A stretch of DNA of 37,025 nucleotides from the IMG/VR virus record IMGVR_UViG_3300025759_000261, positions 1-37,025 of that record. One strand, 5' to 3'. The stretch comes from a virus. This document shows positions 1 through 37,025 of the stretch, piece by piece (position 1 is the stretch's first letter; every line of letters starts with the position of its first letter). The notes below the pieces were generated by a model that did no database searches, was not told the DNA's origin, and was given only the letters and a program-made list of their open reading frames with translations. The translations under genes were made by a program, and so were the position numbers.

Positions 1-424
1 TATCACTAAACTTTTTTTCAGGTAGATCCTCCATCCATTCATTAAATGTTAGCCTTTCGTTTAGTAAACTATCGACTATCCAAAAATTACCGAAACCATG
101 AGTGCCGTAAGGATGATTAGTCTTTGGGAAATAATTAATCCCACTACCACATAATCTAAACAAGTAACATAGCAACATGAAATCAAAATCATTAACATCC
201 GCATATTTAAAATATTCGCCATTGCCTTTAGGATCTGTTTCTTTTTTTCTAATAGCTTCTAATAAACTACTAAATGCTGCATATCTTCTATTGACAACAT
301 CGTATATTGGGACATGCCAAATTAGATCATCATCAATATCTTCCTCGGTCCAATCGTAACCTTGGTATAATCTTTCTTGATTTAACCTTGCCTTGTTATA
401 ATAAAGTTGGAACTCTTGTATCAT
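1..424 (-). CDS. Putative amino acid:DNA transferase, N-terminal part, variant A (cut by window start)
   Basis: The frame opens at the ATG at 424 and is still open at position 1, giving the first 141 residues of a protein nearly identical to the complete 303-residue protein at 33571-34482. It contains the conserved stretch LLCYLFRLCGSGINY and the following GTHGFGNFW. Its end overlaps the start region of the SGNH-like gene by 29 bases, exactly as in the other copy. The family reading (aGPT-PPlase, also called amino acid:DNA transferase) is discussed at the full copy. The gene is not broken; it is truncated only by the contig edge, and the first 127 bases of the window are an exact match to 34059-34185. 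Confidence 0.85.
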   Translation of the reverse strand, partial: MIQEFQLYYNKARLNQERLYQGYDWTEEDIDDDLIWHVPIYDVVNRRYAAFSSLLEAIRKKETDPKGNGEYFKYADVNDFDFMLLCYLFRLCGSGINYFPKTNHPYGTHGFGNFWIVDSLLNERLTFNEWMEDLPEKKFSD

Positions 425-1346
425 TTATAAATGTTTTTTTATGTAAATAACTACTAGGTCTAATATGAACTGATTGCCTAGCTTCCATGTGATTAAAGTC
501 TAATGGATACGTTAACCAAGTCTTTTGTACTTTGTAAGGGTATCTATTAGTGCCTGCTGTATTTAATAAACCGTTAAATAAGTTAACTAGGTTTTGCCTT
601 GCTTCTTTGCTACCAAAATAAGACTCACCTTTGTACTTACCTGAGCCTGGTATCTTTCTTGACTCATCCTCAACAGGTAACCATTCTTGAACTGTTACAT
701 TTATGTCAGGCGTTATCTCTTCTATAAACATACACAGCTTAGCAAACAATTCATAAACCGCTAACTCGGGATTAGGTTGACGCATTAAATGAAACCTAAC
801 ATCGATATTTCCAAAATATAAAGTTAGATCTGTTGTTTCTTCTTTATCAAAATACTTGTAAGGATCTTTTAAAAATCCATGTAAAGTTTTACCATCTAAT
901 CTATTTATGCCCCAACCTTTTTTATAAATTGATAAAGAATGTGAGTCACCTAGTATTAATTTCTTGCTAATAGTCGTTCCAGTTATTACCTTTTTATTTG
1001 GAATAGTCGTGATCTCTTTTCTTTTTAATAGTGTTTTAAAATCTATCTTTTCGTTAAAACAATATATATCTCCTTTGTACTTACTTAACTCATGTAAATA
1101 ATCTAAAGTAATTTGTTGAACTCCACCGAAGAAGTTCCAAACGTTTTCCTTGTAATTAATTCCGTTATTGATTACCACAGTTTTATACATGTGGATTTGT
1201 TTCGGGTCGTTTACAAACTCAATATCGTAATCGACTCTTTCGTTAATAATACTAGCTAAACAATAAGTCCAACCAGCATTATGTGAATTCAATTTAGTGG
1301 TAACCTTGCCCATTAAATTGATCATACAAATATTATCCTTGCTCAT
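396..1346 (-). CDS. SGNH/GDSL hydrolase-like protein, variant A
   Basis: A 316-residue protein with the signature blocks of the SGNH hydrolase fold. GDSHS at residues 133-137 gives the nucleophile Ser135, FGN at 178-180 gives the oxyanion-hole Gly/Asn pair, and DFNH at 283-286 gives the Asp-x-x-His dyad. A central segment (about 226-252) with EDESRKIPGSGKYKGES is identical in both copies and may bind substrate. Enzymes of this fold hydrolyse or transfer acyl esters. Its position directly after the putative amino acid:DNA transferase suggests action on an acyl or aminoacyl group in DNA base modification, which is inference. It overlaps its neighbours by 14 and 29 bases, so it is translationally linked. 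Hand comparison with the 34454-35404 copy gives 23 differences in 316 residues. Confidence 0.75.
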   Translation of the reverse strand: MSKDNICMINLMGKVTTKLNSHNAGWTYCLASIINERVDYDIEFVNDPKQIHMYKTVVINNGINYKENVWNFFGGVQQITLDYLHELSKYKGDIYCFNEKIDFKTLLKRKEITTIPNKKVITGTTISKKLILGDSHSLSIYKKGWGINRLDGKTLHGFLKDPYKYFDKEETTDLTLYFGNIDVRFHLMRQPNPELAVYELFAKLCMFIEEITPDINVTVQEWLPVEDESRKIPGSGKYKGESYFGSKEARQNLVNLFNGLLNTAGTNRYPYKVQKTWLTYPLDFNHMEARQSVHIRPSSYLHKKTFINDTRVPTLL

Positions 1347-1602
1347 CGTAAAAATTATTAAGTGCTCCTAGATACGCAACTGCATCTAGTAAATTATCTT
1401 CTTTGTGATTATATGACTCTCTAGATAGCTTTAAAGCTACCATGCACATATACATGTCTTCAGCGGTTATTGTTTTACCGGTTGCGCCTGAAGCGATAAG
1501 TGCAGCTCTTTTCATACCTTCCGAGAATGGACCGTAGTTCCTTTCTTTCTCTTCAGATCTTTTGTTTATTATGTTGTTTGCTTTTTCAAGTATGTTGCTC
1601 AT
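1333..1602 (-). CDS. DUF6378-like small protein, variant A
   Basis: An 89-residue protein. The start at 1602 is chosen because its ATG overlaps the exonuclease stop as ATGA, while an upstream ATG at 1629 would lie far inside that gene. The central AEDMYMCMVALKLSRE and the C-terminal DNLLDAVAYLGAL recall the small phage family DUF6378, whose function is unknown. The Asp/Glu/Arg pattern on predicted helices is somewhat MazG-like, but I do not see a full MazG metal-binding motif. It lies between the 5'-3' exonuclease and the SGNH-like protein in both variants, which argues for a role in nucleotide or DNA metabolism. The copies differ at only a few residues. Confidence 0.65.
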   Translation of the reverse strand: MSNILEKANNIINKRSEEKERNYGPFSEGMKRAALIASGATGKTITAEDMYMCMVALKLSRESYNHKEDNLLDAVAYLGALNNFYDEQG

Positions 1603-2276
1603 GTTCTTAGTTTTAATACAGTGTAACACGTTATAAATTTTTCTCGTGCTTTTGATTTATAAATCTGTTTAAATAGTTCAAATGTTTTTCTTATAAATTG
1701 ATATTTACTTTTGCAGTTTTTAAATATTTTTTCAGCATATTTAACACCGTAACCTTTACAAAAGTTAACATTGTCCGCTGAATCACCAACAATCATTTGA
1801 GTATAAAAATTATACAAAGCTTGTTGCTCTGAAATATTCCACATTGTTTGATGTTTGACGTGGTAGTTATAAAGTAAACACGGAAGTTGTTTATAGTCTT
1901 TATCTAAGGCAACTATTATAACGTTATCCCTTCCAAATTCTTTTTGTAATTTATTCCAATAAGTAGCAACTAGATCGTCAGTCTCCATACCGTATGCAAT
2001 TCTGCTATTGTATTCTTTGATCACGTGCTCAGTTAGTTGATTTAATAGTGGAGGTTTTGGAGCTGTTCTATTAGCCTTGTAACTATTTAATACAAATTTC
2101 CTAAAGTTACCCTTAGCACTATTAAAAACGATTAGCTCTTTGACATCATACTCTTCATCTAGTTTATTAACTATCGACATTAGTACCTCGTCAAACTTAG
2201 CACAAGCTTCTTCTAGATCTTCAACATTTATACATGAAGAATAGATTAAGCTATCAGCATCAAACAGTAGTATCAT
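1599..2276 (-). CDS. 5'-3' exonuclease / flap endonuclease-like, variant A
   Basis: A 225-residue protein of the PIN-like FEN family, which removes 5' flaps, RNA primers or 5' DNA ends using two metal ions. Acidic metal ligands are visible: DAD at 6-8, METDDL at 97-102, LDKDYKQL at 124-131 and GDSADNV at 164-170. The last is followed by a helix-hairpin-helix-like GYGVKYAEKIF. YKANR at 66-70 matches the arch-region basic motif. Length fits the small phage form without a polymerase domain. It probably acts in replication or recombination. It is the most diverged of the duplicated genes (roughly 50 differences in 225 residues against 35657-36337), yet all catalytic residues are shared. Confidence 0.88.
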   Translation of the reverse strand: MILLFDADSLIYSSCINVEDLEEACAKFDEVLMSIVNKLDEEYDVKELIVFNSAKGNFRKFVLNSYKANRTAPKPPLLNQLTEHVIKEYNSRIAYGMETDDLVATYWNKLQKEFGRDNVIIVALDKDYKQLPCLLYNYHVKHQTMWNISEQQALYNFYTQMIVGDSADNVNFCKGYGVKYAEKIFKNCKSKYQFIRKTFELFKQIYKSKAREKFITCYTVLKLRT

Positions 2277-2418
2277 TTTCCTCTGTATTAATTCCTAATT
2301 TATCCTCTAAGATCTTAACTCTTTTTTGTAAGCTCTGTATAATAACGTAATAAGTTGTCAATACTTTTTCCATTCTTGACATCCTTTGTTGGTGAGTATA
2401 TTTTTTTGGTTTTTTCAT
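2260..2418 (-). CDS. Conserved 52-residue protein upstream of the exonuclease, variant A
   Basis: A short ORF starting at ATG 2418 with the N-terminus MKKPKKYTHQQRMSRMEKVL, followed by a helical segment with heptad-like hydrophobic spacing (about residues 13-42) and an acidic tail. It overlaps the exonuclease start by 17 bases. An ORF of exactly the same length is present at 36321-36479, with mostly conservative substitutions and changes concentrated at third codon positions, which is strong evidence of coding. It is the first gene after the promoter-like element at 2419-2480. The function is not recognised; a small basic coiled-coil DNA-binding or adaptor protein is possible. Confidence 0.8.
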   Translation of the reverse strand: MKKPKKYTHQQRMSRMEKVLTTYYVIIQSLQKRVKILEDKLGINTEENDTTV

Positions 2419-2480
2419 ATTTTTATAATGAATATACAAACATTTGTTAATAAATAAAAATTCTTAACAAAATTTTAACA
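2419..2480 (-). promoter_or_regulatory. Promoter-like region with phased TGTTAA repeats
   Basis: On the minus strand two TGTTAA hexamers start at 2480 and 2469, 11 bases apart, followed by TTAACAAATGTTTGTATATT ending about 20 bases before the ATG at 2418. The same element recurs, with variation, upstream of the late operon (28366-28420), the non-coding RNA (29071-29130) and the second copy of this gene (36481-36535). TTG plus a TTTG-containing downstream box fits the Bacteroidota promoter pattern (TTG, then TAnnTTTG). No transcription data support it here. Confidence 0.55.
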
Positions 2481-3380
2481 TTTTAATTTAAACCAATCAG
2501 GGATTATATGATTCATATTATAATTAGATCTTGGCTTTCTTTCGTTATTTTTAAACTGCTGAAGCTTGTAATAAAAACAAACTTTATCTTCGTTGTTTAA
2601 CCAGTGTTGACGATCAAAAATATTAATAGTTAACCCATTTAATATACCCATATAATTTACCCATGTTGTAGCTCTCCAATCATTCTTTGGAATAAATGAA
2701 CCTGTCTCTAATCTAGAGTAAAAGGAATCTACAGGGGTCAGCATGTTATGATCATCAAAAATATAACTAATTCCACTAAAGTGTCCAGGTCCACCAGTTA
2801 CTGGCGAGTTAGGATCTACTAATTCAGGAAAACACATAGCTAAATATCTTGCTGCATTTTTTAAAGCATACTTAACTTTCTTAAAACCTTTTTTCCAGTA
2901 AAACTCATTAAGAATCCTAGTCAATTCCATTATAGTATATCTCCGTGTTTTATATCTCTTGAACATTCTCTTGCATAGTTGTCTACCTGTTTTATCAGCT
3001 AAGTTTAAAGAGTCTGTTACAGTACAATCTTTTTTAAGATATATTTGAAATAAATCCCTTCTCATTAAACTGTTAGGTGATCTATTATTAAAAGCATCAG
3101 ATCCTATTTCCCAATAGTCATTTATTAAACCCCAATGTTCATTTGAAAAACTGAATACTAAACAAGATGATAAAGCTTTTTGTAAACCATCTAAATCATG
3201 AATATCAAACTTATTTCTCATCACAAAACAAAAAGGATGTTCATCCCAATGCAATCTATGAGAGAAAAAATTAGGATTATTTTTCACAATAGGATTAGAT
3301 CTACTGTCGAATTCTTTTAAAAAAATTAAATAATCATTAAGCCGATGTTTAATCTTATCAGAAAAAACTAGTTTCTTCAT
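2475..3380 (-). CDS. Second aGPT-PPlase-like (putative amino acid:DNA transferase) protein, present only in variant A
   Basis: A 301-residue soluble protein. Residues 150-209 (a helix, then FKKVKYALKNAARYLAMCFP, then ELVDPNSPVTGGPG) line up with residues 177-238 of the 303-residue protein at 33571-34482 (YFPKIITRHSNVYVGSNA). This suggests a divergent relative of the alpha-glutamyl/putrescinyl thymine pyrophosphorylase group, helix-hairpin-helix glycosylase-like enzymes that attach amino acids or polyamines to activated hydroxymethyl-dU. The similarity is by eye and modest. The ATG overlaps the phosphoesterase stop as TAATG. The second genome variant lacks the whole gene, with the junction at that overlap, so it is an accessory cassette. 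An unrelated accessory gene is possible. Confidence 0.55.
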   Translation of the reverse strand: MKKLVFSDKIKHRLNDYLIFLKEFDSRSNPIVKNNPNFFSHRLHWDEHPFCFVMRNKFDIHDLDGLQKALSSCLVFSFSNEHWGLINDYWEIGSDAFNNRSPNSLMRRDLFQIYLKKDCTVTDSLNLADKTGRQLCKRMFKRYKTRRYTIMELTRILNEFYWKKGFKKVKYALKNAARYLAMCFPELVDPNSPVTGGPGHFSGISYIFDDHNMLTPVDSFYSRLETGSFIPKNDWRATTWVNYMGILNGLTINIFDRQHWLNNEDKVCFYYKLQQFKNNERKPRSNYNMNHIIPDWFKLKC

Positions 3381-4123
3381 TATAGATCCATAAGTTCATT
3401 AATTGCAATCTTACCATTGATCACGACTCCACAAGCAATTGCTGGCTTTTTACCTCTTTTAGCATAAGCCATCGCGTAACTATCGAAGTCTATTCCACAA
3501 CCCACTTGCATTCCAAACACCTTAAAGTTTTGACCTACAAAGAACTCAGTATAACATTGAGTGTGTAAATGACCTTGTACAGTTGATTGCATGTCTGCCT
3601 TACATTTTGTTCTTGCTGTACCCGCCTCACCATGTATATATTGAACATTGTCTAAAACATATCTATCCACAAATTTCCAACCTGGAACTTCTAGGACATC
3701 TTTATAAGCCTTTATCCACTTTCTAGGAACAGCAGATGTTTGTGCTTTTCTCATAATTATTCTGTCATGATTACCTATTGTAACAATTGCATTAGGGAAA
3801 GCATCGTACCATCTCGAAATCCTTTTTATTGCCAACTCGAGTTCATCAGAACCTCCTAAGGCTTCTGTATCTGTTTCATGATAACTAGAATAATGATTGT
3901 CAATTACGTCACCTATAAATACAACTTTGTTACAATTATATTTTTTATAAGTTTGAATGCAATGATCTAAATAAGAGTCTAAACAAAATGGTTCATGTAA
4001 ATCACCGATTACTAAAACTCTATTAACTTTTTCAGTTATATATTTAAAAGCATCAGCTTTGTTGCCTGTAAGTCTTGGTCTATAGGGTTCCATAAGTTTT
4101 ATATACTTTTTGCAATTCTCCAA
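3380..4123 (-). CDS. Calcineurin-like metallophosphoesterase, variant A
   Basis: A 247-residue protein with the full motif set of the metallophosphoesterase superfamily: GDLHEPF (40-46), GDVID (71-75), GNHDR (117-121), a histidine in YIHGE (His164) and GHLH (184-187). These residues bind two metal ions and hydrolyse phosphomono- or diesters. The substrate cannot be told; candidates are 3' DNA or RNA ends, cyclic nucleotides or nucleotide intermediates. The ATG at 4123 overlaps the upstream gene by 44 bases; the internal ATG at 4093 (MEPYRPRLTG) would cut this to 14 and may be the true start. The partial copy at 36536-37025 is nearly identical in protein sequence. Confidence 0.87.
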   Translation of the reverse strand: MENCKKYIKLMEPYRPRLTGNKADAFKYITEKVNRVLVIGDLHEPFCLDSYLDHCIQTYKKYNCNKVVFIGDVIDNHYSSYHETDTEALGGSDELELAIKRISRWYDAFPNAIVTIGNHDRIIMRKAQTSAVPRKWIKAYKDVLEVPGWKFVDRYVLDNVQYIHGEAGTARTKCKADMQSTVQGHLHTQCYTEFFVGQNFKVFGMQVGCGIDFDSYAMAYAKRGKKPAIACGVVINGKIAINELMDL

Positions 4124-4493
4124 TCATTGACTTAACGCAACTTCCACATCCTGATTTTTGTTTATTAGTTCTAAATATTCTGTTATAAATTTTTAACAAT
4201 TCGCCTTGAGTAGCTGGTTTTATTACACCTCTATGTTCACTAAAAAATTTAGTTAAATAATTATATTCATCCTCTTCTAGGCATAAAGGTTTATTGTATC
4301 TGAATAATCTATTCAATCTTTCTTTTCTTTCATCACATCCACAATCTTCTCCAGCTACCCACTCAACTAGCTTTTTAACTCCAGTTGCTTTAGTAACTTT
4401 TTCAATTGTATCTCCTAAGCCTTCACTAGCTTGATCGAATTTCTTTTTCCATTCTTTGTACGCTTTAGTACGTTTGTCTTTTGGTTCTTTCAT
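4080..4493 (-). CDS. Hypothetical protein with paired cysteine motifs
   Basis: A 137-residue, lysine-rich protein with two short cysteine clusters, CGC at about residues 51-53 (GEDCGCDERKERLNRLF) and CGSC at about 116-119 near the C-terminus. The four or five cysteines could form a zinc-binding or structural site. I do not recognise a named family, although the pattern feels typical of small early proteins of Bacteroidota phages. It sits between the sigma factor and the phosphoesterase and begins six bases after the sigma factor stop, so it belongs to the early operon. No signal peptide or membrane segment. Confidence 0.7.
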   Translation of the reverse strand: MKEPKDKRTKAYKEWKKKFDQASEGLGDTIEKVTKATGVKKLVEWVAGEDCGCDERKERLNRLFRYNKPLCLEEDEYNYLTKFFSEHRGVIKPATQGELLKIYNRIFRTNKQKSGCGSCVKSMIGELQKVYKTYGTL

Positions 4494-4498
4494 AGTAA

Positions 4499-5068
4499 TT
4501 AAATTTGGTTAAAATCTTGGTTTAAATAATCCTCGTAATCTTCGCTAAATTTATCTCTCATTATTTGTTTTCCTTTTTTTAATGTATGAAATATATTTAC
4601 AAAGCTGATCCCTGTTTCTTTAGCCATACCCCTAATGCTTAGAGGAGTATCTCTATAAATCTCAAAAATCCTTTTATTGTACCAATCCCAATTATCAAGC
4701 TCTTTATCCATTTTATCTATTAATCTTCCAAAAGCTTTTTCTTCTTCTAAGTTATTGTTAGAAGTAAATTTATCTAAATGCTCTTGCTTGATTTCTTTAA
4801 ATCCATCATCTTTATAAAAGTCATCTATGTTTATTTTTCTTATTTTGTTTTTATTAATTACATAATCTAAGTAAATAGATCTAATTACAAAAAACATATA
4901 TCCTTTAGATACCTTTCCGTTTTTTATTATTTTATTCGGATCAGTATATAAATGAATTTTTATATATGCTTCTTGCACAATATCTTCTGAGTAACTTTTT
5001 GCACCCATTTTTTTTGCCATTAATATCCACTCATCGTGTTGTTTAGCGATTAGTTCAAGCCATTTCAT
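4499..5068 (-). CDS. Phage sigma-70-family (ECF-like) sigma factor
   Basis: A 189-residue protein with two sigma domains. Residues 27-40 (SEDIVQEAYIKIHL) match the core-binding helix of sigma region 2, and residues 141-175 (LSIRGMAKETGISFVNIF onward) match the region 4 helix-turn-helix that reads the -35 element. There is no region 1 or 3, as in ECF sigma factors. Such a protein would redirect host RNA polymerase to phage promoters, plausibly those carrying the TTAACA/TTTGTATATT element seen before the late operon and the non-coding RNA. The start overlaps the ATPase stop as ATGA. The domain call is by motif; promoter choice is inference. Confidence 0.75.
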   Translation of the reverse strand: MKWLELIAKQHDEWILMAKKMGAKSYSEDIVQEAYIKIHLYTDPNKIIKNGKVSKGYMFFVIRSIYLDYVINKNKIRKINIDDFYKDDGFKEIKQEHLDKFTSNNNLEEEKAFGRLIDKMDKELDNWDWYNKRIFEIYRDTPLSIRGMAKETGISFVNIFHTLKKGKQIMRDKFSEDYEDYLNQDFNQI

Positions 5069-5907
5069 TTAAAATCTTTTAGAGGGTCATATAAATCCGT
5101 GATCACGACTGGCAAGCCATAATCATCTATTTTAAAGCTAAATTGTTCAAAGCTATATCCTCTTGATCTTTTGCATGTGACTGAAATCCAACCCTTATGA
5201 GTTGAGTTCTTATGTAATTGAATTTGTGTTTCTGTTTTCTTTTCTAAAAAACTTCCTAAATGTCCAGTAGGTTTTTCAGAATTACCATGATTAGTGTGAA
5301 TAATCGTGATAATGTGGCAATTGAATAGTTGTGACCATTCCATTATTTTTTGTACAACGTCATTAGATTGTTCAATATTATTTACATCGTTACATAGATC
5401 AGCAATACCGTCAATTATTACTAATCCCACTTTTCCTTTTGGTATTTTGTTTTCTAAATAATGTTCTATAAATTGAATGCGATGTTTATAAGAAATAGTT
5501 CTAAGTCCGAATGTATGATAACATTGTTGATCATTACCTTCATTCATATCTATTACTCTTCTAAAGGTTCTATGAGCATGAAACTTACCTTGCTCAGTAT
5601 CAAAATGAACTAAACATTTATCATCTCTATAACCTCTAATATCTCCTCCATATTTATTTTTGCCAGATAAATAAACACTAGCTAGTAAACTAATAAAGTA
5701 AGTCTTTAACGTTTTAGGTGGAGCCTGTACAAAAGAAAAGTTGCCATAAGTTCCAATAGGAACCGGCAACTCTATCTTTCCAGTTTTTGTTTGTATAATG
5801 TTTTTCCCGAAAGACAAAGCTAATGGCGGGTATTTTACATCATTAGTAGTGTCTACGAAGCATTGATCTTCAATAGTCTTTAATTGTTCTTCGGTTAGTT
5901 TAAACAT
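5065..5907 (-). CDS. RecA/DnaB-fold ATPase (AAA_25/RepA-like), probable replication or recombination helicase
   Basis: A 280-residue protein. The Walker A motif APPKTLKT (62-69) has the form common in RepA/AAA_25-type ATPases, followed by FDTEQ (102-106) with the catalytic glutamate and Walker B GLVIIDG (161-167). IIHTNHGN (202-209) and GHLGS (216-219) fit the sensor and DNA-contact loops of RecA-like hexameric helicases. It lies just after an SSB-like gene and an annealing-protein candidate, which supports a role in phage DNA replication or recombination. With no polymerase or primase in the window, it may load host replication proteins. A Sak4-like single-strand annealing ATPase is an alternative. 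Confidence 0.75.
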   Translation of the reverse strand: MFKLTEEQLKTIEDQCFVDTTNDVKYPPLALSFGKNIIQTKTGKIELPVPIGTYGNFSFVQAPPKTLKTYFISLLASVYLSGKNKYGGDIRGYRDDKCLVHFDTEQGKFHAHRTFRRVIDMNEGNDQQCYHTFGLRTISYKHRIQFIEHYLENKIPKGKVGLVIIDGIADLCNDVNNIEQSNDVVQKIMEWSQLFNCHIITIIHTNHGNSEKPTGHLGSFLEKKTETQIQLHKNSTHKGWISVTCKRSRGYSFEQFSFKIDDYGLPVVITDLYDPLKDFK

Positions 5908-5910
5908 TAA

Positions 5911-6216
5911 TTATAAATCAAACGGTAAATCTATATCTTCTTCTTTTTTATTTTGTTGTTGTTCTTTTTTCTTTACACAAGGAAGAGGATCTCCTGTAGA
6001 CCAGAAAACCCGACCATTGCCTGTCCAAACTCGATCTCTTTTTTGCAATCTTTCTTCCTCGCTTTGTGCTACCCAACTTGAAACAGATTGGTTGTATTCG
6101 TTTTCTTGATCATCAATTTTTATTGTTAGATCTATGTAAGTTCCTTTTGCTCCTTGAACCATTTTGTCTTTAGGTAGAGCAGCGACATTTAGCCGCAAGT
6201 TCATCATGTGTCCCAT
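5911..6216 (-). CDS. Putative single-stranded DNA-binding protein
   Basis: A 101-residue protein whose last eight residues, DIDLPFDL, have the acidic, phenylalanine-containing form of SSB tails that recruit replication proteins. The body (about 5-70) is rich in alternating hydrophobic residues and ends in WTGNGRVFW, compatible with a small OB-fold, and residues 75-93 form a polar Gln/Lys linker. Alternative starts at Met4 or Met5 are possible. Its place between an annealing-protein candidate and a RecA-fold ATPase supports the call. No sequence family was recognised with certainty. Confidence 0.6.
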   Translation of the reverse strand: MGHMMNLRLNVAALPKDKMVQGAKGTYIDLTIKIDDQENEYNQSVSSWVAQSEEERLQKRDRVWTGNGRVFWSTGDPLPCVKKKEQQQNKKEEDIDLPFDL

Positions 6217-6221
6217 ATTAT

Positions 6222-6638
6222 TTATTTATTTATTAATTGTTTAGGTTCTAATTTAGGTTTTTTAAAATCATCGGATTCATCTTCTCCAAACACCCCTAGT
6301 TCATAAAATCCAGTTACTTTTAAAACTGCTCTCGATAAAGCTCTTTTCTCAGCCATTTCCGCCACATACCAAGTGTTACAATTTCCATTCTTAAAATCTC
6401 CTTTTAAAGCAGATCCAAATGTTTGTACGACTTTTTTAGCATCAATAAATGCTGTTGCTTTAATTACAGCGTAATCTCTTTCTAATACTTTAGCTTCGAA
6501 TTCCACGTTAATATCAGCTTGACCTTGTATTTTTTCAATACCTGATCTAGTTATTATCACGTAATGTTGATGTTTAAAAACATCTTCTTTAGTTAATCCA
6601 TATTGTAAATATAAATCTTTAAGTTTTTCTTTGTTCAT
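6222..6638 (-). CDS. Putative Rad52-like single-strand annealing protein
   Basis: A 138-residue protein. The N-terminal half is beta-rich (HYVIITRSGIEKIQ, then FEAKVLE and YAVIKATAFI), and it ends in the helix EMAEKRALSRAVLKVTG (about 94-110). Placement of a conserved Glu/Arg/Ala helix after beta strands recalls the Rad52/Erf/RedB-like annealing proteins, where an equivalent 'aeTrAvgRAl' helix occurs. Neighbours are SSB-like and ATPase genes, as in recombination operons. The C-terminal tail (FKKPKLEPKQLINK) is polar. The assignment rests on motif resemblance and context; a generic conserved phage protein cannot be excluded. Confidence 0.5.
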   Translation of the reverse strand: MNKEKLKDLYLQYGLTKEDVFKHQHYVIITRSGIEKIQGQADINVEFEAKVLERDYAVIKATAFIDAKKVVQTFGSALKGDFKNGNCNTWYVAEMAEKRALSRAVLKVTGFYELGVFGEDESDDFKKPKLEPKQLINK

Positions 6639-6882
6639 ATTCTCTAAGTTTTAATTGTGTTTTTTTTAATTCTAAATTTGCTTTATTAAGTTCTGATTTT
6701 AATAATTTATTATTTAAATGAACAGAGTTAAAATGAAAAAACATTTCTCTTAGTTTAGCAGATAGTTCTTTTAATTTCCTGTTATTAGGATTTGCTTTCA
6801 TTAGACTCATCATACTTTTAGATAATTGCTCGAAACAATTATTAAAATAGATTTGTTGTAAAACTTCCTCTTTAGTCTGCAT
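6619..6882 (-). CDS. Hypothetical coiled-coil protein (87 residues)
   Basis: Almost the entire length is predicted helix, with a coiled-coil-like C-terminal half (about 50-85) made of Leu/Lys/Glu heptads. It overlaps the next gene by 20 bases and the previous one by 11, so it is embedded in the early operon. No catalytic motif, signal or membrane segment. No family recognised; pairing with the equally helical 73-residue neighbour is possible. Confidence 0.65.
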   Translation of the reverse strand: MQTKEEVLQQIYFNNCFEQLSKSMMSLMKANPNNRKLKELSAKLREMFFHFNSVHLNNKLLKSELNKANLELKKTQLKLREYEQRKT

Positions 6883-7093
6883 TATCTAATACAAATTTTC
6901 TTGCTGCTTCTCTAAAACTCTTGCTAGACTTTTTATCTAAAAGATCTATAACTATTTTTTTTAGTTCGCTATTGTTTTGTTTTAGATCTATTATTAAATC
7001 ATAAAATTCTCTATTCTGTTTTCTTAAGCTATCAATTTGATGCTCTTGAAATTCAAACATAGTCCTTCTCGCTGTTGGCTCTTCTTTACTCAT
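6872..7093 (-). CDS. Hypothetical coiled-coil protein (73 residues)
   Basis: A short, charged, all-helical protein with Leu/Ile spacing suggestive of a coiled coil over residues 14-52 and a basic C-terminal segment. It overlaps both neighbours (8 and 11 bases). Its position early in the operon and its small size suggest an accessory or regulatory protein, but nothing in the sequence identifies it. Confidence 0.6.
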   Translation of the reverse strand: MSKEEPTARRTMFEFQEHQIDSLRKQNREFYDLIIDLKQNNSELKKIVIDLLDKKSSKSFREAARKFVLDNAD

Positions 7094-7235
7094 AACTGCT
7101 TATAAAAGTTTGATGGTTATTATATGTAAAATATACTGTCGCCTTTTGATTATGCGCAACTATTTGTGCTTGTAAAGGATCTGATATTCTAGCATAAATT
7201 TTACCTTCTTTGTATAAAATATATTCTTGTTCCAT
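7086..7235 (-). CDS. Small early protein (49 residues)
   Basis: The ORF starts at ATG 7235 (MEQEYILYKEGKIYARISD) and overlaps the next gene by 8 bases. The composition is that of a small beta-rich domain, with a strand pattern in YILYKEGKIYARI and KATVYFTY. Codon use resembles its neighbours. It is the first gene after the terminator and the promoter-like sequence at 7241-7305, which makes it the likely leader gene of the early operon. No family recognised. Confidence 0.6.
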   Translation of the reverse strand: MEQEYILYKEGKIYARISDPLQAQIVAHNQKATVYFTYNNHQTFISSYE

Positions 7236-7240
7236 GTATG

Positions 7241-7305
7241 TGTTTTTCTTTTAAAATTACAAATTAAATTGACATTTTAAAAAAAATTAACATAATATTA
7301 ACAAA
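7241..7305 (-). promoter_or_regulatory. Promoter-like region for the early operon
   Basis: This short AT-rich gap lies between the NinG terminator and the first early gene. The minus strand carries TGTTAA at 7303 and again at 7292, 11 bases apart, the same spacing as at the other putative promoters, then AATTTGTAATTTT ending near 7245. A Bacteroidota-type TTG/TTTG promoter is plausible. The downstream box is a weaker match than at 2419-2480, which may mark recognition by host rather than phage sigma factor. Confidence 0.45.
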
Positions 7306-7325
7306 AAAGGGGCTAGAACAGCCCC
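7303..7325 (-). terminator. Rho-independent terminator after NinG
   Basis: A perfect six-pair stem (GGGGCT / AGCCCC, loop of five) at 7309-7325 is followed on the minus strand by six T (7308-7303). It closes the late transcript just after the NinG gene. A run of T also follows on the plus strand, so it could work in both directions. Confidence 0.85.
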
Positions 7326-7359
7326 CTCTTTTTCACACATAAAACAAAAAAAACAAGAA

Positions 7360-7746
7360 TTATAACAAATCGACTAATTGCTTATAGTAGTCAATTTTCT
7401 CTTTAATTTCATGATCGGAGAATTTACGGATTTCCTGTGACTTCATGTACAGTTTATCCGCTGTACCTTCTCCTATATTTTGATCTAACCAAATACCGAA
7501 CTTATATTGTTCTCCATATTTGTAAACATTGCAAGCAACACACTGCACTTGAACATTTGTAGGATCCCATCTAGTTGCATAATTTTTTCTACTGATAAAA
7601 TGGCCAGCTTGTAATTTTTTATAATTATCTTCTTTTCCACATGTAACGCATTTTGCTATTCCTTTTTTTGAATTTCTTAAACGTATGTATTGACTGAAAA
7701 TTGTATCTAATTTTTTGATCAAAGACTTACGGCTAATTTTTCTCAT
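7360..7746 (-). CDS. ninG: NinG/Rap-like recombination endonuclease
   Basis: A 128-residue protein with the arrangement of the lambda NinG (Rap) family, structure-specific endonucleases that cut recombination intermediates. CVTC (Cys33, Cys36) and CVAC (Cys69, Cys72) form a zinc site, and AGHFISR (His49) with the asparagine of NVQVQC form the HNH-like centre. The C-terminal helix KFSDHEIKEKIDYYKQLV is also typical. Lambda NinG is about 200 residues; this is a short form. It is the last gene of the late transcript, just before the terminator at 7303-7325, and may resolve branched DNA before packaging. Confidence 0.8.
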   Translation of the reverse strand: MRKISRKSLIKKLDTIFSQYIRLRNSKKGIAKCVTCGKEDNYKKLQAGHFISRKNYATRWDPTNVQVQCVACNVYKYGEQYKFGIWLDQNIGEGTADKLYMKSQEIRKFSDHEIKEKIDYYKQLVDLL

Positions 7747-7899
7747 TGCGTTTCTTAAAATTATAAAAAAATATTTTGCGAGATTAGAAAACTTATAGAC
7801 AATTATTAATAAATTATCCCGTGTGCGTTAATATATATATAAGATATATAAATATATTTAAAAATATAAGTATTAATATATATATAAATAATTCTATAT
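7747..7899. other. AT-rich intergenic segment with direct repeats
   Basis: This segment of about 150 bases has no convincing gene. It is almost pure A/T from 7829 to 7890 and contains the 15-base direct repeat TTAATATATATATAA at 7828-7842 and 7873-7887. The short GC-richer CCCGTGTGCG lies at its right side (7818-7827). It could be a DNA-unwinding or replication start region, or a weak bidirectional stop. A plus-strand ORF here looks accidental. Confidence 0.4.
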
Positions 7900-8028
7900 T
7901 TATCTTCCCTGTCCTCTGTAGGATTTTTTGTAACCTTTTGAACTTTTTAATCGTGATTGGTTTTTATTATGAGGATGACTTTTTCTTTTTGGTTTTCTAT
8001 AAACCGCTACTTGTACTTTTCTAGCCAT
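7900..8028 (-). CDS. Small highly basic protein (42 residues)
   Basis: The ORF starts at ATG 8028 with MARKVQVAVYRKPKRKSHPH and continues as a Lys/Arg/Ser/Asn-rich chain ending in SYRGQGR. About a third of residues are basic and there is no hydrophobic core, so it is probably disordered and binds nucleic acid. It overlaps the upstream gene stop by 8 bases (ATGGCTAG). Similar tiny basic proteins are frequent late genes of phages, possibly acting in DNA condensation or packaging, which is inference. Confidence 0.7.
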   Translation of the reverse strand: MARKVQVAVYRKPKRKSHPHNKNQSRLKSSKGYKKSYRGQGR

Positions 8029-8383
8029 TATCTATTTTTTTTAGTTTGTTAATAGCCCAGTTAATTCCTGCGCTTCCACCCCAAGCATCCCACATAATAC
8101 CACCACATCCTTCAGAATAGGGTACATCTTTATGTTGTTGATGTCTTTTAAAGCTAGCCATTCTCGCAATAGTTGATCTACTTATATTTTCTCCATTAGC
8201 TAATTGATTTGCTCTTTTCCAACCAACTGGCGTTCCACAACTACTTCCATTTTCCTTTTTCCATTTTAAAGCTCTTTTAGCATTGTTTCTTGCACCTTTA
8301 GGATAATCGTTATAATTTTCAAGATCAGTCTCTATTATGTCCTCTAACTCTAATAATAATAATAACTCTTCTAATTTATCCAT
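8021..8383 (-). CDS. Conserved phage protein with C-terminal Trp/Gly-rich domain
   Basis: A 120-residue protein. The acidic N-terminus (1-25) is Leu/Glu-rich. Residues 28-115 hold a strongly patterned domain: YPKGARNNAKRALKWKKENG, then GTPVGWKRANQLANGE, then VPYSEGCGGIMWDAWGG. I recognise this as a domain that recurs in many phages, alone or fused to head proteins, but I cannot name a function. The basic helix followed by GWKRANQLANGENIS may bind nucleic acid. It follows the lipoprotein gene with a TAATG overlap and precedes the basic 42-residue gene. Confidence 0.7.
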   Translation of the reverse strand: MDKLEELLLLLELEDIIETDLENYNDYPKGARNNAKRALKWKKENGSSCGTPVGWKRANQLANGENISRSTIARMASFKRHQQHKDVPYSEGCGGIMWDAWGGSAGINWAINKLKKIDNG

Positions 8384-8703
8384 TACTTATTTTTATTAGG
8401 TTTTGTTATAGGTACTATTGGTCTAGGTGTTGTTGGTCTATTACTTTGGTTATTACTTGGCGGTCTAATGATCACAGGTGGATTATACAAGCTGTTGTAA
8501 TAAGGTCTATAATCATTTCTATAATAATAGTTATAATAAATCTTAGGTCTTAAAGAATTAACATCTATTAAAATAGTATCACCATTTTGATTTATTCCAT
8601 AAACTTTTACAAATGTATCAGTTTTAGTTGGTGAGTAATAACTACCACAACTAACAAAGGCCACACTGGCCACCACATATAGGGCAATTTTCCATAATTT
8701 CAT
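8383..8703 (-). CDS. Proline-rich phage lipoprotein, spanin-like candidate
   Basis: A 106-residue protein with an N-terminal signal (MKLWKIALYVVASVAF) and lipobox VSC-G, giving a lipidated Cys19 followed by Gly-Ser, which favours the outer membrane. The mature part has Tyr/Asn-rich (64-80) and Pro/Asn-rich (81-106) stretches and no enzyme motif. It lies next to two holin-like genes and an endolysin. Short proline-rich lipoproteins in lysis cassettes are often outer-membrane spanins, and the 92-residue membrane/coiled-coil protein at 10214-10492 could be the inner partner. A superinfection-exclusion lipoprotein is the alternative. Confidence 0.7.
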   Translation of the reverse strand: MKLWKIALYVVASVAFVSCGSYYSPTKTDTFVKVYGINQNGDTILIDVNSLRPKIYYNYYYRNDYRPYYNSLYNPPVIIRPPSNNQSNRPTTPRPIVPITKPNKNK

Positions 8704-9114
8704 TTATTTATTTGTTTTACTAGCCGTAACTTTACTTTCCCCTTTAGTAACTGTTACATCAGTATCTGTAACATCTACTTGCATAGGATCGTCTTCTTTA
8801 TCGTTTAACGACTTAATTAGACTTTTTATGATTTCTAATTCTGGTTTTTCTTCTTTTTCTTTAGCACCAACGATATGTTGTAAAATTCCTATTAAAGCCA
8901 TTGCGGCAGTAGATACCAAACCTATAACCGCTGTTAGTGCACCTCCTTCTAAAAACTGAGAACTAATTACGCCAATTACAACTAAAACAGTAATATAATT
9001 TATAGCGTGTTTACCTAGATGTTTAGATGCAATTTCTTTCGCTGTACTTTTTGCGTTAATTTTATCTATTTCTATTTTAGCTAAAATCTCTTCTTTTATT
9101 GTTTCTTTACTCAT
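8704..9114 (-). CDS. Holin-like membrane protein (two membrane segments)
   Basis: A 136-residue protein with a charged amphipathic N-terminus (1-35), two hydrophobic helices (about 38-55, NYITVLVVIGVISS, and 60-82, LTAVIGLVSTAAMALIGILQ), and a long acidic, then threonine/lysine-rich C-terminal tail. This layout fits class II holins, which make membrane lesions for endolysin release. It lies two bases from the three-segment holin gene and next to the lipoprotein, in a compact lysis block. Which of the two is the main holin is not clear. Confidence 0.65.
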   Translation of the reverse strand: MSKETIKEEILAKIEIDKINAKSTAKEIASKHLGKHAINYITVLVVIGVISSQFLEGGALTAVIGLVSTAAMALIGILQHIVGAKEKEEKPELEIIKSLIKSLNDKEDDPMQVDVTDTDVTVTKGESKVTASKTNK

Positions 9115-9116
9115 AA

Positions 9117-9539
9117 CTATTTATTTTTTATTTTCGTGAATTTTTCTACTCCTCGTGATCCAAAATAAGCTGCAATTATAATACTTAAAACACCAGATAT
9201 ATCTGCTAGTGAATATTCTAAAAACCAACCAACAACATAAGCTAAACTAAAAAAGATTAATGTTAAAGGTCTAACGTTTTTGCTTAACCAACTATCGCTA
9301 GTCATATCGCTTTGCCACCTTTTAGAAACCTCTTGTAACTCTGTAGAGTCCATTTTTAATAACTCTAAGGCTACTTCTTTATCTTCTTGACTGATATTAT
9401 TATTTTGAACAATAAGTCCTTTAAATGCGCTTAAAACACTATTATCAGGTATTACATTAGCAAATTGTTTTAATAAACCTTTTTCACCAATTAAAAACTT
9501 TCCGACATTTGTATCTTTAAACTTTTTCTTTTTATCCAT
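9117..9539 (-). CDS. Holin of the 3TM type
   Basis: A 140-residue protein. The start at 9539 (MDKKKKFKDTNVGKFLIGEK) is preferred, as an upstream ATG would run deep into the endolysin gene; the overlap is then 8 bases. The N-terminal amphipathic helices are followed by SWLSKNVRPLTLIFFSLAY (about 87-105) and a last helix, GVLSIIIAAYFGSRGVEKF. The pattern 'WLSKNVRPLT ... AAYFGSRGVEK' is characteristic of the phage holin 3TM family. It probably triggers lysis together with the M15 peptidase encoded directly upstream. Confidence 0.75.
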   Translation of the reverse strand: MDKKKKFKDTNVGKFLIGEKGLLKQFANVIPDNSVLSAFKGLIVQNNNISQEDKEVALELLKMDSTELQEVSKRWQSDMTSDSWLSKNVRPLTLIFFSLAYVVGWFLEYSLADISGVLSIIIAAYFGSRGVEKFTKIKNK

Positions 9540-9903
9540 CCCATCTTGCTTTTTTCCCACGAATATCGTAATGAACAAAAGTTTCATATAAACCAAGTCC
9601 ACCTTGTAACATTTCACCATCACTTATAAAATCATCAATGTATTGACGGACTATATTAGTAGGTAATGCTTTAATTACAATATCTGCTGCCTTACCGAAT
9701 TGATGTTGACTATTAGTTACTCCACCTATTTTTAAATTATGTTCCGGACATCTATAACCGCTATTAATTTTTATAGGCTTACCTAAACTATCTCTTAGAA
9801 ATTGTAATTGATTTGCAACCTTTGTAATATTTGCATAAACATCATCAGGCATATCACAACCACACTTACAATTGAATTCTTCTTTTTTAAAATTTTTTGT
9901 CAT
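9532..9903 (-). CDS. Peptidase M15 endolysin
   Basis: A 123-residue protein of the M15 (D-Ala-D-Ala / L-Ala-D-Glu peptidase) family that cuts peptidoglycan cross-links. Zinc ligands can be placed: His67 and Asp74 in SQHQFGKAADI, and His111 in FVHYDIRG. INSGYRCPEHN (46-56) is the conserved substrate-side motif. The N-terminal FNCKCGCD adds three cysteines typical of the short phage form. No signal peptide is present, so export depends on the adjacent holin. The start overlaps the upstream gene as ATGA. Confidence 0.88.
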   Translation of the reverse strand: MTKNFKKEEFNCKCGCDMPDDVYANITKVANQLQFLRDSLGKPIKINSGYRCPEHNLKIGGVTNSQHQFGKAADIVIKALPTNIVRQYIDDFISDGEMLQGGLGLYETFVHYDIRGKKARWDG

Positions 9904-10217
9904 TTCAATTCATTTACTTTACGTTGAACTTCTTCTATTGCTAAATTTAATTTAAAAGATATATCTGCTTCCCATTTATGTACGGGTTTTTTATTACTAT
10001 ATAAGATAATAACAGGTACTTTTTTAATTACAGATTTAAACTCCATAGGTTGATCTTCATACCAACCAAAATCAACTTCACAATTTTGTAGATTAGATAG
10101 ATCTAAACTATTATGTTTATTCCATTTGCTATTAATTTGAAATACCTTTATTTTATTTTGATCAGATTCTAATTGTACAGGTATCAAAAAAAGCAATATG
10201 GATAATATTAGTTTCAT
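9900..10217 (-). CDS. Exported thioredoxin-fold-like protein
   Basis: A 105-residue protein with an N-terminal signal-like segment (MKLILSILLFLIPVQLES). The rest has the strand-helix order of a thioredoxin-like fold: KIKVFQI, a helix, then KKVPVIILYSNKKPVHKW with the cis-proline-like VPV, and a closing amphipathic helix. The CxxC redox motif is missing, so it is unlikely to be an oxidoreductase. It lies within the lysis block, overlapping both neighbours by 4 bases. The fold call is by pattern only. Confidence 0.5.
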   Translation of the reverse strand: MKLILSILLFLIPVQLESDQNKIKVFQINSKWNKHNSLDLSNLQNCEVDFGWYEDQPMEFKSVIKKVPVIILYSNKKPVHKWEADISFKLNLAIEEVQRKVNELK

Positions 10218-10492
10218 TTTCTTCTTAATTCATAGAGACGATTCTCTATAGTTTCTAATTTCTCAAAATTCTTTTCTATCAATTGTCTATTTGTTTGTAT
10301 CTCGCTTCTTATTGCATTGTCTTTTAGATCATATTCTTGCCTACTGATTACCGGCTCAGGTTTTTCCATAGCTGTTGCTATGTCAGATTTCAAAGCAAAA
10401 TACATACTTGCTAATGCAATTGCAAAACCCACGATTGTTGATATAGTTTTAAAGTCTAACGTTATCTCAGTCTGTTCACTTATTTTGTTCAT
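10214..10492 (-). CDS. Membrane-anchored coiled-coil protein, inner spanin-like candidate
   Basis: A 92-residue protein with one membrane helix (about 15-35, TISTIVGFAIALASMYFALK) followed by a mostly helical, charged segment ending in a Leu-spaced coiled coil (IEKNFEKLETIENRLYELRRK). The topology, short cytoplasmic N-terminus and periplasmic coiled coil, resembles inner-membrane spanins. The 106-residue lipoprotein at 8383-8703 could be its outer-membrane partner, although the two are separated by four genes. An accessory holin is another option. Confidence 0.6.
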   Translation of the reverse strand: MNKISEQTEITLDFKTISTIVGFAIALASMYFALKSDIATAMEKPEPVISRQEYDLKDNAIRSEIQTNRQLIEKNFEKLETIENRLYELRRK

Positions 10493-10761
10493 ATTTTATG
10501 AGTTAAATAATCAACGCCTAAAAAAGCGTGAACCCCATCATTTTCTAATTCTATAACTTTATCGGCAAAAGATTCTGGGTGGGATTCATCCTCATCATCA
10601 AAAACCCATAAAACATCTACGTGGAACTTATTGCTAAGTTCATCATTAATCTCGATATTACCTAATTCTACAAAACTGTGTTTGTCTTGATCAAGAACAT
10701 CTTCTAATGCTTCTAAATAAGCATCTTTACTACTAAACTCGTATTTACCTATCTTTATCAT
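10489..10761 (-). CDS. Hypothetical acidic protein (90 residues)
   Basis: The start at 10761 (MIKIGKYEFSSKDAYLEALE) is preferred to the ATG five codons upstream because it limits overlap with the preceding small gene. The protein is acidic, with an Asp/Glu-rich middle (VFDDEDESHPESFADKV) and alternating strands and helices. No membrane segment. Not recognised; it lies between the tail receptor and lysis genes. Confidence 0.65.
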   Translation of the reverse strand: MIKIGKYEFSSKDAYLEALEDVLDQDKHSFVELGNIEINDELSNKFHVDVLWVFDDEDESHPESFADKVIELENDGVHAFLGVDYLTHKI

Positions 10762-10885
10762 TTCTATAAATATCATAACATACAGCCATCGCCTGATCCT
10801 TTGGAAACTCGGTTAGCGCTTTATCTAAGCATCTAGTCATAAACTGACTCTGTTTTTCTCCTTTTTTTGGTTTTGGTAATGGCAT
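10745..10885 (-). CDS. Conserved small phage protein (46 residues)
   Basis: The ORF starts at ATG 10885 (MPLPKPKKGEKQSQFMTRCL) and ends inside the next gene start. The pattern of Pro/Lys-rich N-terminus, 'FMxRCLxxxLxEFPxDQAxAVCYxIYR', with two cysteines, is one I recall from small genes linked to head or portal loci of many phages, where a possible zinc role has been suggested; I am not certain. Spacing of 3 bases from the upstream receptor gene supports an operon. Confidence 0.7.
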   Translation of the reverse strand: MPLPKPKKGEKQSQFMTRCLDKALTEFPKDQAMAVCYDIYRNDKDR

Positions 10886-10888
10886 AAT

Positions 10889-12175
10889 TTAATTTGTTAA
10901 TGTTTTAAAAAATCTATTTATTCTATCTGAGTCCATATTCATCGCAAATACATCATAAACTCTCAAATCGTATATTTTACCATAATACGGTAAGGCACCT
11001 GTTTCATTCCCAAAGTTTAAACGGTTTAAAATTGACGGTGTAAAAGTTTGGAATGGATTAGTAAAAGAAACAAATTCACCATTTAAATATACTCTCGCGC
11101 TATCTTTAATCCCCCATACAACAGCTATTTTATTTCTTTCTAAAATATTAGTGTCATTAATTGCTACATTTACTTGCGTGACTCCTTTAACAGTTATATT
11201 AACGAACATTGTTCCAGGTGTAGCTCCTGATTGTTGTATTTTTACAAATTCTTGGTTAGTTCCATCACTTAAAGAAATGGTTCTGAATCCATTTATAGGA
11301 TCAGCAGTGTTTTCAAATTCTACGTATATAGCTCCTTCAGGCGAACGTATTGCTGTACTTGTAAGACCATTAGTAGCTGATTCACCTACTCTAGTTGTTG
11401 TAGTACCACCTGATGGAATATAAGACGTACATTCTTCACTTACTTCAGCTTGTGCTCCCCATGCAAATACGTGATCACCTATTCGACCAGTAATATCATC
11501 TAAGGCCTCAGTAGAACAAAGAATTCTACCGTTCCATGCACCAGAAGAAGTCGCTACAAATTCCATTTTACAACGATACCAACCGTTTTCATAAGGTTCT
11601 ATAGATAAAGTTGGTGTTACACCAGAACTTAAACTCGTAGATCCTACTTTACCGTTGACTAAGTCAAATGTTCCTATAGCTTCGTCAGTTGTAGGTCCAA
11701 ATGCATCTACACATGCTAATGCAAAATAACCTGTATTTCCAGCTTTAGCAAAACAAGAAATTTGTGCTTTTTCATTAATTACTAACGTTACGTTATCACT
11801 TGCATATCTAGTACCTGAAGCGTTAACGGTTAATTTCATACCAGTATTACTACCGTCAGGAGCAGCTGTCACAAATTGATCTACTGTTACGCTTGTTGTC
11901 GACCAATTAGATTGTGTAAAATCTGCAGAATTAGGAAAAAGATTTGTTGCCTGTGGTTCAAGCAAAAGATACGGACAATTATTATTGTAATCATAGTTAA
12001 GCCTAGGCACGTTAGAGGACAGGTTTTCTATCAAACCGTCTTTTCTTCTTCTAGTACCTACTGATGTTCTAGAGAAAGTTAAACGATCTAATTCAGCACC
12101 AATTACAGGTGGAATAAAACCATTTTTATATCCCCCTGGCACATATCCGTAAATTGGGTTGGTATTATTATACAT
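10889..12175 (-). CDS. Tail fibre / receptor-binding protein with jelly-roll and LamG-like domains
   Basis: A 428-residue protein with a short N-terminal adaptor (1-40). A beta-rich domain begins near FSRTSVGTRRRKDG and LLLEPQATNLFPNSADF (about 75-95), wording typical of carbohydrate-binding-like modules of phage tail proteins, and continues to about 255. A second beta sandwich (about 270-420) resembles concanavalin A/laminin G domains: YVEFENT, VYLNGEFVSF, and YGKIYDLRVYD near the end. It probably recognises surface glycans. It lies at the distal end of the structural genes with another beta-rich tail protein upstream. No catalytic depolymerase motif seen. Confidence 0.75.
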   Translation of the reverse strand: MYNNTNPIYGYVPGGYKNGFIPPVIGAELDRLTFSRTSVGTRRRKDGLIENLSSNVPRLNYDYNNNCPYLLLEPQATNLFPNSADFTQSNWSTTSVTVDQFVTAAPDGSNTGMKLTVNASGTRYASDNVTLVINEKAQISCFAKAGNTGYFALACVDAFGPTTDEAIGTFDLVNGKVGSTSLSSGVTPTLSIEPYENGWYRCKMEFVATSSGAWNGRILCSTEALDDITGRIGDHVFAWGAQAEVSEECTSYIPSGGTTTTRVGESATNGLTSTAIRSPEGAIYVEFENTADPINGFRTISLSDGTNQEFVKIQQSGATPGTMFVNITVKGVTQVNVAINDTNILERNKIAVVWGIKDSARVYLNGEFVSFTNPFQTFTPSILNRLNFGNETGALPYYGKIYDLRVYDVFAMNMDSDRINRFFKTLTN

Positions 12176-12407
12176 AATAAAAAATTAAAAATTTTAATGC
12201 TGGTGCAAGTGACCATAAAAAGTCCTCATGATCAAGTGTTCCAAATTTTAATAAGTGATCATAGATTATTTCTTTAGCTGCAAAGATTAAAACGCTAAAA
12301 GCAAACCCATAAAATCCAAATAAAATAATTAATGGAAATGATATTACAGAACCAGCTAAGTAATGTAACAATTTATCTTTTTGTATTTTGTTTATTATTT
12401 CTATCAC
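12168..12407 (-). CDS. Small membrane protein (79 residues)
   Basis: A conserved-looking membrane protein: DKLLHYLAGSVISFPLIILF forms the first helix with a buried His, followed by a second hydrophobic segment (GFYGFAFSVLIFAAKEIIYD) and a C-terminal hydrophobic stretch. The invariant-looking DKLLHYLAG and GTLDHEDFLWSLAP motifs recur in phage and bacterial small membrane proteins of unknown role. It overlaps both flanking tail-fibre genes by 4-8 bases. It could help receptor-binding protein assembly or lysis; not determined. Confidence 0.65.
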   Translation of the reverse strand: MIEIINKIQKDKLLHYLAGSVISFPLIILFGFYGFAFSVLIFAAKEIIYDHLLKFGTLDHEDFLWSLAPALKFLIFYYV

Positions 12408-13216
12408 GATACTACAGGGATTATAAATATATTATCTAAGGCCACTGACTTAGTAGCGTATCCTGGCCCTATTTCAAATTGCGCATTTGTAGTACTCCCA
12501 ACAGTTAGATCAAACATTTTCCAACCAGTTCCAGTGATTAAAGGTGACCAAGTTCCGCTTTGTATTCTAACATAAATTCCATTCGTATCATTATCAGTTA
12601 AATTAAACTGAACTCTCACAACATCCCCACTAGTAAAAGATGCATTTTGTCTAAGATTAGAATATTGAGCTCCTGGAGGTGTGTATCTTCCTTCACCATC
12701 AATAGTAGACCAACCAGGTCCATATATCCAATGTTGACCGACTTCTACTACAGATACGTTATCTATAGATCCTGTAAAATTACTACTTGAGCCAAATATA
12801 ATATTATTGTTACCTCCATTTCTATCTACAAAAACTGTATATAAACCAAGAGCATTTGCTGTTACATTTACAGTGCCTACTGATTGATTACCCCCACTAT
12901 ATACATTTAAAGTTCCACTAGTGTAATTAGTAATAGTAAATGTTACTTTTACTGTTCCTGATTGTGTACCTATATTTTGATATAGAGAAACCCCTGTTGC
13001 ACTTGAAAAATTGGCTTTACCACCAGAAATAGTTGTTCCTGTTCCTTTAGTCCAATCACTATCTGAAGCAAAATCTCCGTTAGTAATTAACTCACTTCCT
13101 TCTTCGCTGAAATCTCCATTTAAAATACCTGTTCCAGTGGTAAGGTAATATGAGCTTCCAGTCCCGTAATATGCTGGTCTACCGAACCATGTTGTTTTAT
13201 ATATATTTCCGAACAT
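12404..13216 (-). CDS. Tail fibre / structural protein with beta-sandwich modules
   Basis: A 270-residue, Gly/Thr/Ser/Asn-rich, beta-dominated protein. The N-terminus (MFGNIYKTTWFGRPAYYGTG) looks like a virion attachment segment. Two modules follow: residues about 42-155 (ELITNGDFASDSDWTKGTG to FTGSIDNVSVVEVG) and about 160-268 (ending VALDNIFIIPV). The opening 'NGDFxxxxxWTxG' and closing 'xIDNVSVxE' mark carbohydrate-binding-like jelly rolls common in phage tail proteins. It sits between the portal cluster and the larger receptor-binding gene and likely contributes to host attachment. Confidence 0.7.
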   Translation of the reverse strand: MFGNIYKTTWFGRPAYYGTGSSYYLTTGTGILNGDFSEEGSELITNGDFASDSDWTKGTGTTISGGKANFSSATGVSLYQNIGTQSGTVKVTFTITNYTSGTLNVYSGGNQSVGTVNVTANALGLYTVFVDRNGGNNNIIFGSSSNFTGSIDNVSVVEVGQHWIYGPGWSTIDGEGRYTPPGAQYSNLRQNASFTSGDVVRVQFNLTDNDTNGIYVRIQSGTWSPLITGTGWKMFDLTVGSTTNAQFEIGPGYATKSVALDNIFIIPVVS

Positions 13217-13332
13217 TATTTATTTTTTTGTATGTTATTTTTACTCCCCAGCTTGTTGTTGTAAACCACTCCATATTTCTTTAAGAATTGCTCTAAACGA
13301 ACAATATTTTTTTTCTTTATTCTATAACTCAT
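13216..13332 (-). CDS. Small basic protein coupled to adaptor and fibre genes (38 residues)
   Basis: The ORF begins at ATG 13332, overlapping the upstream adaptor stop as ATGA, and ends with TAATG shared with the start of the next gene. Such coupling at both ends argues that it is translated. The sequence (MSYRIKKKNIVRLEQFLKKY, then a Gly/Asn/Lys tail) is basic and helical at first. No family recognised. Confidence 0.6.
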   Translation of the reverse strand: MSYRIKKKNIVRLEQFLKKYGVVYNNKLGSKNNIQKNK

Positions 13333-13841
13333 AAAACCCAACCTCCAAAATCAGACGTAGTGTCAGGGTAAAAATCATCTTCTTTATTCTGATTGTATTC
13401 AGGATAAGTACTTTGATTGTAACACATAAAGTCTATAAAATTGTTAGTATAAAATTGTGCAATATCTCTATATTTTTCTTGTAAATAATCTACTTCATTT
13501 TTTTCAACTGTTACAGCTGACTCAGAAGTATGTTTATACACTCCTCCGTTGGCTATAGTATAAGCCGCGAAAGGCATGTAAGTTGTTAAAGACCAATATA
13601 TCGTCATTGGCTTCAAGTATGTTTCTAAAAGTGTTTTGTATTTATCATTTGCAGGTAGATTTATATCTCCTGAAACAATTAGATCTTGAATCTTTTCATA
13701 TAAGACTGTTCCTGTATAATTTTGTATTTGTGTGTCCATAGCGATTTCAACCATGTAAATAAATTTATCAGGATCTACATTCCCAGATAAAACTGAGTAT
13801 CGCTTAATGTCTTTAGTTGTTATAAATAATGCTGTTGCCAT
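13329..13841 (-). CDS. Head-tail connector/adaptor-like protein (DUF6712-like)
   Basis: A 170-residue protein. ALFITTKDIKRYSVLSGNVD at the start and the mainly helical body (FIYMVEIAMDTQIQNYTGT, then KYKTLLETYLKPMTIYWSLTTY) match a class of Bacteroidota phage head-completion proteins (DUF6712). Adaptor proteins of this sort form a ring below the portal. It is encoded directly after the portal (one-base overlap), as expected. Family name from memory, position supportive. Confidence 0.65.
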   Translation of the reverse strand: MATALFITTKDIKRYSVLSGNVDPDKFIYMVEIAMDTQIQNYTGTVLYEKIQDLIVSGDINLPANDKYKTLLETYLKPMTIYWSLTTYMPFAAYTIANGGVYKHTSESAVTVEKNEVDYLQEKYRDIAQFYTNNFIDFMCYNQSTYPEYNQNKEDDFYPDTTSDFGGWVL

Positions 13842-15676
13842 TAGTATGTGTATTTTAGTGATCCGTGATTTGGCAAATTAAATGTTGCTTGCTTTGCCTC
13901 TTTACTACCCCAAGGGTTTCTCTGGTATCTTTTTGGTATTGACCCAGTTCTTCTATAATTCTTTAAATCAGGTGAAACATCAGCTCCTTTTTTTCTTCTA
14001 TATAAAACTTGTTTCCAGGCATGTCTGCAATAACATCCTCCTTTATATTTAAAAAGATCATAAGTGTCTTCGCCCTCTGGTGCAAAACCTCCGTTAACAC
14101 CTTTTTCACTAGCTTCATCAATATCTTCAATTCTGTACACGACACCCTGCTTTGCTAAAGTCATCATGTTTTCACAAAAAGGCCTTGTTTTATAATCCTG
14201 ACTTCCTTTCATGTCTTCTTGAATAGATCCAGCTTTAGATTTTTGGAAATAAACATATCTAATTTTGTAATTATCTGAATCTAAAACAGACCATTTACCT
14301 TCGCTATAAGCTATAGGACTAGGATTATTAAATAAAACTTTTTTAACTTTATCCAGAGTAGTTTCTTTTTTATCAACAAGTGAAGCCGCTACCCATTCTT
14401 CAGGAGTAGAATTTTCATCATCTACCTCTCTAACATCTGTAACTATCCAATCTTCAGACATTTGTTCACCTTGTAAATTCGCTAGAATTTGCTTCCCTAA
14501 TTCTTCATCTAAATGTGGAACTTTACTCATTTCCACACCTGTTTCTTCCTCGGCTACATCCTCATCAACACCTTCAAGCTGATCAATATCATTAAATGCT
14601 AAAGGTTTTAATGTTTTAAAGTATAAATCTAAAGCTATTTCATTAACAGCAAGAATTTTATCCATCGAATCTATAATTTGATCTTGGTAACTTTTGATCA
14701 CAATATTATCCATTAATAAGGTTGCAGTCTCTATTTCATCAGCATTATTTCCCAAGCCGTTGTTACCTTCTCTAATACCTAAAAGCATTGGTGAAGTTAC
14801 CCTATGTGCAACTATTAACTTTCTAAAGCACTCTTCTGATAGGTACTGATAATGCGCTGGAGCATCATTTAATGGTATATCATCAACAGTTGTTTTAGAT
14901 TCGCTGTTATTATTGAAGGCTACTATTACCTTTTCACCACGAGCGCCTGTGAGCTTTTGCATAACGTCAGATTTGATCTGTTGCATTTTTTCGGGTGTAG
15001 GAACTCCATTGTTAAAGTTTACGACTTTAGTTCCTGAGAAGTTGTTTATTGTATCATTGATTAAATAGTCGCCAATCTCATCTTCTAGTTTCGCGTAAGG
15101 TAATCCACCGGTATAATCACAAGGTGAATAATAATAATGTCCTGGTACGTATGGAGCAAGAACAAACATTTCACTTTCGTTTTTACCACCATAACCAAAA
15201 GCTGCTATTCTTGTAGGCTCTTGCCTTCTTGTTTTTACTTCTTCCCAATCATTTGAATAATACCAAGCTTCTATTTCACCCTCTTCATTACATTTTTCTG
15301 CTCTCAAAGTTTCCATTGGAAAATGTTTAGCTTTTACAACTTTACCATTTTTATATAAAATTTGTAAAGCAGCCATTCCAAATATCTTAAAATCTTTGAT
15401 ATATTTTCTTAAACAATCTTTATCGAAAATAATCATCATTTGAGCATATTGCTCCGGTTTTCTATCTGCATCTAAAGCAGCAATTCCTCTACCGTAAACT
15501 TGATTGGATATACCGTTAATAATTGAGTGGTTTGTAGTAGAGTTCAAGTATAAACTGATGAGGTAATTAAAATAATTATTGTCATCACCGTAGTAAATCC
15601 AGTCTTTACCTTTTATTTCTACTACTTGAGGCGCAGTATAAGCTGCTAAATTAGTTATGAATAAATCATTTGTCAT
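13841..15676 (-). CDS. Portal protein with C-terminal Cys/His domain
   Basis: A 611-residue protein. Residues about 1-380 look like a phage portal: GKDWIYYGDDNNYFNYLISL near the N-terminus, the helical STTNHSIINGISNQVYGRG, and the long stem/wing region with TSPMLLGIREGNNG (about 294-307). The C-terminal part (about 430-611) is an extra domain, with RPFCENMM, EDIDEAS, GGFAPEG and KGGCYCRHAW (Cys548, Cys550, His552), then NPWGSKEAKQATFNLPNHGS. This resembles the C-terminal module of head morphogenesis (minor capsid) proteins and suggests a portal-minor head protein fusion. It would form the DNA gate for the terminase. Overlaps both neighbours by 1-4 bases. Confidence 0.8.
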   Translation of the reverse strand: MTNDLFITNLAAYTAPQVVEIKGKDWIYYGDDNNYFNYLISLYLNSTTNHSIINGISNQVYGRGIAALDADRKPEQYAQMMIIFDKDCLRKYIKDFKIFGMAALQILYKNGKVVKAKHFPMETLRAEKCNEEGEIEAWYYSNDWEEVKTRRQEPTRIAAFGYGGKNESEMFVLAPYVPGHYYYSPCDYTGGLPYAKLEDEIGDYLINDTINNFSGTKVVNFNNGVPTPEKMQQIKSDVMQKLTGARGEKVIVAFNNNSESKTTVDDIPLNDAPAHYQYLSEECFRKLIVAHRVTSPMLLGIREGNNGLGNNADEIETATLLMDNIVIKSYQDQIIDSMDKILAVNEIALDLYFKTLKPLAFNDIDQLEGVDEDVAEEETGVEMSKVPHLDEELGKQILANLQGEQMSEDWIVTDVREVDDENSTPEEWVAASLVDKKETTLDKVKKVLFNNPSPIAYSEGKWSVLDSDNYKIRYVYFQKSKAGSIQEDMKGSQDYKTRPFCENMMTLAKQGVVYRIEDIDEASEKGVNGGFAPEGEDTYDLFKYKGGCYCRHAWKQVLYRRKKGADVSPDLKNYRRTGSIPKRYQRNPWGSKEAKQATFNLPNHGSLKYTY

Positions 15677-16008
15677 AGCACTATGTATTCGTTTGTGGTT
15701 TCATGTTCTATATATTCACCTTCATTAATTGTATAACTAGAAGGAGGCGTTTGATCAGTGCAAAATATTCTATCTCTATATATTGATTCCCCACTATTTT
15801 CGACATTCATTACATAAAACGTTCCTTTTTTTAATAACGGACTAAATGTAATATCCGTCTTAAAATAATAAGCTTCTTTAGTAAATGTTAATCCTGTATA
15901 CTCAACGCTCGTATTTGTATCTTCATTAGTGATCACAACTTTATCAGCATTATATTCTCTCGGTATAAACTTAATTTGCTGAGTTGCATTAGTATCTAGT
16001 ATTATCAT
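15673..16008 (-). CDS. Hypothetical structural protein (111 residues)
   Basis: I prefer ATG 16008 (MIILDTNATQQIKFIPREYN) over the GTG two codons upstream. The protein is beta-rich with no membrane segment: KVVITNEDTNTSVEY, then AYYFKTDITFSPLLKKGTFYVM. Small beta proteins between capsid/tail tube and portal genes in related phages are head or tail completion proteins, so a virion part is likely. It follows the terminator at 16049-16076, so its expression depends on read-through or an unseen promoter. Confidence 0.6.
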   Translation of the reverse strand: MIILDTNATQQIKFIPREYNADKVVITNEDTNTSVEYTGLTFTKEAYYFKTDITFSPLLKKGTFYVMNVENSGESIYRDRIFCTDQTPPSSYTINEGEYIEHETTNEYIVL

Positions 16009-16048
16009 GATCACGTTTTTTATAAAACAATAATTTAAGTTTATCGTT

Positions 16049-16076
16049 AAAAAAAAGCCCCTATAAAATAGAGGCC
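16049..16076 (-). terminator. Rho-independent terminator after the 182-residue structural gene
   Basis: On the minus strand GCCTCTA pairs with TAGGGGC (one G-U pair, five-base loop) and is followed by eight T (16056-16049). It lies just after the stop at 16102 and probably reduces transcription into the portal genes relative to the capsid and tail-protein genes upstream. Confidence 0.8.
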
Positions 16077-16101
16077 TTTTAAAATATGAAAATTAAAAGA
16101 A

Positions 16102-16650
16102 TTATGTTCCGCTTACTACAACTGTGTTTGTTGTGTCATCAATAATAGAAGGATCGATGAAGTTAGCAGGTGCTTTTTCAGTTCCTGTAAATGTAATATT
16201 ATATCCATTTAAATCACCCATTGCCGCTCCACTAGCTGTGCTAGGAGCAACTTCGCAACCATTTTCAATCCCTGCCATAACGTATCTCGTTTCGTTGTTA
16301 GGCCCATAATTGTAAAACTCAACTACTATTTGAGGACGTCCCCAAGATAATAATTTCATTTGCTTTCTAGTTACTGGATCTTGCTTCTTAAGAACAATTG
16401 TTCCTGTTTGTGTAAAGAAAGATGTTCCGTTTTCTCTAGAATTCTCATTAGTTTCGTCAAATGAGTTAGCACCTTTTAGATCATATTTATATAATGTTAA
16501 AGGAGATGCAAAACCTTCAATGATTTCATCAGCGTCAAATGTAGCAGTATCTAATAAACCACTAGTGTAGTTTATAAAATAGATTGCTCTTAATCCACCA
16601 ACGGAATCCTTACAGGGTTCTAATCGTCCTAAGTCTATATCACATGCCAT
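16102..16650 (-). CDS. Putative major tail tube or virion structural protein
   Basis: A 182-residue beta-rich protein starting MACDIDLGRLEPCKDSVGGL, a form I recall from tail or capsid-decoration proteins of Bacteroidota phages. Tail-tube-like features are the alternating strands and the stretch RYVMAGIENGCEVAPSTASG followed by NGYNITFTGTEKAPA, reminiscent of the C-terminal strands of tube proteins. It is encoded right after the major capsid gene and before a terminator, which fits an abundant structural protein. A capsid accessory protein is the alternative. Confidence 0.6.
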   Translation of the reverse strand: MACDIDLGRLEPCKDSVGGLRAIYFINYTSGLLDTATFDADEIIEGFASPLTLYKYDLKGANSFDETNENSRENGTSFFTQTGTIVLKKQDPVTRKQMKLLSWGRPQIVVEFYNYGPNNETRYVMAGIENGCEVAPSTASGAAMGDLNGYNITFTGTEKAPANFIDPSIIDDTTNTVVVSGT

Positions 16651-16671
16651 TTTTTAAAGGTATTAGTATAC

Positions 16672-16693
16672 GGAGGAGGCCGAAACCTCCTCT
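16672..16693 (-). promoter_or_regulatory. Stable RNA hairpin between capsid and downstream structural gene
   Basis: The minus-strand RNA forms GAGGAGG-TTTCGG-CCTCCTC with seven perfect pairs (16673-16692) plus one possible G-U. It lies 17 bases after the capsid stop and lacks a T run, so it is not a normal terminator. It could protect the capsid mRNA 3' end or mark a processing site. It is also one of the few GGAGG sequences in the window. Confidence 0.6.
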
Positions 16694-16709
16694 ATATAAG
16701 GTTAATTAT

Positions 16710-17636
16710 TTATGAATAATATACAACGTCTTGAGGTACTCCGATCGCTAGACCAGCAGTAAATCTCATGATAACTCTTACGTTTTGTGAGCCATCAATG
16801 TCAGCCATATCTATTGTTTTAACTACATTCCAATCGTTCATTAAACCTGTTCCGAAGAAAAGATTTGTAGATTCAGCAGCAAACATAGTGTCTGCAGATA
16901 ATCCTCTTGCTACGAAAATTGGAACTCCGTTATAAGATAAAGATCCGTTGTTATACCACATTGTCCCTCTATTATCTACACCATTTGCTCCGATTGTTGC
17001 AGCAAAACCACCTAATACTTGAACGTATAATTTAGCAGCTTTAGGAGAGATATAAAGTTTTAGCTCTTCTTTACCATATAATGTGTTAGGAATTGCGTCA
17101 ACTACTTTTTGCATTTCAGCTAAGATGTTTGCTGAAGTTAAAACCGCACCAGCTACAGGAATAACCCCTGAACCACCGGCAGCAGCGATAGCTTCAAAAC
17201 CATCATACTCACCTGGATTAGCAGTAACACCTTGCCAAATATTAGTCTCGTTCTGAGCAGCTACTTTAGCAGCTACGTGAGCGATTAAATAATCCGCGAA
17301 GGAAGTAGGAAGTTGATCAAATGCGCTATATCCCATCTGAATTGCATCCCATGTGTTAATAAAGTCTTTCTTACATAGTTGTAAGTTGACTTGGAATTCT
17401 TCTGGCTCAAGAACTACTTCTGTTAAAGTAACTGATGAGCTCGCGTCGAAGTCACAACTACCGTCAGCAATCAGAGAACCAGTTTCAACTCTCTGGATTA
17501 CCTCTCTATACTTCACGTTAGGCATAACCTCAACTCCACCGTCAGCAATTGTAGACGATGATAATAACGCAGCAGATATATATTTCTGAGAAAATTCTCC
17601 TGCGTAGGTTGTTGTAATGTTTACTGTTGTTGCCAT
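16710..17636 (-). CDS. Major capsid protein
   Basis: A 308-residue protein with the profile of an HK97-fold capsid subunit: N-arm (1-35), extended loop region around EGSLIADGS/DASSSVTLTEVVLEPEEFQV, the spine helix near SFADYLIAHVAAKVAAQNETNIWQG (about 111-135), an A-domain containing ELKLYISPKAAKLYVQVLGG and VPIFVARGLSADTMFAAE, and a closing strand RFTAGLAIGVPQDVVYYS. There is no N-terminal delta domain, in keeping with a separate scaffold gene (18175-18747). Position after scaffold and before tail and portal genes supports the call. Confidence 0.8.
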   Translation of the reverse strand: MATTVNITTTYAGEFSQKYISAALLSSSTIADGGVEVMPNVKYREVIQRVETGSLIADGSCDFDASSSVTLTEVVLEPEEFQVNLQLCKKDFINTWDAIQMGYSAFDQLPTSFADYLIAHVAAKVAAQNETNIWQGVTANPGEYDGFEAIAAAGGSGVIPVAGAVLTSANILAEMQKVVDAIPNTLYGKEELKLYISPKAAKLYVQVLGGFAATIGANGVDNRGTMWYNNGSLSYNGVPIFVARGLSADTMFAAESTNLFFGTGLMNDWNVVKTIDMADIDGSQNVRVIMRFTAGLAIGVPQDVVYYS

Positions 17637-17665
17637 TGTTTATTAATTATTGATTAAAATTATTT

Positions 17666-18172
17666 TTATATTAAGTTTCTTGCTTCTAAAATTGCTATTG
17701 CTCTTCTTGGATAGAATCTGATTTCGATTTCATGATTTAAAACTCCATCTTCCAACAAAGCACCTGCTTGACAATATAGTTTCATAAAATCGCCATCTGT
17801 TTCCTCTTCATTTAAAAACCAAGGAGTAACCAATTCAGTGAAATCTACAGGCTGATTATTAGACCATGTTGCCCAACCTGAAGAACTAACAGCAAAAGGA
17901 CCTGGTAAATTTGCAAAACTTTCCCCACTAGATACAAAATATTGATCCATATTAGGTAAATTATTACTTCCCATTGTTATTAGAAAATCTGATGCAGGTT
18001 CATCTAGAACGCTTATTGCTGGTAATGTAGGTTGATCATAACCTTGACCAGCCCAAATTTCATCTTTTGTCCAGTTTATACCGGCATCTTGTGAAACACC
18101 TATTCTAGAAACTAAGTAGTCTCTTCCCGGTGGTAAACCGTTAACCGAAATTATTTGTCTTGCTGTAGGCAT
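17666..18172 (-). CDS. Hypothetical virion protein between scaffold and capsid (168 residues)
   Basis: A 168-residue, mostly beta protein: DYLVSRIGVSQDAGINWTKD, aromatic loops, then LNHEIEIRFYPRRAIAILEA at the C-terminus. No signal, membrane or catalytic motif. The location between scaffold and capsid genes, and abundance of Ser/Asn/Pro loops, suggest a head decoration or head-associated protein. Not recognised as a named family. Confidence 0.6.
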   Translation of the reverse strand: MPTARQIISVNGLPPGRDYLVSRIGVSQDAGINWTKDEIWAGQGYDQPTLPAISVLDEPASDFLITMGSNNLPNMDQYFVSSGESFANLPGPFAVSSSGWATWSNNQPVDFTELVTPWFLNEEETDGDFMKLYCQAGALLEDGVLNHEIEIRFYPRRAIAILEARNLI

Positions 18173-18174
18173 AA

Positions 18175-18747
18175 TTATTTATTAAAAATTTTGTTAAATA
18201 CTCTTTGTCTTAGATCTGAAACTTTACCAATTTTTGTTAATTCGATTTCTTTATTAGCTTCAGGATTGTGTTTAATTTCTTTTGGTTCAGCTGAAAGTTC
18301 TTCTTTTACCTCTGCAGATAAATCTTCTTCGATTTCTTTTTGCTCTCCGCCAACCTTTTCTTTTAGATCTGCAATTGCATCCTCTAAATTTTTGATTCTT
18401 TTTTCCATACCTTCCCAGTCATCTACTGCAGCTTCTTTTCCATCATCTCTCATTTCTTCTTTATCATCATATCCCATTTCCTCATCTTCTTCTTCAGTTT
18501 CTTCTGCATCTCTGATTTCATCAATTAAGCCATCTTCTTTAACTACCAAAGTTTGACCATCTTCCATCATGTATTCTCCTGCTGGTACAGGAATTTTTTG
18601 TTCATCCTCTGCTTGGATAAACACTTCGTTGCCTCCTTCAAATTTTTCAGCAACAAATTTAGTTCCGTTTTCAAGTAATTTTTCTTCTAAGATTACTTCT
18701 AAACCTAGAATTGTTCTTACTTTATTTAAAGTTACATTTGCATCCAT
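18175..18747 (-). CDS. Capsid scaffolding protein
   Basis: A 190-residue, strongly acidic protein. Residues 1-75 form a compact region (VILEEKLLENGTKFVAEKFE, then VPAGEYMMEDGQTLVVKEDG), followed by a Glu/Asp tract (80-105) and a long helical coiled-coil segment (110-150, MEKRIKNLEDAIADLKEKV), and a basic C-terminal helix (LRQRVFNKIFNK) suited to bind the capsid. This layout and the position between protease and capsid genes are characteristic of scaffold proteins removed by the maturation protease during head assembly. Confidence 0.75.
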   Translation of the reverse strand: MDANVTLNKVRTILGLEVILEEKLLENGTKFVAEKFEGGNEVFIQAEDEQKIPVPAGEYMMEDGQTLVVKEDGLIDEIRDAEETEEEDEEMGYDDKEEMRDDGKEAAVDDWEGMEKRIKNLEDAIADLKEKVGGEQKEIEEDLSAEVKEELSAEPKEIKHNPEANKEIELTKIGKVSDLRQRVFNKIFNK

Positions 18748-18809
18748 TTCTATATATATATTAGATTATTTTTTTTAAAAAACAATTGATATTGTTAACT
18801 GTTATAAAT

Positions 18810-18965
18810 TCAACCATTTTGGCCGGTTGTTGGCCCTATTCCTTGCGCTTGTAAAGTTCCATCACAGCATTTAGAATTATATGTTCCATCTTTACACAAA
18901 CAACCTCGTCTTCCACCTACTGGAGATGTTTTACTAGGTGTTGCTTCATTCTTGTTCAAGGGCAT
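18810..18965 (-). CDS. Cysteine-rich small protein (51 residues)
   Basis: The ORF starts at ATG 18965 within the end of the protease gene (20-base overlap). Its core is RRGCLCKDGTYNSKCCDG, followed by TLQAQGIG. The C-x-C and C-C pairs could hold a metal ion or a disulfide, and the CxC...CCDG layout is loosely similar to the CDGSH peptide at 20271-20348. Similar 'GCLCxDGTYxxxCCDG' peptides seem to recur in phage structural loci, but I cannot name a function. Good codon structure argues for coding. Confidence 0.65.
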   Translation of the reverse strand: MPLNKNEATPSKTSPVGGRRGCLCKDGTYNSKCCDGTLQAQGIGPTTGQNG

Positions 18966-19542
18966 CTATTAATTGTTTAATTATTTTTTCGTCTTCAGAT
19001 AATTCATCTTTTTGTTTATCCTGTGGTCTTTCAAGCTTATCCGCAAAGTAACCTTCAATTGAGAAGCCCTTTACCCTTCCGGTTTTTACATATTCATTCC
19101 AAACTTCATCATTATAAACTTTCATAGATACCATCCATGTTCCGATTGGCATATTCAAACCGTATTTTCTAGATTTGTCATGAACCTCATCTTCTACTAA
19201 CCAAGACTCAACAACTGTCATACCACCTAAAGCTTCAGCGTGTTCTAAAGTTGCTTTGTTCTGGTTACCTTTTCTTAAAAACATTTGACTTGCTTTTGCA
19301 ACCGTATTTTTCGAAAAGTAAATATAAAACTCTTCTTCTCCTGATCTTCTAAATATAGGTTTGTCAGGGATTAAAGCAGCACCCATCAAAATTCTTTTTT
19401 CAGCATTTACCTCAGCAAGTTTTATTTGTTGCTTAGATAAAGCTATAAAGTCTTCTTCTATCGCTGGTTCCTCTACAACTGAAATTGCATCAACTCCAGA
19501 TAGTTCCTCGTCCTCGTTAATTACTAGCTCGATTATATTCAT
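18946..19542 (-). CDS. Prohead maturation serine protease (XkdF-like)
   Basis: A 198-residue protein similar to the XkdF-type phage serine protease. His101 in ATLEHAEALGG and Ser161 in VKGFSIEGYF are the likely catalytic pair, and VESWLVEDEVHDKSRKYG, then PIGTWMVSMKVYNDEVW, between them is characteristic. It would cleave the scaffold and the capsid precursor during head maturation. The gene lies directly before the scaffold gene, as in many siphoviruses. The C-terminal helix (about 175-198) is charged. Confidence 0.8.
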   Translation of the reverse strand: MNIIELVINEDEELSGVDAISVVEEPAIEEDFIALSKQQIKLAEVNAEKRILMGAALIPDKPIFRRSGEEEFYIYFSKNTVAKASQMFLRKGNQNKATLEHAEALGGMTVVESWLVEDEVHDKSRKYGLNMPIGTWMVSMKVYNDEVWNEYVKTGRVKGFSIEGYFADKLERPQDKQKDELSEDEKIIKQLIDALEQE

Positions 19543-19568
19543 TTAAAATTGTATTGTATAAGGTAAAT

Positions 19569-20255
19569 CTAAAAGTTATTCGCATTAGGGAATTTATCTC
19601 TTAAAACTGTGTCTCCAAACGCCGTATCGATAGACACAACAGGAGCATCACAAGTATAATATCTACATGTAAACCATAAAGTATAAGTTGGGAATTCCAT
19701 GTTTACATCTCCACGCTCTACAAAATCACCTTCAGCAGTATTATAAACACTGTATAAAAAAGCCCCATTAAAAACATTACTAGTATTCAAAAAAGGTGGA
19801 TTATTCAACATACCGTAAATGTTATTAGAGTTAGCTGAGTCTACCTCAACAAGAGCCGGCGCAAATCTTTGACCAGCTCCGGTGCTACCTGCTGGTGTTG
19901 GAGGAGCTTGGGATACACTAATTTTATATCTAGGTGTTAAAAACAAACTAAGTCTGTTGGTTAAATCTAATGATTGAATAAATTCTGTACTAATATCTTC
20001 AAAATATAAATTTGTAACATCATTGTTGTAAAAATCTGGATTTAAAAAGATACCACCATTAACTTGCTCAAAACTTTCACCATCTCCTGGTACTGTTACA
20101 GCTATATCTACAGGAAATTCTTGTTTTAATATTTGAGCTAAAGCATAGGGACTACTAGGATCCTTTGAGTTTATAGTATATTGTATTATCGTTTCTAAAT
20201 AATCTTTATTAGTTCCACCTGAGTGTCTGCTAAATTTTCTGGGTGTTATTGGCAT
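19569..20255 (-). CDS. Hypothetical virion structural protein (228 residues)
   Basis: A 228-residue soluble protein. A Gly/Ser/Pro-rich middle loop (SVSQAPPTPAGSTGAGQRF, about 115-133) separates two mixed alpha/beta regions, and the C-terminal half is beta-rich (GAFLYSVYNTAEGDFVERG, then PTYTLWFTCRYYT). No enzymatic motif. It lies between the tape measure and protease genes, so it is probably a tail or head-tail joining component; no family recognised. Confidence 0.6.
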   Translation of the reverse strand: MPITPRKFSRHSGGTNKDYLETIIQYTINSKDPSSPYALAQILKQEFPVDIAVTVPGDGESFEQVNGGIFLNPDFYNNDVTNLYFEDISTEFIQSLDLTNRLSLFLTPRYKISVSQAPPTPAGSTGAGQRFAPALVEVDSANSNNIYGMLNNPPFLNTSNVFNGAFLYSVYNTAEGDFVERGDVNMEFPTYTLWFTCRYYTCDAPVVSIDTAFGDTVLRDKFPNANNF

Positions 20256-20270
20256 TTGTTATAATTTAAA

Positions 20271-20348
20271 TTAGTTATTATTATGAGAGCCATCACAATG
20301 GCCGTTTTGATCTTGTGTATTACCACACTGGCATTTGGGTTTGTCCAT
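20271..20348 (-). CDS. Miniature CDGSH-type iron-sulfur peptide (25 residues)
   Basis: The ORF ATG 20348 to TAA 20271 encodes MDKPKCQCGNTQDQNGHCDG ending SHNNN. It contains C-x-C, Thr, and CDGSH, the signature that binds a 2Fe-2S cluster through three Cys and one His in mitoNEET-like proteins (canonical spacing C-x-C-x2-S/T-x3-P-x-C-D-G-S/A-H). Here the gap before CDGSH is one residue longer, the proline is replaced, and the protein has almost nothing besides the motif. It lies alone in the gap between tape measure and a structural gene. It could be a virion or tail component holding a metal cluster. Confidence 0.7.
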   Translation of the reverse strand: MDKPKCQCGNTQDQNGHCDGSHNNN

Positions 20349-20391
20349 TTTATTTTTTTTTAAAACATTATTTTATTTTTATTGTTATAAA

Positions 20392-22305
20392 TTAACCACC
20401 TAGTGTTGCACCTGATATAATATTGTTTTCTAAGCTTTGTGCAGTTGTAACATCTTGAGAAACTACGTAAGCTTGTACTGGTTGCTGTTCTTGTTGAGCA
20501 ATTGCGCCTGCTAATTGACTTGGCCCACCTTGACCAACTATATTAAAACTAGGCACAGCTGGTTGACTACCTGTTGAAGTAGGTGATAAACCTGATGAGT
20601 TAGGTGATTCAGGATTAGAAGCTATTAACTTAGCTAATTGTGCAGCTGAAAATGCACCTGCAATTATAGCTTGTTGAACAGGATAACCAGGGTTTACAGC
20701 GGTTATCGGAGATGCTTGGGCTGTTGTATATGCATTTTGGACGGATTGTATTCCACTTATTACTGTTTGGCCTATTGCTGCAATTTTACCTATCTTACTT
20801 CCTTTTTTAGCTAATTGTCCAACTAATGCAAATGCTTGACCGGCCATAGCAATTTTAGCTTGTGCAACCTGCTTGTCTAAGTCTTCTTCTTTCTTTTTAT
20901 TATCTGCATCAACTTCTTGATATTTATCGCTATAGAATTTTTTTATTGCTAATTTTTGTTCTTCTGTAGCATTTAATTTATCAAGTTCAGCTAATGTTCT
21001 TTGTTCTTCTAATTGTAATCTTTCTAATTCTGTTTCAGCTTCCTCGTCTTCTCTTCTTTTCTTAAATTCATCTAATATACCAAGTACTCCTTCCGAATTG
21101 GATTTTATTAGTTCTAATTCTTCATTTTTTACAAATCCTACACCAGGTATATAAACGTAATCTTTTATTTGTTCTCTTTGTTCTTTCTGTTGCTCTCGTA
21201 TATTAGTTGTGATCTCAGCGCTGATAGCTTTCTGCCTTCTTAAGCTTTTAGCTTGCAGATTAATCATGTCCGCTTCCAACTTAGCAACTTTATCTAACTG
21301 TTCTTTTGTATTTTTACCTAAGGATAATTGTTGTCTTTCAGCATCTAGTCTAAGCTGAGTTGCCTCTATTTGTTTTTCTGTAATACCTCTTTCAATCTCA
21401 CCGGCTTGACGTAAAAATTCTATTCTTTGTTCAGTTGTAAATTCTTCACGTCTTGCTGCTTTTTCTCTTAATTCATTTACATCTCTTGTCGCTTTAGCTC
21501 TATCAATTAATAATTGTCTTTCGATTTTATCAGCTTTAGCTCTAGCATCAGCAATTTGATTTATGATCTTTGATTCTTCTTTGACTGTTTCACCAAAGTT
21601 TTTAACAGCTGTTGTAGCACTAACAACATCTGAAGCCATATCCGTAAAGGCTTTAGATGCACCTTTTAGATCACCAGTTGCTAACTTAAATAAACCTTTA
21701 CCTAAATTTATAACGCTAGATCCTAGATCAGACAAAATATCCATTACATTATTTACTACATTGCCTATTTGCAACATTAACTTAGTAAACTTATTTTGAC
21801 CTTCTTCTGATCTTGTAAATGCAGCAACAAGAGATCCTAATAAAACTACAACAAGACCAATACCTGAAGCTATTAATGCAACTTTCAGTGCGCCTAGAGA
21901 TCTAACGGCTCCAGTAACCGCTAATTTCATATCCTTAAACTTACCTATTAAACCACCTGTAAGTTTATCTAATTGTGTTTGTGCTCCAGCTAAATCTTTA
22001 TTAGATTTTTTTAACTCATCAACTTTTTTCTTTGCTTTACCTCGTTCAAGATTTAATTCCTTAAGGTCATTTTTTTCAGCCTTAATTCTCTCTTTTGTTT
22101 TGTCGATTGCCTCTCGATAATCTTTAAGTCTATTTAAATCCTTAGGATCTACAGCTTTTTGCCTTTTTTCTAGATCTATAAGTTGACCCTCTAATTTAAC
22201 TACAGCATCTTTTGATTCCGTGACCCTTTGATCAAAAGTCTCGAAATCTTTAATCGCATTTTTTAATTCTACATTTACAATTATGTTACTTGTCTCGTTT
22301 GCCAT
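20392..22305 (-). CDS. Tail tape measure protein
   Basis: A 637-residue protein. Long coiled-coil helices occupy about 10-115 and 240-480, with a hydrophobic helix at about 142-163 (VALIASGIGLVVVLLGSLVA) and Ala/Gly/Gln-rich C-terminus (AIAQQEQQPVQAYVVSQDV). This is the usual form of tape measure proteins, which set tail length and pass the membrane with the DNA. At about 0.15 nm per residue it would give a tail near 95 nm, which fits a siphovirus (estimate only). It lies downstream of the tail chaperone genes, as expected. Confidence 0.8.
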   Translation of the reverse strand: MANETSNIIVNVELKNAIKDFETFDQRVTESKDAVVKLEGQLIDLEKRQKAVDPKDLNRLKDYREAIDKTKERIKAEKNDLKELNLERGKAKKKVDELKKSNKDLAGAQTQLDKLTGGLIGKFKDMKLAVTGAVRSLGALKVALIASGIGLVVVLLGSLVAAFTRSEEGQNKFTKLMLQIGNVVNNVMDILSDLGSSVINLGKGLFKLATGDLKGASKAFTDMASDVVSATTAVKNFGETVKEESKIINQIADARAKADKIERQLLIDRAKATRDVNELREKAARREEFTTEQRIEFLRQAGEIERGITEKQIEATQLRLDAERQQLSLGKNTKEQLDKVAKLEADMINLQAKSLRRQKAISAEITTNIREQQKEQREQIKDYVYIPGVGFVKNEELELIKSNSEGVLGILDEFKKRREDEEAETELERLQLEEQRTLAELDKLNATEEQKLAIKKFYSDKYQEVDADNKKKEEDLDKQVAQAKIAMAGQAFALVGQLAKKGSKIGKIAAIGQTVISGIQSVQNAYTTAQASPITAVNPGYPVQQAIIAGAFSAAQLAKLIASNPESPNSSGLSPTSTGSQPAVPSFNIVGQGGPSQLAGAIAQQEQQPVQAYVVSQDVTTAQSLENNIISGATLGG

Positions 22306-22436
22306 TTTATTTCTCTATTAATTTTTTTAAAGCCTTCTTTTATTGTTTCAGGTAATTTGTATTTACCTTTTGCTATTTCAATATTTTCACTAATACCGTA
22401 AAAATTATCTACATTTAAAAGTTTAAAAATTATCAT
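22281..22436 (-). CDS. Small protein coupled to the tape measure gene (51 residues)
   Basis: The ORF starts at ATG 22436, overlapping the upstream stop (ATGATAA), and ends inside the tape measure gene, whose ATG at 22305 it overlaps by 25 bases. The sequence is amphipathic (MIIFKLLNVDNFYGISENIE, then KGKYKLPETIKEGFKKIN). A short gene in this place may be a tail assembly helper. Translational coupling at both ends supports expression; no family recognised. Confidence 0.6.
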   Translation of the reverse strand: MIIFKLLNVDNFYGISENIEIAKGKYKLPETIKEGFKKINREIKWQTRQVT

Positions 22437-24754
22437 GTTGTTATTAGTTCTAATTCGGTTTTATTATTTAATAAATTAGTTTTTACACTATTTATTCGGT
22501 ATCTTTTACCTGACACAATTATATAGTCATTAAGTTTATAATTTAATATTATGCGAAGAGGTAAAAATGCAGTAAACTTGATTAACCTAGCATTTTCTCT
22601 AAATATATTAGTTATATAATTGTAATAAAATCTTGTAAATAAAGTGTCTACAAAAATTTCTCTTGCATACTCATTTACCATTGGTCCAAAGTTAATATTT
22701 CTTGTATTAGTTAATGATGTTAAATTTTCGCTATTACTAGGAATAATGTAATTATCTATTTCCTCACCGGTAACTGATCCTCCTCCAGCGCTTCTTACTA
22801 ACCATTGAATTGGGGTAATAGTTACACCCGTTTGATGTTTAGGGTAAAAAAGAAGAGGACTACCTTTGTAAGCACTTTGACTTTCGTTAACAGACCAACC
22901 TACTTGTATGGTAGTATCATTGTTTGTATCTATATCCACAAGTCTCTCAAACTTCATGTGTTCAAAAGGCGGAATAATTTTATAATCATTTCCATCTATT
23001 CTTTTTGTTTGCGTATCTTCGTTCCAACTTTCAGCTCCCCAAGGTTGATTAAATAATTGACCGTGTTTTAAAGCTAAAAATGTTTTTAGATCTTTGTAAC
23101 TCATTGTCACTGATCTAAACGGTAAGGCAACATCGACTTGAGATTTTGATACATCTATGTATTTTGTAATGTCCCAAGTATTAATATCTGGTAAATTATA
23201 ATAACTATCACTTGTTCCGTCATCTAAAGTTCTTACTTCTACCTCGTTTTCGTTGTTTAGATAAAAAACTAAATTAAACATCTTGGCTAATCCAGTTAAA
23301 AAATCCAATACTTTCATCTCAGGCATTTGTAAAGCTACGTCAAAAGTGTCTATTGTAGGCGTCTGAAGCGCGCCAGTGTTAACATCAATATTGAAAGGTG
23401 TTATAGTGTCGAAAGGAGGAGCTTCATAGTCCCCTGTTACATTTACATTAATATCTGTAAAATCTACTGCTCCATCACTTTGTATTTGTATGTTAAATGT
23501 TCCAACTAAAGTATTTGCAGCAACACCAATATCTGTTTCATCAAAAGAAAAATCTCCATCACCTGCAGTTCTAGCTTCAGAATATATTGCAATACCGTTT
23601 TGCAAAAGAACAACAGTGTAATCAACTAGATCAGTATTTAATTCTATATCGACTGTAAAGCTTTTTACTTCGTAAGGATTTACATTAATATTAGGACCAT
23701 CACCAAAAACACCCTCAATCGTCGAACCACCTGAAAATGGTTGAGCAACAAAAGTAAAAGCATCAACACTAGTACTTGTTTCTACATCTCCTAAATTCCT
23801 ATTCATCCACATGTAAAGATTATTAAATGTATCGTTTGAAGTACTAAAAAAATCGTCGGTGAAAACCAAATTTTGTGGATAGCCGTTTGCAACGGTGTAA
23901 GTGTTTTCTATTGCTTTAATTATTTCATTTAACCTTATAGCAAATTTTAGATCATTAAATTCAACACCATGATCATGAGTACCCCCACCACCATGCCAGT
24001 ATAAGTTTCCATCAGCCTCTATATTAACTGAACTATCATAATAAAGTCTTTTAGTATGGGTGATCAAAGGAACAATTAAAGAATTTTTTTCTAATGTAGG
24101 ATCTAATTGTAATTTAGCTTTGACCGCTTCGTTACCGTATATAGGACTCAGGAAAATTGTGTAGTCTACTGGACTAGAAGTAAAAATATCATCATCTAGT
24201 TCTAATGTAGAATTATTTACAACTTCTGTTATTGTAGCGAATTGACTCGTGCTCTCGTTTTTAACTCTATCGCCTGCGCTAACTGTTGTTAAGAATGTTG
24301 CCGAGGTATCTCTTAGCTCATCAGAAACGACAGAGGTATTAGTTCCTGTAGCTTTTTCTTCTACGAATAATAAATCACTTAATTGATCCTCACCTACTAA
24401 GTCATTAAGATCTACAGTGCTACCAAAGAAAACAACCTTATAAGAATAAGCTTTGTTGTTTTTCAATTCTACTGAGTTTAGTTTTAATTTACCAAGCTTA
24501 TAATCGTTAAAGTTTAATTTAATACTAGCGTTTACTCTGATTCTTGCATCGAATCCTTGAACAATATCATAATTGTAATAATGTTTAAATATTTTATTAT
24601 TGGTACTACTTGCTGGCAACGTAAATTGTTGAGTAAATGCTGTAAATACATTTTTTATATCCTTAGCGTTTTTAATAGTATCAGTTATTGTTACAGATTC
24701 GTCTTTGAATAAATCGACTCTCTGATCTTCTATGTAAAGTTGTATCGTTTGCAT
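22433..24754 (-). CDS. Large tail/baseplate structural protein (773 residues)
   Basis: A 773-residue protein. The N-terminal part (about 1-120) has NVFTAFTQQFTLPASSTNNK, IFKHYYNYDIVQGFDAR and LKLNSVELKNNKAYSYKVVF, a stretch I recall from conserved structural proteins of Bacteroidota siphoviruses. The middle is beta-rich with repeats of short strands (about 140-430), and the C-terminal third (about 470-773) again has mixed strands with GKRYRINSVKTNLLNNKTEL at the end, reminiscent of baseplate hub proteins. It is encoded between the 380-residue structural gene and the tape measure. A distal tail or hub role is inferred from size and position. Confidence 0.65.
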   Translation of the reverse strand: MQTIQLYIEDQRVDLFKDESVTITDTIKNAKDIKNVFTAFTQQFTLPASSTNNKIFKHYYNYDIVQGFDARIRVNASIKLNFNDYKLGKLKLNSVELKNNKAYSYKVVFFGSTVDLNDLVGEDQLSDLLFVEEKATGTNTSVVSDELRDTSATFLTTVSAGDRVKNESTSQFATITEVVNNSTLELDDDIFTSSPVDYTIFLSPIYGNEAVKAKLQLDPTLEKNSLIVPLITHTKRLYYDSSVNIEADGNLYWHGGGGTHDHGVEFNDLKFAIRLNEIIKAIENTYTVANGYPQNLVFTDDFFSTSNDTFNNLYMWMNRNLGDVETSTSVDAFTFVAQPFSGGSTIEGVFGDGPNINVNPYEVKSFTVDIELNTDLVDYTVVLLQNGIAIYSEARTAGDGDFSFDETDIGVAANTLVGTFNIQIQSDGAVDFTDINVNVTGDYEAPPFDTITPFNIDVNTGALQTPTIDTFDVALQMPEMKVLDFLTGLAKMFNLVFYLNNENEVEVRTLDDGTSDSYYNLPDINTWDITKYIDVSKSQVDVALPFRSVTMSYKDLKTFLALKHGQLFNQPWGAESWNEDTQTKRIDGNDYKIIPPFEHMKFERLVDIDTNNDTTIQVGWSVNESQSAYKGSPLLFYPKHQTGVTITPIQWLVRSAGGGSVTGEEIDNYIIPSNSENLTSLTNTRNINFGPMVNEYAREIFVDTLFTRFYYNYITNIFRENARLIKFTAFLPLRIILNYKLNDYIIVSGKRYRINSVKTNLLNNKTELELITT

Positions 24755-25897
24755 TTACCTAATGTTGTTTATTGTGTCGTTTGCAAATTCTAATTCTACC
24801 TCATAATTAATAAGCTTATCGGTTAGTCTTGTTTTATAAGTGAAAGCAGTTGATTTAACGATAACACCAAGAGTATCGCCTTCATATTCTAACCAGACTT
24901 GTTCTGATAAAAACATTTGCTTAAACAATTCATTCTGATCTTCAGGATAATATCCACTATTTAACTTAATAGTCTCTTGGCCTTGTTTAGTAAATAATTT
25001 TTCTTGTGGATTATAAATCTCGTAATCGCCGTCAACTAGAATGTTAGACTTATATTGCTCTTTTGAAGTTGTCATTTGTTTAGTTGAGTTTCCAAAAAAG
25101 TAAAGATCTTGTAAAGCGCCAAACTTATTTCTAAATGTTACCTTATACGGTTCGTAAGGTGGATTTTCTGTTTCAATAAGATCTATTTGTGTATGTTCAC
25201 CTGCTGAATCTATGATCACGGCTGATGTAGCAGGGATCCATGTTAGATTACATAAAAAATTCTCTAAACAATCATTTGGCTCTATAGCGTAACCATCGTC
25301 TTGTAACTGCTGTAAATAAGTATCAACATCCAATGAACCATTAATGTCAATGTATTTAATTTGTCTTTCACCTTCAGTTGAAGAAGCTGTAATGTTTTGT
25401 AACATTTCATAGTTATTAAAAACTTGTACTTGACTTGTAAATTCACAATCAACTGCAATTCTTATATTCCTACTTTTTGGTTTTAATATTTTAGTATTTG
25501 ATTGTAATAAACCTTGTCTAAGTTGTGGATTAGCGCCTTCATTAAAATACCCGTAACCTAGAAAAGCTCTTTCAGCTAGATCATCAATAGGGGATTGTGG
25601 TGTTCCTGAGACAGTTGGTACTAGTCTTGTATCAACATAAACAGTTGCATAATTTTCATCTGCTAATGCTGGAACATAAGAACCATTGTTTTTAGCAGGG
25701 ATATAATCTTTTATTAATTCTGATATTTCAAATTGAACTTTGTCATCTATCGCTGTAGAATTTAAAGTGTATTGTGGAGTCCCTATGATGGCGCCATGAG
25801 GTGCACCTGTGTAAATATAAATTTCTAAAACTGCAGAGTCTAAATTTGCTATCGAGTAGTTTATAAAATATGGACTTCTTGTATTAATTTTTGGCAT
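24755..25897 (-). CDS. Tail structural protein (380 residues)
   Basis: A 380-residue, largely beta protein beginning MPKINTRSPYFINYSIANLD. The N-terminal sandwich (about 1-115) and the C-terminal region (about 225-375, with ITFRNKFGALQDLYFFGNS-like strands) resemble tail proteins of Bacteroidota phages, possibly tail tube or distal tail. It is one base from the 773-residue gene, so the two are probably assembled together. No catalytic or membrane motif. Family not named with certainty. Confidence 0.6.
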   Translation of the reverse strand: MPKINTRSPYFINYSIANLDSAVLEIYIYTGAPHGAIIGTPQYTLNSTAIDDKVQFEISELIKDYIPAKNNGSYVPALADENYATVYVDTRLVPTVSGTPQSPIDDLAERAFLGYGYFNEGANPQLRQGLLQSNTKILKPKSRNIRIAVDCEFTSQVQVFNNYEMLQNITASSTEGERQIKYIDINGSLDVDTYLQQLQDDGYAIEPNDCLENFLCNLTWIPATSAVIIDSAGEHTQIDLIETENPPYEPYKVTFRNKFGALQDLYFFGNSTKQMTTSKEQYKSNILVDGDYEIYNPQEKLFTKQGQETIKLNSGYYPEDQNELFKQMFLSEQVWLEYEGDTLGVIVKSTAFTYKTRLTDKLINYEVELEFANDTINNIR

Positions 25898-26414
25898 CGT
25901 CTAATTTGTTAATTGTTGTAATTATCTCTGTGTTAAATTCTTTTAATATTCCTTTTGATAATCCTTCAAAATATTTGTTAAATGGTTTTGTAAAAAATAA
26001 ACTTGGTTTTATACCTCTTTCAAAAACACTTCTAGCAATTGCAAAGTTTACTGATTTACGTGGTAAAAACTTACCTTTCTCATCTCTAGGTGCAATCCCT
26101 CTTCTAACCCCCCACTGATCAAACTTACTCGGAGGAGGCATTCCTTTTAAGCCTTGTTTACCTCCCTTACTTCTAAAGGAATAAGGTGAATTTATTCTTC
26201 TTTTTGTACCGCTAACTCCTTTGTCTTGAAATAAACCATAAGTCAACATTACAAACTCTACTATAAATAAACCTTCCTTAGGATTAAGTACTTCAAAGTT
26301 TATAGAATCCGATAGCTGTTTGCTTACATTCTTGTCGTCGTTTGCTAAATTAAATCTAGCGGAATTTACAACTGCTTTACCAAATGCTTGTAATCCTTCT
26401 TTTATACCACGCAT
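25884..26414 (-). CDS. Head-tail completion protein, HK97 gp10-like
   Basis: A 176-residue basic protein. The N-terminal helix with GKAVVNSARFNLAND, a central YGLFQDKGVSGTKR turn, and the aromatic/Gly segment YSFRSKGGKQGLKGMPPPS agree with the HK97 gp10-like family of neck/tail completion proteins, where a 'vE.Gt...p..ffr' region precedes the last helix (here IKPSLFFTKPFNKYFEG). The order just before the tail terminator candidate fits. It overlaps both neighbours by 13-14 bases. Confidence 0.65.
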   Translation of the reverse strand: MRGIKEGLQAFGKAVVNSARFNLANDDKNVSKQLSDSINFEVLNPKEGLFIVEFVMLTYGLFQDKGVSGTKRRINSPYSFRSKGGKQGLKGMPPPSKFDQWGVRRGIAPRDEKGKFLPRKSVNFAIARSVFERGIKPSLFFTKPFNKYFEGLSKGILKEFNTEIITTINKLDDAKN

Positions 26415-26878
26415 ATTGTCATGTCGTTAGGAATTAAAACATTAAAACTAACTTCCCAGCCAGCAAGTTCGTTCTCAAATCGGTCAGTAAATGGTTCGCA
26501 TATAGGTTGACCGTCTAGTTGAAATTTATCAACATATAAATCACCTCTATATAATAATTCTAATAATCTATTTGCTACCGCGAGTTGTGTATTCCAAACA
26601 TCTTGCTCGTTATTATTTCCTCTAAAAATAGATTTATCATCTGATTCTCTATATTCTTTAGGCTTATCAAGAATATCCATAACTAATAATGAAATATTAA
26701 AATTCCACACGTTTTGTTGCATTGTTGCTGACACTACTTGAAAATGTGACAAGGGAAATATTGTTTGTTTACTTAGATCTACTTGAAAAATATCACCATA
26801 AGTAACAGTGTTTACGAACTGATCTTCTTGTAATTGTTTTCTTATTTTCTCGGTAATATTGTAAAAGTTACCTTCCAT
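26402..26878 (-). CDS. Putative tail terminator protein
   Basis: A 158-residue protein of mixed alpha/beta type: NITEKIRKQLQEDQFVNTVT, then strands with NVWNFNISLLVMDILDKPK and WEVSFNVLIPND at the C-terminus. The pattern of an N-terminal helix and long strands is similar to tail terminator/neck proteins, and it is encoded between the gp10-like gene and the tail chaperone. Its start lies only 8 bases after the stop of the frameshifted chaperone product. Fold-level call only. Confidence 0.5.
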   Translation of the reverse strand: MEGNFYNITEKIRKQLQEDQFVNTVTYGDIFQVDLSKQTIFPLSHFQVVSATMQQNVWNFNISLLVMDILDKPKEYRESDDKSIFRGNNNEQDVWNTQLAVANRLLELLYRGDLYVDKFQLDGQPICEPFTDRFENELAGWEVSFNVLIPNDMTICVV

Positions 26879-27586
26879 TTTGTTTAAAGTTTTTCTTTAT
26901 TAATAAATTTTCTAATTCTAATTTTTCTTTTTCATAAGCTAAATACATATAGCATTTATGTAGTTTTAATTTGGTAACGGCTTCAAATCTTGTAATGTCT
27001 CCTTGAGCGAGTGTATAGAGCTCAGAATATCCACTCCATTTTCTTGCAAAGTTGTCTTGAGGTCCGAATCCTTCACTATCTCCTGCTCTAAATATTTCAG
27101 GGTATAATCCAACAATTCGCTCGTTAAATTGTAAAAAAAAACCACAGCTGCAAGAGCTATATGCAAAGGCATTTGTTTTAATTTTTCAGCATACAAATAA
27201 CTACTAGTATATTCTTCAATGAGATATTGATCACCTATTTTTTGTTTAATAGGCCTAAACAATACCGCCATTGCTTTATGCATTGAACCATATTCTCCTA
27301 TATATTTCGTTAGATCTAAATTTTCACCGTAAGTTATATCGTCTAATTTAGGGATAAAACCATAATTTATTCCGTCTAACTTAAACGTTCTTTCTAGATC
27401 ATAATCTTTATTTAGAGCTTGATTTATTTCTAAATTATACAGCTCAATGTCTTTTTGTGGAATCTTATTTAATTCCTTTTGTGTTAACTTTAAGAAGCAT
27501 TTTAATAGATCTTCTTGGGTAACCTCATCTTTGATCATAACTTTTTGATAGTCTCCTAAAGTTACGTCCTTAATATTAATTTTCAT
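26868..27586 (-). CDS. Tail assembly chaperone, -1 frameshift product (239 residues)
   Basis: Ribosomes that slip back one base at T-TTT-TTT (27140-27134) leave the 206-residue frame after Phe151 and read 88 further residues to the TAA at 26868-26870. That extension runs LQFNERIVGLYPEIFRAGDS, then DNFARKWSGYSELYTLAQGD, then ITRFEAVTKLKLHKCYMYL and a charged helix. The motifs 'DNFxxKWxxY' and 'LYxLAqGDIxxFeaVt' are those of the T-type extension of G/GT tail chaperones. No start codon of its own precedes this region, so a frameshift is the simplest way to make it. G and GT chaperones bind the tape measure protein during tail assembly. Confidence 0.75.
26966..27586 (-). CDS. Tail assembly chaperone, unshifted product (206 residues)
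   Basis: A 206-residue protein starting MKINIKDVTLGDYQKVMIKD. This opening is typical of chaperone/tail assembly proteins of Bacteroidota phages. A helical body follows (KCFLKLTQKELNKIPQKDIE; AYAEKLKQMPLHIALAAVVF). The last 55 residues (152-206) are read in frame 0 after the slippery site, while a second protein uses the -1 frame over the same DNA. It lies between the terminator at 27605-27635 and the tail terminator gene. Whether the frame-0 C-terminus matters or is just the short form is unknown. Confidence 0.7.
   Translation of the reverse strand: MKINIKDVTLGDYQKVMIKDEVTQEDLLKCFLKLTQKELNKIPQKDIELYNLEINQALNKDYDLERTFKLDGINYGFIPKLDDITYGENLDLTKYIGEYGSMHKAMAVLFRPIKQKIGDQYLIEEYTSSYLYAEKLKQMPLHIALAAVVFFYNLTSELLDYTLKYLEQEIVKDSDLKTTLQENGVDILSSIHSLKETLQDLKPLPN
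27133..27141 (-). promoter_or_regulatory. Programmed -1 ribosomal frameshift site
   Basis: A run of nine T on the minus strand is read GTT-TTT-TTT-TAC in frame 0, so the heptamer T-TTT-TTT has ideal X-XXY-YYZ spacing. The -1 frame downstream is open for 88 codons and has the composition of a tail chaperone extension. I could not identify a downstream pseudoknot by eye. Confidence 0.75.
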
Positions 27587-27604
27587 ATTTCTTTTTTATA
27601 AAAC

Positions 27605-27635
27605 AAAAAAAAGACCCCCATGTTAAACGGAGGTC
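27605..27635 (-). terminator. Rho-independent terminator before the tail chaperone
   Basis: The minus strand forms GACCTCC / GGGGGTC (seven pairs including one G-U, nine-base loop) followed by eight T at 27612-27605. It separates the first three small late genes from the tail genes. The loop includes TTTAACA, the same hexamer as in the promoter-like regions, probably by chance. Confidence 0.8.
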
Positions 27636-27661
27636 TCTAACTAAAATTAAACTAACTCAAA

Positions 27662-27877
27662 CTAACTATTGTAATGCCAATAATATTGTTTATATATTTC
27701 GTTTATTTTATCCCATACTAAATTTGTTTGTTGTGCATATTCTATTTTGCCTTTTTTTATTTGACCTTTGAAATCTATCACAATAACAACAGGTGGTCTC
27801 TTACCCTGTCTAATAGGTTCTACATATACCTTTATGTGATTCTCTAAACACCAACTTATTTCTTTCCTATAGTCCAA
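27662..27877 (-). CDS. Hypothetical small protein (71 residues)
   Basis: A 71-residue protein with MDYRKEISWCLENHIKVYVE, a Pro/Arg loop, then VVIVIDFKGQIKKGKIEYAQ and an aromatic C-terminal helix (IYKQYYWHY). It looks like a compact alpha/beta domain. The pattern 'DYRxEIxWCxxNxIKVY' seems conserved in Bacteroidota phages but I know no function. It overlaps the 41-residue membrane peptide gene by 11 bases. Confidence 0.65.
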   Translation of the reverse strand: MDYRKEISWCLENHIKVYVEPIRQGKRPPVVIVIDFKGQIKKGKIEYAQQTNLVWDKINEIYKQYYWHYNS

Positions 27878-27992
27878 TTATTATATTGATCAAATTTTCC
27901 AAGTTTAAAAGTAATAAACTCCCGGCTAATAAGATCAATGAAAATAAACTTAATGCAGCTAATCGTATTAATTTATCGTAATGCTTTCTCAT
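27867..27992 (-). CDS. Small membrane peptide (41 residues)
   Basis: The ORF starts at ATG 27992 (MRKHYDKLIR) and runs into one strongly hydrophobic segment, LAALSLFSLILLAGSLLLL (about 11-29), then NLENLINIIIGL. It is a single-pass membrane peptide with a basic N-terminus facing the cytoplasm. It overlaps both neighbours, at the start of the late operon. Not recognised; a membrane-acting takeover peptide or accessory holin are possible. Confidence 0.55.
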   Translation of the reverse strand: MRKHYDKLIRLAALSLFSLILLAGSLLLLNLENLINIIIGL

Positions 27993-28299
27993 AATCTAAT
28001 ATTGTTTTAGTCATTGTTGTTTTAATAATATCAGTTAATTGTATCTCTAGACTTTCTTCGTCTGGTATCGCGTACCAACCTTTTAACAAGTGTTTTATTT
28101 TATTAATATCTTGATCTAGATGTCTAATAACATCGGAATGATATTTATGAATTGAGTCTTCGTATGATCTAACAGTTGCGTAGTAACATTCTTTTTCTCG
28201 ATATAGTTCCTTTTCTAATCTGCTCTTCTGCATTTTTAATGTATCAACATCTACTAATGCATCATGCAATTGTTGCTTAAGTGTCCAAGTGTCTTCCAT
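27973..28299 (-). CDS. Hypothetical coiled-coil protein (108 residues), first late gene
   Basis: A 108-residue, nearly all-helical protein with charged heptads over residues 5-75 (LKQQLHDALVDVDTLKMQKS, RLEKELYREKECYY) and a C-terminal helix. It is the first gene after the putative late promoter at 28366-28420, with a leader of about 65 bases. No domain recognised. A structural or regulatory coiled coil is all that can be said. Confidence 0.6.
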   Translation of the reverse strand: MEDTWTLKQQLHDALVDVDTLKMQKSRLEKELYREKECYYATVRSYEDSIHKYHSDVIRHLDQDINKIKHLLKGWYAIPDEESLEIQLTDIIKTTMTKTILDYEKALR

Positions 28300-28420
28300 A
28301 GTTTTTATTTAAGTTATTTTTGTTTTAAGTACTCTTCTAATTGCTTAGGCTTTAAGTACGATATAAATATACTAACAATTGTTAATAATAAGTGTTAAGG
28401 AAATGTTAAAGTTTTGTTAA
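28300..28420 (-). promoter_or_regulatory. Late operon promoter-like region and leader
   Basis: Four TGTTAA hexamers on the plus strand start at 28380, 28393, 28404 and 28415 (spacing 13, 11, 11). Read on the minus strand they form TTTAACA repeats leading to TTAACAATTGTTAGTATATT ending near 28366, close to the element at 2419-2480. The untranslated leader to the ATG at 28299 holds two direct AGTACTTAAA-type repeats (28324-28333 and 28351-28359). A middle or late promoter is probable from position, but unproven. Confidence 0.55.
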
Positions 28421-28455
28421 AAAAAACCCCCTATAAATCTTAGATCTATAAGGGG
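28419..28455 (-). terminator. Rho-independent terminator of the large non-coding RNA
   Basis: On the minus strand CCCC-TTATAGATC pairs with GATTTATAG-GGGG through a long stem with one bulge, one G-U pair and a three-base loop, followed by eight T (28426-28419). It ends transcription from the terminase side and precedes the late promoter. Confidence 0.9.
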
Positions 28456-29070
28456 AACTAATTCTGTCTGGCCGCCCTTGTGGATGTACACGTTCTACAA
28501 CTCTTGAGATTCGAATCTCTCACCACTGTCATTGACTCTTCGGTGCTGACAAAACACACGGTCCTTCTTCCCGCTAAGGATTTCTCCGGCTAACCATACT
28601 TCTTCAATATTTTAATCTAGTTAGGTGATCCCTTAGGTTATTAAGATGCGCATGATCTTGTTTAACCTCCCAGCTATGCGACTTGCCGGTTACTTTGTCA
28701 GATTCTTTAAGAGTGTTTGTACTCTCCAACATCCTTCTCTTACCTCCTTGCTTCTATATAACTGTCGTAGCTTGTTTTTTTCAACCGTTATTTTGACTAT
28801 GCCGCATTTGACATTGGTAGCTTATCCCCAAACCTTTTATATTTTCACAACTTAGTAAGTACATCGCTTCTCATCTTACACTAATGCTTTGTTATATATT
28901 TTTACTTTAAAGTCTTATTCAATGTAGGAAATGCTGTCCTAGATATATTATTAAGAGGATACACTTTCATTTTACGCAGTGGCCGAGGTGTGTCGTTTAA
29001 GTACTCCTATAGATTAGCACTCCTCTTAATGTATTTCAGTATTTTAATGAACATTTGTACATAAGTACAA
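28427..29070 (-). ncRNA. Large structured non-coding RNA candidate (about 640 nt, ornate phage RNA-like)
   Basis: No credible ORF occupies this 0.83 kb gap, and its G+C looks higher than in the genes around it. On the minus strand it begins after a promoter-like element and ends in the terminator at 28419-28455. Helices found by eye: a ten-pair closing helix (ATTAAGAGGA / TCCTCTTAAT, 29021-29030 with 28950-28959), TAGGA/TCCTA (28924-28940), AGAGT/ACTCT (28711-28726), a two-part hairpin at 28636-28667, and the palindrome GAGATTCGAATCTC (28506-28519). Size, complexity and phage location recall ROOL and GOLLD, large ornate RNAs found in phages, some of which form multimers. I cannot verify the family. 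The 69-codon plus-strand ORF here is likely accidental. Confidence 0.7.
29055..29070. promoter_or_regulatory. Perfect palindrome at the start of the non-coding RNA
   Basis: TTGTAC-ATAA-GTACAA is a six-pair inverted repeat placed just downstream of the TTTGTATATT element. It may be an operator for a dimeric regulator or the first hairpin of the RNA. The GTAC core also appears in the nearby AGTACTTAAA repeats. Confidence 0.5.
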
Positions 29071-29131
29071 TGCTAATATACAAACTAACTTTGGTTTAAA
29101 ATGTTAAAGAAATGTTAAAATTTTGTTAAAA
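29071..29131 (-). promoter_or_regulatory. Promoter-like region of the non-coding RNA
   Basis: Three TGTTAA hexamers on the plus strand start at 29102, 29113 and 29124, exactly 11 bases apart, seen on the minus strand as repeated TTTAACA. They lead to AGTTAGTTTGTATATT ending at 29075, the same box as at 2419-2480 and 28366. It lies directly after the terminase stop at 29134, which would let the RNA be transcribed alone. Confidence 0.55.
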
Positions 29132-29133
29132 TT

Positions 29134-30303
29134 CTAATATATATGATAAGAACCTCGATGAGGATTATCTAATTGTGCTGTTATTGCATACCTCATTGCA
29201 TCAATACAATGGTTATAAGCATCAATTGGTTTGTTTAATGTTTCACCATCTTTTGTCTTTAACCAAATATAATTTTGTAGTTCTTTGATCATGTTAACCG
29301 ATCTAGTTGTTACATAGATCTCATTTTGGTTTATTAAGTTAATACCGTAAACAATACTATCACGACCTTTCATACATGGTAAAACAGTATGTCCATAGCT
29401 ATTTAATTCAGCAATTGATTTTGGCTCTGCACTATCCGCATATATTATATTGTCTACATCGTAACTCTTTAAAAGGTTGCTTATATCTGTGTTTAGCATT
29501 CCTTTCTTGTATAATACCTCGTCAAATATAAAAGCATTATTGTATTTGTACATAGCTACTAAAGTAGTAGGATCATTGCTATATCCCCAGTCCATACCGT
29601 AACATAATAACCTTGCTTCGTTAGGTAGATCTATTTGTTTCCAATCTGGTATGCAAGCACCTTCTAAACTACCTATTTCACCAAGACCATAAACTGTCCA
29701 CCAGTTCTTCCAATAAGTAGATTTATTTGCTTTGATCTTAGCTTTTTCTATATCCTTAATAATAGTATCAGGCAATGCCTCATTGTCTTTATAAGTTAAT
29801 TTGATAAAGTCAGTATCTTCATTGTTTTGTAATTCAGTATGTGCCCAGAATGATGAGGTAGGATTAAAGTCAATCCATATAGTTTCATTAGTTCTTATTG
29901 CTAATTGGTTATAAGCGTCAAAAGGAATATTGTTTGCTTCATTAACGTATAAGATATTTCTTCTTGCTCCTCTTAACTTGTCAGCTGATTCAATAGAAAA
30001 GAACTCTATATAGCTACCGTTTGTAAACGTGTACTTTAATAAGCTTTTATTAAACATACCATCTATATACCTTCCTGTGCTAATCATGATCTTTAAGAAG
30101 TCTTTTAAAGCACCTCTACGCAAATGTGGTATTGACTCACTAACTATAGATATTTCTTTGTTTGGATTCTTTATAGCATGATCTATAAGCAAAGGAATAA
30201 TGCCGAATGTTTTACCCGCTGAGGTTCCACCTTGTACAATTCTATTACGTTTGTTTAATTTACTTAGTTTCTTTATTGCTGTTGTTACAATAAAATCATT
30301 CAT
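29134..30303 (-). CDS. Terminase large subunit
   Basis: A 389-residue DNA packaging motor and nuclease. Walker A GGTSAGKT is at 25-32, and Walker B ILYVNEAN at 117-124 with the catalytic glutamate. The RNase H-like nuclease domain supplies a complete acidic triad: Asp238 in YGMDWGYSNDP, Asp290 in IIYADSAEP and Asp368 in HCIDAMRYAI. These match PBSX/phage-type large terminases (Terminase_3 and 6 groups), somewhat short but complete. It would package concatemeric DNA through the portal. It overlaps the small subunit gene by 8 bases. Circular permutation of the assembly suggests headful packaging, which is inference. Confidence 0.92.
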   Translation of the reverse strand: MNDFIVTTAIKKLSKLNKRNRIVQGGTSAGKTFGIIPLLIDHAIKNPNKEISIVSESIPHLRRGALKDFLKIMISTGRYIDGMFNKSLLKYTFTNGSYIEFFSIESADKLRGARRNILYVNEANNIPFDAYNQLAIRTNETIWIDFNPTSSFWAHTELQNNEDTDFIKLTYKDNEALPDTIIKDIEKAKIKANKSTYWKNWWTVYGLGEIGSLEGACIPDWKQIDLPNEARLLCYGMDWGYSNDPTTLVAMYKYNNAFIFDEVLYKKGMLNTDISNLLKSYDVDNIIYADSAEPKSIAELNSYGHTVLPCMKGRDSIVYGINLINQNEIYVTTRSVNMIKELQNYIWLKTKDGETLNKPIDAYNHCIDAMRYAITAQLDNPHRGSYHIY

Positions 30304-30532
30304 CTAAATTAAATAATGGCTGCTCTGATGCAAGATTAATATCTTTTGTTTCTCTAGGTTTACCTGCAAAGTAATGATAGAACAATTGTACATATTTAAA
30401 ATCACCTGATTCTATTCCTTCTTCTAAGGCTTTAAATGCTTTATTTTCTAAAGGACCTAACTTCTCAATTAGCTGTACTTCGTCTGCTTTTGATTTACGT
30501 CCTGATCCTTCTCGTTTACCTCCTCGACTCAT
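30296..30532 (-). CDS. Terminase small subunit
   Basis: A 78-residue protein starting MSRGGKREGSGRKSKADEVQ, a basic Gly/Arg segment that is typical of phage small terminases, followed by helices (LGPLENKAFKALEEGIESGD; FKYVQLFYHYFAGKPRETKD) ending in the 'yfaGKPrEt' pattern common at the C-terminus of small terminase subunits. It recognises phage DNA and regulates the large subunit. It is immediately upstream of and overlaps the large subunit gene. Confidence 0.8.
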   Translation of the reverse strand: MSRGGKREGSGRKSKADEVQLIEKLGPLENKAFKALEEGIESGDFKYVQLFYHYFAGKPRETKDINLASEQPLFNLDE

Positions 30533-30608
30533 AGTATCTATAGATTAAATATGTTACTATTGTGATAGTAATACAAATTGGACATGGGTGAATTGCTGCT
30601 ATATTCAT
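30516..30608 (-). CDS. Possible small membrane peptide (30 residues)
   Basis: The ORF starts at ATG 30608 (MNIAAIHPCPICITITIVTY) and ends within the small terminase start, overlapping by 17 bases. It has a CPIC pair and one hydrophobic stretch (ICITITIVTYLIY), consistent with a membrane peptide. The remaining gap to 30653 holds nothing else. The only support is position and an open frame, so it is weak. Confidence 0.4.
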   Translation of the reverse strand: MNIAAIHPCPICITITIVTYLIYRYYESRR

Positions 30609-30652
30609 TTTGAAAAAACTTGATTAATCAAACATTTTTTATATAACAACAT

Positions 30653-31102
30653 TTATTTCTTTTTGTTAAGTATATCAACTATTGCTGATAACCTTGTTTG
30701 AACATTTGCTATTTCTTTTTCAGGTATCTTTTGAATTAAGTTATAAATACCTTTGTATTGATCATCTATAATATATTTGCTTAGCTCATTATATTTATGA
30801 GTTAGTATTTGGTATTTTTCTCTTAACGGTAGCATTTGCTCTTTAGTTAAATCTATATATATTTCGTACATAGGATCGTTGTATTCTTTTATAATCTTAA
30901 ATACGTTGTTTATACCGTGTAAAACAGAAGCGTGATTTCTATTTACTGTTGATGCTATTTCATGTAGTTTCATTTTAGTTAACTCTCTACATAGTTTATA
31001 GTAAACAGCTCTAGCATAAACATGTCTTCTGTCTCTAGTGTTGTTAGTGATGTCAATGTTCACTCTTTCATTTATTATTTCTCTAATCTTCTCGCTTGTC
31101 AT
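30653..31102 (-). CDS. DnaA-like helix-turn-helix DNA-binding protein
   Basis: A 149-residue protein. Residues about 24-70 match the DNA-binding domain IV of the initiator DnaA: RDRRHVYARAVYYKLCREL, then LHEIASTVNRNHASVLHGI with the signature 'NRNHASVLHG' that reads DnaA boxes. There is no ATPase domain. The C-terminal half (75-149) is helical. A truncated DnaA-type protein in phages may act as a replication regulator or transcription factor. I did not find DnaA boxes with confidence. Located just upstream of the terminase genes. Confidence 0.75.
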   Translation of the reverse strand: MTSEKIREIINERVNIDITNNTRDRRHVYARAVYYKLCRELTKMKLHEIASTVNRNHASVLHGINNVFKIIKEYNDPMYEIYIDLTKEQMLPLREKYQILTHKYNELSKYIIDDQYKGIYNLIQKIPEKEIANVQTRLSAIVDILNKKK

Positions 31103-31382
31103 AATTAAAAATTAAATTATCAGTTTGTTCGTCTAAACATAGACTGGTTATTATTTCACAAATTGCAAAAAAGGTAATGTGATCAATAGCTTTGTGTATT
31201 CCAGCGCATTCAAGATACATTTCTTTATCCTCATACTCTTTTAACATAAATTGCATATCCTCTAACGATTCACCTTTTTCAACTTCATAAATCACAAGTA
31301 AATAATATTCATCTATTATTTTACTATTATATTTCGATCTCTTGTTGCTGGAGGTCTCTCGCTTTAATGTAACATGTATCAT
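31083..31382 (-). CDS. Hypothetical protein (up to 99 residues)
   Basis: The frame from ATG 31382 overlaps the nuclease-like gene by 56 bases, which is unusual, so the true start may lie further in. The core (about 23-90) is helical with YYLLVIYEVEKGESLEDMQF and MYLECAGIHKAIDHITFFAI. The 'YLxCAGIxxAID' pattern appears conserved, but no family comes to mind. The stop overlaps the DnaA-like gene by 20 bases. Confidence 0.6.
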   Translation of the reverse strand: MIHVTLKRETSSNKRSKYNSKIIDEYYLLVIYEVEKGESLEDMQFMLKEYEDKEMYLECAGIHKAIDHITFFAICEIITSLCLDEQTDNLIFNYDKRED

Positions 31383-31743
31383 TTATAAAAGATTTTTTTA
31401 TATTATCTAAAATGTCCTCCCTGTCTTGTAATGGTTCTATATAAGCGTGTTCTCCTTTTAATTGTATAAAGACATAATAATATGAATTTAAATGATCATC
31501 TATTTTATCCATCGGACAATTAAACGTATAACTCTTTTTGCTAGTTGTTTTTACTTGGTATGTATAACCTTTCTCGTCTGAAAAATCTATTTGCTGATAT
31601 TCTCTATCTGCTTTCTGTTTAAACAATTGTTCGTCGTTAAATGTATTGTTAAACCAAATTTTAAATATTCTTTCACCTATATACCCAACTGATTGTTGAT
31701 CTAAGTTATCTGGTATTCTTATTTTTGCTATATATCTTCTCAT
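31327..31743 (-). CDS. PD-(D/E)XK nuclease-like protein
   Basis: A 138-residue protein with a restriction-endonuclease-like core: VGYIGERIFKIWF (Glu24), IDFSDEKGYTYQVKTTS with Asp53 and Gln63-x-Lys65. The order of Glu, Asp and (E/Q)xK across helix and strands matches PD-(D/E)XK nucleases, here with Gln in place of the second acid. A DNA repair, host DNA degradation or modification-linked nuclease is possible. It follows the MazG gene with an ATGA-type overlap at 31740-31743. Function beyond the fold is unknown. Confidence 0.6.
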   Translation of the reverse strand: MRRYIAKIRIPDNLDQQSVGYIGERIFKIWFNNTFNDEQLFKQKADREYQQIDFSDEKGYTYQVKTTSKKSYTFNCPMDKIDDHLNSYYYVFIQLKGEHAYIEPLQDREDILDNIKKSFINDTCYIKARDLQQQEIEI

Positions 31744-32069
31744 TCTGTTCCTGCAATTATGTGATCTGTGTCTCTAGTTTGTTTTACAAAAGTTCCATTT
31801 ATCATAGATCCTTTTCTGTTTTTTATCTCTAAGTAAGCGGTCACAATACAATCCTCAATACTTAATCCTTTCATGTGTGCTAAATTTGTTAGAACAACAA
31901 CAATATCACCTATTGCATCTATTATTTCTTCTCTATCATCTTCTAATAATGCCTTTGCTAATTCTCCAGCTTCTTCTTGAAACTTTACATATTGTGTGTT
32001 AGCATCTCCTTTTTTATACAAACCTCTTTCTGAAGCCCATATTCTAATTAATTCAAATGTTTTTTCCAT
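31740..32069 (-). CDS. MazG-like nucleotide pyrophosphohydrolase
   Basis: The start at 32069 (MEKTFELIRIWASERGLYKK, 109 residues) is chosen because the next upstream ATG lies deep in the thymidylate synthase-like gene. The helix-loop-helix metal site is clear: EEAGE at 32-36 and EIIDAIGD at 48-55, the ExxE..ExxD pattern of all-alpha NTP pyrophosphatases. Such enzymes hydrolyse dNTPs to dNMP and pyrophosphate. Beside a nucleotide-modifying enzyme it may remove unmodified dTTP or dUTP so that altered nucleotides are used, or act on (p)ppGpp; both are inference. Confidence 0.85.
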   Translation of the reverse strand: MEKTFELIRIWASERGLYKKGDANTQYVKFQEEAGELAKALLEDDREEIIDAIGDIVVVLTNLAHMKGLSIEDCIVTAYLEIKNRKGSMINGTFVKQTRDTDHIIAGTE

Positions 32070-32694
32070 AATGTCTTGGGTATAAATGTAAGTTTTGCGC
32101 GAAATGTGTATATTCTCCTTGAATTGCATTTAAATCTTCGCACATTGATTCATGCAATTTCATAAAACAATAGGCATCATTACAAAAACCAAACCATAAA
32201 TCGTTGCTTCTCATAATAACCGACATGTGTAAAACCTTGGGATCAGTCTTAAAATAAAACTGTATTGCTAGAGTACAAGGTGTATCTTTCTCGTAGTCCT
32301 CCCATTCTTTACCGTCATATATTGTAATAACAGCACGTCTCGAAAACCTATTATATTTTAATTCTTCTACTACATAACGATATTGATCATTCCTCCACCA
32401 TTGCCATCCATAATTCGAATTAACATTACCATTATCATCCATGTGATTATACCAGATTTTGGCACACTTAGCTATCTCTTCAGCATTTCTATTTCCTGAA
32501 ACATACCAAATCCATTCCTTTTCCGCATAGCTTGTTTTAAAGTTTCTCCAAGGTGTTTTGACCACGAGATCTTTAGTGTCTTTAATTGTAAAACAAGTAT
32601 TATAAATTGCTTTGGTTTTATTTGGACCTTCCTCTACTTTATCAATCTTATTATACAAAGATTCAAAAGCTTCAGTCACGTTATTGTAAATCAT
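32053..32694 (-). CDS. Thymidylate synthase homologue, likely dUMP hydroxymethylase
   Basis: A 213-residue protein with the thymidylate synthase core: catalytic Cys140 in DTPCTLAIQF, the phosphate-binding RSND at 162-165, and Asn172 in FGFCNDAY at the position that selects uracil over cytosine. The protein ends shortly after the NLHLY motif (201-205), so it lacks roughly the last 60 residues of normal synthases, including the C-terminal segment that closes the active site for the reduction step. That loss suggests hydroxymethylation of dUMP to hydroxymethyl-dUMP instead of methylation, as in phages with modified thymidines; this is inference. Overlaps the PLP gene by 4 bases. Confidence 0.8.
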   Translation of the reverse strand: MIYNNVTEAFESLYNKIDKVEEGPNKTKAIYNTCFTIKDTKDLVVKTPWRNFKTSYAEKEWIWYVSGNRNAEEIAKCAKIWYNHMDDNGNVNSNYGWQWWRNDQYRYVVEELKYNRFSRRAVITIYDGKEWEDYEKDTPCTLAIQFYFKTDPKVLHMSVIMRSNDLWFGFCNDAYCFMKLHESMCEDLNAIQGEYTHFAQNLHLYPRHYGKNI

Positions 32695-33584
32695 ATTTTA
32701 AAATCTTTTAAGTCATTCCAATCCCTATATGATTTGATTTGACTTTTATTTATTGATGGCTTCTTAGCGTTACCGGCTACACTAAAAAACCAATCACCTT
32801 CATTTCCATATTTGCACATGTAGTGCCAGCCTTTCGAGTCATAACTATCCTCGCAATCAAATTTATCCGGTATTAAATCAGACAGACTGTTAAAGGGCTT
32901 ATGATAACTGTAAAACTCGGCGCGCCCTAATTCGCCTTGTTGTATATTTCTAGCAACTGCAACTGCTTTAAACTGTGTATCTGGCAATGCAATTTGTAAT
33001 GATCTTTGTAATACACCTGTACTAATCACACTCCACATTGTTTTAGGTTTCTCTTTGTCTTTAAAATAATCGTATATTACTCTTACTCCTCCTGCAATAA
33101 CCAACGGGTGATTTAATCCTAATGGTATAAAGAAAGCATTTACTTTTTCAGCATATTCTTTAGCAATCTTATTAGCATTTGGCATAGCTGCTATTCTAGC
33201 AAACTTAGCTTCAGCTCCTAATTCAATACATAAAGCTTGATGATCACTTACTTCTTTAGAAGCTGGCATAACTAAAGTAAGTTTCATGTCATACTTTTTA
33301 CACAACCAAGCTAATGAGATACCTGCAAAACCTCTTCTAGGTTGAACATAAACCACGTGATTTACTTTTATATCCTTTAAGTGTTGCATGAAAAACTCAC
33401 CTGATCTTGCTTTATAACCAACTTCACATGATTCAGATTCATCAATAACATTAAACCCGTTTACATCTTTAACTACAAAAGGATCAAAAGATGATTTAAA
33501 ATCTTCAGTCAACATCAAGTATTGATCAAGACCAAATAAGTTTAGATCTTTATTCTCTATATATTTTTGTTTATTTAAAAACAC
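32691..33584 (-). CDS. PLP-dependent enzyme of fold type II (cysteine synthase-like)
   Basis: A 297-residue protein related to the cysteine synthase/threonine synthase fold. Lys58 in VGYKARSGEFFMQHL is the likely Schiff-base lysine. The usual SGNxG phosphate loop is altered to PRRGFAGIS (82-90) but is followed by the expected ALAWLCKKYDMKLTLVMPA-type helix and strand. ISTGVLQRSLQIALPDTQF (about 188-206) takes the place of the glycine-rich PLP loop. PLP enzymes occur in phage thymidine hypermodification pathways, where one trims an amino acid attached to the base. Position between the transferase and thymidylate synthase genes supports this. Sulfur or amino acid metabolism is the alternative. 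Confidence 0.75.
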   Translation of the reverse strand: MFLNKQKYIENKDLNLFGLDQYLMLTEDFKSSFDPFVVKDVNGFNVIDESESCEVGYKARSGEFFMQHLKDIKVNHVVYVQPRRGFAGISLAWLCKKYDMKLTLVMPASKEVSDHQALCIELGAEAKFARIAAMPNANKIAKEYAEKVNAFFIPLGLNHPLVIAGGVRVIYDYFKDKEKPKTMWSVISTGVLQRSLQIALPDTQFKAVAVARNIQQGELGRAEFYSYHKPFNSLSDLIPDKFDCEDSYDSKGWHYMCKYGNEGDWFFSVAGNAKKPSINKSQIKSYRDWNDLKDFKI

Positions 33585-34482
33585 TGTTATAATATTTTAT
33601 CCCGTTATTATATTCTATATGATGCTTACTCTGAAAATTATTCTTATATCTTATAAAATCACAAGCCACATCTTCCATATCGTATTTAAAACTGTGATTG
33701 CCTGTTAAAGCACAAAGTCTCTCAAGACATTCATTAGTTACTTTTAAATTACTTCCAATCCCTTTTTCGTTTGGAAATATTTCTTTTAAGCATTTTTTAG
33801 CGTTAGATCCTACGTAAACATTACTATGTCTTGTTATTATTTTAGGAAAGTACTCGGCTAGATCCATTGCGAAAGCACATAAAACAAAGTTCTGTCTTTT
33901 ATATCCTCTTCGTAATAACCACTCGTTACCTAGATCTACAACCTCATATATTTCTAATCCCCACATGTTATCTAATATGTAGTTAACTAATTTATAACTA
34001 TCTTCCAAAATAAAATTCCTTAAACCTTTAGAAATCATAGGCAGTAAATAACCTTTGTTATCACTAAACTTTTTTTCAGGTAGATCCTCCATCCATTCAT
34101 TAAATGTTAGCCTTTCGTTTAGTAAACTATCGACTATCCAAAAATTACCGAAACCATGAGTGCCGTAAGGATGATTAGTCTTTGGAAAATAATTAATCCC
34201 ACTACCACATAACCTAAACAAGTAACATAGCAACATGAAATCAAAATCATTAACATCTGCATATTTAAAATATTCGCCATTGCCTTTAGGATCTGCTTCT
34301 TTTAATCTAATAGCTTCTAACAAACTACTAAACGCTGCGTATCTTCTATTAACAACATCGTAGATTGGAACATGCCAAATTAAATCATCATCAATATCTT
34401 TTTTAGTCCACTCGTAACCTTGATAAAGTCTTTCTTGATTTAACTTTGCTTTTTTATAATAAAGTTGGAACTCTTGTATCAT
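33571..34482 (-). CDS. Putative amino acid:DNA transferase (aGPT-PPlase-like), full-length
   Basis: A 303-residue, mostly helical protein. Motifs are LLCYLFRLCGSGINY (84-98), GTHGFGNFWIVDSLL (107-121), and RGYKRQNFVLCAFAMDLAEY (192-211) followed by HSNVYVGSNAKK (219-230). I read this as a relative of the alpha-glutamyl/putrescinyl thymine pyrophosphorylases, which replace the phosphate on activated 5-hydroxymethyl-dU in DNA with an amino acid. Family call is from recall and context; it needs a profile search. The gene overlaps the PLP gene (14 bases) and the SGNH-like gene (29 bases). No P-loop hydroxymethyl-dU kinase, the expected partner, was found in the window. Confidence 0.6.
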   Translation of the reverse strand: MIQEFQLYYKKAKLNQERLYQGYEWTKKDIDDDLIWHVPIYDVVNRRYAAFSSLLEAIRLKEADPKGNGEYFKYADVNDFDFMLLCYLFRLCGSGINYFPKTNHPYGTHGFGNFWIVDSLLNERLTFNEWMEDLPEKKFSDNKGYLLPMISKGLRNFILEDSYKLVNYILDNMWGLEIYEVVDLGNEWLLRRGYKRQNFVLCAFAMDLAEYFPKIITRHSNVYVGSNAKKCLKEIFPNEKGIGSNLKVTNECLERLCALTGNHSFKYDMEDVACDFIRYKNNFQSKHHIEYNNGIKYYNSVFK

Positions 34483-35404
34483 TTATAAATGTTTTTTTAT
34501 GTAAATAACTACTAGGTCTAACATGAACTGATTGCCTAGCTTCCATGTGATTAAAGTCTAATGGATACGTTAACCAAGCTTTCTGTACTTTATAAGGATA
34601 TTTTGCAGTGCCAGCAGTGTTGATTAAACCATTAAATAAGTTAACTAAGTTTTGTCTTGCTTCTTTACTACCGAAATAAGATTCACCTTTATATTTTCCT
34701 GATCCAGGTATTTTTCTAGATTCATCCTCTATCGGTAACAACTCTTGAATTGTTACATTAATTTCAGGAGTTATTTCTTCTATAAACATACATAGCTTAG
34801 CAAACAATTCATATACTGCTAACTCAGGATTTGGCTGTCGCATTAAATGAAATCTAATATCAATATTACCAAAATATAAAATTAAATCAGTAGTTTTATC
34901 TTTGTCAAAATACTTGTACGGGTCTTTTAAAAAACCATGTAATGTTTTACCATCTAATCTTTTAATACCCCATCCTTTTTTATAAATAGATAAAGAATGT
35001 GAATCCCCTAATATTAATTTGTTACTGGTAGTTGTTTCACATATAACTTTCTTATTAGGAATAGTTGTTATCTCTTTTCTTTTTAGTAAAGTTTTAAAAT
35101 CAATAGGTTCATTAAATGTATAAATATCTCCTTTGTATTTACTTAACTCATGTAAATAATCTAATGTTAACTGTTGAACTCCGCCGAAGAAGTTCCAAAC
35201 ATTTTCCTTGTAATTAATACCGTTATTAATCACCACTGTTTTATACATATGTATTTGTTTAGGGTCGTTTACAAACTCAACATCGTAATCAACCCTCGCA
35301 TTAATAATACTAGCCAAACAATAAGTCCAACCAGCATTATGTGAATTCAATTTAGTAGTAACCTTACCCATTAAATTGATCATGCAAATATTATCCTTGC
35401 TCAT
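34454..35404 (-). CDS. SGNH/GDSL hydrolase-like protein, variant B
   Basis: A 316-residue counterpart of the 396-1346 protein, same length and start. Catalytic positions Ser135 (LGDSHS), Gly179/Asn180 (YFGNID) and Asp283-x-x-His286 (DFNH) are unchanged, as is the IPGSGKYKGES segment. The 23 differing residues fall mostly in loops (about 100-130, 165-172, 216-224 and 266-276). This pattern shows selection for activity in both strains. Neighbours and overlaps are the same as in variant A. Confidence 0.75.
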   Translation of the reverse strand: MSKDNICMINLMGKVTTKLNSHNAGWTYCLASIINARVDYDVEFVNDPKQIHMYKTVVINNGINYKENVWNFFGGVQQLTLDYLHELSKYKGDIYTFNEPIDFKTLLKRKEITTIPNKKVICETTTSNKLILGDSHSLSIYKKGWGIKRLDGKTLHGFLKDPYKYFDKDKTTDLILYFGNIDIRFHLMRQPNPELAVYELFAKLCMFIEEITPEINVTIQELLPIEDESRKIPGSGKYKGESYFGSKEARQNLVNLFNGLINTAGTAKYPYKVQKAWLTYPLDFNHMEARQSVHVRPSSYLHKKTFINDTRVPTLL

Positions 35405-35660
35405 CGTGTAAATTATTAAGTGCTCCTAGATATGCAACTGCATCTAGTAAATTATCTTCTTTGTGATTATATGATTCTCTTGACAGCTTTAAAGCTACCA
35501 TACACATATACATGTCTTCAGCAGTTATCTCTTTACCGGTTGCGCCTGAAGCAATAAGTGCAGCTCTTCTCATACCTTCAGAAAATGGACCGTAATTCCT
35601 TTCTTTTTCCTCAGATCTTTTGTTTATTATACTATTTGCTTTTTCAAGTATATTACTCAT
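35391..35660 (-). CDS. DUF6378-like small protein, variant B
   Basis: An 89-residue counterpart of 1333-1602. The start at 35660 shares the ATGA with the exonuclease stop at 35657. Conserved are GPFSEGMRRAALIASGATGK, AEDMYMCMVALKLSRE and DNLLDAVAYLGALNN, with only a handful of substitutions. Function unknown; see variant A. Confidence 0.65.
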   Translation of the reverse strand: MSNILEKANSIINKRSEEKERNYGPFSEGMRRAALIASGATGKEITAEDMYMCMVALKLSRESYNHKEDNLLDAVAYLGALNNLHDEQG

Positions 35661-36337
35661 GTTTTTAGTTTTAATAAAGTATAACACATGATGAATTTTT
35701 CACGTGCTTTTGATTTATATATTTTTTTAAATAACTGAAATGTTTCTCTAATAAATTGATATTTTGTTTTACAATTCTTAAATATTTTATCAGCGTATTT
35801 TTGTCCATATCCGAAACAGAAATTAACATTGTCAGCGCTATCACCAGTAATCATTTGTGTATAAAAATTTCTCATTGCTTGTAACTCAGAGATATTCCAC
35901 ATTGTTTGATGTTTTTGATGATAGTTGTAAAACATACAGGGTAGTTGTTTATAGTCTTTATCTAATGCTACTATTATTACATTATCCCTTCCTATTTCTT
36001 TTTGTAATTTATTCCAATATATAGACACGAGATCATCTGTTTCCATTCCATAAGCTGTCTTACTTTCATAAGCTTCATTTACATGTTTATGTAATTTATC
36101 TAATAATAATGGTGGTTTATTAGTTCTATTAGCTTTATACTTAGAGTTGATTATCTTTCTAAAATTACCTCTTGCCGCATTAAACACTATTAATCTATCA
36201 ATGTTATATTCCTCATCTAATTTGTTAACTATACTCATTAACACTTCATCAAACTTAGCTTTCGCTTGTTCAAAATCATCTTCCACATTTACACAAGATG
36301 AGAAAACTAAACTATCAGCATCAAACAGTATTACCAT
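35657..36337 (-). CDS. 5'-3' exonuclease / flap endonuclease-like, variant B
   Basis: A 226-residue counterpart of 1599-2276 with all metal-ligand motifs preserved: FDADSL, KYKANRT, METDDLV, ALDKDYKQL and GDSADNV, then GYGQKYADKIF. Many substitutions separate it from variant A, especially in the region after the arch motif (about residues 60-95), where the two are barely alike. This gene diverges far more than its neighbours, which may reflect recombination with another phage. Confidence 0.88.
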   Translation of the reverse strand: MVILFDADSLVFSSCVNVEDDFEQAKAKFDEVLMSIVNKLDEEYNIDRLIVFNAARGNFRKIINSKYKANRTNKPPLLLDKLHKHVNEAYESKTAYGMETDDLVSIYWNKLQKEIGRDNVIIVALDKDYKQLPCMFYNYHQKHQTMWNISELQAMRNFYTQMITGDSADNVNFCFGYGQKYADKIFKNCKTKYQFIRETFQLFKKIYKSKAREKFIMCYTLLKLKT

Positions 36338-36479
36338 CTTCTTCCTTTTTTAACCCTAATTTTTTCTCTATAGTATCTATACGTTTTTGCATTGACTGTA
36401 TTAAGATATAATAAGTTGTCAATACCTTTTCCATTTTAGACATTCTTTGTTGATGTGTATACTTCTTAGGTTTTTTCAT
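36321..36479 (-). CDS. Conserved 52-residue protein upstream of the exonuclease, variant B
   Basis: Same length as the 2260-2418 protein, starting MKKPKKYTHQQRMSKMEKVL and ending in the same TV. Substitutions are conservative (for example Arg/Lys, Ile/Leu) or in the acidic tail. The 17-base overlap with the exonuclease start is kept. Two diverged copies with an intact frame make this a real gene. Function unknown. Confidence 0.8.
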   Translation of the reverse strand: MKKPKKYTHQQRMSKMEKVLTTYYILIQSMQKRIDTIEKKLGLKKEEDGNTV

Positions 36480-36535
36480 ATTGCAATATAATAAACATTT
36501 GTTAATTAAAAAAAAAATTAATATAATTTTAACAA
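36480..36535 (-). promoter_or_regulatory. Promoter-like region, variant B
   Basis: Between the phosphoesterase stop and the ATG at 36479 the minus strand has one TTGTTAAAAT, a T-rich spacer, then TTAACAAATGTTTATTATAT. It matches the 2419-2480 element in position, but the TTTG box is changed to TTTA. It directly follows the phosphoesterase here because the 301-residue gene is missing. Confidence 0.5.
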
Positions 36536-37025
36536 TTATAAATCCATTAATTCGTTGATAGCTATTTTACCATCTATTACAACTCCACAAGCGATAGCTG
36601 GTTTTTTACCTCGTTTAGCGTAAGCCATAGCATAAGAATCAAAGTTGATACCACATCCTACTTGCATACCAAACACTTTAAAGTTTTGACCTACAAAAAA
36701 CTCCGTGTAACATTGAGTGTGTAAATGTCCTTGAACAGTGCTTTGCATATCAGCCTTACATTTTATCCTTGCTGTACCGGCTTCTCCATGTATGTATTGT
36801 ACATTGTCTAAAACGTATCTATCTACAAATTTCCAACCTGGAACTTCTAATACTTCTTTATATGCTTTTATCCATTTTCTTGGAACAGCACTAGTTTGTG
36901 CTTTTCTCATTATAATACGGTCATGGTTACCAATTGTAACTATAGCTTTTGGGAAAGCCTTATACCAACGAGCAATCCTTTCAATTGCTAGCTCAAGTTC
37001 ATCAGCACCACCCAAAGCCTCCGTG
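36536..37025 (-). CDS. Calcineurin-like metallophosphoesterase, variant B (cut by window end)
   Basis: The frame is open at the right edge (37025), so the N-terminal third with GDLHEPF and GDVID lies outside the window. Present are GNHDR, YIHGE and GHLH, in a sequence almost identical to residues from about 85 onward of the 3380-4123 protein. The annotated-looking internal starts are not real starts. The C-terminus VGCGINFDSYAMAYAKRGKK and ...NELMDL are conserved. Confidence 0.87.
   Translation of the reverse strand, partial: TEALGGADELELAIERIARWYKAFPKAIVTIGNHDRIIMRKAQTSAVPRKWIKAYKEVLEVPGWKFVDRYVLDNVQYIHGEAGTARIKCKADMQSTVQGHLHTQCYTEFFVGQNFKVFGMQVGCGINFDSYAMAYAKRGKKPAIACGVVIDGKIAINELMDL

Follow-up and report, generated by a model that had tools for sequence, protein, structure and literature searches.

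GOLLD (Rfam RF02032) is a large phage RNA, in many cases longer than 800 nt, that carries no open reading frame (ORF) and combines a universal 3′ region with a variable 5′ region. Its covarying kissing loop proved to be intermolecular (PMC12286853), and the RNA forms a homo-oligomeric nanocage. GOLLD env-38 was found downstream of a Met-tRNA (PMC12286853), and a report cited in PMC7567579 describes GOLLD as dispensable for phage production in one prophage. ROOL (RF03087) is a phage RNA of about 580 nt with a complex fold that includes pseudoknots, and with no known protein partner. Its 5′ and 3′ parts are intertwined (PMC12286853), and eight copies assemble into a cage that conserved quaternary kissing loops hold together. 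A further case is the abundant non-coding transcript of about 800 nt in phage ICP1, where an ORF-less gap of about 1 kb heads the late (lysis) gene cluster of a tRNA-less phage (PMC7567579).

The window analysed here, the whole stretch of 37,025 nt, is a 37-kb viral record (IMG/VR IMGVR_UViG_3300025759_000261) with nearly all genes on the minus strand and a coding density of 91%. It belongs to a tailed phage, probably one of the Bacteroidota. TerL (29134–30303, minus strand) is of the Terminase_3/6 type, and its nearest named relatives, in Flavobacterium psychrophilum phages such as FpV9, are 53% identical. Between terL and the next gene downstream, a late gene (27973–28299, minus strand), lies a gap of 834 nt (28300–29133), which is three times the length of any other internal gap (75–274 nt). 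An earlier note on this DNA had described the gap as ORF-poor for so dense a genome and higher in G+C than its neighbours. Both observations stand: there is no ORF of at least 60 aa on the minus strand of the gap, and its G+C content is 37.5%, compared to 25.8% in the other non-coding DNA of the window. The note took a protein family in the gap as evidence against an RNA; the sole listed ORF there (28646–28855, plus strand, 69 aa) was searched against Pfam, and no match was found. In the gap, taken in the 5′ to 3′ direction of the minus strand, a promoter-like element is followed by about 640 nt with no conserved ORF, then by a terminator and by the promoter element again. Using homologue alignment, covariation and the consensus fold, we assigned a structured RNA of about 640 nt to 28419–29065 (minus strand), with an inferred start site at about 29065. 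It is likened to the ICP1 transcript by position and size; ICP1 belongs to another phage group, and BLAST against named phages found no similarity.

A search with TerL as the query returned 35 IMG/VR loci. A homologous gap of 390–918 nt follows terL in all ten site-spanning contigs whose TerL is at least 86% identical. These contigs represent nine distinct sequences, because L007 is a repeat of L006 and L002 hardly differs from the window. A covariance model built from them, R1 (108 positions, effective sequence number 1.34, short calibration), scored 105–133 bits on the homologous gaps and nothing else above 20 bits among the other TerL relatives. A wider TerL scan covered 80 loci, and its only significant R1 match, L065, is a contig already in the set. 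The RNA was absent from 72 further scorable sites with TerL at 69–80% identity, where no non-coding gap exceeded 423 nt and the longest gaps had only 20–28% G+C. Pattern scans of IMG/VR with the core and with domains 0, II and III (described below) recovered only contigs already known. A pattern scan of 84,980 species genomes gave no supported match; its single archaeal match was rejected as a homologue, since the covariance model gave it no support. When named phages were searched by BLAST, only the TTTAACA promoter element found matches, mostly in Bacteroidota phages. The RNA is present in all close TerL relatives, with no loss among the sampled subclade members, and absent from more distant ones. 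We therefore place its origin or acquisition, on sequence distribution, in the ancestor of the subclade with TerL at least 86% identical. The RNA-bearing group is one of marine flavobacterial phages. All counts given for the family refer to nine distinct sequences from one phage subclade, whose mosaic history can distort them.

Several other features of the window were noted. Two genes upstream of terL, 30653–31102 encodes a 149-aa phage protein with a DnaA C-terminal DNA-binding domain (Bac_DnaA_C). The genes grouped in 32053–34482, one of them thymidylate-synthase-like, one PLP-enzyme-like (32691–33584) and one at 33571–34482, possibly serve DNA base modification. Of the nine RNA-bearing records, four have the latter two genes and three are not long enough to show whether they do; both RNA-less records compared lack them. 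Genes at the start of the contig (396–4123) recur at its end (34454–37015) as diverged copies, namely 396–1346 and 34454–35404, 1333–1629 and 35391–35687, 1599–2276 and 35657–36337, and 3380–4123 and 36536–37015. The contig may be a circular or permuted genome of about 34 kb joined from two strains.

The folding energy of the window RNA taken as a single sequence was no better than that of shuffles (z = +0.29), and both strands behaved alike. The case for a structured RNA therefore rests on comparative evidence. In alignment A3, which covers the 3′ half of domain I, 96.1% of cells are paired, and changes on both sides occur in 6 of 20 pairs (12 cells), a result matched by none of 500 shuffles. 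Sliding the A3 partners by 1–3 columns lowered the pairing to 28–41%. The earlier note had proposed a covariation analysis of homologous gaps next to terminase genes. In 11 hand-aligned helices (57 pairs), we found that 425 of 438 cells are standard pairs and that 19 pairs carry compensatory changes; on the minus strand, there are 19 G–U cells and no C–A cells. Since MAFFT had misplaced A1, which is the first helix of block B, together with the M hairpins (A2 and A4), their pairs were counted on the hand-aligned strands. Because the helices were hand-picked on the minus strand, we added a less biased test with RNAalifold and column shuffles. For the whole alignment, the predicted strand reached z = −9.0 and its reverse complement −6.4; column shuffling loses dinucleotides and may inflate these values, and the difference between the strands is the safer message. 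The predicted strand was also better than its complement for each domain set. Taken from sequence comparison, the gap almost certainly holds a real structured RNA family, and the large structured non-coding RNA of the earlier note is borne out by covariation across nine homologues together with strand-specific conservation of structure.

Domain I (28606–28944, minus strand) is the only domain common to all homologues. It is closed by helix P1, AUCUAG/CUAGAU, which pairs 28944–28939 with 28620–28615 and becomes UCGAG/CUCGA in L003 and L006. Hairpins M1 and M2 (28792–28835, minus strand) hold seven compensated pairs with 22 cells changed on both sides. Independent single folds of six homologues recovered M2 in all six and M1 in four. 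The comparative alignment also revealed hairpin Pa (28670–28689, minus strand; CCGGC/GCUGG) and hairpin Pb/Pc (28635–28668, minus strand; AGGUU/AACCU and AAGAU/AUCUU), with four of the five Pc pairs compensated. Covariation shows that the loops of Pa and Pc in domain I (28649–28680, minus strand) pair with each other, be it within one molecule or between two. This kissing loop joins CGCAU (28680–28676) with AUGCG (28653–28649) in the window, and the partners change to CGUAU/AUACG (CGUA/UACG) or GGUAG/AUACC (GGUA/UACC) in other homologues.

Around domain I, the homologues differ. Domain 0 (28951–29029, minus strand, 79 nt) is closed by a helix of 10 positions, UUAAGAGGA/UCCUCUUAA. The earlier note had read a ten-pair helix closing an 80-nt domain; the helix exists at 29029–28951, with nine of ten positions paired in the window copy and a compensatory change at one pair. 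L008 lacks domain 0, which has been replaced in L003 and L005. Domain II (28464–28597, minus strand) has a conserved palindromic loop, UUCGAA; L006 and L010 lack this domain, and L008 has a replacement. Domain III is found in L004, L008, L009 and L027 and is absent from the window copy, and L010 has neither domain II nor domain III. Domain III contains two hairpins, may also form an H-type pseudoknot, and shows compensatory changes when L008 is compared with the other copies. L004 and L009 carry an additional hairpin between domains I and II, and L006 has domains 0 and I only. Aligned in this way, the homologues show a mosaic RNA, in which domains 0, II and III and the terminator were gained, lost or replaced around domain I. 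The domain III hairpin loop is palindromic in each of its forms (CCUAGG, GCCAUGGC and GGCC, across L009, L027, L008 and L004) despite differing sequence. The loop palindromes were spotted after the fact; those of domain III, present in four sequences, are as expected of a self-kissing loop.

Comparison with described RNAs placed this family apart. None of 4227 Rfam families, introns, ribozymes and riboswitches included, matched above its gathering threshold, and at E values up to 10 there were only weak, mostly terminator-like matches below threshold. The GOLLD model found no match at E up to 5–10 in the window and eight homologue records. The ROOL model found none at E up to 10, which is a weaker negative, as the control genomes gave no match either. 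The earlier note had named GOLLD and ROOL as candidates, with a new class as the alternative; neither Rfam model matches, and the alternative is the one that agrees with the covariation and the strand-specific structure. With conserved secondary structure, compensatory changes and no conserved ORF, the RNA is in general kind a large structured phage non-coding RNA. By sequence comparison, it is a new clade-specific family of such RNAs and not a member of GOLLD or ROOL. It shares with GOLLD the large size, the lack of an ORF, the division into universal and variable parts and a covarying kissing loop, but there is no match in sequence or structure. The universal domain I lies 5′ and the variable domains mostly 3′, which is the reverse of the arrangement in GOLLD. 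Unlike in GOLLD, no tRNA array lies nearby, although in L012, an RNA-less relative, the slot behind terL is taken by a tRNA-Met gene (14915–14988 of its contig, under L062). Whereas the two ends of ROOL are intertwined, domains of the gap RNA are lost and swapped.

The RNA is bracketed by two copies of a promoter element. The upstream copy has three TTTAACA repeats in 11-bp phase (29102–29130, minus strand), present in all homologues, followed by a −7-like element TATATTAG (29073–29080, minus strand). The latter reads TATATTTG in L008 and L009, which fits the Bacteroidota −7 consensus, TAnnTTTG. The earlier note had credited the RNA with its own promoter-like element. The element is indeed conserved in all homologues, but as a sigma-70 site it scores at chance, with 24 such sites in the region compared to 25 expected. 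A second copy (28364–28421, minus strand; 76% identity to the first over 70 nt) stands ahead of the late gene that begins at 28299. The RNA promoter and 28404–28421, after the terminator, are the only places in the window with exact (0-mismatch) phased TTTAACA pairs. Since the two sites share these pairs, which are found nowhere else in the window, the RNA and the late genes are probably switched on together. The TTTAACA repeats flanking the RNA (29102–29130 and 28393–28421) also find matches in unrelated phages of Bacteroidota (Prevotella Lak, Cellulophaga, Tenacibaculum) and look like a phased upstream promoter element. The two flanking copies could serve as recombination points. The strong terminator described in the earlier note is an intrinsic one (28419–28455, minus strand) of 13 pairs (28455–28427) followed by T8. 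A terminator helix and T-run followed by the second promoter copy are found in eight of the nine sequences, despite differing sequence and context, and the terminators themselves differ in sequence. Downstream, the site is a cargo slot for small ORFs: L003, L005, L008, L009 and L010 have a variable small ORF between the RNA and the late genes, behind its own promoter copy (803–1000 nt after terL in L003, 840–1082 in L008).

The reading that we tentatively prefer is a late-expressed, discrete folded RNA with a structural role like that of GOLLD or ROOL, exerted via RNA–RNA tertiary contacts and possibly involving self-assembly. The RNA would be transcribed from the minus strand, probably late and together with the adjoining late genes, and would be released as a discrete RNA by ending at its own terminator. 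As the covariation shows, domain I folds into P1, M1, M2, Pa and Pb/Pc, with the loop–loop contact holding it, and the comparison of homologues shows that other domains come, go or are exchanged as modules. The earlier note had offered several functions as possible: the RNA might be packaged, form multimers, act on late expression or structure the virion interior. The RNA might accumulate late and act via tertiary contacts, perhaps with itself. We counted the palindromic loops of domain II (UUCGAA) and of the domain III hairpin (CCUAGG, GCCAUGGC or GGCC) in favour of this reading. Counted against the mechanism were L006, which has neither terminator nor second promoter, the window copy, which is without domain III, the post hoc nature of the palindromes and the null result of single-sequence folding. 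With GOLLD and the ICP1 transcript as precedents, the RNA may work as a GOLLD-like structural RNA, though we hold this with some reserve.

A trans-acting accessory RNA and a cis-acting leader are the strongest rivals. The former would be a regulator, a sponge or a decoy against host defence, carried as cargo behind terL. The slot is variable, RNA-less relatives hold small ORFs or tRNA-Met there behind similar promoters, and the fast turnover of domains would resemble that of arms-race genes. However, the whole subclade has kept the RNA, which cannot be said of the small ORFs nearby, and no partner gene tracks it beyond phylogeny; we regard an accessory RNA as rather unlikely. The leader ranks beside it because of the arrangement in L006. 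There, domain I directly precedes the late gene and runs into its mRNA, with no terminator or second promoter between them, and thus the RNA would be a 5′ leader. Domain I would act as a leader or in processive antitermination, as HK022 put and the lambda 6S/Q region do, and let polymerase pass local terminators. In all members, terL lies on one side of the RNA and the late genes on the other, and domain I alone is universal. Yet eight of the nine sequences have a terminator and then a second promoter copy that restarts transcription, and structural selection extends to domains II and III, beyond the needs of a leader. Known put elements are much shorter than several hundred nt, a length that this RNA reaches. 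Such a leader appears unlikely to us.

The position next to terL would also suit a packaging site acting as DNA, or a packaging RNA of the phi29 type. The phi29 pRNA is a phage RNA with loop–loop contacts that is linked to packaging; it measures about 120–174 nt and belongs to a gp16-type motor, whereas the window phage has an ordinary TerL of the Terminase_3/6 type. Relatives with similar TerL are without the element. Moreover, the minus strand has the better consensus fold and its pairs use G–U but never C–A, so selection acts on the RNA, and a packaging element is very improbable. A short coding gene is barely credible and was dropped: a 42-aa minus-strand ORF (MLESTNTLKES...) overlaps the most conserved block of domain I, is preceded by AGGAGG in the window and has its first 24 residues readable in several homologues, but it is not kept intact: L005 and L006 have no start codon, the frame stops early in L004 (after 8 aa) and L009 (after 18 aa), and L003, L010 and L027 carry 2-nt frameshifts. 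It has no Pfam match, and changes in the region track base pairs rather than codons.

No test run here connected the gap family with GOLLD, ROOL or the ICP1 transcript, the large structured phage RNAs whose function is likewise of interest. It belongs to Bacteroidota phages. As it is confined to one subclade and one locus, the gain of a large RNA can be compared with close RNA-less relatives, and the natural domain deletions in L006, L008 and L010 say which part is indispensable. Since GOLLD was reported dispensable in one prophage, a modest phenotype would be expected for the structural RNA that we prefer. It is doubtful that the family is a third kind of phage RNA that assembles with itself into a large particle, in which exchangeable domains would surround a single universal core. 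If it were, the natural variants of 390–918 nt would give particles of different make-up.
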